DNA from: Bacteroidota bacterium
Lineage (GTDB): Bacteria; Bacteroidota; Bacteroidia; Bacteroidales; F082
Length of the DNA: 64,000 nt
NCBI GenBank assembly: GCA_014382445.1
Contig: JACNJS010000045.1
Coordinates: 62,001-126,000, forward strand
Direction of reading: 5' to 3'
Shown: in pieces, positions 1 through 64,000 of the stretch
How positions within the stretch are numbered: position 1 is the stretch's first letter
Layout of the letters: each line of letters starts with the position of its first letter
Made by a program: the position numbers and the translations under genes
The notes under the pieces: model-generated
Seen by the model: the letters and a program-made list of their open reading frames with translations, nothing else
Told to the model about the DNA's origin: nothing
Database searches by the model: none

Positions 1-772
1 TCAGATAAACGGCACAACCGGCTACGAGGAAGCTGCTGCTCAAGGTTTAATGGCAGGAATAAACGCCCATCTAAAATTAAACAATAAATCATCATTTATT
101 CTTAAAAGACACGAAGCGTATATCGGTGTGCTTATCGACGACTTAATTACAAAAGGTGTTGATGAGCCTTATCGCATGTTTACATCAAGAGCTGAATACA
201 GAATTCTCTTGCGTCAGGATAATGCTGATGTTAGGCTGACCCCAATGGGATATGAACTTGGCCTTGCCTCTAAAGAAAGGTATGAGGCTGTTGTTCACAA
301 AAAGAAAACAGTTATTGAAATTGTAAAATTAACAAAAGAACAAAGTATTAGCCCGGATGAAGCAGAGTCATTATTAAATATCCGAAACACAACACCTCTT
401 AAACAAAAAGTTAAACTTTCTGATCTACTTCTTCGCCCCCAAATAAATATCGACGATTTAATTTCGATAAGCAAACCGTTTAGTAATGCTCTAAAAATAT
501 TATCGCCTAGTAAAGAAGATTTGGAAAATACTGAAATTCTCATTAAATATGAGGGTTATATTTTAAAAGAAAATGAACTGGTTACAAAGCTCTCAAAACT
601 TGAAAATATTCCACTTAAAGAAGATTTCGATTATCATAGTTTAGTATCTATTTCGACAGAAGCGAGAGAAAAGCTATCAAAAATTAAACCCTCAACGATT
701 GGTCAGGCTTCTCGAATTAGTGGAGTCTCGCCATCAGATATAAATGTAATTGCCGTTTTTATTGGCAGATAA
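1..772 (+). CDS. mnmG: tRNA uridine-5-carboxymethylaminomethyl(34) synthesis enzyme MnmG, C-terminal part (5' end outside window)
   Basis: Frame open from base 2: QINGTTGYEEAAAQGLMAGINAHLK...DEPYRMFTSRAEYRILLRQDNADVRLT; typical MnmG/GidA C-terminal motifs. Confidence 0.96.
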   Translation, partial: QINGTTGYEEAAAQGLMAGINAHLKLNNKSSFILKRHEAYIGVLIDDLITKGVDEPYRMFTSRAEYRILLRQDNADVRLTPMGYELGLASKERYEAVVHKKKTVIEIVKLTKEQSISPDEAESLLNIRNTTPLKQKVKLSDLLLRPQINIDDLISISKPFSNALKILSPSKEDLENTEILIKYEGYILKENELVTKLSKLENIPLKEDFDYHSLVSISTEAREKLSKIKPSTIGQASRISGVSPSDINVIAVFIGR

Positions 773-775
773 AAA

Positions 776-1678
776 TTGTTTCACGTGGAACAAAATACTA
801 AATTATTAGATATTCATGCCTGCCCCTTGTGCGCCGGAGATAATTTTATACATTTCCTGAATACTAAAGATTTCTTTTTTACACAAGAAGATTTTTCCTT
901 ATATAAATGTGCAGATTGCAATTTTGTTTTTACTAATCCTGTTCCTACATCGATTTCTAAATATTATGAAACACCCGATTACCTTTCACATAATACAAAT
1001 GGAAAAGGTGCATTAGCATGGCTGTATTATTTGCTCAGAGAAATAAATATAAAAAGAAAATATCAGCTCGTCACAAAATATTGCAAACAGGGAAATATCT
1101 TGGACATCGGTTGTGGTACAGGGGAGCTTCTTAATTTCTTTAAAAAAAATAATTGGCTGGCTTTGGGTGTTGAACCAAATTTAACCGCTCGTGAATTTGC
1201 TGCCAATAAATATCTGATTGATGTTTTTGAAGAAAATAAACTTGACGAATTTGATCACGGAACATTAGATGTTATATCAATGTGGCACGTGCTGGAACAT
1301 GTTCCTGACCTTCATCGCAGATTATCGAAAGTTTCAAAACTTCTAAAAGATGACGGAACAATTTTTATTGCAGTTCCTAATATAGATTCACCAGATTCGA
1401 AAAAATACAAAAAATATTGGTCTGCACTTGATGTTCCCCGCCATCTTTACCATTTCACACCAGCTACATTCGAACATTTAATTTCCAAACACCAGCTCAA
1501 GCTTGTTCATGCAGAGCCGATGAAATTTGATTCCTACTATGTAAGTATGTTAAGCGAAAAATATCTTAAGAACCGTTTATATTTTCTTTCAGCCAGCTAT
1601 TATGGATATTTATCAAATTTAAAAGCTAAAAGAAATAACAATTATTCCAGCATGATTTTTGTTGTTAAAAAAGATTAG
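776..1678 (+). CDS. class I SAM-dependent methyltransferase with N-terminal zinc-ribbon-like CxxC pairs
   Basis: TTG start (MFHVEQ); CPLC..CADC; ILDIGCGTGELLNFFKK motif I; WHVLEHVPD. Confidence 0.88.
   Translation: MFHVEQNTKLLDIHACPLCAGDNFIHFLNTKDFFFTQEDFSLYKCADCNFVFTNPVPTSISKYYETPDYLSHNTNGKGALAWLYYLLREINIKRKYQLVTKYCKQGNILDIGCGTGELLNFFKKNNWLALGVEPNLTAREFAANKYLIDVFEENKLDEFDHGTLDVISMWHVLEHVPDLHRRLSKVSKLLKDDGTIFIAVPNIDSPDSKKYKKYWSALDVPRHLYHFTPATFEHLISKHQLKLVHAEPMKFDSYYVSMLSEKYLKNRLYFLSASYYGYLSNLKAKRNNNYSSMIFVVKKD
777..792. promoter_or_regulatory. parS-like centromere site (TGTTTCACGTGGAACA)
   Basis: Near-perfect 16-bp palindrome; its reverse complement is TGTTCCACGTGAAACA, the ParB/Spo0J parS consensus. 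Overlaps codons 1-6 of the methyltransferase downstream of mnmG. Confidence 0.85.
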
Positions 1679-1687
1679 TTTTTTTGT

Positions 1688-1695
1688 TACCTTTG
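1688..1695 (+). promoter_or_regulatory. Bacteroidetes -7 promoter element TACCTTTG
   Basis: Matches TAnnTTTG upstream of the histidine kinase gene. Confidence 0.4.
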
Positions 1696-1741
1696 AATCT
1701 CATTAATTATTGCATTCTTGCTTGGAGTATGCATATTACTT

Positions 1742-4700
1742 ATGCCAATGTTTAAGTCGATAAATAAGAAAATATCATCTATTTTCATCTCTCTGTCTAT
1801 ATTATTTTTTCTGTCGTATTATCTCACGCAATATTTCCATAACAAAACTCATACAGGTCCTGTAGAAACAGAAATATTGTCCAAACGAATTGATTATCAG
1901 GCTGTTAGTCTGTTAAAGCTCATGGGAGACACTAAAGATATCCTGACTGAAAACTCTAATAATTATTGGCAAAAATTGGATAGTATATTTTATAAAAACC
2001 AGTACGTTTGCTTTATCACGAAATACGATAGTATTAATTACTGGAATACTAGCAAAGTTAGTGTGCTTGCTTTTTCTGATTTAATTTTAGATAATAGTAT
2101 ACATGTAATTAATTTGCCCTCAGGTTGGTACTTATATACTGCTGCCTCAATTCAAAACTATAATATTTACATCCTGTCATTGATCAAGGCTGATTTTCAG
2201 GTTAATAACAACCTGCTTAATCCCGAATTCAGTACTGAATATTCAATTTGCCCTGATTTAGACCTTACTCTTAACGCAGAAGAAGCATCGCATATAATTT
2301 ACAATACTAACAGACAATTTTTGCTCGGCACTACATACAAAGCTGATCAGGGCGGCTCAAATAATATTAATTCAACCATTTTCATATTATTTTTCCTTGC
2401 ATATCTTTTTCTCATAATGTTTTTGTTTCGGTCAATAACTAATTCAAAATTCTCGATCAGGAAGCCCATCCTTGGTTTCATGTCCTTCATCATAATTGTT
2501 GCATTAATAAGAATTTTCGATATTTACTTCCATTTTCCTTCTGAACTGAAGTCTACTCAAATATTTTCAAATAATATTTTCGTCATACCTTTTACAGCCT
2601 CTATTGGTGATCTAATTATCAATACTGCCTTATTGATAATATTTTCTTTTTCATCGTTTCGGTTTTTCTCAAGAAATATAATGCGCCCGTCAATTGTCAA
2701 AATTATAGTAAAATATTCGATATTATGGGCTTATATTTTAGTAATATTATTTGTTATATATCATACTATTTACGACCAAAACATTTCATTTTTCTCAGAA
2801 AGTCTTCTTAATAATTATAATTTATTTATTTCCGTTTTAGTAATCATCGGACTTAACATAAGCCTTTATTTTGCGTTCGTTACGTATTTAGCTTCCTCTA
2901 AGGATGAAATTGTTCCCTTTTTCATCCCGTTCTTAATATCGTTAGTTGGAATTTTTTTGACTTATTTTTTATCAGATATTCCATTAGTGCTGCTTATAAT
3001 AACTTTAATAATTACATTTATTTTAATCACCACGAAACAAACTATCTGGAAATATACTACCGATTTATTTCTAAACCACCTCGTTCTGCTGGTACTTCTT
3101 GCAATAGTTACGTCTGTTATCATAAGTAATTCGTACAAACTTAAAAATGAAAAATATCAGGAATTTATAGCCCAAACATTAACGATTACCAGCGATTCAA
3201 TTTTTGAGTATTCATTTGATAATATAGTTAAAAAAGTGAAGAATGATAAGCTTATAACACAGTTGCTATTTACTGATACAGTTGCAACTGATGCAAATTT
3301 AGAGGAATACATACGGTCGAATTATTTTAATGAATATTTAGACAAATATAATATTCAGATTACAAATTGTGTTGAGGATGAATTACTTGAAATACAACCA
3401 GCTGGCGAAATACATGATTGTGCTGATTATTTTAATTCCCTGATTGAAGAGGCTACAATTCCGGTTCTTGATTCGTTTCTATTTCGATTTAACCTAGGTA
3501 CAGAAAGTATTTATTATATAAGCCGATTCTCTTTTATAAATCCAGATAATCCCAGCCGAATCCGAAATATTTTTATTGAATTCGTTTCTTCACACGTGCC
3601 TGAAGGCCTTGGATATCCCGAGTTGTTAATTGATAAACGGTCGAACACTTTAAGCCTATCAGAATATACTTTCGCCATTTACTCAAATAATCACTTAACG
3701 TACAAATTTGGTGACTTTCCCTACAGTACGTATCTTTCACCGGAGAAAAGTTTTCAATTAGAAACACACTATGACTACAACAATTTCCATCACTATGCAA
3801 TGCTTATTTCGCCAGATAATTACCTGATAGTTAGTAGGGAGAAAACAAGCACAACTATGACAATCGTTTTGTTTTCATCCATATTCATTCTGTTATCATT
3901 AATATCAATTGTGGTTTATATAACTGTATATGCGAGGAGAGCAATTAATTTATTCAGAGTAAACTTCAAAACCAGACTACAATCTTTTGTAATTGCAACA
4001 TTAACGCTAACGTTTGTACTTATGGCGATTACAACGTTTATTTATATTCAAGATAGCAGCCGTGAAACTCTTGAAAAACAATTAACCGAAAAAACAAACT
4101 CTGTATTAATAGAGCTTCAGCATAAACTTTCCGCGGTTACAAATTTACAGAGCCAGGATGTAGATTTCCTACATCAATTACTTCGTAAATTTTCATTAGT
4201 GTTTTTTTCAGATATTAATCTTTACGATCAATCGGGATATTTAATTGCAACGTCAAGGCCTGAGATTTTCGAAAAAAACCTATTATCAACATACATAAAT
4301 CCAAAGGCTTATAAGGCAATATTTTTCGATAATAAACTAAATTTCATAACTGAAGAAAAGATAGGTGCGCTTAAATATTATTCATCATATGCCCCGATAA
4401 CTTTAAATAATGATTTCCCGATAGGGGCCGTAAACCTCCCATATTTTGCACGACAAACTGAATTCACAAAATCATACTACATAATGCTATCATATTTGAT
4501 TAATATTTATGTAATTATTGGAATAATTGGCGCGCTGATTGCGATTATTTTTTCAAGGTATTTAACCCGGCCATTGGTCTTGCTTCAGAAAAGTTTGGCG
4601 ACAATAAGAATTGATAAACATAACGAAAAGATACAGTGGACCAAAAATGACGAGATTGGTATGCTTATAAATGAATATAACCGCATGGTAGATAAGCTGG

Positions 4701-5407
4701 AACAAAGTACCGAACTGTTGAAGCATTCTGAACGAGAAAGTGCCTGGCGTGAGGTTGCAAGGCAAATTGCTCATGAAATAAAAAACCCTCTAACCCCAAT
4801 GAAGCTAAATGTCCAATATCTGGAAAAATCATTTAAAAATAAAGATCCTGAATTTGCTTCAAAAATTTGCTCAATAAGTACGTCGTTAATCCAACAAATA
4901 GATACGCTGAACAATGTTGCTGAGATGTTTTCTGATTTTGCTAAAACCAAATCTTTGGATTTTTTACAAGTAAATCTTAATAGTGTTATAAGCTCATCGG
5001 TAAATTTATTTAATAAAAATACAAATGTTTCAATTTCAACAACTTATGCAGAGCCTGAAAATGACTTGTTTACGCTTGGTTTTGAAAAAGACATATTGAG
5101 AGTGATTAACAATGTAATTAAAAATGCAATTCAATCAGTTGAGAAAAACGAAAAGGCTAAAATCATGATCAGCGTTGTTCGCAAATCAAAATTTATTACC
5201 GTGGCTGTTACGGATAATGGCATAGGAATTTCAGAAGAAATGAAATCGAAAATATTCCATCCTTATTTTACTACCAGAACAAGTGGTACGGGTTTAGGCC
5301 TTGCTATTGTTAAAAACATCATGAACGAAATAGGAGGGGAGGTGCATTTCGAATCAGATATAAACAAAGGAACAACCTTCTTTCTAATATTTCCAGATGC
5401 ATCTTAG
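1742..5407 (+). CDS. large multi-TM sensor histidine kinase (NtrY-like: TM regions, HAMP, HisKA, HATPase_c)
   Basis: H-box VARQIAHEIKNPLTPMKLN; N/G boxes NAIQSVEKNE, VTDNGIGIS, GTGLGLAIVKNI; ORF extends upstream to 1718 with an alternative start. Confidence 0.88.
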   Translation: MPMFKSINKKISSIFISLSILFFLSYYLTQYFHNKTHTGPVETEILSKRIDYQAVSLLKLMGDTKDILTENSNNYWQKLDSIFYKNQYVCFITKYDSINYWNTSKVSVLAFSDLILDNSIHVINLPSGWYLYTAASIQNYNIYILSLIKADFQVNNNLLNPEFSTEYSICPDLDLTLNAEEASHIIYNTNRQFLLGTTYKADQGGSNNINSTIFILFFLAYLFLIMFLFRSITNSKFSIRKPILGFMSFIIIVALIRIFDIYFHFPSELKSTQIFSNNIFVIPFTASIGDLIINTALLIIFSFSSFRFFSRNIMRPSIVKIIVKYSILWAYILVILFVIYHTIYDQNISFFSESLLNNYNLFISVLVIIGLNISLYFAFVTYLASSKDEIVPFFIPFLISLVGIFLTYFLSDIPLVLLIITLIITFILITTKQTIWKYTTDLFLNHLVLLVLLAIVTSVIISNSYKLKNEKYQEFIAQTLTITSDSIFEYSFDNIVKKVKNDKLITQLLFTDTVATDANLEEYIRSNYFNEYLDKYNIQITNCVEDELLEIQPAGEIHDCADYFNSLIEEATIPVLDSFLFRFNLGTESIYYISRFSFINPDNPSRIRNIFIEFVSSHVPEGLGYPELLIDKRSNTLSLSEYTFAIYSNNHLTYKFGDFPYSTYLSPEKSFQLETHYDYNNFHHYAMLISPDNYLIVSREKTSTTMTIVLFSSIFILLSLISIVVYITVYARRAINLFRVNFKTRLQSFVIATLTLTFVLMAITTFIYIQDSSRETLEKQLTEKTNSVLIELQHKLSAVTNLQSQDVDFLHQLLRKFSLVFFSDINLYDQSGYLIATSRPEIFEKNLLSTYINPKAYKAIFFDNKLNFITEEKIGALKYYSSYAPITLNNDFPIGAVNLPYFARQTEFTKSYYIMLSYLINIYVIIGIIGALIAIIFSRYLTRPLVLLQKSLATIRIDKHNEKIQWTKNDEIGMLINEYNRMVDKLEQSTELLKHSERESAWREVARQIAHEIKNPLTPMKLNVQYLEKSFKNKDPEFASKICSISTSLIQQIDTLNNVAEMFSDFAKTKSLDFLQVNLNSVISSSVNLFNKNTNVSISTTYAEPENDLFTLGFEKDILRVINNVIKNAIQSVEKNEKAKIMISVVRKSKFITVAVTDNGIGISEEMKSKIFHPYFTTRTSGTGLGLAIVKNIMNEIGGEVHFESDINKGTTFFLIFPDAS

Positions 5408-5433
5408 GAAATTTTTTGTATACTTTTGGCGAC

Positions 5434-6912
5434 ATGAATAAAGCCATCAATCCTGTTAAAAAACTTGCCGGAGAAACAGCAATATATGGACTTGGTACGA
5501 TGGTGCCAAGATTCCTAAATTATTTGTTAGTTCCTCTTTATACCATTTATGTATTTACTAAGGCAGAATATGGCCAGGTTACGCTTCTTTATTCTTATGT
5601 AGCTATTCTTTTGGTCTTGCTTACCTTTGGCATGGAAACGGCATTTTTTAGATACGCCAACAAAAGTAAAAATGCTAAAACCGTATTTAATACTGCAACA
5701 TCAGCAATATTAATTGCTTCACTTTTCTTCCTTTTATTAGTTATTGTATTTCTACAAGATATTTCAACATTAATACAATATCCCGCACATAATGAATATG
5801 TATTAATAATAGCAATTATTATTGTGCTTGACTCTATTACAGCATTACCGTTTGCTTTTCTGCGATATCAAAACAAAGCAGTGAAATTCTCGTCCATAAG
5901 AATAATTAGTGTTGTTATTACTATTTCCTTAAACCTTATTTTTTTAGTTGTAATTCCTAATTATTTTGGCGATAATTATAAGGACTTACCTATATATCGA
6001 AGCACAAGCCTGGTTACATTCGTTTTTATAGCAAATCTAGCGGGTTCGCTTTCAACACTTATTATGCTAAGTAACGAGTTTAGAAGATTTAATTTTAAGA
6101 TAGACGCTGTTCTGCTCAAAAAAATGCTTAGTTATGGATTACCTATTCTAATAATATCACTCTCGTTTATGATTACCGAAGTTGCAGATAAAATACTTCT
6201 CAAGTATCTTCTACCAGATAGATCGTTGGCCGATTCGCAACTTGGAATTTATGCTGCCAGCTACAAGCTTGCCATTATAATGATGCTCTTCATACAAATG
6301 TTCCGATATGCCGCAGAACCCTTCTTTTTCTCGGAAGCCGATAAAAAAGACGCAAAATTAACATATAGTAGAGTAATGACATTATTTGTTGCATTCACCT
6401 GGTTTATTTTTTTGTTGGTAATGCTTTATATAAATCTCTTTAAACATTTTATTGGTGAGGCATTTTGGCAGGGACTTCAAATAGTACCAATTATATTATC
6501 TGCAAAATTGTTTTTAGGTGTGTTTTATAATTTGTCGGTTTGGTACAAGCTCACAAACAAAACTTTCTACGGAGCAATTATCGCAATTGTAGGCGGACTA
6601 ATTACAATTATTTTAAATGTGTTGCTAATTCCTAAATACGGTTATATGGGATCAGCCTGGGCAAACTTTGCAAGTTATTTTGCAATTATGATTATATCAT
6701 ATTTGTGGGGGAGAATGATATTCCGTATTAATTACGAAATTAACAAGATAATACTTTATACAATTACGGCATTAATTATATATTTTATTTCAATTTATCC
6801 ATTTGATTTTCAGTTGTTTAATCATTATATTTTTGTAACTATACTTTTAATATTTTACATATTGATAGTATTTTTAACACAGCGTTATGGTAAAACTAAA
6901 AGCACGATTTAG
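5434..6912 (+). CDS. oligosaccharide flippase / polysaccharide biosynthesis (MATE/Wzx-like) membrane protein
   Basis: ~12-14 hydrophobic segments, N-terminal KKLAGETAIYGLGTMVPRFLNYLLVPLYT typical of Wzx family; ATG at 5434 preferred over track start. Confidence 0.85.
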   Translation: MNKAINPVKKLAGETAIYGLGTMVPRFLNYLLVPLYTIYVFTKAEYGQVTLLYSYVAILLVLLTFGMETAFFRYANKSKNAKTVFNTATSAILIASLFFLLLVIVFLQDISTLIQYPAHNEYVLIIAIIIVLDSITALPFAFLRYQNKAVKFSSIRIISVVITISLNLIFLVVIPNYFGDNYKDLPIYRSTSLVTFVFIANLAGSLSTLIMLSNEFRRFNFKIDAVLLKKMLSYGLPILIISLSFMITEVADKILLKYLLPDRSLADSQLGIYAASYKLAIIMMLFIQMFRYAAEPFFFSEADKKDAKLTYSRVMTLFVAFTWFIFLLVMLYINLFKHFIGEAFWQGLQIVPIILSAKLFLGVFYNLSVWYKLTNKTFYGAIIAIVGGLITIILNVLLIPKYGYMGSAWANFASYFAIMIISYLWGRMIFRINYEINKIILYTITALIIYFISIYPFDFQLFNHYIFVTILLIFYILIVFLTQRYGKTKSTI

Positions 6913-7002
6913 ATATTGAAATGAATATATTCTCAATATTTCTATTAAGTAAATATTTAACTTTATATATTTGCTGTATTCACATCGAAAAATCCAATAA
7001 TT

Positions 7003-7368
7003 ATGCTGCCTTTTTTTAAAAGAAACCAAAAAAAAACTTCCAAAAAAGGTGCCTCTTTTTACCATAGGGAAAATATAATTCAAACAATTGAAGAGTTAAA
7101 CAAAGTACTTAGTTATTTAAACTCACCGGATACGATAAAATCAAAAACAAATATTATATTTAAGGGTTATGAATTAGACACAATTAATGAAAAGAATTTA
7201 GAAGATAACTTTGGTGAAGAATCTTTTTTACTTGAACCCAAAAGTGGACTTGAAAACCATAAAGTATATTTCTACCGTATAAACCAAAAAATGAAAAAAC
7301 AATATGCGGGTTATGCCAAACCTGAAGCAGGAGGGGAGCTTAAAGAAACATTGGAAGACTTAATATAG
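7003..7368 (+). CDS. hypothetical protein (121 aa)
   Basis: Open frame with TATATTTG -7-like element at 6966; no recognised family. Confidence 0.6.
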   Translation: MLPFFKRNQKKTSKKGASFYHRENIIQTIEELNKVLSYLNSPDTIKSKTNIIFKGYELDTINEKNLEDNFGEESFLLEPKSGLENHKVYFYRINQKMKKQYAGYAKPEAGGELKETLEDLI

Positions 7369-7425
7369 CTATGTTATTACGTTAACTGCAATTTTAAACA
7401 TTTCTTAAATTATCATCAATACAAT

Positions 7426-8559
7426 TTGGCAGGCATTTATATCCATATTCCCTTTTGTAAGCAAAAATGCCACTATTGCAATTTTTATTCTACTGTATCT
7501 CTCAAATATCGAGACGTCTTTTTTGCCTCTTTAGTGAGAGAAATAAATTCAAGAAAGAATTATTTAAGAAACGAAAAGGTAAACACAATTTATTTTGGTG
7601 GAGGAACTCCATCCCTGTTATCTCCCGATGAAATATCACTCATAACAAACACAATAATCAATTCGTACAATGTTGCTACAAATGCCGAAATTACGCTTGA
7701 GGCAAACCCTGATGATCTCACCAAGGAAAAAATATCTGATTTTAAAAATTATACTCGGGTTAATAGATTGAGCATAGGTGTTCAAAGTTTTTTTGATGAT
7801 GATTTGGATTATTTAAACAGGATACACAGTTCCTATCAGGTTAAAAACTCGATTGAAAATGTATTAGAAGTCGGGTTTAACAATATCACAATCGACTTGA
7901 TATATGGCATTCCATCACTTACGGAAAAAAAATGGAAAGAAAATCTGAAGATATTCTTTGAATACAAAATACCTCATTTGTCATCATATTCACTAACGGT
8001 TGAGCCAAAAACGGCTCTGGATGTGCTAATCAAAAAAAAGAAATTTGAAAACATAAACGAAACTGATAACATAAACCACTTTAAAATACTGTTGGAAGAA
8101 GCTGATAAACACAATTTTATTAATTACGAAATTTCTAATTTTGCTTTGGCGGGTTATTATTCAAAGCACAACAGCATATATTGGCTTGGTGGTAATTATC
8201 TGGGTTTGGGTCCTTCGGCACACTCATATAACGGGAAATCGCGACAATGGAATGTAAGTAGCGTTAAACAATATTGTGAAGAAGAAATGCCAGAAAATAT
8301 TATTGAAGAAAGAGAGGAGCTTGATAAAGATCAATTGTACAACGAATATATTTTAACTTCCCTTCGTACTTCGTGGGGCTGCGATATTGAACACATAAAA
8401 AATAAATTTGGAGAAAAATACAGCAGTTATTTAATAACAAATATCAACAATGTATTAAAAGAAAAGAGAGTTATCCGAAAAGGAAATGTTATTACGTTAA
8501 CTAACAAAGGAAAACTTTTTGCCGATGGAATAGCTTCCTCGCTATTTTATGGCTTATAA
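7426..8559 (+). CDS. hemW: radical SAM family heme chaperone HemW
   Basis: TTG start; MAGIYIHIPFCKQKCHYCNFYS (CxxxCxxC), GGGTPSLL, HSSYQVKNSIENV; HemW organisation. Confidence 0.92.
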   Translation: MAGIYIHIPFCKQKCHYCNFYSTVSLKYRDVFFASLVREINSRKNYLRNEKVNTIYFGGGTPSLLSPDEISLITNTIINSYNVATNAEITLEANPDDLTKEKISDFKNYTRVNRLSIGVQSFFDDDLDYLNRIHSSYQVKNSIENVLEVGFNNITIDLIYGIPSLTEKKWKENLKIFFEYKIPHLSSYSLTVEPKTALDVLIKKKKFENINETDNINHFKILLEEADKHNFINYEISNFALAGYYSKHNSIYWLGGNYLGLGPSAHSYNGKSRQWNVSSVKQYCEEEMPENIIEEREELDKDQLYNEYILTSLRTSWGCDIEHIKNKFGEKYSSYLITNINNVLKEKRVIRKGNVITLTNKGKLFADGIASSLFYGL

Positions 8560-8730
8560 AGCCTTTGTGGCAAATTTAGTAACAAGGTATCCAACTACCG
8601 GTGAAAAGATCATGCTGAAGAAAAAAGACCATTGTACGCCCATTTTTCTCTTCTTGCCTAACGTTTCAGAAATTATCAGCGAAAGCACATACCAAGTGAT
8701 AAATATAAATGTAATCCAGTATACGTTCAT
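8554..8730 (-). CDS. small (58 aa) two-TM membrane protein, absent from supplied ORF track
   Basis: Minus-strand reading: MNVYWITFIFITWYVLSLIISETLGKKRKMGVQWSFFFSMIFSPVVGYLVTKFATKAL*; ATG at 8730, two hydrophobic segments separated by GKKRKMG. Confidence 0.7.
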   Translation of the reverse strand: MNVYWITFIFITWYVLSLIISETLGKKRKMGVQWSFFFSMIFSPVVGYLVTKFATKAL

Positions 8731-8733
8731 AGT

Positions 8734-9288
8734 CTAATAAAAATAAATAAACAAATAAATAACGGGTATCAAAATTCCAAGTATCGTCATCCATGCCCCA
8801 CGTTTGGTAATACCTAGTGCCCCTCTTGGTATTAAGATTCCTGTAATACCCATTAGTATAAGCGCTCCTGCAAAAATATCAGAAAACCACGTCCAGTATT
8901 TAATCGGGTTGTAGTGGAGATAATTAACTTCTCTGAATAATGCTCGGCGTTTCGTTTTTTCAATGAGCCCGTTACCGCTTATAAGATTTATATAGACCGC
9001 CCCGTCCTTGATGAAAATTTTAACGTATCCATCATCTGGATAATAGTGACTTTTATAATTTTCTGATTCATTATAACGTTCAAGAATTTTTTTAAGTTCG
9101 TTCTTTCCAGGTTTTGATTCAGGTGGGTCTATCTGAATATCTTCGGTAATTACTACAAAATTTGGATTCCAATCGTCGATATGGTTTATTGCTATACCCG
9201 ATAGTGAATAAATTACAACCATTGCGAAAAACAAATACCCAAAATCACGATGGACAGCCCTGTTCCACTTACGCCATTTAAATGCCAT
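8734..9288 (-). CDS. PepSY-associated TM helix domain protein
   Basis: MAFKWRKWNRAVHRDFGYLFFAMVVIYSLSGIAINH..., WTWFSDIFAGALILMGITGILIP. Confidence 0.8.
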   Translation of the reverse strand: MAFKWRKWNRAVHRDFGYLFFAMVVIYSLSGIAINHIDDWNPNFVVITEDIQIDPPESKPGKNELKKILERYNESENYKSHYYPDDGYVKIFIKDGAVYINLISGNGLIEKTKRRALFREVNYLHYNPIKYWTWFSDIFAGALILMGITGILIPRGALGITKRGAWMTILGILIPVIYLFIYFY

Positions 9289-9299
9289 TGATTATTGGG

Positions 9300-9917
9300 T
9301 TATTCGTTATTTTCAGGCTGATCTTCAATAATCTTGTACGAAGTGCAAAGAATAGAATAAAATGAAAGATGATCTTTTCCCGACTCTTTAAGTGTTTCCC
9401 GAAGATTGTTTATTTTCTCCATCTCTTCAGCAATATCAGTACCCTCGCCTCCTTTTTCAACCTTTCCTCCTAAATGCAATCCTTCGCCTTTGTCATCGCT
9501 CATATCACTGCCTGCCTTAATTTCTTCTTCCCATTCACGAAGGTAATCTTCATCTATTCTTTGTTCCTCAACAATTCCTACTAGTACAATTTTATCACCT
9601 TCAAGTTCAGAATTAAATGCTGCAATTTCTTCATCTGGAGTAATATTTACACGGGCATCCGATTCTTCCGTTACAAGAAATAATCTCTGACCGCCATGTT
9701 TACAAATATGATCGACGATTCCTTCCAATTGAATCTTTTTGCCAACATAATTTCCCGCCTGATTTTCAAAATCAGCCACATTTATAATAGCGATTTCATC
9801 GGTTACTGTACCTTCATTATTACTATTATTGGCATCCTTCTTTTTTTCAACATTATTACATGAGTTTGCGAATAATGCGATTGCCGTAATTATTGTAAAT
9901 ATTAAATATTTTTTCAT
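9300..9917 (-). CDS. lipoprotein, possibly OB-fold-like
   Basis: Lipobox ALFANSCNN; ENQAGNYVGKKIQLEGIVDHICKHGGQRLFLV resembles OB-fold tRNA_anti-like lipoproteins. Confidence 0.65.
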   Translation of the reverse strand: MKKYLIFTIITAIALFANSCNNVEKKKDANNSNNEGTVTDEIAIINVADFENQAGNYVGKKIQLEGIVDHICKHGGQRLFLVTEESDARVNITPDEEIAAFNSELEGDKIVLVGIVEEQRIDEDYLREWEEEIKAGSDMSDDKGEGLHLGGKVEKGGEGTDIAEEMEKINNLRETLKESGKDHLSFYSILCTSYKIIEDQPENNE

Positions 9918-10000
9918 GATTAGTATAGTTTTAATTATGTGGCGAATATAAATATTTATCGAATAATATATGCTGTCTTCTAAATATATATTATTAAATT

Positions 10001-11524
10001 TTATTCCTGCTCTGATAAAATTTTTATGCCATCATATTTTAATTCTTTTCCTGCTGAATATGAAATTATTAAAATTGGGATTCCATTTTCATCAAACTTT
10101 TTCCAGTCTCCGTTTTTTCTTCCCATAACATATTTACCCTGTTGCTTTATTTTTCCATTATCCCAATACCACGTATGTTCTCCGTTAGGATTATCATCAA
10201 TAAATTTTCCTTCAAACCTTAAATTGCCTTCTTTATAATACGACTTCCATAAGCCATTTCTCATATCTTCCACATATTCACCTTCATCCTTTGTGTCGCC
10301 AACCATGTAAATCCAATGACCTTCTTTTTTACCTTCCAGATATTCGCCTTGTATTACTATATTACCTTCTTTATCGTATTCGGTTAATATGCCATTGGGT
10401 AAACCATCAAAAAAATGTTCCTCTCTAAGAAGTTTACCATCGTTATAATACCATAACCAGGTACTATCGGGACTACCCCTAACATATTTTCCTGTTTCTT
10501 CAAGTTGACCGTTTCTGTAATAATATTTCCATAATCCGTTGTACAAATCGTTAATATAGTAACCAGTGGCTTTTAAACTACCATCATTATAATACTCCTT
10601 CCAGTTTCCTTGCTTTTGGCCAGCATCAGTAAAAATTCCCTCGCCAATTATTTTACCAAATCTAAATATATATGATTTTTCCACTTCTCCCTTTTCATTA
10701 TACTCTCTTCTCACACCTTCTGGAACACCATCTCTGGTATAGGTTGCAACTACTTTAACTTTTCCATTGGGATAATAATCGGTTCTAATTTCCAGCTTTT
10801 GTAATTCTTCAGCTTTTTCAAATATTTCTCCATCAATAAATTTCGTTGCCGAAATTAAATTCCCTTCCTTATCATATTCTTTAAAATATCCATGTTTCAA
10901 TCCATGCTTATAATTTCCTTCCATTATTACAACCTGCTCATCATCAGTAAACCAAAGCCACTTACCATGCGGCCTGTTATCCGAATCATTGCGATTAATT
11001 CTTTCCCTGTCGGTAATGTATCCCTTTTGGTAGGTTATTAGCTGAATAATATTTCCGTTAATATCGTATTCGCGGGCTATACCGTTTTCCAGTCCGTTAA
11101 TAAACGGGGTACTAAGCTTTATTTTATGGTTTGGATAAAAAACTACAGTATTACCCTGTTTAACATCATCAATGAAGTTTTCTTTAATTATTTCACTACC
11201 TTGATGTGTCGTTCTGAAACCATTTTTTTTTCCGCCCTTATAATTAATTTCAAGAATTATTTTTCCTTCTTCATTATAAAATTTCCAAAGACTATCGAGT
11301 TCAAAATTTTTGCGGTTGCCTTCGGATTTCAAAACACCATTTGCATGGTAATTAATCCAATAGCCATCAGGTTTTCCATTTAGCATAGTGCCTTCGCTAA
11401 CCTTAATGCTATCTTCGGCATAAAAAATATTGTAGCCGTTAGGATTAATCCTTGATTCTTCCTGGGCAGTCAATCCATATGAAATTAAAAAGAATAAAAT
11501 AAATAAAATATAAGCCTTAATCAT
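10001..11524 (-). CDS. MORN-variant / YwqK-type repeat protein with signal peptide
   Basis: Many iterations of G.W..Y...G.L...G.Y..G...G.W, e.g. GNWKEYYNDGSLKATGYYINDLYNGLWKYYYRNGQLEETGKY. Confidence 0.85.
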   Translation of the reverse strand: MIKAYILFILFFLISYGLTAQEESRINPNGYNIFYAEDSIKVSEGTMLNGKPDGYWINYHANGVLKSEGNRKNFELDSLWKFYNEEGKIILEINYKGGKKNGFRTTHQGSEIIKENFIDDVKQGNTVVFYPNHKIKLSTPFINGLENGIAREYDINGNIIQLITYQKGYITDRERINRNDSDNRPHGKWLWFTDDEQVVIMEGNYKHGLKHGYFKEYDKEGNLISATKFIDGEIFEKAEELQKLEIRTDYYPNGKVKVVATYTRDGVPEGVRREYNEKGEVEKSYIFRFGKIIGEGIFTDAGQKQGNWKEYYNDGSLKATGYYINDLYNGLWKYYYRNGQLEETGKYVRGSPDSTWLWYYNDGKLLREEHFFDGLPNGILTEYDKEGNIVIQGEYLEGKKEGHWIYMVGDTKDEGEYVEDMRNGLWKSYYKEGNLRFEGKFIDDNPNGEHTWYWDNGKIKQQGKYVMGRKNGDWKKFDENGIPILIISYSAGKELKYDGIKILSEQE

Positions 11525-12054
11525 CGTCCTACACTTCTTCCTTTTACTATGCGTATTTGTTTTTCAAAATTTGAAAAATATTCTTTATTAACCAACAACA
11601 TTATTTTGTTACTACCAGGTACAATGTAATAAACTGTTGTATCGTATTTAATGCTACCATAATTATTATACCAGCTATCGGCAGATATTTGATATTTGCT
11701 ATTTTCATTTATATCAAATCTCAGATTTCTATTTTCACCTTCTTCAAAAGCTACTTTAAGATATTTGGCCCCCAGTTTAACAGCCACTCCTTTTGTTTTT
11801 TTTGGGATTATAATTTCCTCAAAATATTGGCCGTTTTCAAGTCTGATAGTTCCCTTGGCTATTTGCATTTCCGCTTTTGAAAGATTCCTTTTCAAAATAA
11901 TTTTATCTGAATTATAAAATTGAACCATTTCAATATCAAGATCATTTTCATAAAGCTCATCACGTATTTCCTCAGTAAAGTATATAAGGCTTGAGCATGA
12001 AGATATCAGCAATGATATTAATACAAATGAAATTAAAACTATATTTTTCATCAC
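11521..12054 (-). CDS. putative lipoprotein of unknown function
   Basis: Signal/lipobox SLLISSCSS; 4-nt ATGA overlap with downstream MORN-type gene. Confidence 0.7.
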   Translation of the reverse strand: MMKNIVLISFVLISLLISSCSSLIYFTEEIRDELYENDLDIEMVQFYNSDKIILKRNLSKAEMQIAKGTIRLENGQYFEEIIIPKKTKGVAVKLGAKYLKVAFEEGENRNLRFDINENSKYQISADSWYNNYGSIKYDTTVYYIVPGSNKIMLLVNKEYFSNFEKQIRIVKGRSVGR

Positions 12055-12989
12055 TAAATTATTTTAAGTTTTTTCGAAATATCAAGCATTCTTAATATTG
12101 GTTTCTTTGCTTTTTCTATTACATCAATATCCAACTTAATTGCCGGAGTTTCATTTTTCAAAGCTAAGTATAATTTTTCCAATGTGTTTAATTTCATAAA
12201 AGAGCAATCATTACAATTACAAGTGCTGTCGGAGGGAACTATTAAAAACTCCTTTTCAGGTGATAGTTTTTGCATTTGATGAATGATACCAGATTCGGTA
12301 GCAACAATATACCTCCTGTTTTTATCCAATTGAGTGAATTTTATCATTCCGGTAGTTGATCCTATGAAATCAGCCAGTGAAAGTACAGGAGCATTGCATT
12401 CAGGATGAGCAATAACACTTGCGTCAGGATTTTCTTCTTTTAATTTTATTATTGCTTCGGTTGTAAGTATATCATGCACCTCACAGATACCATTCCATAA
12501 CACCATGTTTCGACCGGTGATCCTGTTTATATATCCTCCAAGATTTTTATCAGGAGCAAAAATAATTTTTTGATTTTTTGGAAGTGATTCAACAATTTGA
12601 ACTGCATTGCCCGATGTACAAACTATATCAGTTAGTGTTTTGATTGCGGCGGTAGTGTTTATGTATGAAATAACTAAATGATTCGGGTATTTCTTTTTAA
12701 ATTCAATAAATTTATCTACCGGACACGAATCGGCAAGCGAACAACCGGCTTCTAAATCGGGTAAAACTACCAGAGTATCAGGGTTTAACATTTTAGCTGT
12801 TTCGGCCATAAAATGTACTCCTGCAAAAACTATCATATCCACATTTGCTTCTGATGCTTTTTGAGCCAAACCAAGACTATCACCAACATAATCGGCTAAT
12901 TCCTGTATCTCGGGAATTTGATAAAAATGTGCAAGAATTAAGACATTCTTTTCTTTTTTAAATTTTAATATTTCGGCTGTATAATTCAT
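12054..12989 (-). CDS. nadA: quinolinate synthase NadA
   Basis: ILAHFYQIPEIQELADYVGDSLGLAQKA; Fe-S cysteines GCSLADSCP, CTSGNA, CNCNDCSFM. Confidence 0.97.
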   Translation of the reverse strand: MNYTAEILKFKKEKNVLILAHFYQIPEIQELADYVGDSLGLAQKASEANVDMIVFAGVHFMAETAKMLNPDTLVVLPDLEAGCSLADSCPVDKFIEFKKKYPNHLVISYINTTAAIKTLTDIVCTSGNAVQIVESLPKNQKIIFAPDKNLGGYINRITGRNMVLWNGICEVHDILTTEAIIKLKEENPDASVIAHPECNAPVLSLADFIGSTTGMIKFTQLDKNRRYIVATESGIIHQMQKLSPEKEFLIVPSDSTCNCNDCSFMKLNTLEKLYLALKNETPAIKLDIDVIEKAKKPILRMLDISKKLKII

Positions 12990-13572
12990 ATATTAGCAAA
13001 AGTAATTTGTTATTTAATTAAAAAAAATTGCCGTGTTATCAGATTAAATAAAATGTAAAATAACATAATTTTATTTATTAACTTTTAGCTGTATTATTTA
13101 ATATTATTTAAGTATAAATAATTTATATATAATATCTTGTTAGCTTTATTGATTACTTATTATCAAATAACTATGATTTTACAAAAAAGGTATTTTATTA
13201 ACAAGCTATTTACATTTTATTACCAACTATTTATTTTATATTTAGGAACATAACTAAATAATTAACAAAGAACGTAATTATATATGTGTTAATAATTTAC
13301 CTTATAACCATTAGTTAATCAGTGTTAATTACTGGTCATAATTATTTATAAAAACACTTCAATTGAACGAACCTTTAATAAGTGAGGTTTAAATTGTAAA
13401 TAAGAGTCGATTTATTACCTATTTACCAACAAAATTAAACAGATATTAACAACAAACTAAGGATAAATATTAAATTTATGATAGTTAACAGTTTAACCAA
13501 TTATTAAATAATAACATCTTTTTTAAATGTAATGATATTCAGTTAGTTTAATTTTTACCTGCAAAATTTGGC

Positions 13573-13580
13573 TACTTTTG
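13573..13580 (+). promoter_or_regulatory. Bacteroidetes -7 promoter element TACTTTTG
   Basis: Matches TAnnTTTG upstream of rpiB ATG at 13599. Confidence 0.4.
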
Positions 13581-13598
13581 TACAATAATTTATTAACA

Positions 13599-14051
13599 AT
13601 GACAAAAAGCACGACTGTGTTGGCAATTGCTTCTGATCATGGCGGATTTGAGATGAAAGAATTTATCAAAAAAAAGCTAATTGATAACGGATACATAGTT
13701 AAAGACTTCGGAACCTATTCAAAAGAAAGTGTTGATTATCCTGATGTAATTCATCCATTGGCAAAGGCAATTAATGATGGTGAATACAAAATGGGGATAA
13801 TAATGTGCGGCACCGGAAATGGCGCGCAGATCACTGCTAATAAATATGCTAATGTAAGAGCAGGTTTGTGTTGGAACGAAGAGCAGGCTATGTTAATAAG
13901 ACTGCATAATAACGCCAATATAATTTCCCTTCCGGGAAGGTTTTTACCTTTAGATCAGGCATGGAAAATTGTTGAAGTGTTTTTATCAACTAATTTTGAA
14001 GGTGGCAGACATATCCAGCGGGTAAATAAAATTTCTAAAATTTTGAAATAG
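13599..14051 (+). CDS. rpiB: ribose 5-phosphate isomerase B
   Basis: IASDHGGFEMKEFIKKKL, VDYPDVIHPLAKAI, GIIMCGTGNGAQITANKYANVRAGL. Confidence 0.95.
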   Translation: MTKSTTVLAIASDHGGFEMKEFIKKKLIDNGYIVKDFGTYSKESVDYPDVIHPLAKAINDGEYKMGIIMCGTGNGAQITANKYANVRAGLCWNEEQAMLIRLHNNANIISLPGRFLPLDQAWKIVEVFLSTNFEGGRHIQRVNKISKILK

Positions 14052-14060
14052 ATTTAAATT

Positions 14061-15452
14061 GTGAAAACAAGTATTCAAAATAGTTCATTTTTAGCAGCTT
14101 CTGAAAAAGTTGCATTTGATGAGATACATCGCGATAAAATCAAATTCAATATATCGCGTTACGACGACGCTGTTGAAAAGGGATTGAATAATTATAATAA
14201 TCTTGACATTGCCAAAAACAGAGCAGGATTTATAAAATATAAGGTTATTAATGAGCTTGATCGTTATTTAATTGAATTTGAAGACAATTTTACTTCCAAT
14301 GGTGGTAAGATAATATGGGCACAGGATTCTGAAGAAGCATTAAAAGAAATTATTAAGCTAACACAAAAACACAGCATTAATTCTGCGGTTAAATCAAAAT
14401 CAATGACCACTGAAGAAATTGAGCTAAACGCTGCTATTGAAAGGGAAGGGATTGATGTTGTTGAAACTGATCTTGGGGAATTTATTGTGCAACAAGCCGG
14501 GCAAAAGCCGTACCATATTGTTACCCCTGCAATGCATATGTCGAAAGAAGATGTTGCATTGTTGTATAATGAAAAGTTTGGTACACCGAATGACTTAACC
14601 CCCGAAGAGCTAACATTATATACTCGTAAATTACTGCGCGAAAAATTCACTAATGCCGAACTAGGTATTACAGGTGCTAATTTTTTAATTGCAGATACAG
14701 GCTCTATCGCATTAACCGAAAATGAAGGCAATGGAATGTTATCAATGTCGTTTCCAAAGGTGCATATTGCAATTGCCGGCATTGAAAAAATTATTCCTAA
14801 ACTTGAACACCTTGATTTGTATTGGCCGTTATTGGCTGCGCATGGCACAGGACAGGCTATGACTGTTTATAATTCGATAATTAGCGGGCCACGTAAAAAT
14901 AATGAAAAAGATGGTCCAGAGAATATGTATGTGGTATTATTGGATAATGGACGTACCAAATTGCTTAAAGAAGAGCGTCAGCGTCAGGCATTATCATGTA
15001 TAAGGTGCGGTGCATGTTTAAATGCATGTCCGGTATATAAAAATGTTGGCGGTCACACGTACGATACTACTTACAGTGGTCCAATTGGTTCGGTAATAAC
15101 ACCATATTTACAGAGTATTAAGAAATACAAGCATTTAAGCTTTGCCTCATCACTTTGTGGAAAATGTACATCGGTGTGTCCGGTTAATATTCCATTACAC
15201 GAATTGCTGCTTCTGAACAGAAACCATTCGGTTAAAAAAGGGTATTATACTTTTTTTGAAAAACAAAGTATTAATTTTTCGTCACGGGTGTTAGGATCCA
15301 GAAAAGTGTTGGATGTGCTGTCGGGTAATACCAAAAACAAGCTAATAAAATTAAGCATTGCCAAAACCTGGGGACCACGAAGAGAACTTCCCGAAATTGC
15401 ACCAAAATCGTTTAACCAGCTTTGGAAAGAAAAAGAGATCGATGATGCGTGA
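14061..15452 (+). CDS. lutB: LutB/YkgF-type iron-sulfur lactate utilization protein
   Basis: GTG start; KSMTTEEIELN, ITGANFLIADTGSIALTENEGN, CIRCGACLNACPVYKNVGGHTYD, CGKCTSVCPVNIPLHELL. Confidence 0.92.
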   Translation: MKTSIQNSSFLAASEKVAFDEIHRDKIKFNISRYDDAVEKGLNNYNNLDIAKNRAGFIKYKVINELDRYLIEFEDNFTSNGGKIIWAQDSEEALKEIIKLTQKHSINSAVKSKSMTTEEIELNAAIEREGIDVVETDLGEFIVQQAGQKPYHIVTPAMHMSKEDVALLYNEKFGTPNDLTPEELTLYTRKLLREKFTNAELGITGANFLIADTGSIALTENEGNGMLSMSFPKVHIAIAGIEKIIPKLEHLDLYWPLLAAHGTGQAMTVYNSIISGPRKNNEKDGPENMYVVLLDNGRTKLLKEERQRQALSCIRCGACLNACPVYKNVGGHTYDTTYSGPIGSVITPYLQSIKKYKHLSFASSLCGKCTSVCPVNIPLHELLLLNRNHSVKKGYYTFFEKQSINFSSRVLGSRKVLDVLSGNTKNKLIKLSIAKTWGPRRELPEIAPKSFNQLWKEKEIDDA

Positions 15453-15457
15453 ATTAT

Positions 15458-15520
15458 AACCCGCTTAGTGGATTTTTCTTTACGCAGGAGAGGAAAACTC
15501 TCCGCGGGTTGAATTTTTTT
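15458..15520 (+). terminator. branched/extended hairpin followed by T-tract downstream of lutB
   Basis: Outer arms AACCCGC/GCGGGTT (15458-15464/15504-15510), inner GGAGAG-gaaaa-CTCTCC (15487-15503), then GAATTTTTTT. Confidence 0.6.
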
Positions 15521-15557
15521 CTCTACTTATATTATCAACCAATAAGGATATATTGCA

Positions 15558-16595
15558 TCAAAAATACTTATCCTTCATTTTCAACGATACACCCACAAGT
15601 GCTATTAATACAGGCACCTCGATCAACGGTCCTATTACTGCAGCAAATGCCTCGCCTGAGTTAATTCCGAAAACAGCAATAGCAACGGCAATTGCAAGCT
15701 CAAAATTGTTACTTGCAGCAGTAAACGAAAGAGTGGCAGTTTTTTTGTAATCAGTGCCAATTTTTCGGCTAATATAGAATGACACAAAAAACATCACTAC
15801 AAAATATATAACCAATGGTATTGCAATACGAACAACATCCACAGGAAGTTTCACTATGTAATCGCCTTTTAACGAGAACATTACATAAATCGTAAAAAGA
15901 AGTGCTACCAAAGTTAACGGACTTATTTTAGGAATGAAACTGCGTTGATACCAATTTTTACTTTTTAACCTAATAAGAGCAGTACGTGTTATAATACCCG
16001 CAAGGAAAGGAATCCCGAGATATATCAATACACTTTCGGCAATTTGACCAATAGTAATATCAACTTCGGTTCCGGGTAAACCAAATTTTTCAGGTAATAT
16101 AGTAATAAAAACATATGCATATAACGAAAAGAAAAGCACCTGAAAAATACTGTTAAATGCAACTAATCCTGCGGCATATTCTGTATCGCCTTTTGCCAGA
16201 TCGTTCCAAACAATTACCATGGCGATACATCTGGCCAGACCGATTAATATCAGGCCGGTCATGTAATGAGGATGGTCGTGCAGAAAAATTACCGCCAGGC
16301 CAAACATCAACACAGGTCCAATTACCCAATTTTGTACAAGCGAAAGCAATAAAATTTTTCGGTTAAGGAAAACATCTTTCAGTTCTTCATATTTTACTTT
16401 AGCCAAAGGAGGGAACATCATCACAATCAGGCCAATGGCTATAGGGATGTTAGTAGTGCCCTTATTAAAGCTATTCCAAAATGCAGCAATACCGGGAAAA
16501 ATATATCCCGAACCAATACCAATAATCATAGCCAGAAAAATCCATAAAGTCAGGTACTTATCGAGGAACGAAAGTTTTTTAGTAGATGATGACAT
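15558..16595 (-). CDS. acr3: ACR3-family arsenite efflux transporter
   Basis: [90 protein letters not shown]. Confidence 0.95.
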
Positions 16596-16632
16596 TTAAA
16601 CTGATGTATTATTTATTATTAACGTTAAAACA

Positions 16633-16723
16633 CAAATTCCAAGTACCAAAATACAAATAAACCACAAATTCAAAAATACAATGAACAAAATAGTTTTGGC
16701 AATTTTAACATTGATTGGAATTT
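16633..16723. repeat. degenerate AT-rich intergenic repeat with inverted ends
   Basis: CAAATTCCAA (16633-16642) ... TTGGAATTT (16715-16723) with internal aaataCAAATaa/CACAAATTC iterations between arsC and acr3. Confidence 0.45.
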
Positions 16724-17177
16724 ATTTGTCATTTGATTTTCGTTTATTGATGCTTATTTTTGAATCCAATTGTTCATTATAAAATTTCCTAAAATCCCTT
16801 TCAATTTCATTTCTTATTCTAATAAATTCTTTCATAATTTCATCATCAGTCCCTGTGGTTTCGGCAGGATCGTCAAAACCAATATGCAATCTGTGTTTAA
16901 CTTTTCCGGTAAATACAGGGCAATTTTCATTAGCGTCACCACAAACCGTGATTACATAATCAAACTCATCCGAAAGAAAATCAACAACCGACTTTGGTCT
17001 ATTATTGCTAATGTCGATATTCAATTCTTCCATAACTTTAATAGCTAAGGGGTGTACTTTTAAGCCAGGCTGAGTACCGGCTGAAACAACGTTTAAACTT
17101 TTGTCGAACGATTTTAAAAACCCTTCAACCATTTGACTTCTACAACTATTACCTGTGCAGAGGATTAATATTTTCAT
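16722..17177 (-). CDS. arsC: arsenate reductase, LMW-PTP-like (ArsC)
   Basis: MKILILCTGNSCRSQMVEGF (CX5R), DYVITVCGDANENCPVFTGKVKHRLHIGFDDPAE. Confidence 0.93.
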   Translation of the reverse strand: MKILILCTGNSCRSQMVEGFLKSFDKSLNVVSAGTQPGLKVHPLAIKVMEELNIDISNNRPKSVVDFLSDEFDYVITVCGDANENCPVFTGKVKHRLHIGFDDPAETTGTDDEIMKEFIRIRNEIERDFRKFYNEQLDSKISINKRKSNDK

Positions 17178-17258
17178 GGTTTTGCTCTATCTAAAATAGG
17201 ATGACAAAAATAATATTTAAAAATTTGTTAAAAAATTACATATCTAAGATGCTATTTA

Positions 17259-17266
17259 TAGCTTTG
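17259..17266 (+). promoter_or_regulatory. Bacteroidetes -7 promoter element TAGCTTTG
   Basis: Matches TAnnTTTG, 23 bp upstream of the TlpA-like gene. Confidence 0.4.
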
Positions 17267-17288
17267 CAACAAATCAAACTATAATATT

Positions 17289-18401
17289 ATGCGAAAATTA
17301 ATTAATCTCATTTTATTTGTTTCAATAACAATTGGCATCACTACTTCTTGTGAAAACAATAAAGAACATAATTTTAATATTACTCTCAACATTATAAATG
17401 GTGACAGCAATATCGTGTTTTTAAGTAAACGCGAAGGAGGTGAAATAATCAATTATGATTCGGTTCAGTTAATAGATGGTAATGGAATTATTACCGGATA
17501 TATTGATATGCCTGAGTTTTATTACCTAAGGATTAAAGATACGCGTATTTATTTCCCGGTATTTGTTGAAGCGGACGATATAGTTGTTAATGCTGATATA
17601 AATAACCCAAAGAATCCACTTGTTTCAGGGTCATTGGCACACGGAAGTTTCCAGGCCTTTAACGACTCGGTAAGTAGTTTCGACCAACAAACCACTTTGT
17701 TGAACTCGCAGTACGGTAAAGCCCGCAACCAAAATGATACTGCTAGAATGATGGAAATCGAAGAAGAGTATAATAGCATAGAAAATAAAAAAAACGAGTA
17801 TTTGATTGAATATGCCATGCTTAACAATGATAATGTGGTTTCGGCATTTTTAGTACTTAATAATTCTTACAAATTTGAGCTTGATGATCTTGATAAGGTT
17901 GTAAACAATTTTGACTCCTCGATCGATTCAAGTACTTACGTTAAAAAACTGAACCAATACGTATCAACGCTTAAAAAGTCGGCCGTGGGGCAGCCATTTA
18001 TCGACTTCACTCTTAAAGATCCTGCAGGAACCCCTGTTGCACTTTCGTCGTTTACAAACGGCACCTACGTACTGGTTGATTTTTGGGCTTCGTGGTGTAG
18101 TCCTTGCCGGGCCGAAAATCCCAATGTGGTATTGGCATATAATAATTTTCACGACAAAGGCTTTGATGTTTTTGGAGTATCGTTTGATAAATATCACGGA
18201 AAATGGGTTGAGGCAATTGCGACAGACAGCCTTACATGGACACATGTAAGTGATCTAAAATACTGGAATAGTGCTGCCGGCAAACTCTATGGTATTCAAA
18301 GCATTCCACAAAATATACTGATCGACCCAAATGGAATAATTATTGAGAAGAATCTACGTGGCAAGGCTTTACAGGATAAGCTTGCCGAATTGCTTAATTA
18401 A
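17289..18401 (+). CDS. TlpA-family thiol:disulfide lipoprotein with DUF4369-like N-domain
   Basis: Lipobox ITTSCENN; VDFWASWCSPCRAENPNVV active site. Confidence 0.9.
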   Translation: MRKLINLILFVSITIGITTSCENNKEHNFNITLNIINGDSNIVFLSKREGGEIINYDSVQLIDGNGIITGYIDMPEFYYLRIKDTRIYFPVFVEADDIVVNADINNPKNPLVSGSLAHGSFQAFNDSVSSFDQQTTLLNSQYGKARNQNDTARMMEIEEEYNSIENKKNEYLIEYAMLNNDNVVSAFLVLNNSYKFELDDLDKVVNNFDSSIDSSTYVKKLNQYVSTLKKSAVGQPFIDFTLKDPAGTPVALSSFTNGTYVLVDFWASWCSPCRAENPNVVLAYNNFHDKGFDVFGVSFDKYHGKWVEAIATDSLTWTHVSDLKYWNSAAGKLYGIQSIPQNILIDPNGIIIEKNLRGKALQDKLAELLN

Positions 18402-18461
18402 CAGTTGTTCGATTGTTTTTATTTGGACAACGGCCGCGCTTTCTGCTAATAGCTTATTTAT

Positions 18462-18995
18462 ATGGTGGATAACATCAAAGTAGAATATACTAAAACTCCA
18501 TTTGGCGAACTTATTTTAGGTTCGTATAATGATAGATTATGTTTATGTGACTGGCGTTACCGAAAAATGAGGTTCTCCATTGATAACCGTTTGAAAAGCG
18601 GTTTAGTTACCGATTTCATCGAAGAGAGTTCAAATATTGTAGAAGAAACCAAAGTTCAGCTTACACAATATTTTAATGGCGAAAGAACGGAGTTTGATAT
18701 TCCTCTTCTTTTAATCGGGTCCTATTTTCAAAAACGTGTTTGGAATGCTTTGCTGCAAATCCCATACGGTAGTACAGATACATATTTAGGGCTTTCCAAA
18801 AAATTAGAAAATCAAAAAGCAATTAGAGCTGTTGCTGCTGCTAATGGGGCAAATGCCATCTCAATTATTGTTCCTTGTCACCGAATAATTGGTAGTGATG
18901 GCAGTATGGTGGGATATGCCGCCGGTTTGGATACAAAAATGAAATTATTAAAACTAGAAAATGCATTAAACCAAAGTCAATTGAGTTTGTTTTAA
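18462..18995 (+). CDS. ogt: methylated-DNA--[protein]-cysteine S-methyltransferase
   Basis: IIVPCHRIIGSDGSMVGYAAGLDTKMKLLKLE. Confidence 0.94.
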   Translation: MVDNIKVEYTKTPFGELILGSYNDRLCLCDWRYRKMRFSIDNRLKSGLVTDFIEESSNIVEETKVQLTQYFNGERTEFDIPLLLIGSYFQKRVWNALLQIPYGSTDTYLGLSKKLENQKAIRAVAAANGANAISIIVPCHRIIGSDGSMVGYAAGLDTKMKLLKLENALNQSQLSLF

Positions 18996-19048
18996 TTAAT
19001 AGCTGTATTTTTATACTAACTAAACATCATTAATTAAAAAATTGTCCT

Positions 19049-19573
19049 ATGAAAATTTTTACAATAGTTATAGTTATCATTATCGGCATTTTGTTTAACC
19101 CGCTTTTTAGCCAGGAATTTGTAGATTTAAAAAATGGTGAAGATGCGCACATAAGCGGATTTCTGGTAAGTTATTCTGTTGTTAAAAAAGAAACCAAAAA
19201 AGATAGCGATTTATATAGGCTAACAGCAACAGTAACAAACCAATCAGCACACTACATGCGTATTTTTGATGTGGCCCCGGAATCATTTTTGGAGGTGCCT
19301 CAAAATGCCCTTGCATATTTTCAGTTTACCAATGCTACGGGTAAAGCATTATCGGCCACCGCCGCATATTTTTATCCAAGGCCAAAGTATCTGAAAGTGT
19401 CGTACAAATGCAAGAAATGTCCTCCAATAGCAAAGGATGAAGATCCGTATGAGCATTTTACGGAATCCGTAATTATTGGTGTAGAATTTAATTCAGGAGC
19501 AACCATAAGTAATGCCTACCATATTAGAGTTCCTGAAGGTGAAGAACCCACAGTTAGGGTAATGATTTATTGA
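19049..19573 (+). CDS. hypothetical exported protein (174 aa)
   Basis: N-terminal signal-like segment MKIFTIVIVIIIGILFNPLFSQ; C-terminal YKCKKCPPI. Confidence 0.65.
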   Translation: MKIFTIVIVIIIGILFNPLFSQEFVDLKNGEDAHISGFLVSYSVVKKETKKDSDLYRLTATVTNQSAHYMRIFDVAPESFLEVPQNALAYFQFTNATGKALSATAAYFYPRPKYLKVSYKCKKCPPIAKDEDPYEHFTESVIIGVEFNSGATISNAYHIRVPEGEEPTVRVMIY

Positions 19574-19709
19574 TTGCGAATCGCACGATGAAACAAACAG
19601 GCTGTATAAGGAATTGTTAATAGTCGGGAAAGAGATGATGAGCCTGGGTTCTTACGGATTTGGTGAAGTATTCGGATGGTTAACCGACAAATACGGAGTT
19701 TCATGCTAA
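19572..19709 (+). pseudogene. C-terminal remnant of a PhnB/3-demethylubiquinone-methyltransferase-like VOC protein
   Basis: Frame reads DCESHDETNRLYKELLIVGKEMMSLGSYGFGEVFGWLTDKYGVSC*, resembling the C-terminus of VOC/PhnB-like proteins; no N-terminal half in frame upstream. Confidence 0.7.
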
Positions 19710-19732
19710 TTAAATTTTGATGGAAAAGCTCG

Positions 19733-20656
19733 ATGTTAAATATAGTTATGGTACAGAATAAAATAAAACTAAATAGCAAACTTGAATTTTCAAGAGTTGT
19801 ACATGGCCATTGGCGATTAGCTGACTGGAGAATGTCAAACCAGGAATTACTGAAATTAACCGAGCAGGCTATTGAATTAGGCGTTACAACCTTTGATCAT
19901 GCAGATATATATGGAGATTATAGTTGTGAAAGATTATTTGGAAAAGCACTAAATTTAAAAAAAGAAATCCGAAACCACATCCAAATAATAACCAAATGTG
20001 GGATTAAATTAGCATCAAATAAATTTCCACTCCGAGAACACAAAATATATGATTATAGTTTTGAGCACATTGTATCTTCTGTTGATAATTCTTTAAAAAG
20101 CCTTAGAACAGATTATATTGACTTGCTTTTACTTCATCGCCCTGCTCCATTTTTTAACCCCGAAGAAGTGGCCATGGCTTTCTCATCATTGAAAAAAAGC
20201 GGAAAAGCATTACACTTTGGTGTTTCAAATTTTAATCCATTGCAATTCGAAATGCTTAACTCTTATACTGATGAAAAGCTCGTCACAAACCAGGTTGAAA
20301 TATCACCATACTGTTTAGAAAATTTTGAGAATGGAAACATCGATTTTTTTCTAAAAATAGAAATAATGCCCATGGCATGGTCTCCATTAGCGGGAGGAAA
20401 GCTTATTAATCCACAAAATGAAAAGGGACAAAGAATATATCGGGCGCTTTCGGAAGTTGCCGAAGAATTAAATGTTGATATATTAGCTAAAATTATATAT
20501 AGCTGGTTATTGAACCATCCTGCATCGATAATTCCAATTGTTGGAACTGGCAAAATTGAACGTATTAAATTCGCCGTGGAAGCATTAAACATCAACATGA
20601 GCTTAACTCAATGGTATAAAATTTATACTGCTTCAACAGGGAAAGAACTGGATTAA
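19733..20656 (+). CDS. aldo/keto reductase (YdhF-like)
   Basis: TFDHADIYGDYSCERLFGKAL, TKCGI, DYIDLLLLHRPAP, HFGVSNF, SPLAGGKL. Confidence 0.93.
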   Translation: MLNIVMVQNKIKLNSKLEFSRVVHGHWRLADWRMSNQELLKLTEQAIELGVTTFDHADIYGDYSCERLFGKALNLKKEIRNHIQIITKCGIKLASNKFPLREHKIYDYSFEHIVSSVDNSLKSLRTDYIDLLLLHRPAPFFNPEEVAMAFSSLKKSGKALHFGVSNFNPLQFEMLNSYTDEKLVTNQVEISPYCLENFENGNIDFFLKIEIMPMAWSPLAGGKLINPQNEKGQRIYRALSEVAEELNVDILAKIIYSWLLNHPASIIPIVGTGKIERIKFAVEALNINMSLTQWYKIYTASTGKELD

Positions 20657-20705
20657 TACAGAGGAAGTGAATTATGGATTATGTAAAAATGCAGCTGACA
20701 TTGTA

Positions 20706-21218
20706 ATGAAAAAAGAAATATTAATACGATTTGCCACAATCACCGATTTACCATTCCTCGTGGATATATATAATCAGGCTATTAGATCGCGGAGCGCAAC
20801 AGGAGACATGGATGAGTTTAGTGTTGAAGAAAGATTGGAATGGTTTGAAAAATTTGATAATAATGAATACCCAATTTATATAGCAGAAATTGAAACCCGT
20901 GTTGTTGGATATTGTTCGTTATCCCCATACAGACCCGGAAGAAAAGCAATGTCAACTGTGGCAGAAATTAGTTATTTTTTGGACTATTCTTTTCACGGAA
21001 TGGGCATAGGAACAGCGCTAATGAAGCACGTTATTTCCGATTGTGATAGGATTGGCAAGAAAAACCTGTTGGCAATTTTCCTTGATATTAATTCTCAATC
21101 CATCGGGCTGCTCAAAAAATTTAAATTTCAGAAATGGGGATATCTGCCTGATATTATTGAATTTGAAGAGAAAAAGTGCGGACACCTGATATACGGACTT
21201 AACATTATGAAGCCGTAA
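20706..21218 (+). CDS. GNAT-family N-acetyltransferase (phosphinothricin acetyltransferase-like)
   Basis: IRFATITDLPFLVDIYNQAI, VVGYCSLSPYRPGRKAMSTVAEISYFLDYSFHGMGIGTALMKHVI. Confidence 0.9.
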   Translation: MKKEILIRFATITDLPFLVDIYNQAIRSRSATGDMDEFSVEERLEWFEKFDNNEYPIYIAEIETRVVGYCSLSPYRPGRKAMSTVAEISYFLDYSFHGMGIGTALMKHVISDCDRIGKKNLLAIFLDINSQSIGLLKKFKFQKWGYLPDIIEFEEKKCGHLIYGLNIMKP

Positions 21219-21247
21219 CACTAATGGGATACTAAAACCTTAATTCA

Positions 21248-22558
21248 ATGAAAATTTTTATATTAATTGCCTTAGCTTTCTGTTTAGCATCAGGTATAAA
21301 TTCACAAAACCTGTATTTTCCACCATTATTAGGAAATTCATGGGATACAATTTCACCGGTTACTTTGGGATGGTGTCCAGATGAAGTTGATACGCTAGTG
21401 AATTATTTGGAGGATAATAGCACAAAAGCATTTATATTACTTAAAGATGGTAAAATTGCAATCGAAAAATATTTCGGAAACTTTACTCAGGATAGTTTAT
21501 GGTATTGGGCTTCAGCAGGCAAGTCGCTTACTGCTTTTATAACAGGCGTTGCCCAACAGGAAAATTATTTTTCAATTCACGACCCAACGTCTCAATATCT
21601 CGGTCAGGGATGGACAAACTGTACTTTTTCGCAAGAAGAAGAAATCACCATTTTGAATCAATTAACAATGACCACCGGACTCGATGATAATGTTCTTAAT
21701 CCGTTTTGTACTTTAGACACATGTTTGAATTGTATTGCAGATGCAGGTACACGGTGGGCATACCATAATGCACCTTATACGCTTCTGGGCAATGTTATTG
21801 AAAACGCTACCGGAAAAACAATGAACGGTTACTTTTTGCAAAAAATAGGTGTTCCAACAGGGATGGCAGGAGCGTATTTTCCAATAGGATACAACAATAT
21901 TTTTCTTAGCACACCAAGAATCATGGCCAGATTTGGCCTGTTGGTACTAAATAATGGAAATTGGAGTGGTAACCAAATCATGACGGATATGACATATTTT
22001 AATCAAATGGTTAATACATCTCAAACATTTAATGAATCGTACGGCTATTTATGGTGGCTGAATGGCAGTTCATCATATATGCTTCCGGCTTCACAGTTCG
22101 TGTTTCCGGGCTCACTAACCCCGAATGCGCCCGCTGATATGATATCTGCAGTTGGTAAAAACGGACAAATTATTAATGTTGTGCCAAGTAAAAATTTGGT
22201 TCTTGTTAGAATGGGTAATTCACCTGATACTAGTCCTGTACCGGTAAATTTTATTGATACAATTTGGCAAAAACTTAATGATGTAATATGTGATACGGCG
22301 TCAATTGCAAGTTTCAATCATAACACAAAATTTAAAATACATCCAAATCCTTCGTTCAATTTCACAACCATAATATTAGAAAACCAACATTTTGATTTAA
22401 CCGTCAACGACATTACCGGCAGGGTTGTATATCAAAAACAAGGCTGTTTTAACAAGACAACCTTTCAAACACAGCATTATCCAAAAGGAATTTACATAGT
22501 TCATGCAAAATCAGCTATGGGTAAGCTAATGAATCGAAAATTAATAATTGCAAAATAA
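21248..22558 (+). CDS. secreted serine hydrolase (beta-lactamase-like) with T9SS C-terminal sorting domain
   Basis: SxxK (SAGKSLTAFITG), YHNAPYTLLGNVIE; C-terminal PNPSFNFTTIILENQ...GIYIVHAKSAMGKLMNRKLIIAK. Confidence 0.9.
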   Translation: MKIFILIALAFCLASGINSQNLYFPPLLGNSWDTISPVTLGWCPDEVDTLVNYLEDNSTKAFILLKDGKIAIEKYFGNFTQDSLWYWASAGKSLTAFITGVAQQENYFSIHDPTSQYLGQGWTNCTFSQEEEITILNQLTMTTGLDDNVLNPFCTLDTCLNCIADAGTRWAYHNAPYTLLGNVIENATGKTMNGYFLQKIGVPTGMAGAYFPIGYNNIFLSTPRIMARFGLLVLNNGNWSGNQIMTDMTYFNQMVNTSQTFNESYGYLWWLNGSSSYMLPASQFVFPGSLTPNAPADMISAVGKNGQIINVVPSKNLVLVRMGNSPDTSPVPVNFIDTIWQKLNDVICDTASIASFNHNTKFKIHPNPSFNFTTIILENQHFDLTVNDITGRVVYQKQGCFNKTTFQTQHYPKGIYIVHAKSAMGKLMNRKLIIAK

Positions 22559-22597
22559 CAAAAAGGGAATTTTTTCCAGGCAACGTTCATTTGTTGG

Positions 22598-23872
22598 TCA
22601 CATTATAATATTGGGGCGTGAAGCCTGCCATTCTTTCAATAAGGAGGGAAGCCAGCCCTCCAGCCCCCTGGCAAGGTAAAAATGTGGATACAGCAAATTG
22701 CTTTTTGAAGTGATGACGCCTTCTTTTAAAGCCATTTCAGCTAATTGCGTGTTTGGATAAATACGGATACCAATGGTGAGCCTCAGATTTTCAAGCTCCA
22801 GAGAATCAGCAAAGGCCAGGCTTTCTTCTACTGATTTCTTCGTTTCGCCGGGGCCGCCAAGCATTAAAAATCCATTACGCTCAATCGCCGAATCGGCAAA
22901 TAAAAGCGAAGTTGCCCATACATCTTCTTTTGTAAATTGCTTGTTCAAATTCTTTAGCATTTGATCTGAACCACTTTCAAACCCAAGGCTTATCTGCTTG
23001 CATCCAGCATCAGCCATTAACTCAACCAGCTCCTTATCAACATTTTTAGGATAAATAATACATCGCCATCTTATATTCAGCCTTTTTTTCAGAATTTGAC
23101 GGCATAACTCTTTGGCGTAATCAGCAGGGCGGTTAAATGTGTTGTCAACGAAGAAAAATTTTGTAAACCCTTCATAAACCCAATTGTCGATCCATGCAGA
23201 AACAATCTCTGGTGAACGTAGCCGCAAGACGGAGCCTTCTATACCTGGAGTTGAGCAATAACTACAATTGAGAGCGCACCCCCGCCTCGATTGAACCGGA
23301 ATCCATGGTTCCTCGTTTTTGGATGCCGATTCAGACAGGATACTTGTGTCAGGAAGCTTAAGCTCATCAAGGTTTTTGGCAAGTATCCTTTGGTATTGTA
23401 AACCACGATTAAGGATATGCAGCCCTGGAATTAGTGATAGATCTGAGTTATTCTCAAGGTTTGAGAGTAGTGCGGGGAAGGCAATTTCCCCTTCTCCCTC
23501 AATCCCCATATCGGCGTTTAGGTAAGCAAGCGCATTTTCAGGAAAAACACTGTAACCGGCACCACCAAGTACAATAGGCACATTCGTCAGGTTCCTGCAG
23601 AGTGCCAATACCGGCTTAACCTTTTCAAGCAAAAACCTCGGGGATTCATAATTCTGATCATCAACATTTCTCACCGAGATCCCGATACATTGGGGCCTGA
23701 ATTCCCTAATCGCTTCAGCTAATATTGCTTCTGCATCTGTTTCAACCATCAGGTCCACCATCATTACATCGTGACCTTTATTTTTTACAGCCTCGGCAAC
23801 ACACGCCAAACCTAAAGGCATAGCCTGCATATTAATCCTTTCAGTATTTGCTGAAATAAGAAGTACTTTCAT
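22598..23872 (-). CDS. B12-binding-domain radical SAM protein
   Basis: N-terminal MPLGLACVAEAVKNKGHDVMMVDLMVE (B12-binding Rossmann); CALNCSYCSTPG (CxxxCxxC). Confidence 0.92.
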   Translation of the reverse strand: MKVLLISANTERINMQAMPLGLACVAEAVKNKGHDVMMVDLMVETDAEAILAEAIREFRPQCIGISVRNVDDQNYESPRFLLEKVKPVLALCRNLTNVPIVLGGAGYSVFPENALAYLNADMGIEGEGEIAFPALLSNLENNSDLSLIPGLHILNRGLQYQRILAKNLDELKLPDTSILSESASKNEEPWIPVQSRRGCALNCSYCSTPGIEGSVLRLRSPEIVSAWIDNWVYEGFTKFFFVDNTFNRPADYAKELCRQILKKRLNIRWRCIIYPKNVDKELVELMADAGCKQISLGFESGSDQMLKNLNKQFTKEDVWATSLLFADSAIERNGFLMLGGPGETKKSVEESLAFADSLELENLRLTIGIRIYPNTQLAEMALKEGVITSKSNLLYPHFYLARGLEGWLPSLLKEWQASRPNIIM

Positions 23873-23874
23873 GA

Positions 23875-23940
23875 TCAGACATCCTCGTTCACGACTTTGC
23901 CAACAATACCCTTTTTAATATTTAGTTTATCTTCCGGCAT
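23875..23940 (-). CDS. 21-aa micro-ORF immediately upstream of the radical SAM gene
   Basis: MPEDKLNIKKGIVGKVVNEDV*, stop 2 nt before the radical SAM ATG; coding status unproven. Confidence 0.35.
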   Translation of the reverse strand: MPEDKLNIKKGIVGKVVNEDV

Positions 23941-24167
23941 ATCTTATTTTTTTACGTCTAAATTACGAAAAAATATAACCAAAACTGGCAGGAGCAATAT
24001 TATAAGCGTGATTAGTCATCAGTTTAATAATTAAAAATCCGTTTACTACAAAGCAAATAAATAAAAAGAAAATGCCGTAAAACAAACATAATCAAGAAGT
24101 TGCACAAACAGCAAATAAAAAAAGAAATTTAATCTGCAAAAGGCGCTCAAATACAATAATTTAACAT

Positions 24168-24175
24168 TAACTTTG
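24168..24175 (+). promoter_or_regulatory. Bacteroidetes -7 promoter element TAACTTTG
   Basis: Matches TAnnTTTG 30 bp upstream of cold-shock gene. Confidence 0.4.
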
Positions 24176-24204
24176 CGTTTTTTATAATTATTTAATTTTT
24201 AGCA

Positions 24205-24396
24205 ATGAACAAAGGCACAGTAAAATTTTTCAATGTATCTAAAGGATTTGGATTCATTAGTGACGATGACACACAAAAGGAATACTTTGTACATGTATCC
24301 GGATTAATTGACCAAATTAATGAAGGTGATCAGGTACAATTTGAATTACAAGAAGGTAAAAAAGGACTTAATGCAGTAAATGTAAAATTAGTTTAA
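24205..24396 (+). CDS. cold shock domain protein (CspA family)
   Basis: MNKGTVKFFNVSKGFGFISDDDTQKEYFVHVSGL; RNP1/RNP2 motifs. Confidence 0.95.
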   Translation: MNKGTVKFFNVSKGFGFISDDDTQKEYFVHVSGLIDQINEGDQVQFELQEGKKGLNAVNVKLV

Positions 24397-24423
24397 TATT
24401 ACCTTATTAACCTTTTAAAAAGT

Positions 24424-24453
24424 AAAGCCTGTCAGCAATGACGGGCTTTTTTG
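24424..24453 (+). terminator. rho-independent terminator of csp gene
   Basis: AAAGCC-t-GTCA-gcaa-TGAC-g-GGCTTTTTTG. Confidence 0.85.
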
Positions 24454-24653
24454 ATTTTATTCAAGAATACTCTTCATAAAGAAATTACAAATCACCATCA
24501 GTACAACATAAAATAATAAAATGTATTTTTACAAATGATACCTTGTCGAACTTAATTTATAAGAATGATAGTGTTGACTGTGGCGAATTCATTATACTTG
24601 AATCCTGAATTTAGAGAGGCAAACCGACTCATGGAGTTATATTATAAACAGCA

Positions 24654-25709
24654 ATGACCCTTCTATTATTTTATTTATTTATAGCCCTGTTTGTTTCATT
24701 CCTGTGTTCTGTAATGGAATCAGTATTGCTTTCGACGCCAATATCTTTCCTGAACGTTAAAAAGGAAAGTGGTCATAAATCGGCGAAAATATTTATTAAA
24801 TTAAAGAACAATATTGAAAGACCATTATCAGCAATACTTTCGCTGAACACGGTCGCACACACAATAGGCGCAGCGGGAGTAGGAGCGCGGGCAACAATGT
24901 TATTTGGCGAATTATATTTTGGTATTATTTCAGCCACCCTTACACTTTTAATATTAATTTTTTCGGAAATAATTCCTAAAACAATAGGCGTAATTTATTG
25001 GAGAAGATTGGCGCTAGTTTCAGGGAAAATTATTAATGTTATGGTAATTATTACTTTTCCATTGGTAATAATGGCGGATTATATAACAAGGTTTTTTTCA
25101 CGAAACATTAATGAAATGTCGGTTAGCAGGGAAGAAATATCGGTAATGGCTAACATTGGAACTGAGGAAGGAATTTTTGAGGAGAAAGAAAATAAAATTA
25201 TTCAAAATTTAATCCGGCTTAGAACAATAAAGGTTTCTGAAATAATGACTCCAAGAGTTGTTGTTACTGTGGCAGACGAAAACATGTCATTAAATGAATT
25301 TTTTGGTAAAAAAGAGTTTCTTCATTATTCACGTATTCCAATATTTTCTAAAAACAATGAAAATATTACAGGCTATGTTTTTCGACAGACGGTATTGGAA
25401 AAACTTGCAAAAAAAGAAACTAATTTAAAACTCAAAAATATTTGCAGGGAAATTGTTGTTGCTCACGAATCCCAAACGCTTTCGAACCTATGGGAGATTT
25501 TGCTCGACAAAAGAGAACATATTGCTCTTGTTGTTGATGAATATGGTGGAATGGATGGTATTGTAACAATGGAAGACATAATAGAAACATTGTTGGGCTT
25601 AGAAATTGTTGACGAAAGAGACGGGATAGTAGATATGCAACAATATGCCCGTGAAAGATGGAATGAACGAAACGCAAAGTATAATATTCTCTATGATTCA
25701 GAAAAATAA
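24654..25709 (+). CDS. CNNM/CorC (hemolysin C-like) family transporter, DUF21 + CBS
   Basis: FSEIIPKTIGV, VSEIMTPRVVVTV, VVDEYGGMDGIVTMEDIIETLLG. Confidence 0.93.
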   Translation: MTLLLFYLFIALFVSFLCSVMESVLLSTPISFLNVKKESGHKSAKIFIKLKNNIERPLSAILSLNTVAHTIGAAGVGARATMLFGELYFGIISATLTLLILIFSEIIPKTIGVIYWRRLALVSGKIINVMVIITFPLVIMADYITRFFSRNINEMSVSREEISVMANIGTEEGIFEEKENKIIQNLIRLRTIKVSEIMTPRVVVTVADENMSLNEFFGKKEFLHYSRIPIFSKNNENITGYVFRQTVLEKLAKKETNLKLKNICREIVVAHESQTLSNLWEILLDKREHIALVVDEYGGMDGIVTMEDIIETLLGLEIVDERDGIVDMQQYARERWNERNAKYNILYDSEK

Positions 25710-25733
25710 CGTTAAAACAAAAACTGAAAAATT

Positions 25734-26183
25734 ATGATACTAACCATGCTCTTAGGATTGTCAGGAGTATTCGCCATTTTCTGGACAATTAAAACTAAAA
25801 AGATATTTCCGGCGATTATAACGCTTGGAATGATTGTGGGAATAGCATTGGTATTATTCCCTTCCATGGCAATGCAGACCCCTGGATTTTATATATATAT
25901 GGGATTTGTAGCTCTTACTATCGTTTATGCGTTTGTTGTGCCGGATTTGAAAATCGATGCAAGGATAATAATTGGTCTTATGTCGGCCTCAATTTTCCTC
26001 TACTGGTTATGGGTTCTTAATCACTGGCACGGAAATGTTGTATTAATTCCAATATTTACACTTGTAGTGGGCGCATTCGGTGTTTTCAGAAAGGTTAAAG
26101 TAAAAAACGAATTAGGTTTTTTAATAATACTTGCAGCAGATGCTGTTGCAATTATCCTTGAGAACTGGATGAAAACAACCTAA
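25734..26183 (+). CDS. hypothetical multi-TM membrane protein (149 aa)
   Basis: Four to five hydrophobic segments; clear ORF following the CorC-like gene. Confidence 0.65.
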   Translation: MILTMLLGLSGVFAIFWTIKTKKIFPAIITLGMIVGIALVLFPSMAMQTPGFYIYMGFVALTIVYAFVVPDLKIDARIIIGLMSASIFLYWLWVLNHWHGNVVLIPIFTLVVGAFGVFRKVKVKNELGFLIILAADAVAIILENWMKTT

Positions 26184-26253
26184 TGCTGAATTAAAAACCT
26201 CTTTGTGTGTTCCTAACAAGGAAACAGGCATGTTTTAAATTCAGGCCAATAGA

Positions 26254-26620
26254 TTATTCAATTACCCGCCTCTCAGTCAATGAATATTTTCGCCCGGCGC
26301 CCAATAAATTAAATCGTTCACTTCCTTCCGGCAATATTGTAACCTCTGGTCTTTCAATTGACCAATCGGCCTTGTCTCTCACAAATTGGCAAAAAAGTTC
26401 CATCATACACTGCCACATAGCTTTCTCCAATCACTTCAAATTCATTACTATGAACAACGATGGCGGGTATTTTCGTTCAGGCCAATTCCCAATTATTCAG
26501 GATGGACATCCAATATCTCTAGTATATCAAACTGTCTATTTAATGCCTTATCCTGACCAAAAGAACTGTTAACCAGAAGTAAAGCAGAAATAAGATTGCT
26601 ATTTGTTTGAGCATTTGCAT
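26254..26620 (-). pseudogene. decayed secreted-protein gene with several frame lesions
   Basis: Minus strand fragments in different frames: MQMLKQIAILFLLYFWLTV / SFGQDKALNRQFDILEILDVHPE* / IPAIVVHSNEFEVIGESYVAVYDGTF / CQFVRDKADWSIERPEVTILPEGSERFNLLGAGRKYSLTERRVIE*. Confidence 0.5.
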
Positions 26621-26761
26621 GTTTATCAATTTGTGTTGTGCTCAAAATTAATAAGAATAGTTGATTTGGCAGGATAAGCAGTATTGTACTCCATACAGCC
26701 GGTAGCCATATGTATTTGAAACCAAAGGATATCAGAAAATTTTACTCTATGTTGAATTAAC

Positions 26762-27277
26762 TTATTTTTTTCGCCGCTTACTAAACACCAACATCGCAAT
26801 AAGTATAATAATAGTGCTGAGCACTGTGCTTAATACCACCCTGTAAAGCGTGTTAAAAAAGTGATTAAAGCTTAACACTTCTAAGTAAAACAAAATCAAC
26901 TGATGCATAAAAACAAGCAGAAGGGCGTACTTTAAAAATCCTCCAATTCTGATTGATGCCGGCCCGGGTTCTTCTTTTACTTCGAATTCATGGTTACGAA
27001 ACATCAGATGAATTGTGACAGGGCGTAAAAAAGCTAAAAACACACATGCTGCTGCATGGAGGCCTGGAGTGTTTCCGAAATAATCAACTATAAGACCGGT
27101 AACAAAAGCAATAATCAGCAAAAGGCTGCGGTTTATTTTTGCCGGCAGCAACAATAAGAAAAGCACATAAATGTAGGGATTCATATAACCGCTCAGGTTC
27201 ATATTGTTAAGGATCAACACCTGTACAAGCATTAATATTACAAACCGGACGATATTTTTAACAAATATGTTATTCAT
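26762..27277 (-). CDS. mreD: rod shape-determining protein MreD
   Basis: Small multi-TM protein directly after mreC; MNLSGYMNPYIYVLFLLLLP...GLIVDYFGNTPGLHAAACVFLAFLRP. Confidence 0.88.
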   Translation of the reverse strand: MNNIFVKNIVRFVILMLVQVLILNNMNLSGYMNPYIYVLFLLLLPAKINRSLLLIIAFVTGLIVDYFGNTPGLHAAACVFLAFLRPVTIHLMFRNHEFEVKEEPGPASIRIGGFLKYALLLVFMHQLILFYLEVLSFNHFFNTLYRVVLSTVLSTIIILIAMLVFSKRRKK

Positions 27278-28091
27278 GCTGTTTTGCTACTTGTTTAAAA
27301 AGAGAATCCTGTTCATCCTTCATTAAATTATTGATAATATAAATATGGTTAAGGCTGCTAAAATCTGTTATATACCGCAAGGTGGCCACGCTTAGGTTTT
27401 TATTATTGTCTTGATGATGGGATTCAATAGTTCCAATTATAATTCCCTCCGGAAAAATTAATGAATTCCCACTTGTAACGATGGTGTCTCCTGGTAATAA
27501 CCTGATATGTGATGGAATATCGATCACGGTTCCAAATAAATAATCATTATTATCCCAAACAACATTAACGAGATGGCCGCTATTTTTAATGCGCGCACTT
27601 GTTCGCATGTTTTGGTGCAACATCGACATAATAATTGAATAATTTTTGGATACACCAATAACCACTCCGGTAATGCCTAAAGTAGATATTGCTCCCATTT
27701 CCTTTTCTATGCCGTGTTTTCGCCCCTTGTTAACCATTATAAAATTATTTTTTTTAGAAACACTATTGCTCACGACGTTAACAGGAACAAAACGAAATAG
27801 GCTGTCCCGATAAACATATTGAGTATCGGTTACCAGAAAAGAAGATGATAATTTGTTTTTTAGCAATGCGTTTTCTTCTGCAAGAAGAGCGTTTTCTTTT
27901 TTTAAATAAAGATAGTCAGTTACCTGGGTATAAACCGAATATATATTTCCGCTTAAATCGCTTGTTGTGTTATATGCTATTGAACCATGATATGAATAAC
28001 TCTTGCTAAGTAAAATTAGTGATATAACTTCAAGGAGAATAAATAGGACAAAAAACTGTTTTTTCCATAATAATGCAAAGAGGGTGCGCAT
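27270..28091 (-). CDS. mreC: rod shape-determining protein MreC
   Basis: VNKGRKHGIEKEMGAISTLGITGVVIGVSKNYSIIMSMLHQNMRTSARIKNSG; position between mreB and mreD. Confidence 0.95.
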   Translation of the reverse strand: MRTLFALLWKKQFFVLFILLEVISLILLSKSYSYHGSIAYNTTSDLSGNIYSVYTQVTDYLYLKKENALLAEENALLKNKLSSSFLVTDTQYVYRDSLFRFVPVNVVSNSVSKKNNFIMVNKGRKHGIEKEMGAISTLGITGVVIGVSKNYSIIMSMLHQNMRTSARIKNSGHLVNVVWDNNDYLFGTVIDIPSHIRLLPGDTIVTSGNSLIFPEGIIIGTIESHHQDNNKNLSVATLRYITDFSSLNHIYIINNLMKDEQDSLFKQVAKQHE

Positions 28092-28106
28092 TCTCCTTTA
28101 TTTAGT

Positions 28107-29129
28107 TTATTTAATAAGGAAAGTAAACTTTTCAAAATTCTTCAGGGCAATAGCAGTTCCGCGTGCCACAGCCCTTAATGGGTCTTCGGCAACGTGAACC
28201 GACAGCTTAGTTTTAAGGTGTAATCGCTTATCAAGCCCTCTGAGCATCGAGCCTCCTCCTGCAAGGTAAATGCCAGTACGATATATATCGGCCGAAAGCT
28301 CGGGAGGTGTTTTTTCAAGAGCGTTGAGAATCGCAGCTTCAATTTTTAAAATAGATTTATCCAAACAGCCGGCAATTTCTTTGTAGTTTACTATTATTTC
28401 TTTTGGAATACCAGTAAGCATATCGCGCCCATGAACAGCATAATCATCAGGAGGATTATCCAGATCGGCAATGGCAGCACCAACCTCAATTTTAATCCGT
28501 TCTGCGGTTCTTTCGCCAATCATAATATTATGCTGTTTACGCATATACTCTTCAATGTCGGTGTTAAAATCATCACCTGCAATTCTGATTGATGTATTAT
28601 TAACGATACCGCCAAGTGCAATCACAGCAATTTCGCTGGTACCGCCACCAATATCGATAACCATGTTTCCGGTTGGTTCAAGAACGTCAATACCGATACC
28701 TATCGCCGCGGCCATTGGTTCGTGTATAAGCCTTATTTCTTTCGCCCCGGCCTGCTCAGCCGAATCCTTAACAGCACGCTCTTCTACCTCTGTTATCCCT
28801 GATGGGATACAGATTACCATACGAAGAGCAGGAGGGAATAGACTACTCTTGAACCCTATCATTTTTATCAGTTCCCGTATCATGTATTCGGCACTCTGAA
28901 AGTCAGCTATTACCCCAGCACGTAACGGCCTGATTGTCTTTATATTTTCGTGAGTTTTGCCGTGCATCATCATAGCTTTTTTTCCAACGGCAATTATCTT
29001 TCCCGTATTTCGCTCAATAGCCACTATCGATGGCTCATCAACAATTACTTTATCGTTGTATATAATAATTGTGTTTGCTGTACCAAGGTCAATAGCAATT
29101 TCTTTGGTGAGAAATGAAAACAGTCCCAT
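28107..29129 (-). CDS. mreB: rod shape-determining protein MreB
   Basis: EIAIDLGTANTIIIYNDKVIVDEPSIVAI, MVIDIGGGTSEIAVIALGGIV. Confidence 0.98.
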   Translation of the reverse strand: MGLFSFLTKEIAIDLGTANTIIIYNDKVIVDEPSIVAIERNTGKIIAVGKKAMMMHGKTHENIKTIRPLRAGVIADFQSAEYMIRELIKMIGFKSSLFPPALRMVICIPSGITEVEERAVKDSAEQAGAKEIRLIHEPMAAAIGIGIDVLEPTGNMVIDIGGGTSEIAVIALGGIVNNTSIRIAGDDFNTDIEEYMRKQHNIMIGERTAERIKIEVGAAIADLDNPPDDYAVHGRDMLTGIPKEIIVNYKEIAGCLDKSILKIEAAILNALEKTPPELSADIYRTGIYLAGGGSMLRGLDKRLHLKTKLSVHVAEDPLRAVARGTAIALKNFEKFTFLIK

Positions 29130-29193
29130 ATGTTATTTTTATATTATTTTAAAATTTATTTGTGAATTTGTGGGATTTAAAAATCCAAATATT

Positions 29194-30708
29194 TTAATGT
29201 TTAAAATGACGTATGCCTGTCATTACCATCGACATACCATGTTCATTGCAATAATCGATCGATTCATTATCCCGTATCGAGCCCCCCGGCTGGATAACAG
29301 CTGTAATTCCCTCATTGTTAGCAATTTCAACTGAATCGGCAAACGGAAAAAAAGCATCCGAAGCCATAACTGCACCATCAAGCGACAGGCCAAAGGTACG
29401 CGCTTTTTCAATAGCTTGCTTCAACGCATCTACTCTTGATGTTTGACCGGTTCCCGACCCAACAAGCTGTTTGTTTTTAGCAAGGACAATGGTGTTCGAT
29501 TTGGTATGCTTCACAATTTTGTTGGCAAAAATCAGGTCTTCTATTTCGCTGGCCGTTGGTCCTTGGTTGGTTGCTGTTTTCAGCCCGGATGCACTTTCAG
29601 TAATAAGATCCTTTTCCTGAACCAACACTCCGTTTAACAGCGATCGGAATTGTGTTTTTAAAAATTTCGTTTGTTTGTGAATTAGGATGATCCTGTTCTT
29701 TTTCGATTTTAATATTGCCAAAGCCCCAACATTATATGATGGTGCAATAATAATTTCAAAGAATATCTTGTTTATTTCCTCTGAAGTGTCGGCGTCAACG
29801 TTACGGTTTGTTACAAGTATCCCTCCAAATGCCGAAATTGGGTCGCCGGCCAATGCATCATGCCATGCATTTATGAGGTTATCTCGTGAAGCAATTCCAC
29901 ATGCATTGTTATGTTTTATTACAGCAAAAGTTGTTTCGTCAAAATCATTAATTAAATTTATGGCTGCATCAAGATCCAAGAGGTTGTTATAAGAAATAGC
30001 CTTGCCATGAACCTGGTCAAAAACCTCGCTTAAATTACCATAAAATACTCCTTTCTGGTGGGGGTTTTCGCCGTAGCGCAAACCAACACCGTTGTTAATG
30101 TTCAACTTGAAAGAATCAATATTTCCGGGATTCATCCAGTTGAAAATGGCAGTGTCGTAATGAGAGCTTACATTAAATGCCTCGGCAGCAAAATACTTGC
30201 GATCGTTAATATCGGTATTTCCATTCTTATTTTCAAGTAGTTCAATAAAGTTGCTGTATAGCACCGAAGAAGGAACAACGAGCACTTCTTTAAAATTTTT
30301 GGCCGCAGCTCTTATCAGCGATATCCCTCCGATATCAATTTTTTCAATTATTTCTCCTTCTTCATCAGTCAGTTTTAACGTCTCCTCAAATGGATAAAGG
30401 TCAACAATTACGAGGTCGATAGGAATAATATCGTATTCATCCAGCTGCCGTTTGTCGGTTTCGTTATCCGCACGGGCAAGTATGCCGCCAAAAACCTTTG
30501 GGTGTAACGTTTTTACTCTGCCCCCTAATATTGATGGATATGATGTAAGCGACTCTACGGTACTGGCAGCATATCCCAACTTTTTAATATAATCGAAAGT
30601 TCCACCGGTGGAAATAAATTTAACCCCGAGACAGTTTAATTTTTCAAGAAGAATATCAAGACTGTCTTTGTTATAAACCGAAATCAAGGCTGTACTAATT
30701 TTTTTCAT
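29194..30708 (-). CDS. purH: bifunctional AICAR formyltransferase/IMP cyclohydrolase
   Basis: ALISVYNKDSLDILLEKL, GGRVKTLHPKVFGGILAR, RYGENPHQKGVFYG, IKHNNACGIA. Confidence 0.97.
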   Translation of the reverse strand: MKKISTALISVYNKDSLDILLEKLNCLGVKFISTGGTFDYIKKLGYAASTVESLTSYPSILGGRVKTLHPKVFGGILARADNETDKRQLDEYDIIPIDLVIVDLYPFEETLKLTDEEGEIIEKIDIGGISLIRAAAKNFKEVLVVPSSVLYSNFIELLENKNGNTDINDRKYFAAEAFNVSSHYDTAIFNWMNPGNIDSFKLNINNGVGLRYGENPHQKGVFYGNLSEVFDQVHGKAISYNNLLDLDAAINLINDFDETTFAVIKHNNACGIASRDNLINAWHDALAGDPISAFGGILVTNRNVDADTSEEINKIFFEIIIAPSYNVGALAILKSKKNRIILIHKQTKFLKTQFRSLLNGVLVQEKDLITESASGLKTATNQGPTASEIEDLIFANKIVKHTKSNTIVLAKNKQLVGSGTGQTSRVDALKQAIEKARTFGLSLDGAVMASDAFFPFADSVEIANNEGITAVIQPGGSIRDNESIDYCNEHGMSMVMTGIRHFKH

Positions 30709-30853
30709 TCACCGATGTTTTATAAATTTTGTTAAAATGATTACTGTTCTGCAAAATAACAAGATTTAATTAAAACTTATTATACTTTTACATACATATT
30801 TTTGCGAAACTTTTATAACATGAAGATTCTTTTTATAAAATACTTAAAAAATT

Positions 30854-32098
30854 ATGCTGAAAATAATAAAACTCATATATGAAAGCCTGCTGTTTGCTGT
30901 AAATGCTTTAGCAGTGAATAAAATACGCACGTTTTTGTCGTTGCTCGGCATTACTATTGGTATATTTTCAATTATATCGGTTTTTACTGTTTTTGACAGC
31001 CTGGAAAATGCAATAAAAAGTGAAATTAACTCATTAGGAAGCAATGTTATTTTTATTCAAAAATGGCCATGGGCTATGGGTGGTGATTATCCATGGTGGA
31101 AATATTACCAACGACCCGAGCCAGAGCTTAAGGAAATGGAAGAGCTGATGAAACGGAGTAATACAATTGAAGCCTCAGCATTTATGATTAATGTTCAACG
31201 AACAGTTTATTACGAAAAAAATTCGGTTGAAGACGTTCCTGTTGTTGCTGTTTCGCATGATTACGACAAAGTTATGCCGTTTGATTTGCAGAAGGGAAGA
31301 TACTTTACTTCAAATGAGTCGCATAGTGGAAGAAACATTGCTATAATCGGGGCTGATATAGATGAAAACTTATTTGAGGGAAAGGAAGCAGTTGGCAGGC
31401 AAATAAAAGTTTTTGGAAGAAAACTTGATGTTATAGGAGTAGCAAAAAAAGAAGGGGAAGGTGTTTTTGGTGATTCAAAAGACAACTGGATTATTATCCC
31501 TGCCAAATATGCACAGAAGGTGCTGGATTTCAGGCGCATTGGATCCACAATAATTGTAATGGCCAAACCTCATGTTACTAATCCACAAATGATTGATGAA
31601 GTAACAGGAATTATGCGTTCAATAAGAAAATTACCTCCTTCGGCCGACGAAAGCTTTGCTCTTAACGAAACAGACATTATTAACAAAGGCTTCGACCAGT
31701 TGTTTGCAGTTATTGCAACGGTAGGTTGGATAATTGGAGGATTCTCATTACTTGTTGGAGGTTTTGGCGTTGCTAACATTATGTTTGTTTCAGTAAAAGA
31801 AAGAACAAACCAAATAGGAATTCAAAAATCAATGGGTGCAAAAAATTATTTCATACTCTTGCAATTTTTATTTGAGGCAGTTTTTCTTTCGATTATTGGA
31901 GGTATCGTTGGCTTAATTATAGTTTACATTCTAACTTATGTTATTAGCTCAACGTTTAATTTCGAACTGATACTTACTTTAAAAAACATTGCTCTTGGAA
32001 TTTTTGTTTCAGCATTGATCGGATTAATTTCCGGTTTTATTCCATCATGGTCGGCGTCAAGGCTCAATCCGGTTGATGCCATGAGGTCAAATTTTTGA
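30854..32098 (+). CDS. MacB/FtsX-type ABC transporter permease
   Basis: NKIRTFLSLLGITIGIFSIISVFTV; C-terminal GGFGVANIMFVSVKERTNQIGIQKSMGAKN, PSWSASRLNPVDAMRSNF. Confidence 0.92.
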   Translation: MLKIIKLIYESLLFAVNALAVNKIRTFLSLLGITIGIFSIISVFTVFDSLENAIKSEINSLGSNVIFIQKWPWAMGGDYPWWKYYQRPEPELKEMEELMKRSNTIEASAFMINVQRTVYYEKNSVEDVPVVAVSHDYDKVMPFDLQKGRYFTSNESHSGRNIAIIGADIDENLFEGKEAVGRQIKVFGRKLDVIGVAKKEGEGVFGDSKDNWIIIPAKYAQKVLDFRRIGSTIIVMAKPHVTNPQMIDEVTGIMRSIRKLPPSADESFALNETDIINKGFDQLFAVIATVGWIIGGFSLLVGGFGVANIMFVSVKERTNQIGIQKSMGAKNYFILLQFLFEAVFLSIIGGIVGLIIVYILTYVISSTFNFELILTLKNIALGIFVSALIGLISGFIPSWSASRLNPVDAMRSNF

Positions 32099-32301
32099 TT
32101 GAAGAAACTTTATAAGTTGCCTCACCTAATTCTCAATCATAAAAACAAACTCATATATATTTTTAAAGATCGTCGATTTTTTTAAACCTGCTGTTAACGC
32201 CTTGGTTATAAATGAAAACAAACGTTAGCCCAAAAATTGCCAATAGTTTTAAATAATTATTGTCGATATTTAGCTATCTTTACACGCAAAAAAGATATTA
32301 C

Positions 32302-34050
32302 ATGGAAAAGCGATGGGTGCTTAATAATAAGGCTAATAAAGAGGTCGTTGAGCAGCTATCGAAAGAGCTTAACATCAATACTAAAATTACCGAACTGCTT
32401 GTACAAAGGGGATTCACTACATTTGAAGAAGCCCGCTCCTTTTTTCGTCCGCAACTTTCAGACTTACTAGATCCTTTTCTGATGAAGGATATGGACAAAG
32501 CCGTTGACCGCATTACTCATGCCAAAACTAACGGTGAAAAAATTATGGTCTATGGTGATTATGACGTGGACGGCACTACAGCAGTAAGCATTGTTTATTC
32601 CTTTTTAAAAAACACACAAAAAAAAGTTGATTTTTATATTCCCGACCGCTATAAAGAAGGATATGGAATATCATATATAGGAATTGATTTTGCAGTCGAA
32701 AACGGGTATAAGCTTCTTATTTCTTTAGATTGTGGTATTAAGGCCGTTGAAAAGGTAGAATATGCCAAAAAGAAAGGGCTTGATATAATAATTGGCGATC
32801 ATCACCGGCCAGGAGATGTTGTTCCAGATGCAACTGCCGTTCTTGACCCAAAACAAGACAATTGTAACTATCCTTTTAAGGATTTGTCAGGGGCAGGCGT
32901 AGGCTTTAAATTAATTCAAGCACTTTCTATACGATGGGAGATACCCATTGAAAGGAGTTATTCCTATCTCGATCTTGTGGCCATTAGCATTGCCGCTGAT
33001 GTAGTTCCGATAGTTGGTGAAAACAGAGTACTCTCTTATTATGGTCTTAAAAACCTTAATAAAAATCCACGTATTGGAATAAAATTTTTGCTTAAATCTG
33101 CAGGTGTCGATAAAAAAGTAAGCCTTGGTAGTGATCAGTACTTTAAAAAGAAAATTACTGTTAGCGATCTTGTTTTTTTACTTGGCCCACGAATTAATGC
33201 AGCAGGCAGAATCGAAAGCGCCACCGACTCCGTCCGCTTGCTGATAAGCAACAACACTAAATATGCTGCTAAACTCGGAAAACAAATTAATGATTTGAAT
33301 ACTACACGGCGCGAACTTGATAGTAATATTACAAAAGAAGCCTTACAGATTCTGGAAGATGATATTACTATCAACAACAAAAAAGCAACAATAGTTTATA
33401 AAGAAGATTGGCATAAGGGTGTTGTTGGAATTGTTGCATCTCGATTAATAGATAACTATTACCGCCCTACAATTGTGCTAACAAAGGCTGATGGGTTAAT
33501 AACAGGATCAGCCAGGTCGATTAAAAAATTTGATATTTATGATGCAATCGACTCAGCAAGTTACCTGCTTGAGAACTTTGGGGGACATACCTATGCTGCA
33601 GGGCTTGCTATTAAGCCCGAAAACTTTGATGATTTTGTTAGTGAGTTTCACAAGTATGCTGATGAACACATTACTGAAGATATGCTTATCCCCGAAATAG
33701 AAATAGATGCAGAACTTTTTATAAGCGATATTAATTTTAACTTTTTCAAAATACTAAAACAATTTGCACCCTTCGGACCCGGTAATATGTCACCGGTTTT
33801 TCTAACCAAAAATGTGATCGATACCGGCTATGCCAAACTTGTTGGCCAAAAAGAGAACAAACATTTAAAATTGTCGGTGGTGCACCCCGATATGACAGGA
33901 AATCCGGTGCCTGCAATTGCTTTTAATCAGGGACATCATCTCGAAGAAATAGAGAAAGGAAATCCTTTTGAAATATGTTACCACATCGATGAAAATACAT
34001 GGCTCGGTAACACAACTCTCCAGTTGAGAATATTGGATATTAAGTTTTAG
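32302..34050 (+). CDS. recJ: single-stranded-DNA-specific exonuclease RecJ
   Basis: VYGDYDVDGTTAVSIVY, IIGDHHRPGDVVP, GPRINAAGRIESA; ATG 32302 preferred over the track start 32260. Confidence 0.96.
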   Translation: MEKRWVLNNKANKEVVEQLSKELNINTKITELLVQRGFTTFEEARSFFRPQLSDLLDPFLMKDMDKAVDRITHAKTNGEKIMVYGDYDVDGTTAVSIVYSFLKNTQKKVDFYIPDRYKEGYGISYIGIDFAVENGYKLLISLDCGIKAVEKVEYAKKKGLDIIIGDHHRPGDVVPDATAVLDPKQDNCNYPFKDLSGAGVGFKLIQALSIRWEIPIERSYSYLDLVAISIAADVVPIVGENRVLSYYGLKNLNKNPRIGIKFLLKSAGVDKKVSLGSDQYFKKKITVSDLVFLLGPRINAAGRIESATDSVRLLISNNTKYAAKLGKQINDLNTTRRELDSNITKEALQILEDDITINNKKATIVYKEDWHKGVVGIVASRLIDNYYRPTIVLTKADGLITGSARSIKKFDIYDAIDSASYLLENFGGHTYAAGLAIKPENFDDFVSEFHKYADEHITEDMLIPEIEIDAELFISDINFNFFKILKQFAPFGPGNMSPVFLTKNVIDTGYAKLVGQKENKHLKLSVVHPDMTGNPVPAIAFNQGHHLEEIEKGNPFEICYHIDENTWLGNTTLQLRILDIKF

Positions 34051-34060
34051 TTTTTGGATA

Positions 34061-34158
34061 ATTGGCTATTAGATAATTGGTTATTAGCCATTAGTAATAC
34101 AGGCAACCTCAACAAACCAATAACCAATAACCAATAACCAATAACCAATAACCAATAA
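34061..34158. repeat. heptanucleotide tandem repeat (CCAATAA)6 plus degenerate opposite-orientation arm
   Basis: Six exact CCAATAA units at 34117-34158; ATTGGCTATTAGATAATTGGTTATTAG upstream can pair with them. Confidence 0.85.
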
Positions 34159-34160
34159 AC

Positions 34161-34688
34161 CTATAAGTTTTTAAGCTTAATAGCAAACGAAATCAGCACA
34201 ACGCCTATTATTATAGCCATAATGCCAATAAGCACCACGAAAATTGTTGCCGAAAAAGGGTTAAAGAAAAGTAGAATTCCAAATGCCAGGGTAAATAATG
34301 CGCTGTATAGCAAGAACCGTTTATCACCCTTACTTTGCATACCTGTCATAATAACCAGCTGGCCAATACCCAGCATGATAGCCCAAATACCTACTACAAT
34401 TACAAAAATTTCTAGAGTTTTTTCAGTGAAAAAAGCGAGCACAACCCCAAGCGCGATTGTAATTAACGCACTAATGAGATCTGTTCCGTAATTTAATTTA
34501 TTTTTCATGCTCGAATAAACACCAAACAACATAGCTATACCAACAATAAGCATAATAATGCCGAAATACATAATTATAACTTTTAAAGTATCGAGAGGAG
34601 CAAAAATGGCCATTAAACCAAATAACAAGGCAATTAGTCCATTAAAGGCTAATACCCACCAATTAATAGTTCCTGCATTTGTATTCAT
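34161..34688 (-). CDS. HdeD/DUF308 family membrane protein
   Basis: Repeated TM pairs: ALLFGLMAIFAPLDTLKVIIMYFGIIMLIVGIAML ... FGILLFFNPFSATIFVVLIGIMAIIIGVVLI. Confidence 0.85.
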   Translation of the reverse strand: MNTNAGTINWWVLAFNGLIALLFGLMAIFAPLDTLKVIIMYFGIIMLIVGIAMLFGVYSSMKNKLNYGTDLISALITIALGVVLAFFTEKTLEIFVIVVGIWAIMLGIGQLVIMTGMQSKGDKRFLLYSALFTLAFGILLFFNPFSATIFVVLIGIMAIIIGVVLISFAIKLKNL

Positions 34689-34853
34689 ATTTAATATTTT
34701 TAGTGAAATGTAAAGATATTATTTTTTTAGAGATTATCAATTACCAAATATAGCAATGTCTATAATTTCCCAAAACGCTAAATTTTAACTGCTTTATGCT
34801 TAAAGCACCTTTTCTTTAACCCAATATTTAATAAGAAATATTCTAAATAGAAC

Positions 34854-34861
34854 TACTTTTG
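34854..34861 (+). promoter_or_regulatory. Bacteroidetes -7 promoter element TACTTTTG (tpx)
   Basis: Matches TAnnTTTG, 80 bp upstream of tpx ATG. Confidence 0.4.
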
Positions 34862-34880
34862 CTGAATAGAAAAATCATCT

Positions 34881-34918
34881 CTTCCAAAGTTTTTTGAGAA
34901 TTCAAAAAACTTTGGAAG
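34881..34918 (+). promoter_or_regulatory. perfect 17-bp inverted repeat (4-nt loop) in tpx leader
   Basis: CTTCCAAAGTTTTTTGA-gaat-TCAAAAAACTTTGGAAG, ends 22 nt before tpx ATG; no T-run follows. Confidence 0.85.
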
Positions 34919-34940
34919 AAATAAAACTAAAATATATCAT

Positions 34941-35438
34941 ATGGCACAAATAACATTAAAAGGAAACGCAATAAACACAATCGGAAACCTACCTGAAGTA
35001 GGTACGTTTGCACCAAATTTCACCTTGGTAAAGAATGATTTATCAACAGGTAGCTTATCAGACTACAAAGGCAAAAAAGTAGTTTTGAATATTTTCCCAA
35101 GTCTCGATACTGGTACGTGTGCCTCTTCTGTTCGCAGGTTCAATCAGGAAACTTCAAAACTTGATAATACTGTTGTACTATGCATTTCAAAGGATCTTCC
35201 ATTTGCTCAATCACGTTTTTGTGGTGCCGAAGGACTGGATGATGTTCACACACTAAGTGATTTCCGTACCGGACAATTTGGAAAAGATTATGGTGTTGAA
35301 ATCATTGACGGACCACTTGCCTGGCTTGAATCAAGGGCTGTAGTTATTATTGATGAGGAAGGAATAATTACTTATACACAGCAGGTTCCTGAAATTATTG
35401 ATGAGCCGAATTACGATAGTGCGTTGGCTGTTTTGTAA
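34941..35438 (+). CDS. tpx: thiol peroxidase Tpx
   Basis: FTLVKNDLSTGSLSDYKGKKVVLNIFPSLDTGTCASSVRRFNQE; resolving Cys in RFCGAEGL. Confidence 0.96.
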   Translation: MAQITLKGNAINTIGNLPEVGTFAPNFTLVKNDLSTGSLSDYKGKKVVLNIFPSLDTGTCASSVRRFNQETSKLDNTVVLCISKDLPFAQSRFCGAEGLDDVHTLSDFRTGQFGKDYGVEIIDGPLAWLESRAVVIIDEEGIITYTQQVPEIIDEPNYDSALAVL

Positions 35439-35501
35439 AGTAAAATAGTAGCGGCATACATTACAGCGCATTACATTTTTAGGCGGAGCGCTTATTAGTT
35501 A

Positions 35502-35509
35502 TAACTTTG
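35502..35509 (+). promoter_or_regulatory. Bacteroidetes -7 promoter element TAACTTTG
   Basis: Matches TAnnTTTG upstream of esterase gene at 35544. Confidence 0.4.
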
Positions 35510-35543
35510 TATTCAAATTTTATAACCCCGAAACGAAATAACC

Positions 35544-36947
35544 ATGAAAAAAATCAGTGTTTTTATAATAGTAATATTTTCCTGTGCCACGCTAATGGGC
35601 CAGGCAATATTTATTATCGACTCCTTGCCCGATTACACTCCTCCCGAAGAAATTATATATATGGCAGGAGATTTCAACGGATGGAATCCGGGTAACCCCG
35701 AACATGCTTTAGAGAAAAATGATAACAACAACTGGTTTATTGTATTACCGGAAATGCCTGAAGGCAGCCAAATACAATACAAGTTTACGCGTGGCGATTG
35801 GGCAACCGTTGAAAAAGGTGCCAGCGGAGAAGAAATAGCAAACCGGCAGTTTACTTTTGGGAACGGCGATACCGTTCATGTTGTAATATTTAACTGGGCC
35901 GATCATGGCGGTGGCGGTGGCTCAACTGCAGCTGAGAACGTTAGTATAATTGACGAGAATTTTTACATGCCGCAACTCGATCGCACAAGACGCATCTGGA
36001 TTTACCTGCCACCAAATTATGATAACAGCAACGATAGTTATCCTGTACTGTACATGCACGACGGACAAAACGTTTTTGATACTTTCACAGCCTATGCAGG
36101 CGAGTGGGAAGTGGATGAAACTCTAAATGATCTTGCCGAAGAAGGTTATAATGTACCGATAGTAGTTGGTATTGATAACGGAGGAACCGAAAGGATGAAT
36201 GAATATAACCCGTGGGTTAACCCTAACCCCCAATATGGTGGAGGACTAGGTGATGAATATATTGACTTTATTGTACAAACCCTTAAGCCGTATATTGATG
36301 ATAACTATCGAACTATGCCCGGAAGGGATTTTACCGGGATTATAGGAAGCTCAATGGGAGGACTTATTTCGCATTATGGTGCATTGAAATATCAGAATAT
36401 ATTTAGTAAGGCAGGAATCTTTTCACCGGCTTATTGGGTTGCTGATTCACTTTGGGCATTTACTAATGAAACCGGCAAGCAACAGTACATGAAACTTTAT
36501 CAGTTGATGGGAGGACTTGAAGGGACTGTTATGATATCAGATATGTGGGCTATGCACGAGGCATTAACTAATCTGGGATTTAATGAAAATGAATTGCTTT
36601 CTTTGGAGGTAGCCGGCCAGCAACATAATGAAGCATTTTGGAGAGGACAATTTGCAGATGCGTATTTGTGGTTGTATGCTTCTTTTGCTAACGATGTAAG
36701 TGAAATTACAAAAAGCACCGAAATTCAGATAACTCCCAATCCTGTTACAGATAATATTAACATCAGCAAATATAAATCAGGAAAACACGACAGTCTTGAA
36801 ATCCTCGATACGAAAGGAGTGAGGGTGATGGAAATAAATATCGGAAATATTGATAGAGTTGATGTTAAAGATTTAGTCCCCGGCACTTATATTCTTATCA
36901 TACGAACAAAAGAAGCTAACTATACAGGAAAATTTGTAAAGCAATAA
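35544..36947 (+). CDS. secreted alpha/beta-hydrolase esterase with N-terminal CBM48/E-set-like domain and T9SS sorting domain
   Basis: YMAGDFNGWNPGNPEH; YLPPNYDNSNDSYPVLYMHDGQNVFD; IGSSMGGLISHYGAL; C-terminal ITPNPVTDNINISKYKSG...GTYILIIRTKEANYTGKFVKQ. Confidence 0.9.
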   Translation: MKKISVFIIVIFSCATLMGQAIFIIDSLPDYTPPEEIIYMAGDFNGWNPGNPEHALEKNDNNNWFIVLPEMPEGSQIQYKFTRGDWATVEKGASGEEIANRQFTFGNGDTVHVVIFNWADHGGGGGSTAAENVSIIDENFYMPQLDRTRRIWIYLPPNYDNSNDSYPVLYMHDGQNVFDTFTAYAGEWEVDETLNDLAEEGYNVPIVVGIDNGGTERMNEYNPWVNPNPQYGGGLGDEYIDFIVQTLKPYIDDNYRTMPGRDFTGIIGSSMGGLISHYGALKYQNIFSKAGIFSPAYWVADSLWAFTNETGKQQYMKLYQLMGGLEGTVMISDMWAMHEALTNLGFNENELLSLEVAGQQHNEAFWRGQFADAYLWLYASFANDVSEITKSTEIQITPNPVTDNINISKYKSGKHDSLEILDTKGVRVMEINIGNIDRVDVKDLVPGTYILIIRTKEANYTGKFVKQ

Positions 36948-36984
36948 GCCAAAAAGTTATAGGATGTCGAAAAAGCTTTGAGTA

Positions 36985-37020
36985 ATTTGTGCCATCATTT
37001 GAGCACCTTTGTGGTAAAAC
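36985..37020. repeat. dispersed ACCACAAAGGTGC...GGCACAAA-type intergenic repeat
   Basis: Reverse complement GTTTTACCACAAAGGTGCTCAAATGATGGCACAAA; related to the block at 38461-38495. Confidence 0.4.
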
Positions 37021-37038
37021 ATAATTCGCCGAATCACA

Positions 37039-37884
37039 ATGACAAACTACAACTTTCATCTGCACAGTAATTTTTCTGATGGTGCAAATAATCCGCAAGA
37101 TTATGCTGACAAAGCAATTGAGCTTGGCTTTTCATCAATTGGCTTTACTGAGCATTCACCCCTTCCATTCGATAATCCGTTTTCGTTAGATGATAATAGA
37201 GTTGAAGATTACATTAAAACAATTGATAATCTTAAAAACAAATATAAGGATCAGGTTAAAATTTATCGAGCCCTGGAAATGGATTATATTCCCGGTATTT
37301 CCTCTGATTTTAATTTCTGGAAAAATAAGTGCAAAACCGATTATCTTATTGGTTCAGTACATCTGGTAAAGTCACCCAATATTGGTGAGCTTTGGTTTAC
37401 TGATGGTCCAAAACATGAAACATATGATCATGGATTAAAAGAATATTTTAATGGAGACATTAAACTTGCCGTTAGTTCCTATTATCATCAACTCAACGAA
37501 ATGATAGAAACTCAACGTTTTGATATTGTGGGGCATGTGGATAAAATCAAAATGTATAATCGTGATCGTTACTTCAGGGAAGACGAAGTATGGTATCAAA
37601 AACTTGTTGATGAATGTCTTGATCTTGTAGTACAACACGGCTTAATTATAGAGGTAAATACCAGGGGAATCTACAAGAAACGCTTTCCCGGACTTTTCCC
37701 CGACGGAATAACACTACAGAAAGTAAAAAACCTGAATATTCCAGTATTAATTTCTTCAGACGCTCACCAGCCTAATGAAATAAACCTCGGATTCAAAATT
37801 GCCGAAGCAAGGCTTCTCAAAATGGGTTTTAGAGATGTGATGTATTTTGATGAAGGAAATTGGCACCCCAGGCCGTTATATTAA
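37039..37884 (+). CDS. PHP-family histidinol-phosphatase (HisK-like)
   Basis: NFHLHSNFSDGANNPQDYADKAIELGFSSIGFTEHSPLPF; LISSDAHQPNEI. Confidence 0.92.
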   Translation: MTNYNFHLHSNFSDGANNPQDYADKAIELGFSSIGFTEHSPLPFDNPFSLDDNRVEDYIKTIDNLKNKYKDQVKIYRALEMDYIPGISSDFNFWKNKCKTDYLIGSVHLVKSPNIGELWFTDGPKHETYDHGLKEYFNGDIKLAVSSYYHQLNEMIETQRFDIVGHVDKIKMYNRDRYFREDEVWYQKLVDECLDLVVQHGLIIEVNTRGIYKKRFPGLFPDGITLQKVKNLNIPVLISSDAHQPNEINLGFKIAEARLLKMGFRDVMYFDEGNWHPRPLY

Positions 37885-37885
37885 A

Positions 37886-38431
37886 TTAATATGAGTTATA
37901 TTTCATCACCCGATCAATATCTTTCCTGATTTTTTTGCGGTGTTTGTAGTTATGGGGAGTATAACCAAGCGATATTAGCAAGGGTATGTTTTTGTTTTCT
38001 GGGACGTTAAGAAGGGTTTTAATGGCTCTTTCATCGAACCAACCAAGCATACATGTACCAAGTCCTTCTTCGGTAGCCTGCAAACAGAAATGCTCAGCAG
38101 CAATGCCAATGTCGATTAAGGGGAATTCCTTTTTCTTTATCCTGCCACCAACCTCTGATATTATTTTTGGTTTTTCCATTACGATTGCAATAATTACGGG
38201 TGCCTGAGGCACAAACTTATTAAAGCTTTTCAACGGCCCGAAAGTTTTGTTCCCCACCTTATCCTTAAGCTGAATATCATCAACCACAATAAATGTCCAT
38301 GGTTGTGAATTACTGGCCGATGGCGCTAACCTTGCTGCCTCAACGCACCGAGTGATTGTTTCCTTGTCAACGGGTTTGTTTGTGTACAGCCTGTCGCTTT
38401 GCCTTTTTGATATAAGTTCGAGAAATTTCAT
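37886..38431 (-). CDS. nitroreductase family protein
   Basis: ISKRQSDRLYTNKPVDKETITRCVEAARLAPSASNSQPWTFIVVD; EEGLGTCMLGWFDE. Confidence 0.92.
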   Translation of the reverse strand: MKFLELISKRQSDRLYTNKPVDKETITRCVEAARLAPSASNSQPWTFIVVDDIQLKDKVGNKTFGPLKSFNKFVPQAPVIIAIVMEKPKIISEVGGRIKKKEFPLIDIGIAAEHFCLQATEEGLGTCMLGWFDERAIKTLLNVPENKNIPLLISLGYTPHNYKHRKKIRKDIDRVMKYNSY

Positions 38432-38460
38432 ATTCTATGCTTCTTTCAATTTCAAGCTTC

Positions 38461-38595
38461 GTGTGCCTTAGTGGTTAAGTTTTTTACCACAAACCTGCCT
38501 GCAGCAGGCAGGGGATCACCAAGTATTTCACCAAGTCCCACAAAAAATCCGCGCTTCAGATTTAGTTGTCATCTGAGCACCGCGAAGAATCTCAT
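38461..38595. repeat. cluster of three dispersed intergenic repeat types
   Basis: GTGTGCCTTAGTGGTTAA; palindrome CCTGCCTG-cag-CAGGCAGG (38494-38512); TGTCATCTGAGCACCGCGAAGAATCTCAT (38567-38595). Confidence 0.6.
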
Positions 38596-38674
38596 ATGTT
38601 AGAATACACGTTATTAATATATTCTTCTTTATGCACAGAGCGATAAGACTATAAAATTGAAAAGACGTCAGTTA

Positions 38675-40819
38675 TTAATTCAACCCGCGCTTCTTCAATA
38701 AGGGCTGGATACTTGGTTCTGCACCACGGAAATTTACATATAAAGTCATGGGATCATCAGATCCGCCCCGTGAAATAATGTTATCTCTAAAGCTTTGCCC
38801 TAATTCTCTGTTAAATATACCTTGTTCAACAAATGCATCATAAGCATCAGTGTCCAGTACAGCAGCCCATATGTATACATAATAACCGGCAGCATATCCT
38901 TCGCCTCCAAAAGAATGATTAAAATAGTTTGAACGATATCTGGGAATTATAGCATCAATTAACCCGATTTTATCCATGCTCTCTTTTTCAAAGATTTCAA
39001 TATCAATGGCGCTGGCATCGGGTGCAGTATGATAATCCATGTCTAAAAAACTTGCCGCCAAATACTCGGCTGTTACAAAGCCCTGATTGAACTGACCACT
39101 TTTCTGAATTTTTTCCACCAGAACCAGAGGAATTGTATCGCCGGTTTCATAATGATGAGCATATAGTTTTAGCAACTCAGGTTCTAAAGCCCAATTTTCC
39201 ATGATTTGTGAGGGCAATTCAACAAAATCACGCTTAACAGATGTTCCGCTAATGCTCTGATATTCTACATTTGATAAAAATCCATGTAAGCCATGCCCAA
39301 GCTCATGGAAGAGGGTTAGTACTTCATCAATGCTTAACAGCGAAGGGGCATCGGCAGTAGGTTTCGTAAAATTACCCACGTTAACTATAATCGGAGTAAC
39401 CTTATCATCACCTGATCCGGATTGTTTACGGTAGGCTTCCATCCAGGCTCCACCTCTTTTTGAAGCACGGGGGAAATAGTCCACATAAAAAATACCAACA
39501 TGAGATCCGTCAGCCTCTAGAATTTCGTATGTTTCACCGTCTTCGTGGTAAACAGGCAAATCTGTTCTCTTTATAAACTGAATCCCATAAAGTCGGGTTG
39601 CTAATTCAAAAGCACCTTTTTTTACCTGATCTATTGAGAAATAAGGGCGTAACTCGTTTTCATCTAAATCAAATTTTTCTTTACGAACCTTTTCAGTATA
39701 GTACCACCAGTCCCAGCTGTTTAGTTCGCCAGGCACTCCTTCTTTATTCATTATTGCCTTGAGGTCAGCAGCTTCTTTTTTGGCCTTTTCCAAAGCTGGA
39801 TTCCACAACCCCATTAGCAGATTATATACCCTGTCGGGAGTTTTGGCCATGTTTTTGTCGATGGCATATTCGGCGAAATTATTATAGCCCAGTAGTTTTG
39901 CTTTTTGCTCCCGCAGTACTAATATCTCATTAATTACCGGTGTAGTATTGTACTCTTCCGATTTCCCTCTGTTCATCCAGACAGTATATAGTTCCTTGCG
40001 CCTGTCTCTATTGTCGGCATATTGAAGGAAAGGAATCCAGCTTGGTTTGTCGAGTGTAAAAGCCCAGGCTCCCTCATGACCTTTTTCGATTGCTATTTCA
40101 GCTGCGCCATCTTTAACCGATTTTGGCAAGCCTGCCAACTCTTTTTCATCTTCTATCAACATATAATAGTTGTTGCTTTCTTTAAGAAGAATATCACCAA
40201 ATTTTGGATATAATGAGGCCAGTTTTTCATTAATTTCTCTAAGCTTTGCCTGATCATCAGCAACTAGTTCAGATCCGCCTCGTACAAATTCCCGATAGGT
40301 GTCGTCCAAAAGAGCCTTTTGTTCCTGATTCAGAGCAGCAGCATTACCAATTTCAATCTCCAGGTTAAGGTCTTTTTGTTGATCATAAACAGATTTAACC
40401 CTGGCAAATAAGTTGGCATTTAGCATAATGTTGTCCTTATGATTGGCAAGTATTGGTGCAACCTGAGCATTGATATCAGTGATTTTTTCATTGGTATTGG
40501 CATCGGTTAAATTGAAAAACACACCACCCACTTTTCGTAAATCGGAACCGCTCCGATCAAGTGCTTCAATTGTATTTTCAAAAGTTGGGGAATCGGGATT
40601 TGATACAATAGCATCAATTTCCAGATTTTGATTTTCAATGCCCATCTCGAAAGCTGGGATGAAATGTTCTTCGGTTATCTTATCAAATGGGGGTACGCCA
40701 TAAGGTGTAGTCCATTCGCTAAAAAATGGGTTGTCGTTCATGTCTTGTTTTGATTCGTAGAATTGGCATGCAGTCATCAACAAAACGATGCCCAGCAGTA
40801 GTACAGTTATTTTTTTCAT
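38675..40819 (-). CDS. dcp: M3 family peptidyl-dipeptidase (Dcp-like) lipoprotein
   Basis: LFHELGHGLHGFLS zinc motif; N-terminal lipobox LLMTACQF. Confidence 0.94.
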   Translation of the reverse strand: MKKITVLLLGIVLLMTACQFYESKQDMNDNPFFSEWTTPYGVPPFDKITEEHFIPAFEMGIENQNLEIDAIVSNPDSPTFENTIEALDRSGSDLRKVGGVFFNLTDANTNEKITDINAQVAPILANHKDNIMLNANLFARVKSVYDQQKDLNLEIEIGNAAALNQEQKALLDDTYREFVRGGSELVADDQAKLREINEKLASLYPKFGDILLKESNNYYMLIEDEKELAGLPKSVKDGAAEIAIEKGHEGAWAFTLDKPSWIPFLQYADNRDRRKELYTVWMNRGKSEEYNTTPVINEILVLREQKAKLLGYNNFAEYAIDKNMAKTPDRVYNLLMGLWNPALEKAKKEAADLKAIMNKEGVPGELNSWDWWYYTEKVRKEKFDLDENELRPYFSIDQVKKGAFELATRLYGIQFIKRTDLPVYHEDGETYEILEADGSHVGIFYVDYFPRASKRGGAWMEAYRKQSGSGDDKVTPIIVNVGNFTKPTADAPSLLSIDEVLTLFHELGHGLHGFLSNVEYQSISGTSVKRDFVELPSQIMENWALEPELLKLYAHHYETGDTIPLVLVEKIQKSGQFNQGFVTAEYLAASFLDMDYHTAPDASAIDIEIFEKESMDKIGLIDAIIPRYRSNYFNHSFGGEGYAAGYYVYIWAAVLDTDAYDAFVEQGIFNRELGQSFRDNIISRGGSDDPMTLYVNFRGAEPSIQPLLKKRGLN

Positions 40820-40928
40820 TGTTTATTAATTTGATGTTGTAATTACAAAAGTAATATTTTATGATGTTCATAAAATTAAGTCATATAGAATAAGGCCTAC
40901 TATTGGTCGGGCCAAATAAAAACCAGCA

Positions 40929-42701
40929 TTAATGCCCGTCGCCTCCAACAACCTTAAATTGGGCACCGGTTTTTTCAATAATTAACCGATATGTATCTTC
41001 ACCATATCCGGGCTGTGAAACCGTTGGAGCATAATACTTATAACCCTCAGGAATTTCGCGCGCTGTTTTTATATTGCCGTCCATGTATTTAACAAACAGA
41101 TAGTGGTACAGATTTTTCCATGAGTTAAATACGTTTGCACCAACCGAGTTTGAATAATCGGTAAGGTATGCGATTGCCGCATTCCTATCAGTATTTAGTA
41201 GTTCTTTGGCGGCAGCGTCAATGGCTGGTGTTATAGCAATAAAACCTGTTTCAAGTTCAGTTTGAACCTTTTCTATTTCAGGGTGAATATCACTGTAGCG
41301 AGTATAAGCATAGTTTTGAACCTGATTAAAAATCCAGAATCCTGATGTATTAGACCACTTCATCATTGAACCGTTGCCGACAGCAAAGTTATAAGGGATA
41401 GTTGTTATGCTTGAATACATAGGCATATAAACTGAACCGGAAGCATCGTCAACACCCCACCATATTATACCACCAATAGCATCGGGCAGCCAGTTACGCG
41501 ACTGTGTAACAAAAGAAAAACCTGTTTGCTGGGTGGCTGTAGCGCGCTCGTTGCAATATGCAACATCATCAACCTTCCATGTGAGGGGGCGCCAGCGGTA
41601 AGGCACTTTAAAAGGGCCTGCCCCAACATCAATACTCATGTCTAACTCTGTATTTTCAAGATGGTCGCGCATGAAGTTCAACATATCATGAACGCTTACC
41701 TTTTTTTCGGGCTTAACCCAAAGTGGCATTCTGTTGGTTGCGTAATGGTTTGGATTTGGGGTGCCATCGGCAAACTCATCGTTATGCTCAATGTTTCCTT
41801 TTACGTATTCCCAATATTTGTCCATGCCAGGAGCAACTTTGTTAAACATTGTCCACACTCTTATTTCGCAAAAGCGTGCACCACCAAAATCTACAGGGGC
41901 ATAGGTTTCTGAAAACGAGAAGTTTTTATCTTCGCCAACATACCATCCTTTTTCTCGTGCAAACGAAATAACATCAGTTGCATAAACGGTTGTAATTTTA
42001 GTGTCAAAAATCTGATCAATATTATTTGAACTTATGGAAGATTTGTCGTTTTCCTGAGGGAAAGTTTCAATACGCGTTTGGTTGGCATGTCCCGACACAT
42101 ATCCGTCAGGGATCATCCTGGCTACCCAAACAGCCCCCTTTTCACCTTCGCCTTTGCCAATCAAATCGAGGATCCATACTTCATCTTTATCAGATATTGA
42201 AAACGACTCACCTGAGCTGAAATAACCATACTTAGCCATTAGGTTGGTAATAATTTTAATGGCATCGCGTGCTGATGTCGCTCTTTGCAAACCAATATAA
42301 ATAAGGCTGCCATAATCCATAATGGCTCCTGCTTGAGTTGCCAGCTCAGGACGACCGCCATAAGTGGTTTCGCCAATAGCCACCTGATTTTCGTTCATAT
42401 TACCTACTACATTGTAGGTTTTTAATGCCTGTTCAATTTTTCCAAGATACTTGCCGGTGTCCCATTCGTAAACATCAAGCATTGTTCCAATAGGATGGGT
42501 TGCTGCCGGCCAATGATAAAGTTCGCCATAAAGAATGTGAGAGTCGGCTGCATACGATATCATTGTTGATCCATCAGTAGATGCACCTTTTGTAATCAGG
42601 TAATTAGTGCATGCGAGGGCGTTGTTTGCCAACAGAATTGTTATTGCCAATATAAGGCCGGAAATTTTAATTTTCATATTTATTAATTTTAAATTATTCA
42701 T
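40929..42701 (-). CDS. C69 family dipeptidase (PepD-like)
   Basis: ACTNYLITKGASTDGSTMISYAADSH; N-terminal nucleophile Cys after signal peptide. Confidence 0.92.
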   Translation of the reverse strand: MNNLKLINMKIKISGLILAITILLANNALACTNYLITKGASTDGSTMISYAADSHILYGELYHWPAATHPIGTMLDVYEWDTGKYLGKIEQALKTYNVVGNMNENQVAIGETTYGGRPELATQAGAIMDYGSLIYIGLQRATSARDAIKIITNLMAKYGYFSSGESFSISDKDEVWILDLIGKGEGEKGAVWVARMIPDGYVSGHANQTRIETFPQENDKSSISSNNIDQIFDTKITTVYATDVISFAREKGWYVGEDKNFSFSETYAPVDFGGARFCEIRVWTMFNKVAPGMDKYWEYVKGNIEHNDEFADGTPNPNHYATNRMPLWVKPEKKVSVHDMLNFMRDHLENTELDMSIDVGAGPFKVPYRWRPLTWKVDDVAYCNERATATQQTGFSFVTQSRNWLPDAIGGIIWWGVDDASGSVYMPMYSSITTIPYNFAVGNGSMMKWSNTSGFWIFNQVQNYAYTRYSDIHPEIEKVQTELETGFIAITPAIDAAAKELLNTDRNAAIAYLTDYSNSVGANVFNSWKNLYHYLFVKYMDGNIKTAREIPEGYKYYAPTVSQPGYGEDTYRLIIEKTGAQFKVVGGDGH

Positions 42702-42855
42702 ACATATTTTAAAGTTGGGGGCACAAATTTAGCAGAAATGTTGGATATCTATAATGTTTTAAAATTTAGCCAATTTCTAATTAGCATAATTGCCTTAATT
42801 GCTAAAGAAATACCAAGCATCAAAATCTAAAGAATGTCATTAATTAAAGCTTAGT

Positions 42856-43779
42856 TTATAGAATTTTAAGCGCTTGTATCTTATCTTTTGCAAGTTGCTC
42901 TTTCAGGGCTTCAATGTTTTCAAACTTGTGTTCATCGCGCATTCGCTCAACAAACGAAATAGTAATTTCCTTGCCGTAAATATCTTTATCAAAATCGAAA
43001 ATGTTTACCTCAATTGTTAGTTCACCATGGTCAATGGTAGGCCTAAAGCCAATGTTGCCCATGCCTTTATAGTTGCGGTGGAGGCAGTGAACCCTGCAAG
43101 CATATACTCCAACAGCGGCTATAAGTTTGTATTCATCATCTACCTCAATATTAGCAGTTGGAAAACCTAGGTTATGCCCAATCGACTTACCTTTAACAAC
43201 TTTTCCGGTTATTGAATATTCGTGACCCAATAGCTTATTCGCCTTGGCAATGTTACCCTGATTTAGCAAATTCCTGATTTTTGTGGAACTGATTGTGCTA
43301 CCTCCAATATTTTGAGCCTCAACCTGCTTAACAACAAATCCATACTGCCGGCTCATTTTAATAAGGAGCTCAAAACTTCCTTCGCGATGGTTGCCAAACT
43401 GATGGTCGTAGCCAATAATAAGCAACTTTGGACGAATTTTATCGACAATAAGTTCTTTGATGAAAACCTCAGATGGCATGCTTGCAAACTCTTTGGTAAA
43501 TTCAACAATTATAAGATGGTCAATACCAGCCTTTTCAATAGATTGGATCTTCTTTTTTTCGGTTTTGATAAATTTAAGGTTGCTGCTATCAAGGCCCAGC
43601 ACAATTCGTGGGTGAGGAAAAAATGTAATAACAACAGTTTCACCATTAATTTTTTCGGCCTCAGCCTTCATTTGATTAAAAACAGCCTGATGACCAAGAT
43701 GCACACCATCAAATGTTCCGATGGTGACTACTGCGTTTTCAACATGCTTAAAGTCGTTTATGCAATTGTATATTTTCAC
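42856..43779 (-). CDS. ribF: bifunctional riboflavin kinase/FAD synthetase
   Basis: VVTIGTFDGVHLGHQAVF, GYDHQFG, GHNLGFPTANIEV. Confidence 0.97.
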   Translation of the reverse strand: MKIYNCINDFKHVENAVVTIGTFDGVHLGHQAVFNQMKAEAEKINGETVVITFFPHPRIVLGLDSSNLKFIKTEKKKIQSIEKAGIDHLIIVEFTKEFASMPSEVFIKELIVDKIRPKLLIIGYDHQFGNHREGSFELLIKMSRQYGFVVKQVEAQNIGGSTISSTKIRNLLNQGNIAKANKLLGHEYSITGKVVKGKSIGHNLGFPTANIEVDDEYKLIAAVGVYACRVHCLHRNYKGMGNIGFRPTIDHGELTIEVNIFDFDKDIYGKEITISFVERMRDEHKFENIEALKEQLAKDKIQALKIL

Positions 43780-44769
43780 TTATCGGGTTAGTTTGTTGGT
43801 TATAAGATATTGTGCTATTTGAACAGCATTGGTTGCTGCACCCTTGCGGATATTATCTGAAACAATCCATAGGTTAATGCTATTGGGTTGCGAAAAATCT
43901 CGACGAATTCGCCCCACAAAAACTTCATCTTTTCCTTGAGCGAGTATTGGCATAGGGTAGAGGTTTGCTTCCGGGAAATCAAACACAACCACTCCGGGCA
44001 TGCTGCCTATCAGGAGCTTAACTTCTTCTATAACAAAATCATTTTCAAACTCAACATTTACGGCTTCCGAGTGACCCGAAATTACCGGAACCCTAACAGC
44101 TGTGGCTGTTATTTTTATGTTGGATTGTAGGATTTTATTTGTTTCGTTTACAAGCTTTATTTCTTCTGTTGTGTATCCGCTAACATCAAAATCACCGGCA
44201 TGTGGGATAATATTTAGGTCAATTTTGTGAGGATATACTGTATCGCCCGAATTCCCTAGTCTCTCATCCATTAATTGAATAACTGCTTTGGCACCACTTC
44301 CCGAAACCGCTTGATATGTTGATATAACAAGCCTCTTAATATTAAATTTATTATGTAGCGGTGATAAAGCCATAACCAGCTGAATTGTAGAGCAGTTGGG
44401 GTTTGCAATGATGTTGTTGGCTTTCTTTAGCAATATTCCATTTACTTCAGGAACAATAAGCGGAACGTTTTCATTCATTCTCCAGGCTGATGAGTTATCA
44501 ATTACCTTAGTGTCAATTTCAGAAAAATGAGGTGCCCATTCTAAAGATGTTGCGCTTCCTGCTGAAAATATTGCTATTTGAGGTTTTTCATTAATCGCCT
44601 GTTCAATTGACAAAACTTCATATTCCTTTCTTGAAAAAACAACTTTTTTACCAACAGATTTTGACGATGCTACAGGAAAAAATTCTGTAATTGAAATCTT
44701 TCTTTCTTCCAGTACTTTTAAAATTTCGCGACCAACCAATCCGGTGGCGCCAATAACTGCAATTTTCAT
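43780..44769 (-). CDS. asd: aspartate-semialdehyde dehydrogenase
   Basis: IAVIGATGLVGREILKVLEER, IIANPNCSTIQLVMAL. Confidence 0.97.
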   Translation of the reverse strand: MKIAVIGATGLVGREILKVLEERKISITEFFPVASSKSVGKKVVFSRKEYEVLSIEQAINEKPQIAIFSAGSATSLEWAPHFSEIDTKVIDNSSAWRMNENVPLIVPEVNGILLKKANNIIANPNCSTIQLVMALSPLHNKFNIKRLVISTYQAVSGSGAKAVIQLMDERLGNSGDTVYPHKIDLNIIPHAGDFDVSGYTTEEIKLVNETNKILQSNIKITATAVRVPVISGHSEAVNVEFENDFVIEEVKLLIGSMPGVVVFDFPEANLYPMPILAQGKDEVFVGRIRRDFSQPNSINLWIVSDNIRKGAATNAVQIAQYLITNKLTR

Positions 44770-44902
44770 CTGTTGATTATTTAAGCATAAATCGGGATAA
44801 AGCCATATCCTGAAAGTTGTTTTTTACCGTGACACTCTATTCCAATAAAATATTTTTTTAACTTTACCAAAAATAGCCATTAACGCCTGCAAAAATAATA
44901 AA

Positions 44903-47497
44903 ATGAAGCAAACATTTGTTCTGGTCTTAGTGCTCATGTCCGGCCTGCTGCTGTCGCAAACATCTGATGATTTTGCAGACGGTAATTTTACTCAAAATCC
45001 GGAATGGACCGGTGACCAGGAATTGTTTAAAGTTAATTCGTCACATCAGCTTCAGTTAAATGACTCGATAGAACACCAGGCGTATCTTGGCACAGTAAAC
45101 TCGATGATATTTAATACCGAATGGAGGTGCTGGATAAAACTATCATTTAGCCCGTCGGGAAACAATTATGCACGGTATTATCTTGTAAGTAATAAACAAG
45201 ACTTGTCGGGATCTCTAAACGGATATTTTTTACAATTTGGCGAAGCGGGGAGTAATGATGCCATTGAACTGTTCAGGCAGGATGGTGATGAATTCACTTC
45301 TGTTTGTAGAGGAACCGAGGGAATTATTGCTTCTTCATTTGCAATAAGGGTAAAAGTAACACGGGACGATGGAGGTGTTTGGAAACTTTACGTTGATCAA
45401 AACGGTGGTGAAGATTTTATTTTTGAAACGGAAGGGATTGATAACATTATAACACAAACCTCACACATTGGGTATTTTTGTAAATATACATCAAGCTATA
45501 GCGACAAAATGTATTTTGACGATGTTTATGCAGGACCGTTTATTATTGATAATGACCCGCCTGTAATGCTTGGAATTGCAGCTGATAGCGACAGTACGAC
45601 CGCTTTGCAGTTTAACGAATTATTGAACGAAGGAAGTGTAGTGCTGACGGATAACTACCTTGTTGATAATGGAATAGGAAACCCTTACTTTGCTTATCGT
45701 GATGAAGCCGACGCCTCAATAATCAGATTGATTTTTGATAGTAAGTTTGAATCGGGCAAGAACTATTTAATGTCGGTATCGGGGGTTAAGGATCTGGCAG
45801 AAAATATAATGAACCCTCAGCAGATGGAGTTTGTTTATTACCAGCCACAACCCTATGATATTGTTATTAATGAAATTATGGCGGACCCAACACCGCCGGT
45901 AGGTCTTCCTGAATATGAATATCTGGAATTGTATAATCAAACTGAAGCAAATATTGATCTTGATAATTGGATGCTAACAATTGGGACAACTGAAAAAGCT
46001 TTTATGTCAGTTATAATTCCTGCAAAGGGCTACTTAATATTAGCCAATGAAACTGCCCGTGATGCATTGAGCCAATATGGGAATTTTTATGGGTTTAGCA
46101 GTTTTACGTTAACAAATTCAGGACAAACCGTGGATTTAAAAAGTAATCACGGAATAACCATTTCGAAAGTATCATATTCTGGCAGCTGGTATAACGATCC
46201 TGCTAAAGAAGAAGGGGGCTGGTCGCTTGAGCAAAAAAATCCGGCTAATATATGCTCAGGAGGTGAAAACTGGACAGCGTCGATAAATAATAAGGGGGGC
46301 ACTCCAGGGTCCTTGAATTCGGTTGCTAACAATATACTATTATTACCTCAATTAAGCAGCCTTGATGTAACTACTGATAATATACTTCTGCTTTATTTTA
46401 ACCAAAGCATGGATGAAGAAGCATTAAGCAATAATGATGCATATTTGGTAAACGGAGACATTGGTAAGCCAGAGTATGTTTATACATATTATGACGAGCC
46501 CAATAAAGTTGAACTTTATTTTGAAAATGCGTTCACTCAAGGGTTTTCGTATGAGCTTACATTGAGCAAAAGTTTAATGAACTGCATGCAGTTAAATTTA
46601 CATGCCGATACCATTGTTGTTTTCGGATTACCCGATATTGCCTCAGCAAATGATGTTGTAATAAATGAAATACTGTTCAATCCATGGACCAACGGCGAAG
46701 ATTATGTTGAGCTTTATAACCGATCGGATAAAATTATTGATTTATCAACACTAAGAATAGGTTCGGTTAAAGAAAGCACTCCTAATCCTCCCGATACAAC
46801 GATCTATAATTTAGTTAATAATCAAACATTGCTATTGCCTGATGAATATAAAGTGCTTACCCTATCGCCTTATGCAGTAAAAAAACAGTACAATACATTA
46901 AATCCCAGCGCGTTTCTAGAAGTTGATCCTTTCCCGTCATTTAATAATGATAAGGGTCATGTTATGATTTCATCTTATGATAATATATTAATCGACTCGT
47001 TAAGTTATACCGAAGAAATGCAATTTCCATTATTGAGATATTATGATGGTGTGGCATTGGAACGCCTAAACCCCGATGTATCTTCGGGCGATAAAAATAA
47101 CTGGCATTCGGCTGCCGAAAGCGTTGGCTTTGGAACACCGGGATATCGAAACTCGCAATTTGTGTCGAATATCATAACTGATGATGAAATAGTTATTGAA
47201 CCGGAAATATTTTCTCCAGACAATGATGGTTTTGATGATATCATCAATATCAAATACAAATTTGATGAACCGGGATATGTGATGTCAGTTACTATATATA
47301 ATTCTGAGGGCTATCCTATTAGAAAGCTTGTCAACAACGAATATCTGGGAACTGAAGGCAGTGTTTCGTGGGATGGCATTCAGGATAATAACTCCAAAGC
47401 AAATGTTGGTATTTATGTGTTTTATATTACCGTTTACGATGTTGGCGGAACCGTAAAGAAATATAAGAAAACAGGAGTGTTGGCCACGAAGTTGTGA
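44903..47497 (+). CDS. secreted lamin-tail-domain protein with T9SS/CHU-type C-terminal domain
   Basis: Two LTD blocks (DIVINEIMADPTPPVGLPEYEYLELYNQ; DVVINEILFNPWTNGEDYVELYNRSD); C-terminal FSPDNDGFDDIINIKYKFDEPG...VGIYVFYITVYD. Confidence 0.9.
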   Translation: MKQTFVLVLVLMSGLLLSQTSDDFADGNFTQNPEWTGDQELFKVNSSHQLQLNDSIEHQAYLGTVNSMIFNTEWRCWIKLSFSPSGNNYARYYLVSNKQDLSGSLNGYFLQFGEAGSNDAIELFRQDGDEFTSVCRGTEGIIASSFAIRVKVTRDDGGVWKLYVDQNGGEDFIFETEGIDNIITQTSHIGYFCKYTSSYSDKMYFDDVYAGPFIIDNDPPVMLGIAADSDSTTALQFNELLNEGSVVLTDNYLVDNGIGNPYFAYRDEADASIIRLIFDSKFESGKNYLMSVSGVKDLAENIMNPQQMEFVYYQPQPYDIVINEIMADPTPPVGLPEYEYLELYNQTEANIDLDNWMLTIGTTEKAFMSVIIPAKGYLILANETARDALSQYGNFYGFSSFTLTNSGQTVDLKSNHGITISKVSYSGSWYNDPAKEEGGWSLEQKNPANICSGGENWTASINNKGGTPGSLNSVANNILLLPQLSSLDVTTDNILLLYFNQSMDEEALSNNDAYLVNGDIGKPEYVYTYYDEPNKVELYFENAFTQGFSYELTLSKSLMNCMQLNLHADTIVVFGLPDIASANDVVINEILFNPWTNGEDYVELYNRSDKIIDLSTLRIGSVKESTPNPPDTTIYNLVNNQTLLLPDEYKVLTLSPYAVKKQYNTLNPSAFLEVDPFPSFNNDKGHVMISSYDNILIDSLSYTEEMQFPLLRYYDGVALERLNPDVSSGDKNNWHSAAESVGFGTPGYRNSQFVSNIITDDEIVIEPEIFSPDNDGFDDIINIKYKFDEPGYVMSVTIYNSEGYPIRKLVNNEYLGTEGSVSWDGIQDNNSKANVGIYVFYITVYDVGGTVKKYKKTGVLATKL

Positions 47498-47498
47498 T

Positions 47499-48671
47499 TT
47501 ACATCAACTTCTGTTGCACCTTCCACCACCTGTCAGGGATTTCGTGGTTTATCGCTTTTTGATAATCATTGTAAGAACATGGAACAAATTGGTGTCGTTT
47601 GTATTTTTGGCTTACTATATCTTTTGAGCTAACAAGCATCCACCACCTATCGGTTTTTTTGCTTTTCAGGAAAACAAGCTCTTCTTCAAAATTTTCTACC
47701 TGAACATTAAACCTGGTGTAGTCGTGATGATTATTTTCCGGAAAGTCGTTTCGGCGGTTTGCAAAACCATCTAAAAAATACCACATCATTTGAGCATAGA
47801 GGTGGGCCGACTGCCCGTTATTGTCAAAGGATGGGTTGAGCTCATAAAAACCAATACTGGTAAGTTTATCACTCATGCCGGCATAGCGGCAAATTTTACA
47901 CATTTCTTCCCCCGTAAATCCATTCGGCATCGCTTTGTCAACGGCAGGAGCATCAGCATGTTTAATGCTTGATATATCAATACTCAAAATGTCAGCATCT
48001 CGCACCATAGGCTCAACTTCTTCCATTTCAGCTTTTACATTTCCCAGTCGGTTTGTGTCAAAATAGAGGTTTTTCATCAATACGAGCGAGTCCTGATCAA
48101 CAAAATAAGTTTGATAACCAATATTTGTAAAATTAAATAGGAAATTTGGCTGATGAAGTATAATATGACTTAAGTACGACTTGTTATTTAATTCATGTTC
48201 ATCATGGCCAAGATCAAACCTGGGATCAACAGATGCTATGTTTATTATTCTTCCGATATTTTCGTATGCCAGATAATTTGCGTATGTAAGATCCTGCCCA
48301 CCACCAATTATCAAGGCGGTAATATTGTTTTTAAGAAGCTCAGCAACAACCTCTTTAAGAGCAAAATAAGTGTCTTCAACCTGATGACCGGGTTTAATAT
48401 TTCCGATATCGGCAATATGCAGATTATTCCAGTGTGAATACAATCTGTAAAACCAACCCCGAACTTCATCAGGTGCGCTGTTACAGCCTTTATTAAGAGT
48501 AGCCCTATCATCGCCAACCCCAATTATTGCAACATCTATCTTTTCAAGGTCAGGGAAATCGTTCTCGTTGGTATATATAACCGCAACATCGGCAAGACTA
48601 TACCGGCCTGAATCGGATGATACACTTAGATTTTTAATTTTTACAGGTTCGAGATACGTGCTAATATCCAT
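47499..48671 (-). CDS. arginase/ureohydrolase-fold protein with degenerate metal-binding motifs
   Basis: GVGDDRATLNKGCNSAPDEVRGWFYRLY, IIGGGQDLTYANYLAYE, SVDPRFDLG, LSIDISSIKHADAPA. Confidence 0.85.
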   Translation of the reverse strand: MDISTYLEPVKIKNLSVSSDSGRYSLADVAVIYTNENDFPDLEKIDVAIIGVGDDRATLNKGCNSAPDEVRGWFYRLYSHWNNLHIADIGNIKPGHQVEDTYFALKEVVAELLKNNITALIIGGGQDLTYANYLAYENIGRIINIASVDPRFDLGHDEHELNNKSYLSHIILHQPNFLFNFTNIGYQTYFVDQDSLVLMKNLYFDTNRLGNVKAEMEEVEPMVRDADILSIDISSIKHADAPAVDKAMPNGFTGEEMCKICRYAGMSDKLTSIGFYELNPSFDNNGQSAHLYAQMMWYFLDGFANRRNDFPENNHHDYTRFNVQVENFEEELVFLKSKKTDRWWMLVSSKDIVSQKYKRHQFVPCSYNDYQKAINHEIPDRWWKVQQKLM

Positions 48672-48708
48672 CGCTTTGGATTATGTGCATTTGGTGAACG
48701 AAGATAAT

Positions 48709-51027
48709 TTATTTTTTCTTTTTGAAATGTTTTTTCTTTGGCATGTTCTTCGGGTCTTTGGCAATCTTATAACATTCTTCAAGGGTTAAGGCAGGTGCAT
48801 CAGTTCCTTTAGGGATTTTATAATTTTGTTTATCAATTACAAGGTAAGCGCCATATCTGCCGTTTAACAGCTGAACTTTATCATCCTCCGGAAATTTCTT
48901 AATAATTTTTTCTCTTTCTACTTTTCGTTTTTCTTCAATTAGGTCAGTCGCTCTTTCAAGCATTATTGAACCTGGATCATCATCCTTTTTTAGGGAGATA
49001 AACTTACCGTCATGCTTAATATAAGGTCCAAACCTGCCAATGGCAACACTTACTTGCTGATCCTCATAATTGCCTAATATGCGCGGATACTCAAATAATT
49101 TTAATGCTTCATCAAGAGTAATGGTTTCAATACTTTGATTTTTTCTTAATCCGGCAAATTTTGGCTTTTCTTCAGATTCTGTTTCACCAATCTGCGCAAG
49201 AGGCCCAAAACGCCCTATTTTGACATAAATATTCTTGCCGGTTTCAGGATCTTTACCCAGTAGCCTCTCACCGGTAAATTTACCCGATTTTTCCTGGGTG
49301 TCTTCAATTTTAGAATGAAAAGGACCGTAAAACTCTTTTATCATTTGATTCCATGCTTTTTTGCCTTCGGCAATTTCATCAAATTCTTTTTCAACGTCTG
49401 CAGTAAAATTATAATCCATTATTTTATCAAAATGCTGAACTAAAAACCTGGTAACCAAAGCACCTATGTCTGTTGGGAAAAGCTTGGCTTTTTCAGAGCT
49501 TATGTTATCGTAAAGAGTTATTGAAGAAATGCTACCATTTTTTAATGTTAAGCACTGAGCTTTTTGTTTGCCTGGATAACGGCTTTCTTTTACAACATAC
49601 TCGCGTTTTTCTATCGTAGAAATTGTTGGGGCATATGTAGACGGGCGCCCAATACCAAGTTCTTCAAGTTTTTTCACAAGGCTTGCTTCGCTGTATCTTG
49701 GGGCGTGCTTGGTAAAGCGCTCACGTGCCCTCATTTCAATTAATGCAAGCTTATCACCTGATTTCATAGAAGGAAGAATGCCTTGGTTTTCACCATTTTC
49801 ATCGTCAGTTCCTTCCATATAAACTTTTAAAAACCCGTCAAATTTGATAACCTCTCCACTTGCCACAAACAATTTGGCTGAACCGGACGTTGAAATATTA
49901 ACAATTGTTTTTTCTAAGGCGGCATCGCTCATTTGTGATGCAATTGTACGCTTCCAAATTAAGTCATAAAGTCTTTTTGCATCGGCATTTCCAACAATGG
50001 TTTGATTATTCATGTATGTTGGTCTGATGGCTTCATGAGCTTCCTGCGCACCTTTGATCTTATTAGTATATTTTCGCACCTTAACATATTTCTCACCGTA
50101 TTGATTAGTTATCTCTTCCTTAGCCATTCCAATAGCCGTATTCGATAAGTTTACCGAATCGGTACGCATATAAGTAATCTTTCCCGATTCATATAAACCT
50201 TGTGCTACCCGCATTGTGTTGCCAACCGAAAAACCAAGTTTGCGAGAGGCCTCCTGCTGGAGTGTAGATGTTGTAAAAGGTGGTGCAGGTGATTTTTTAG
50301 CAGGTTTTTTTTCTACGGATTCAACCATAAATTCTGCTCTAATTTGTTTCTCTAAAAAACGAAGAGCTTCAGATTCTTTTTTGAATCTGTCAGGATATTC
50401 AGCAGTAAAAACCGTTCCATTATTATCGATGGGTATAAACTCGGCAACAATTCTGAAGGCAGATGTACTTTTGTGATTTTTTATTTCATTTTCTCGCTCA
50501 ACAATTAATCTTACCGCAACCGACTGTACCCTTCCTGCTGATAATGAAGGTTTAACTTTTTTCCATAGCAAAGGCGAAAGCTCATAGCCAACAAGTCGGT
50601 CTAACACCCGTCGTGCCTGCTGTGCCGCTACCAAATTATGATCAATTGCCCTTGGTGATTCAACGGCTTTGGTTATGGCACTTTTTGTTATCTCATGAAA
50701 AACAATTCGTTTAGTGTTTTCTTCTTTAAGCCCCAACGCAATAAATAAATGCCACGAAATAGCTTCTCCTTCACGGTCTTCATCGGAAGCCAGCCATATC
50801 GTTTCTGCCGTCTTGGCGAGCTTTTTTAATTCAGTAACTGTCTTTTTCTTATCGGGACTTACTTCAAATTTTGGCTCAAAGTCGTTGTCGACATCCACAC
50901 TGAGCTTTGTTTTATTCAAATCCATAACATGTCCGAAACTTGAACGAACATCAAAGTCCTTACCCAAAAAACCCTCAATTGTTTTTGCTTTTGCAGGTGA
51001 CTCAACTATTACGAGATTTTTTGCCAT
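48709..51027 (-). CDS. topA: DNA topoisomerase I
   Basis: MAKNLVIVESPAKAKTIEGFLGKDFDVRSSFGHV; Tyr motif GKITYMRTDSVNLS; ATG at 51027 preferred over track start. Confidence 0.97.
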   Translation of the reverse strand: MAKNLVIVESPAKAKTIEGFLGKDFDVRSSFGHVMDLNKTKLSVDVDNDFEPKFEVSPDKKKTVTELKKLAKTAETIWLASDEDREGEAISWHLFIALGLKEENTKRIVFHEITKSAITKAVESPRAIDHNLVAAQQARRVLDRLVGYELSPLLWKKVKPSLSAGRVQSVAVRLIVERENEIKNHKSTSAFRIVAEFIPIDNNGTVFTAEYPDRFKKESEALRFLEKQIRAEFMVESVEKKPAKKSPAPPFTTSTLQQEASRKLGFSVGNTMRVAQGLYESGKITYMRTDSVNLSNTAIGMAKEEITNQYGEKYVKVRKYTNKIKGAQEAHEAIRPTYMNNQTIVGNADAKRLYDLIWKRTIASQMSDAALEKTIVNISTSGSAKLFVASGEVIKFDGFLKVYMEGTDDENGENQGILPSMKSGDKLALIEMRARERFTKHAPRYSEASLVKKLEELGIGRPSTYAPTISTIEKREYVVKESRYPGKQKAQCLTLKNGSISSITLYDNISSEKAKLFPTDIGALVTRFLVQHFDKIMDYNFTADVEKEFDEIAEGKKAWNQMIKEFYGPFHSKIEDTQEKSGKFTGERLLGKDPETGKNIYVKIGRFGPLAQIGETESEEKPKFAGLRKNQSIETITLDEALKLFEYPRILGNYEDQQVSVAIGRFGPYIKHDGKFISLKKDDDPGSIMLERATDLIEEKRKVEREKIIKKFPEDDKVQLLNGRYGAYLVIDKQNYKIPKGTDAPALTLEECYKIAKDPKNMPKKKHFKKKK

Positions 51028-51198
51028 AGTTATTACATTAGTTTTAACCCATCTTGCAGGGCTATAAGTTTTTTTGAAAATCAGGCTGCAAAAGTATATA
51101 AATCTTCCATATCCTAAAATCATTAAGAAAATGTTAAAGGGTTATTACTTTAGGTAGATGAAATAAGCTAAAAGAATAATGGCGATAAATATTATTTT

Positions 51199-53130
51199 CT
51201 ACTTTAAATCAACAGTCTCTATTTCTTCTAAAGTGTCAGGGTTTATAACGCGTAATGATACTTTTTTTCCATCGACATCTAAAAGCATTAGGGCATATTG
51301 AGTGGAGAATTTTTCAACCGATTCTGACCATGGCAATTGCTCCTGACCGTAATAAGGTGCTCCAGCCGAACCGTTTGTTATTTGCCAAAACGGACGACTT
51401 ACTTTTAGCTCTTTCCCTTTGTAGCCCTCAGGATAGATTGGTGTTTTTTTAGTTAGCCTCATCCTGCTGTAGTTATGTTCGTCACCACAAAGCAAGGCAA
51501 CAACCTTTTCACTTTTATTAATCATAATGTTGAGAAATTCATCGCGCCTTTCAATAATTCCTTTTTTTACAGGTGCTCCTGCCACAGTTGGTCGAATATT
51601 ATTATTTCCAAAATACCACATATCGTTATTTGCATGGCCTCCATTTGGAAATGCCGGAGTATGTATTGTAACAAAAATGTGATCAATATTGAGGTTGTTA
51701 TTCAATTCAATAATTTTTTCTTCAAACCACTTTAACTGGTTGTCCATTATATACCCATGCGGATTACCTCCAATTTCGGGAATCATATTTGTGGAAGGTG
51801 CATACCAATAGTTTGAGTTCAGGACTATCACAGCAACATTATCATAGGTATAATAGTAAACAGTTTCGCCATATTCCGGGAAATCCGGTTTGCTTTTGTT
51901 CGGGTCATAATACTCGCCATCTTCACTTTGTGGGCCGTTTTTAGAGTTGACAAAATTGTTTGAAAAAGTTGTTTCGGCTGATTTAGTACTAAACGGAAAC
52001 TTGTCAACGGAAATACTATATTGGCTGCCATCATCAAAAGCGTTGACCAAAGCCTCATGATTTCCCGCACCAATATTAAATGGTAAATAATGCCAAACAG
52101 GCTCAACGGCTTTCTTCCAGTTTGCATACTCAAGGTTTGTTTCTCCAATACTTGACGAATATCCGTTAATCATATCACCTGTAAATTGAAAAAATGCTGA
52201 TCCATGAAAAGCTGCAAGCACGGCCATTTTTTTCATGACATAACCATTAACACCGTAAATATCCCTCTCACCACCGCCACTGCCAGCGCGCGAATCGCTG
52301 GTATAAGCAAACGTGAAAGGGGTTCTGCTTCCGGGTTTTGGGGCAGTTTTAAAACTGTAAGACAGTTCATTATCGCCATAATGAACCGTGTAATCATATT
52401 TTGTGTCAGGATGGAGGTTGTCAATTTTTATTTCATGACGAATTCCGGCTTCAGAATTAGTTATTGAATCGGCAGTTTGTTTTCCGTCCACAACTACAAT
52501 TGGGGAACATGGCCGATTAGTTTCAAACCAAATTACAACGTCCTCATCCGATAACCTGTTAACATAAGGGCCTGCAATTATCGACATATCCACTTCAAAA
52601 GGACCGACGCCTTTAATGTTTATATTTCCATTGTAAATTATATTTCCATAATTATCAGTTATTCGGTAACCCACTTTTGCTTTTCCGCTTTTTTCCCACC
52701 CTGCGATATCATATTTTTCTTTTAATATGCTAATGTCAATTTCAGCTTTCCCTTCAATTATTTTGGAACTCATTCTAAAATATACCGGTTGAGGGTATTG
52801 GGCATCATTTTTAGCAAACAGCCCATAATATAGTGTTCCGAAAAATTGGTTGTTGTTAAAATCAAAAAACAGCCCATTTTCAGTACCCTTTGGCTCAATT
52901 CGTATATTATCAAGCGTATAGAAAGGTTCTTTGTCCGACATCCATGAAGTATCCCCTGTTTTAACCGAAACAAAATACAATTCCCCGTTATTATCAGGCA
53001 TAATGCCAGAATAAACAGCCGGAACCTCACTACCGAATTTTTGCATCGCCGCTGAAAGCTTTCGGGGTTGTTGGCTTGTACAATTTAAGCTAAAGAATAC
53101 CACTACAAATGCCAAAATGTGAGTTTTCAT
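51199..53130 (-). CDS. secreted metallophosphoesterase (purple acid phosphatase-like, FN3-like domain)
   Basis: FAYTSDSRAG, FQFTGDMINGY, GAGNHEALV, VTIHTPAF, LLCGDEHNYSRM. Confidence 0.88.
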   Translation of the reverse strand: MKTHILAFVVVFFSLNCTSQQPRKLSAAMQKFGSEVPAVYSGIMPDNNGELYFVSVKTGDTSWMSDKEPFYTLDNIRIEPKGTENGLFFDFNNNQFFGTLYYGLFAKNDAQYPQPVYFRMSSKIIEGKAEIDISILKEKYDIAGWEKSGKAKVGYRITDNYGNIIYNGNINIKGVGPFEVDMSIIAGPYVNRLSDEDVVIWFETNRPCSPIVVVDGKQTADSITNSEAGIRHEIKIDNLHPDTKYDYTVHYGDNELSYSFKTAPKPGSRTPFTFAYTSDSRAGSGGGERDIYGVNGYVMKKMAVLAAFHGSAFFQFTGDMINGYSSSIGETNLEYANWKKAVEPVWHYLPFNIGAGNHEALVNAFDDGSQYSISVDKFPFSTKSAETTFSNNFVNSKNGPQSEDGEYYDPNKSKPDFPEYGETVYYYTYDNVAVIVLNSNYWYAPSTNMIPEIGGNPHGYIMDNQLKWFEEKIIELNNNLNIDHIFVTIHTPAFPNGGHANNDMWYFGNNNIRPTVAGAPVKKGIIERRDEFLNIMINKSEKVVALLCGDEHNYSRMRLTKKTPIYPEGYKGKELKVSRPFWQITNGSAGAPYYGQEQLPWSESVEKFSTQYALMLLDVDGKKVSLRVINPDTLEEIETVDLK

Positions 53131-53238
53131 TTTTCAAGAGTTAAAGATGCCAAAGTTAACAGAATTGCAAACTACTTCAGCATAAATGATCATTTTAGGT
53201 TTATCTTAGTCTTTTTTTCAATATTCTTAAAAAAACAG

Positions 53239-53246
53239 TAAATTTG
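53239..53246 (+). promoter_or_regulatory. Bacteroidetes -7 promoter element TAAATTTG
   Basis: Matches TAnnTTTG upstream of wza-like gene. Confidence 0.4.
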
Positions 53247-53289
53247 CACGACCATTCCAAAAAATAATAATATAAACAGCTATATATTA

Positions 53290-54078
53290 ATGAGAACATA
53301 TTTATTTAAGAGTTTCAGATTAATAATTTGGGTAGGCCTTGTGTCGGTATTGTTTTCTTCCTGTATACCTCAAAAGAAAATGCTGTATCTGCAAGTAAAA
53401 AGCGAAACAGATACGCTGGCAACCTTCAAAAATGAAAAAAAAATAGAGTATAATATTCAGCCTGGTGATAATTTATATATAAGAGTAGTAACCCTGGATG
53501 AAAAAACAACGCTGTTGCTTAATCCATTTTCAGCCGGCAACGTTCAAAATATCGGTAGTGATGCATCGGTATATTTAAATAGTTATAATGTTTCCGAATC
53601 AGGCTATCTTGATTTTCCAATGATTGGGGAAATACTGGTTAAGAACCTCAATGCTGAAGAAATAAAAGAGAAAATACAAGACGAACTTAAAACCTACATG
53701 AAAGAGTTTATTGTAATTGTTAAGCTTGTGAACTTCAACATAACCATGATTGGCGAATTTCAAAACCCCGGACAATACAAAATATATCAGGATAACATTA
53801 ATATTTTTGAAGCAGTGTCGATGGCAAGAGATTTAACCGATTTTGCCGACAGAAAAAAAGTTGCAATAATCAGACAAACTAAAACCGGATCGGAAGTAGT
53901 TTATATTGATATGACAAAAAGAGACTTACTGCTTTCGGATTATTACTATTTAAAACCCAACGACATACTTTATGTTCAGCCAGTTAAAGGGAAACAGTTT
54001 ACATTTGCGGAGTTCCCATATGGTGTAATATTTGGGTTTATATCAACAACTATTCTCTTGCTTAATTATATGAAGTAA
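53290..54078 (+). CDS. polysaccharide export outer membrane protein (Wza-like)
   Basis: Lipobox LFSSCIPQK; YNIQPGDNLYIRV; ITMIGEFQNPGQYKIYQDNINIFEAVSMA. Confidence 0.93.
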   Translation: MRTYLFKSFRLIIWVGLVSVLFSSCIPQKKMLYLQVKSETDTLATFKNEKKIEYNIQPGDNLYIRVVTLDEKTTLLLNPFSAGNVQNIGSDASVYLNSYNVSESGYLDFPMIGEILVKNLNAEEIKEKIQDELKTYMKEFIVIVKLVNFNITMIGEFQNPGQYKIYQDNINIFEAVSMARDLTDFADRKKVAIIRQTKTGSEVVYIDMTKRDLLLSDYYYLKPNDILYVQPVKGKQFTFAEFPYGVIFGFISTTILLLNYMK

Positions 54079-54094
54079 TATTAAATAGAACAAA

Positions 54095-56569
54095 ATGGCA
54101 GTAGAAAATTTTGAAGGAATTCAACAGCATGAAGAAAGCATTGATATTAAAGCTCTGTTTTTTAAGTTTGTAAGATACTGGTATTTATTTGCCCTTACTA
54201 TTTTTGTGGCAATTGTAGTGGCTTTTCTCTTCAATAAATATACAAGCCCCGTATTTGAAGTAAACACAACAGTACTTGTTAAAGATGAAAAAGGCGCTAT
54301 TGATGCATCATCGATGCTCGGTGGTCTTGGATTAAGTAACACACAACAGAATGTTGAAAACGAAATTGGGATTCTTACTTCATTCTCATTATCCTACCGC
54401 GCGATTCGCGAACTTGATTTTGAAATATCATATTTTCACGATGAAGGATTAATAAACACCGAAATGTATCATACAGCTCCCTTTGAGGTAATTATGGATG
54501 ATGATGTTGCTCAGGTTGTTGGTATGCAGTTTGATATAAAAATTTTAAATAATAATGAATATAAAATTGAGGCAGAGGGCGAGTTAATCAAAAAATATAA
54601 TTTCTTAACAACTAAATATGATGATATTGAGTTTGAAAAAATAAAATGGAAAGAAACTTATCGATTTGGCGAGATTGTGGATAACGATTACGGTTTATTT
54701 AAAGTAATACTTACTGATGAATTTGATCCGGACAGGGATTTGGATGCGTCCTTTTATTTTATTTTCAACGATTACTTAAGTTTAACAAAAGATTTCAGGG
54801 GATTCGAAATAGAACCGATTAACAGGGAAGCATCAATACTTGAAATTAAGCTTAAAAACAATAACACCAAAAAAGCTGTTAACTTTCTAAACATGCTTAC
54901 TTCGGTTTATTTGCAGCGCAGCCTCGATCAGAAAAATCTAATAGCGTCTAATACAATCAAATTTATTGACAATCAGCTCGATATTATTTCTGATACATTG
55001 ACTGCTGCCGAAACAAACCTTCAATCTTTTCAATCAGCTAATGAGGTTATGGATATGAGTTTTCAGGCACAACAGGTTTTCACATACATCGAAGACCTGC
55101 AAAAACAAAAAGCCGAGCTTGAAATAAAATCACGTTACTACAATAACCTGAAAAATTATATAAAAAAGAATTCGGAAAAAATTGACCAGCTTGTTGCCCC
55201 ATCTGCAATGGGTATAGAGGATCCGGTGTTGAATGCTCTTGTAGGACAGCTCATTGAGCTATATAGGGAAAAATCTGAAATTCTTCTGTATTCAACCGAA
55301 GTAAACCCTTCAATTATTAGTCTTAATAATCAAATCAGGAGCACTCAAAATGCCATCCTTGGAAATATCACCAACATTATTGAAAATTCAGATGAGATGC
55401 TCCTGGATATTGATAAGCGAATAGAAAATGTTGTAAAGAGGGCCGGCTACTTACCCGTTACTCAGCGCAAGTTAATTAATTTTCAACGACAGTTCGACAT
55501 TGCAAACAACATTTATACTTATCTTCTCGAAAAACGTTCGGAGGCTCAGATAACCATGGCATCGAATATGCCCGACAACGAAGTAATTGATATTGCCAGA
55601 GATGATTTAAGTAACCAGGTTTTCCCGAAAAAGGGGTTAAACTTTATGATAGCTTTAATACTTGGGCTTGTTTTCCCTGTAATCTATATTCTCGGTAAAG
55701 ACTATTTAAACGATACAATAATTGAAAAGAAAGATGTTGAAAACGCAACAAAATTTCCAATTATTGGCCAATTACTTCATTCAACAAAGGATAGCCAGCT
55801 TGTTGTTCTCGAATCACCCAAGTCTAGTATTTCTGAATCGTTCAGATCGTTACGAACAAACTTACAATATTTAGCCAAAGGCAAAGAAAAAATTACAATA
55901 ATGGTTACTGCTGATATGGTTGCTGCAGGCAAAACCTATGTTGCCATAAATATGGCCAGCATTTATGCTCAGTACGGAAAAAAAACAGTATTGCTTGGGT
56001 TCGACCTTCGTAAACCAAAAATTTATCAGGATTTCGGGCTGAGCAACAATGTCGGTCTTACATCGTTCCTAATCAATAAAGCTACAATTGACGATATAAT
56101 ACAGCCTTCGGGAAAGTCAGAGTATCTCGACATTGTTATGGCAGGCCCAATACCGCCTAACCCTGCTGAGCTGATATCTTCAGAAAGAGGTGCTGAGCTC
56201 TTCAGGGAACTTAAAGAGCGTTATGACTATATTGTTATTGATACGCCACCTGTTGGCCTTGTAACCGATGCATATCTGCTAATGAAGTATACCGACGTTA
56301 ATATTTTCCTTGTTCGTCAGGCGCTCACAAACAAAAAGGTTTTTGCATCAATAATTAAAGATATTGAAGATCGCGGAATGGCAATGGCTATTGTAATCAA
56401 TGATATAAAGTTGTCAGGTGGAGGTTATGGCTACGGTTATGGTTACGGTTATGGTTACGGTTATGGCTACGGTTATGGCTACGGTTATGGCTACGGTTAT
56501 GGTTATTATACAGATGACAAACCAGACAAGAAGAAATCATTTTCAAAAAGGTTATTTAATAAGGTTTAA
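54095..56569 (+). CDS. polysaccharide biosynthesis tyrosine autokinase (Wzc-like BY-kinase)
   Basis: Wzz domain N-terminus; MVTADMVAAGKTYVAINMASIYAQYGKKTVLLGFDLRKPKIYQDFG; DTPPVGLVTDA; Tyr-rich C-tail. Confidence 0.93.
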   Translation: MAVENFEGIQQHEESIDIKALFFKFVRYWYLFALTIFVAIVVAFLFNKYTSPVFEVNTTVLVKDEKGAIDASSMLGGLGLSNTQQNVENEIGILTSFSLSYRAIRELDFEISYFHDEGLINTEMYHTAPFEVIMDDDVAQVVGMQFDIKILNNNEYKIEAEGELIKKYNFLTTKYDDIEFEKIKWKETYRFGEIVDNDYGLFKVILTDEFDPDRDLDASFYFIFNDYLSLTKDFRGFEIEPINREASILEIKLKNNNTKKAVNFLNMLTSVYLQRSLDQKNLIASNTIKFIDNQLDIISDTLTAAETNLQSFQSANEVMDMSFQAQQVFTYIEDLQKQKAELEIKSRYYNNLKNYIKKNSEKIDQLVAPSAMGIEDPVLNALVGQLIELYREKSEILLYSTEVNPSIISLNNQIRSTQNAILGNITNIIENSDEMLLDIDKRIENVVKRAGYLPVTQRKLINFQRQFDIANNIYTYLLEKRSEAQITMASNMPDNEVIDIARDDLSNQVFPKKGLNFMIALILGLVFPVIYILGKDYLNDTIIEKKDVENATKFPIIGQLLHSTKDSQLVVLESPKSSISESFRSLRTNLQYLAKGKEKITIMVTADMVAAGKTYVAINMASIYAQYGKKTVLLGFDLRKPKIYQDFGLSNNVGLTSFLINKATIDDIIQPSGKSEYLDIVMAGPIPPNPAELISSERGAELFRELKERYDYIVIDTPPVGLVTDAYLLMKYTDVNIFLVRQALTNKKVFASIIKDIEDRGMAMAIVINDIKLSGGGYGYGYGYGYGYGYGYGYGYGYGYGYGYYTDDKPDKKKSFSKRLFNKV
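56423..56509 (+). repeat. in-frame minisatellite encoding (Gly-Tyr)14-Tyr
   Basis: GGTTATGG[C/T]TACGGTTATGG... 12-bp units, codons GGT/GGC TAT/TAC alternating. Confidence 0.95.
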
Positions 56570-56614
56570 CCACAAAATTTATTTCTAACATCATAAAACT
56601 GGGCGGTTTGATTT

Positions 56615-57568
56615 ATGAATTCTAAAAAAGAAAATTTTGCTCTCATTGGTGCTGCCGGATATATTGCCCCACGGCACATGAAGGCGATTAAAGAAACCGG
56701 TAATATGCTTATTGCTGCTTTGGACCCAATGGATAGCGTTGGAATTATTGACAACTTTTTCCCAAACACTGATTTTTTTATTGAACCCGAACGTTTCGAC
56801 AGACATCTGGATAAGCTCAGGCGATCAGGGAAGGGTAAAATAGATTACGTAAGTATTTGTTCGCCAAACTATTTACATGATGCACATATCCGCATGGCCT
56901 TAAGAAACGATGCTCATGCAATTTGCGAAAAACCTCTTGTTCTTAACCCATGGAATTTGGACGGCTTAGAGGAGATAGAAATAGAAACCGGCAAAAAAAT
57001 CTTTAATATTCTCCAGCTTCGTCATCATCCGGCAATAATCGATTTAAAAAATAAAATTGATAACATGCCTGCTGATCACATTCACGATATCGACCTGACA
57101 TATATTACATCCAGAGGAAAGTGGTATCATTATTCATGGAAGGGTGAGATGTCAAAATCGGGAGGTGTTGTTACAAATATTGGAATTCATTTTTTTGATA
57201 TGCTTGGCTGGATTTTTGGAGATGTTATGACCAATACATTGCATTTGCTAAAACCCGATAAAGCATCGGGACTACTTCAGTTAAAAAATGCAAATGTGCG
57301 CTGGTATTTAAGTGTTGATAAAAACGAACTGCCAGAACATGCTGTTCAACATAATCAGCCAACCTATCGCTCAATTACTGTTGATGGTGAAGAGTTTGAA
57401 TTTAGTGGCGGGTTCACCGATCTTCATACCGATAGTTATAAAAATATACTTAACAATCACGGGTTTGGTATCGCCGATTCAAGAAACAGCATTGAAATTG
57501 CTCATCTTATCAGAAATCAGAAAATAACTATCGGCTCCGGTGAAAAACATCCTTTTTTGAAAAAATGA
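56615..57568 (+). CDS. Gfo/Idh/MocA-family oxidoreductase (WlbA/WbpB-like nucleotide-sugar dehydrogenase)
   Basis: FALIGAAGYIAPRHMKAIKETGNMLIAALDP; CEKPLVLNPWNL; TYITSRGKWYHYSWKG. Confidence 0.9.
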   Translation: MNSKKENFALIGAAGYIAPRHMKAIKETGNMLIAALDPMDSVGIIDNFFPNTDFFIEPERFDRHLDKLRRSGKGKIDYVSICSPNYLHDAHIRMALRNDAHAICEKPLVLNPWNLDGLEEIEIETGKKIFNILQLRHHPAIIDLKNKIDNMPADHIHDIDLTYITSRGKWYHYSWKGEMSKSGGVVTNIGIHFFDMLGWIFGDVMTNTLHLLKPDKASGLLQLKNANVRWYLSVDKNELPEHAVQHNQPTYRSITVDGEEFEFSGGFTDLHTDSYKNILNNHGFGIADSRNSIEIAHLIRNQKITIGSGEKHPFLKK

Positions 57569-58068
57569 GCGTATCGAAGAAAACCTGGTATGCCATTTAT
57601 GTAAAATCGCGCACCGAGAAAAAAGTTGCTCTGGAATTAATGTACGAAAACATTGATCATTACCTGCCATTAATTAAGCTGTTAAAGCAATGGAGCGACA
57701 GAAAAAAATGGGTAGAAGAACCGCTTTTCCGATCATATGTATTTGTAAATATTGAACAAAAAGATTACTTCAAAGTATTGCAAATTAATGGTGCTGTTAA
57801 ATACATATCTTTTGAAGGAAGTGCAGTACCCATTCCGGAAGTCCAGATTAACGCAATTAAATATTATCTGGAAGAATCCAGCCCTGATAATATTGATAGA
57901 ATTAAATGGGACCTAGGTCAAAAGGTGGAAGTAATTTCCGGAAGTATGACAGGTCTTGTTGGAGAGCTGATTGAAATACGAGGCAAACACAAGGTTAGGG
58001 TTGAAATAGAAACTGTAGGCAGTTCCCTGTTAATTCAAATCCCCAAAAGCAAACTAAGGCTAATTTAA
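57565..58068 (+). CDS. UpxY/NusG-family transcription antiterminator
   Basis: [34 protein letters not shown]-terminal KOW-like [24 protein letters not shown]; 4-nt ATGA overlap with preceding gene. Confidence 0.92.
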
Positions 58069-58115
58069 GCTAACTGATCAGTACAAATATTATAATTCGG
58101 TTAACCCCATATTTC

Positions 58116-58146
58116 ATAGTAGCTTAGTTAAAACTACTATTTTATT
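58116..58146 (+). promoter_or_regulatory. hairpin + T-rich stretch in upxY-cysD gap
   Basis: ATAGTAG-cttagttaaaa-CTACTAT followed by TTTATT. Confidence 0.4.
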
Positions 58147-58195
58147 GAGCCAGTTTCATGGCATTATAGTATATTTACCAGCTAAAAAAATTAAC

Positions 58196-59110
58196 ATGCA
58201 TACTCCGTCATATATTATAAATAATTTGCGTGAACTTGAGGCCGAATCAATTCACATTATTCGTGAAGTGGCGGCCGAGTTTGAAAATCCGGTAATGTTA
58301 TATTCTATCGGGAAAGACTCCTCAGTGATGGTCAGGCTTGCCGAAAAGGCCTTTCATCCCGGGAAAGTTCCTTTTCCGCTAATGCACATTGATTCAAAAT
58401 GGAAATTTAAAGAGATGATTGATTTCCGCGAAAAGTATACAAAAGAAAAAGGATGGAATTTAATTGTACATTATAACAAAGAGGGTTATGAAGCAGGGAT
58501 TGGTCCATACAAAAATGGAAGCAAGGTGCATACTGACGTGATGAAAACCCAGGCTTTATTAGCAGGATTGGAGAAATATAATTTTGATGCCGCTTTTGGC
58601 GGTGCCCGGCGTGATGAAGAAAAATCAAGGGCCAAAGAAAGAATATATTCATTCAGAGATAAATTTCATCAATGGGATCCAAAAAATCAGAGGCCTGAAC
58701 TTTGGAATGTTTTTAATGCCAAAGTACATAAAGGGGAGTCGATAAGGGTGTTCCCTATTTCGAACTGGACCGAGCTTGACATATGGCAATACATCAGGCT
58801 CGAAAATATACCCATAGTTCCTTTGTATTTTGCCAAAGAGCGACCTATCGTTGAAGTTGACGGAAGCCTGATTCTTGTTGATGACGACAGAATGCCAAAA
58901 GAACTTCGCGATAAAGCTAAAATGCGAATGGTGAGGTTTAGAACTTTAGGATGCTATCCGCTAACAGGCGCAATAGAGTCGGAAGCAGATACGATTGAAA
59001 AAATAGTTGAAGAGATGATGACTGTTACTAAAAGTGAGCGTACCACAAGGGTAATTGACTTCGACCAGGAAGCAAGTATGGAGCAGAAAAAGAGGGAAGG
59101 ATATTTTTAG
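58196..59110 (+). CDS. cysD: sulfate adenylyltransferase subunit 2
   Basis: [29 protein letters not shown] (PP-loop); [18 protein letters not shown] at 58196. Confidence 0.97.
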
Positions 59111-59135
59111 ATTGATTAAGAAGAAATACACCAAA

Positions 59136-61040
59136 ATGGACATACGCACATTCTTAGATCAGGATCAGAAAAAAGATTTATTACGATTGCTTACTGCCGG
59201 ATCGGTTGATGATGGCAAATCTACACTTATTGGAAGGCTTCTGTTTGATAGCAAGAAACTATATGAAGACCAGCTGGATGCTTTAAAACGCGACAGCAAA
59301 CGTGAAGGACATGCAGGCGAGGAAATTGATTATGCCTTGTTGTTAGATGGCTTAAAAGCTGAACGCGAGCAGGGTATCACAATCGATGTTGCCTATAGAT
59401 ATTTTTCAACAGCAAAGCGTAAGTTTATAATAGCCGATACTCCCGGACATGAACAATATACTAGAAATATGGTTACGGGAGCTTCAACCGCGAACCTCGC
59501 AATTATATTGATTGATGCAAGAAAAGGAGTAATTACACAAACCCGGCGACATACTTATATTGTTTCGTTACTTGGCATAAAACATATAGCCCTGGCTGTA
59601 AATAAGATGGATTTGGTAAATTACAGTCAGGAGGTGTATGATAAAATTTGTAAGGACTATTCGGATTTTGTAACCCCACTTGCCATTCCCGATGTTCGCT
59701 TTTTCCCACTGTCGGCATTAAAAGGAGATAATATTGTTGACTTATCAGATAAGATGCCCTGGTATCACGGAAAAAGTATACTGGAACATCTTGAGTCTAT
59801 TCATATAGCAAGCGACCAGAATTTTACAGATTTGCGCTACCCTGTTCAATATGTGGTAAGGCCAAGCTTATCCTATCGTGGTTTTGCAGCAAGAATTGCT
59901 TCCGGCATCATTAAAAAAGGTGATGAAATAATGGTGTTGCCATCACGAAAAAGATCAACCGTAAAAGAGATTATAACATACGATGGTAAGCCTGATTATG
60001 CTTTCCCGCCCCAATCAGTAACTATAACACTTAAAGATGAAATTGATGTTTCACGAGGAGACATGCTCGTACACCCCAACAGCATCCCTAATATAGAGCG
60101 CCATTTTGAGGCAATGCTTGTATGGATGGATGAAGAACCCATGAAAACCGGAACACAGTTTTTTATCAAACAAACTACTCAAATCACAAAAGCCCGAATT
60201 GATAAAATACGTTATCTGGTTGATATTAATACTCTTGAAAAAAAGGAAACCTCAAAATTCGAGTTAAACGAAATAGGCAGGGTTGTAATTACCACCGCAA
60301 AACCATTATTTTTTGACGCGTACAAGAAAAACCGCCAGACAGGTTCCTTCATCTTTATCGATCCTGTTTCAAATAACACCTGCGCGGTTGGTATGATAAT
60401 GGATCAATTGAGCAGCGACCAGCTTCCAAGCAAAATATTTGATTTCGATCGTGAGAAAATTGCTAACGGCCTTGGGCTCGTTACTAAAGCTGAATACGAA
60501 AAAGGTTATGAGCAAACGGGGGCAACTATTTGGATTACAGGGTTACATGGTTCAGGGAAAAATGAACTGGCATATACTTTGCAACGAAATTTGTTCGATA
60601 TGGGTGCTAAAGTGATGCTTCTCGACGGCAAATCTACAAGGTCAGGTTTGTCACGAGAGTTAGATTATTCTCCTGCCGACAGGGCAGAGCATTTGAGGCG
60701 CGTAGCCCATCTTTGCAGACTAATGAACGAACAGGGTATTCTGGTTATATGCTCATTTGTTTCTCCTGATGAATCAATTAGAGAACAAGTTAAAGAAATT
60801 ATTGGCAAGAAAAATTTTCACCTGATACATATTGATGCAGATATTGAATTCTGTCGCAATAACGATCAATATGAAATCTACAGTAAAGCCGACGAAGGAA
60901 AACTAAAGTACCTTCCGGGAGTTGATATGGAATACCAGTTGCCAGCATCGCCATCACTTAAGCTTGATTCCACAGATGTAGCAAGTAATCTGGGAAAAGC
61001 ACTTGCCTATCTGGCAGAAAAAAAGATTTACCCAATATGA
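59136..61040 (+). CDS. cysN: bifunctional sulfate adenylyltransferase subunit 1 / adenylylsulfate kinase-like domain (CysN/CysC)
   Basis: [35 protein letters not shown]-terminal [34 protein letters not shown]. Confidence 0.95.
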
Positions 61041-61293
61041 TTTCGCCGATATTTAGCCATTTATTGATACCTTTTATTATTGCCATGTTTTTAGCAATTA
61101 CAATGGGGGGAAGCGGCACGGCGCCTGCTTTTTCAGCGTGTAGCTAATGCTTCATGGCCAATAGCTGCCATGATGGCCAACGAACTTAATATTTTCAATG
61201 GATAAGAATTTTGTTTTAATTATGATATTATCAACATTAATTGTAGCGCCGAGTTTTGTAATTGGGAGCTCAATTTTCGACATAAAATCTTAA
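61037..61293 (+). pseudogene. decayed membrane transporter gene (possible PiT-type phosphate/sulfate permease) translationally coupled to cysNC
   Basis: ATGA overlap with cys[38 protein letters not shown] then +frame VANASWPIAAMMANELNIFNG* and MDKNFVLIMILSTLIVAPSFVIGSSIFDIKS*. Confidence 0.5.
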
Positions 61294-61320
61294 AAAACAC
61301 AGGGAAAGAAATCTTTTTAT

Positions 61321-61953
61321 CTACTTCCTTCCATAATCAGCATGAATTTCACCCCAAAAATCAGTTTTCCATTTAAGTATAGGTACTGTGAATGTGTTAT
61401 TTTTTAACCAGGAAACACCATCGTCAAGGGCTTTGAAAACCTCTTTGTTTTTATCTGTTCGCTGTAGTTTTGTATTCACTTTTTTGTTTCTAATCCAGGC
61501 CATCGCAGTGCGCGAATCTGTATAAACAGGATAATTAAGCTTATTTTTCTTTAGCCATGCTAACGCCAACACTATGGCCAAAAATTCCCCAATATTAACC
61601 GTTCCCATTTCATAGGGCCCCCTGCTGAACAGCTCAGTACCTGTATCGGTAAAAACTCCTCTAAACTCTAAAGTGCCGGGGTTGCCCTTACAAGCTGCAT
61701 CTACCGAAATACTATTTAATAAAGGCTTTTCGTTTGTGCTTAGCTCGTGAAGATTCTTTTTCCCCTTTAATTCAGTTATCTCAAAATACGATTTTGAATA
61801 TGCCAGTTCGGCCTCTTCTTTATCTTTAAACGATTTATATTGGGCACCCTCATATTCCATAATCTGCTTTTTGCACTCTTCCCAAGTACCATAAATTCCG
61901 GGAGTTATGCCCCTCCAAACAACATAATATTTATTCTTTGCCTTTTTGGTCAT
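61321..61953 (-). CDS. rnhA: ribonuclease HI with N-terminal viroplasmin domain
   Basis: KYYVVWRGITPGIYGTWEECKKQIMEYEGAQYKSFKDKEEAELAY; SVDAACKGNPG..., GEFLAIVLALAWL, YTDSRTAMAWIRNKK. Confidence 0.93.
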   Translation of the reverse strand: MTKKAKNKYYVVWRGITPGIYGTWEECKKQIMEYEGAQYKSFKDKEEAELAYSKSYFEITELKGKKNLHELSTNEKPLLNSISVDAACKGNPGTLEFRGVFTDTGTELFSRGPYEMGTVNIGEFLAIVLALAWLKKNKLNYPVYTDSRTAMAWIRNKKVNTKLQRTDKNKEVFKALDDGVSWLKNNTFTVPILKWKTDFWGEIHADYGRK

Positions 61954-62058
61954 TCTGCAAAAATAAACTCTTTAAGCTAATCATAGGTTGAATATTTATG
62001 CCGACGTCAAGGAAATAATCCATCCAATAATTACTTACCTCATTACAACAAACTCCAC

Positions 62059-62066
62059 TATATTTG
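62059..62066 (+). promoter_or_regulatory. Bacteroidetes -7 promoter element TATATTTG
   Basis: Matches TAnnTTTG, 17 bp upstream of gldH ATG. Confidence 0.4.
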
Positions 62067-62082
62067 TAATCAAAAATTTAAT

Positions 62083-62544
62083 ATGAAACAATTTATAATT
62101 CCTGTAATATTTGCCTTTTTGCTAACAGGCTGTAATAGCAGTACTGTTTTTAAAGAATATGAAAAGTTTGATGATATTAGCTGGAACAGATTATATTATC
62201 TGAATTTTGAGGTTCCAGTTCAAAAACAGGAAAGTCTGGATTTTTATCTGGCATTACGCCATCATACCGATTTTCTTTATAGTTTTATTGACGTAAACGT
62301 TACTTTTTTTACTCCTGATGGCGAAACCCGATCGCGTGATTATCATTTCAGATTAAAAAATACCGACTTTAGATGGCGGGGGGATGGAATGGGCGAATTA
62401 TGGGATATCGAACTTCCAATCCGTAAAGAAATGATATTTAATAAAGACGGAATTTGTAAAGTGCGGATTGAAAATAAAATGAAGAGAGCAGAAACGCCCG
62501 GAATTATTGAAGTGGGGCTGATTGTGAAAAAGGCTGAAGAATAG
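62083..62544 (+). CDS. gldH: gliding motility lipoprotein GldH
   Basis: Lipobox LLTGCNSS; FEKYEKF-type start, DFYLALRHHTDFLYSFIDVNVTFFTPDGE. Confidence 0.85.
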   Translation: MKQFIIPVIFAFLLTGCNSSTVFKEYEKFDDISWNRLYYLNFEVPVQKQESLDFYLALRHHTDFLYSFIDVNVTFFTPDGETRSRDYHFRLKNTDFRWRGDGMGELWDIELPIRKEMIFNKDGICKVRIENKMKRAETPGIIEVGLIVKKAEE

Positions 62545-62577
62545 TTGTCAAGTTGAACAATGATAACCTGACAACCA
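62544..62577. repeat. imperfect hairpin/dispersed repeat GTTGTCAAGTT...AACCTGACAACC
   Basis: Left arm GTTGTCAAGTT, right arm reverse complement GTTGTCAGGTTATCA; related to array at 63623. Confidence 0.55.
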
Positions 62578-62585
62578 CATTAACC

Positions 62586-63512
62586 CTATCTCAACACAAA
62601 AGTTGTATGGCCTATGTTGTTATCTCCTTCAAAAACATCCACATGGTAAAGCCCTGGTTTTAGTTCCTGTGTAATGCGCTTATGCCATCTAACACACAAA
62701 TCCAGAGCACTATTTTCATAGTTTACCACTTCCATTATTGAATATTGAAGCACTTCGTTATTGAAGTTAAACGAATATTTATCGTCGCTGCCTTTAACAA
62801 GAATTTTTTTGTCGGGTTGGGCAATTCTCACATAAATGGTTTTTTTGCCCGGATTAATAATTGAATTTTCGCCTAAAGTAAAGCACACTTTAATAAGGTC
62901 CACACGACGTATTTTGTCAGTTTCTACTTCTTTTCCGTCACCTTTTTTGTGCACAGCACTGCTTTTCAAATTATATACGTTAAATACCGAAGCTTCTTCA
63001 ACTTTTCCCGAAAGGGCTACCGTTTGTTCTTCCAGTTTGCGATATTTTTGTTTTTCGATTTTTATTTCTTCCTTAATTTGCAGGTTTTCTTCAGTAAGAT
63101 GATTAATAACTGTTACAATCGAATCCATTTGCCTCACATATCCCTGGGCAATTTCCTGTAGTTTCGACATTTTTTTCTTTATCTTATAATACTCCCATTT
63201 ATAGTTGAGCATTTTTTTAATTTCAATGGCGTTAGCTTGGATTACACTATCCATAACCTGCAACGAATCAGCAACATCGCCATAAGCAATTTTTATTTCT
63301 TCGTGCTCTTCCATTAAAATTTGAAGCTCATTTTGCAATTCTTTTTTTTGCAATTCTTTTTCGGCAAGCAACTCATTCATTGTGCTTTTTACTGATAATA
63401 ACCATAATGAAACGCTTATAATTCCTAATGCCATTATTACAATTATGATATACATCCATAAATTTGAGCCTCCGCGACCCTGTTGTGTATTGATATTTTT
63501 TTGCTTTTCCAT
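62586..63512 (-). CDS. hypothetical membrane-anchored coiled-coil protein (308 aa)
   Basis: One N-terminal TM (LWMYIIIVIMALGIISVSLWLL) followed by long charged coiled coil and a C-terminal beta domain. Confidence 0.75.
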   Translation of the reverse strand: MEKQKNINTQQGRGGSNLWMYIIIVIMALGIISVSLWLLSVKSTMNELLAEKELQKKELQNELQILMEEHEEIKIAYGDVADSLQVMDSVIQANAIEIKKMLNYKWEYYKIKKKMSKLQEIAQGYVRQMDSIVTVINHLTEENLQIKEEIKIEKQKYRKLEEQTVALSGKVEEASVFNVYNLKSSAVHKKGDGKEVETDKIRRVDLIKVCFTLGENSIINPGKKTIYVRIAQPDKKILVKGSDDKYSFNFNNEVLQYSIMEVVNYENSALDLCVRWHKRITQELKPGLYHVDVFEGDNNIGHTTFVLR

Positions 63513-63622
63513 AGCTAAGAGTTATTTTGCAAATTTACAGACAATCCTTATAAAATCAAACGAAAAATCAACATGATTTATTATGATTGAAAACAGAAGT
63601 GCGAAGATAAGCTTTTGAGTCT

Positions 63623-63654
63623 TCAGGTTATCAGGTTGTCAGGTTGTTAGGAGA
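63623..63654. repeat. 8-bp tandem repeat (TCAGGTTR)n
   Basis: TCAGGTTA TCAGGTTG TCAGGTTG TTAGGAGA. Confidence 0.7.
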
Positions 63655-63738
63655 TAAGTCAATTCTTTAACATAGAGAGGGTATTATACCGTAATTCCCA
63701 TTTTATTCATTAAAAATGTTGCGTTGAGATTTTGAGAT

Positions 63739-64000
63739 CTATTTTTTAAGTCGGTTAGGATTATCCTGTAAAAAGCTCTTCCACCCGGAGTAGCCGCTAT
63801 TCTTTTTTGTTGCACTACCTTGAAAATAATGACATACCGCTGTAGCCAGCCCGTCGGTAGCATCAAGGTATTCAGGGGGTTCATCAAACTCAACAATATT
63901 GACCAGCATTGCCGCAACCTGCTCTTTTGATGCGTTTCCGTTTCCGGTAATTGATTGTTTGACCTTTTTAGGGGAATATTCAAAAATGGGAATATTTTTA
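63739..64000 (-). CDS. ruvC: crossover junction endodeoxyribonuclease RuvC, C-terminal part (5' end outside window)
   Basis: Minus-strand frame not in track: KNIPIFEYSPKKVKQSITGNGNASKEQVAAMLVNIVEFDEPPEYLDATDGLATAVCHYFQGSATKKNSGYSGWKSFLQDNPNRLKK*. Confidence 0.95.
   Translation of the reverse strand, partial: KNIPIFEYSPKKVKQSITGNGNASKEQVAAMLVNIVEFDEPPEYLDATDGLATAVCHYFQGSATKKNSGYSGWKSFLQDNPNRLKK

Follow-up and report, generated by a model that had tools for sequence, protein, structure and literature searches.

The 16-bp palindrome at positions 777-792 of the window, by which the whole 64,000-nucleotide stretch of DNA analysed here is meant, is almost certainly where the chromosome-segregation protein ParB docks, judging from its sequence and surroundings. 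Very probably, it is a chromosomal parS that is paired with a second site, brackets mnmG together with it, and doubles as the translation start of the methyltransferase gene that follows mnmG. The site behaved as an ordinary parS in all tests run. Of more interest are the mnmG-bracketing pair, which marks where the centromere is placed throughout the phylum, the location of parAB apart from parS, and a start codon that overlaps a centromere.

A pair of parS sites around mnmG and the ParAB proteins

The window carries TGTTTCACGTGGAACA at 777-792, a 16-bp palindrome with a single non-complementary pair at positions 5/12, which are the two N positions of the parS consensus. Its reverse complement, TGTTCCACGTGAAACA, fits the consensus TGTTNCACGTGAAACA with zero mismatches, while only 0.0002 matches per 64 kb and 0.012 per genome are expected by chance under a first-order Markov model. 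No further exact parS site was found within the 64-kb window. The initial annotation had described a palindrome with one mismatch pair over a TTG start, and an exact fit of its reverse complement to the ParB/Spo0J parS consensus; on rechecking, the sequence, coordinates, reading frame and fit were all correct.

The 3.47-Mb assembly (97 contigs, 96% complete) was then scanned for parS with ≤1 mismatch allowed. Exactly two sites were retrieved, both exact, at C97:60881 and C97:62777, with a spacing of 1,896 bp and mnmG between them (Table 1). A scan with the 14-bp core returned the same two sites, and the reversed consensus, used as a control in the same assembly-wide scan, gave zero matches. 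Copies scattered over the genome had been named beforehand as an outcome that would speak against a centromere; the two copies found lie 1.9 kb apart, and few, clustered copies are what is expected of a chromosomal parS. The ORF caller assigned the N-terminus MFHV[K/E]QN to both mnmG and the methyltransferase. However, parS-1 probably lies in the mnmG leader and mnmG itself starts after it, because relatives align from the ATG located 7 bp past parS-1, from which the protein begins MFDRYD. The mnmG stop codon is at 770-772.

Table 1. Positions of the parS pair, the adjoining genes and the candidate initiation features (window coordinates unless a contig is named).
Feature	Position	Strand	Description
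parS-1	G000:C97:60881-60896		TGTTCCACGTGAAACA; 1,896 bp upstream of parS-2; 7 bp before mnmG ATG
mnmG, 3′ part (tRNA uridine modification enzyme)	2..772	+	gene begins before the window; TIGR00136 E=1.6e-87
Class I SAM methyltransferase, N-terminal zinc-ribbon motif CPLC...CADC	776..1678	+	300-aa ORF; Pfam PF13489 (Methyltransf_23) E=4.9e-27
Likely start codon TTG	776..778	+	3 nt past mnmG stop; replaced by ATG in five genomes of the same genus
parS-2 (parS site)	777..792	.	exact match to TGTTNCACGTGNAACA; conserved beside mnmG across the phylum
Alternative start codon GTG	785..787	+	centre of the palindrome; only usual start before the zinc ribbon in five orthologues
RNA hairpin from the palindrome (prediction)	776..793	+	7 pairs, loop ACGU, about -5 kcal/mol; would include TTG-776

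Absence of parB from the genome, which had likewise been considered as evidence against the site, was not observed. A single ParB_N match (117 bits) was found, whose protein passes the TIGR00180 cut-off and whose gene is overlapped upstream by that of a ParA-family ATPase; this parA-parB operon is located on another contig than parS. Just upstream of parA, a 121-aa protein without an NCBIfam match is encoded (L004:103-468), which we take to resemble the DUF3276/PUR-like short proteins. To switch specificity between ParB and Noc, two positions are known, R173 and G201 in the parS type and Q and R in the Noc type (PMC7383237). In an alignment with ParB and Noc chains, the helix-turn-helix of the ParB studied here reads GKSR...GHAR vs. 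GKGQ and RHAR of Noc. Because R and G stand where Noc has Q and R, the ParB of this genome is classified by its residues as parS type, not Noc type.

Based on these components, a ParB (Spo0J) dimer would bind the palindrome, load as a CTP clamp and spread over the neighbouring DNA, and such loading would occur at both parS-1 and parS-2, the two sites working together. ParA would then move the replicated origin region, namely the mnmG region, apart soon after replication.

Position of parS across the phylum and relative to the replication origin

To count parS sites in relatives, fully listed genome searches that were chosen independently of parS were used, and sites within 500 bp of mnmG were scored. 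In 55 genomes of the same order, 62/65 exact parS sites were within this distance, and two of the three exceptions were on contigs with a broken mnmG junction. The same held for 29/34 exact sites in 28 genomes of the same class, plus one inside mnmG, and for all 39 exact sites in 26 genomes from a family distantly placed in the phylum. In 15, 4, and 13 genomes of the order, class, and distant family, respectively, parS is present on both sides of mnmG, and the gaps are commonly 5-15 bp in the order and distant-family samples. Exact parS was absent in 17/61 relatives, several of which keep a one-mismatch version before mnmG. Among 80 named mnmG loci, a site with ≤1 mismatch precedes mnmG in 58 and follows it in 35, a set that is biased in that one search peptide, MFHVKQNT, favours parS-bearing loci, so the tally was taken from the unbiased genome searches. 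By these counts, the mnmG flanks appear to be the usual place of parS in this phylum. No earlier description of a parS-mnmG link or of the N-terminal peptide was found in a literature search that did not cover the main parS survey (Livny et al., 2007).

In most lineages parS is evidently intergenic, since reading through the sites gives only short frames, and its overlap with the methyltransferase start is characteristic of this family and a few others. The embedding of parS in the first codons, as claimed in the initial annotation, therefore stands for the genome studied here but not for most relatives, and is a local variant. Separately, arrays of parS or parS-like sites were seen before mnmG in Flavobacterium genomes (L056, L071, and L078); in Flavobacterium sp. 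MC2016-06 (L056:3818-4950), the array consists in part of 117-bp units repeated in tandem, each with TGTTCCACATGGAACA, in which one base of the core is changed. In another genome, two exact parS sites abut with a 16-bp spacing just before mnmG (G150:C13:294784-294815).

The initial annotation had also placed the window in the origin-proximal region. The GC skew of its own contig, C97 of the 97-contig assembly, is flat without a clear switch, neither dnaA nor parB was found on C97, and no DnaA-box cluster was found near parS on it. Complete relatives were sampled because this contig gives no usable skew. In G009, the sign change of the skew is near 225 kb and the parS sites are at 314 and 316 kb; dnaA is found at 682 kb and parB at 1.48 Mb. 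In G117, the skew changes in the interval 2.40-2.55 Mb, and parS, dnaA, and parB are at 2.567, 1.82, and 1.68 Mb, respectively; in G155, it changes in the interval 2.60-2.795 Mb, and the three are at 2.764, 4.19, and 1.47 Mb. For G117 and G155, the skew was obtained from 20-kb samples taken every 170-215 kb, and the switch is placed only that finely. Thus, the mnmG/parS locus is at or near the GC-skew minimum in three complete genomes where dnaA and parB are unlinked, and in two others, G112 and G123, parS is 7-9 kb from dnaA. These positions indicated that the origin is accompanied by parS and mnmG but often not by dnaA and parAB. By analogy with these relatives, parS may be origin-proximal in the genome studied here as well; this proximity rests on the relatives because C97 has no clear skew switch, dnaA or parB, so the earlier placement found support in complete genomes but not in the skew of its own contig.

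A par operon within the origin domain is a common feature of ParABS systems (PMC7022226). In G009, G117, and G155 the operon is outside this domain, and in the genome studied here parAB and parS are on different contigs. The parB genes of the three relatives are at G009:C1:1478633, G117:C1:1682636, and G155:C1:1470308, 0.88-1.3 Mb from parS and the skew minimum.

The proposal of a chromosomal ParB-loading site at 777-792 is thus supported, as far as sequence comparison goes, by the exact consensus, the two clustered copies, the presence of parAB, and the conservation beside mnmG.

Overlap of parS-2 with the methyltransferase start

The gene after mnmG had been called a methyltransferase, and its Methyltransf_23 match (E=5e-27) confirmed this; orthologues at E≤1e-60 were found in 38/60 relatives. 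Directly after it, an ORF at 1718-5407 encodes a 1,229-aa membrane protein, the C-terminal part of which, as read in the ORF translation only, resembles a histidine kinase by its HEIKNPLTPMK motif (GTGLGLAIVKNI).

Upstream of the CPLC zinc-ribbon motif, TTG-776 and GTG-785 are the only in-frame ATG, TTG or GTG codons. Both are in or at the edge of parS, the first two bases of parS-2 being the second and third bases of TTG-776, and therefore parS and the translation start overlap. TTG-776 is likely the real start and is favoured over GTG-785, because five same-genus genomes have ATG there and because an A is present at -3, which is a positive initiation element in Bacteroidota (PMC6847099). GTG-785 is kept as the alternative, since five more distant orthologues (L135, L139, L140, L149, and L155) lack any ATG or TTG upstream of the zinc ribbon, and the GTG at the parS centre, as their sole usual start codon, would be the start in these.

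Neither a promoter-like match at 777-792 nor a terminator-like sequence at the junction of mnmG with the methyltransferase gene was found. As the junction with mnmG is only a few bases long, the methyltransferase would use parS as its translation start, at either TTG-776 or GTG-785. Translational coupling of this gene to mnmG is probable, as suggested by the 3 nt between the mnmG stop and TTG and by the palindrome hairpin predicted over TTG. A further role is conceivable, in which parS doubles as a translation-initiation element and ParB occupancy or spreading, or the RNA hairpin, ties methyltransferase expression to the centromere and to mnmG translation, but we regard it as rather unlikely. 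In Pseudomonas aeruginosa, raised ParB is reported to repress promoters near two parS sites (PMC5521831).

The 7-bp hairpin that the transcript can form across TTG-776, and the location of the site at a gene junction, would also fit a site of another CACGTG-core regulator, or a translational hairpin controlling the methyltransferase, instead of a centromere. This explanation is improbable, because the full parS consensus is matched with degeneracy only at the known N positions, the second copy precedes mnmG and is not over its likely start, and the sites are grouped at a single locus, which in five complete relatives is close to the GC-skew minimum or to dnaA. Moreover, the predicted hairpin is not unusual and is no better than those of many shuffled sequences (z of -1.6).

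The codons that coincide with the in-frame parS motif were compared among orthologues. FHV[KE][QH] is in frame in 21/30 methyltransferase orthologue loci, and in these His is encoded by CAC in 21/21 and Val by GTG in 21/21, vs. backgrounds of 32% CAC and 14% GTG in the rest of the same 21 genes; the 21 orthologues are from related genomes and the codon counts are not independent, so an exact probability for the bias is withheld. The fourth residue can be K or E, the fifth Q or H, and both lie where the parS consensus leaves the letters free or comes to an end, the reverse of the pattern expected from selection on the peptide. Because the CAC and GTG codons are fixed while the amino acids vary at the consensus-free positions, selection acts on the DNA of parS, not on the peptide, and would thereby dictate the N-terminal residues FHV[K/E][Q/H] of the methyltransferase. 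The earlier suggestion that the centromere constrains the N-terminal peptide is in line with these counts. Loss of the palindrome at synonymous positions, which would have argued against it, was seen in none of the 21 in-frame orthologues; as to conservation in these relatives, the site and its CAC and GTG codons are kept, whereas the fourth and fifth residues are not.

The occurrence of FHV[KE][QH] in frame in these 21 loci could alternatively mean that MFHVEQ has been conserved because this N-terminus is functional in the methyltransferase, with the parS match as a by-product. However, residues change exactly where the consensus is free or ends and the synonymous positions of His and Val never do, orthologues L142, L144-L148, and L152 are without the peptide, and most other lineages carry this DNA between genes, so that this explanation is largely refuted already and is very improbable. 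A chance match in an AT-rich genome is ruled out, its probability being negligible, by an expectation of 0.012 per genome vs. two sites found 1.9 kb apart, the empty reversed control, and a position conserved in dozens of genomes.

Significance and comparison with known systems

A centromere anchored to a gene would provide a practical ori finder for Bacteroidota draft genomes, in which both mnmG ends are to be checked; this is useful because dnaA and parAB can be far from the origin in this phylum. The overlap is also a clear-cut natural example of protein sequence being set by a DNA-binding site, in which amino acids vary and synonymous positions are frozen. Bacteroidota do not use Shine-Dalgarno pairing (PMC9976891; PMC6847099), and a question raised by the overlap is how a single start site can serve both ribosomes and ParB without it.

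Among known systems, the Noc binding site NBS (PMC7383237) is similar in being a related 16-bp palindrome bound by a ParB relative, but it has different letters and a scattered genome distribution, and the ParB of this genome has R and G vs. Q and R in Noc. Membership in NBS was rejected, as neither the NBS letters nor the Q/R specificity residues are present. In Bacteroides caecimuris and other gut bacteria analysed by Hi-C, parS clusters and GC skew were used to place ori, and an ori not always at dnaA was already reported, according to the passages of PMC10197239 consulted here; unlike the present description, these passages mention neither mnmG nor an overlap with coding sequence.

The chromosomal parS of Spo0J/ParB (consensus TGTTTCACGTGAAACA) is matched in the 16-bp palindrome, the few copies, the parAB genes, the parS-type ParB residues, and the location in the origin region, here in complete relatives. 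In contrast to the textbook layout, parAB is linked neither to parS nor to the origin in the complete relatives tested, and two copies bracket mnmG, one of them overlapping a start codon. Clusters of gidA(mnmG)-gidB-parA-parB occur at the origin in other phyla, and the likeness to them is that mnmG is beside partition machinery; here, however, rsmG and parAB are not adjacent, and what mnmG adjoins is parS only.
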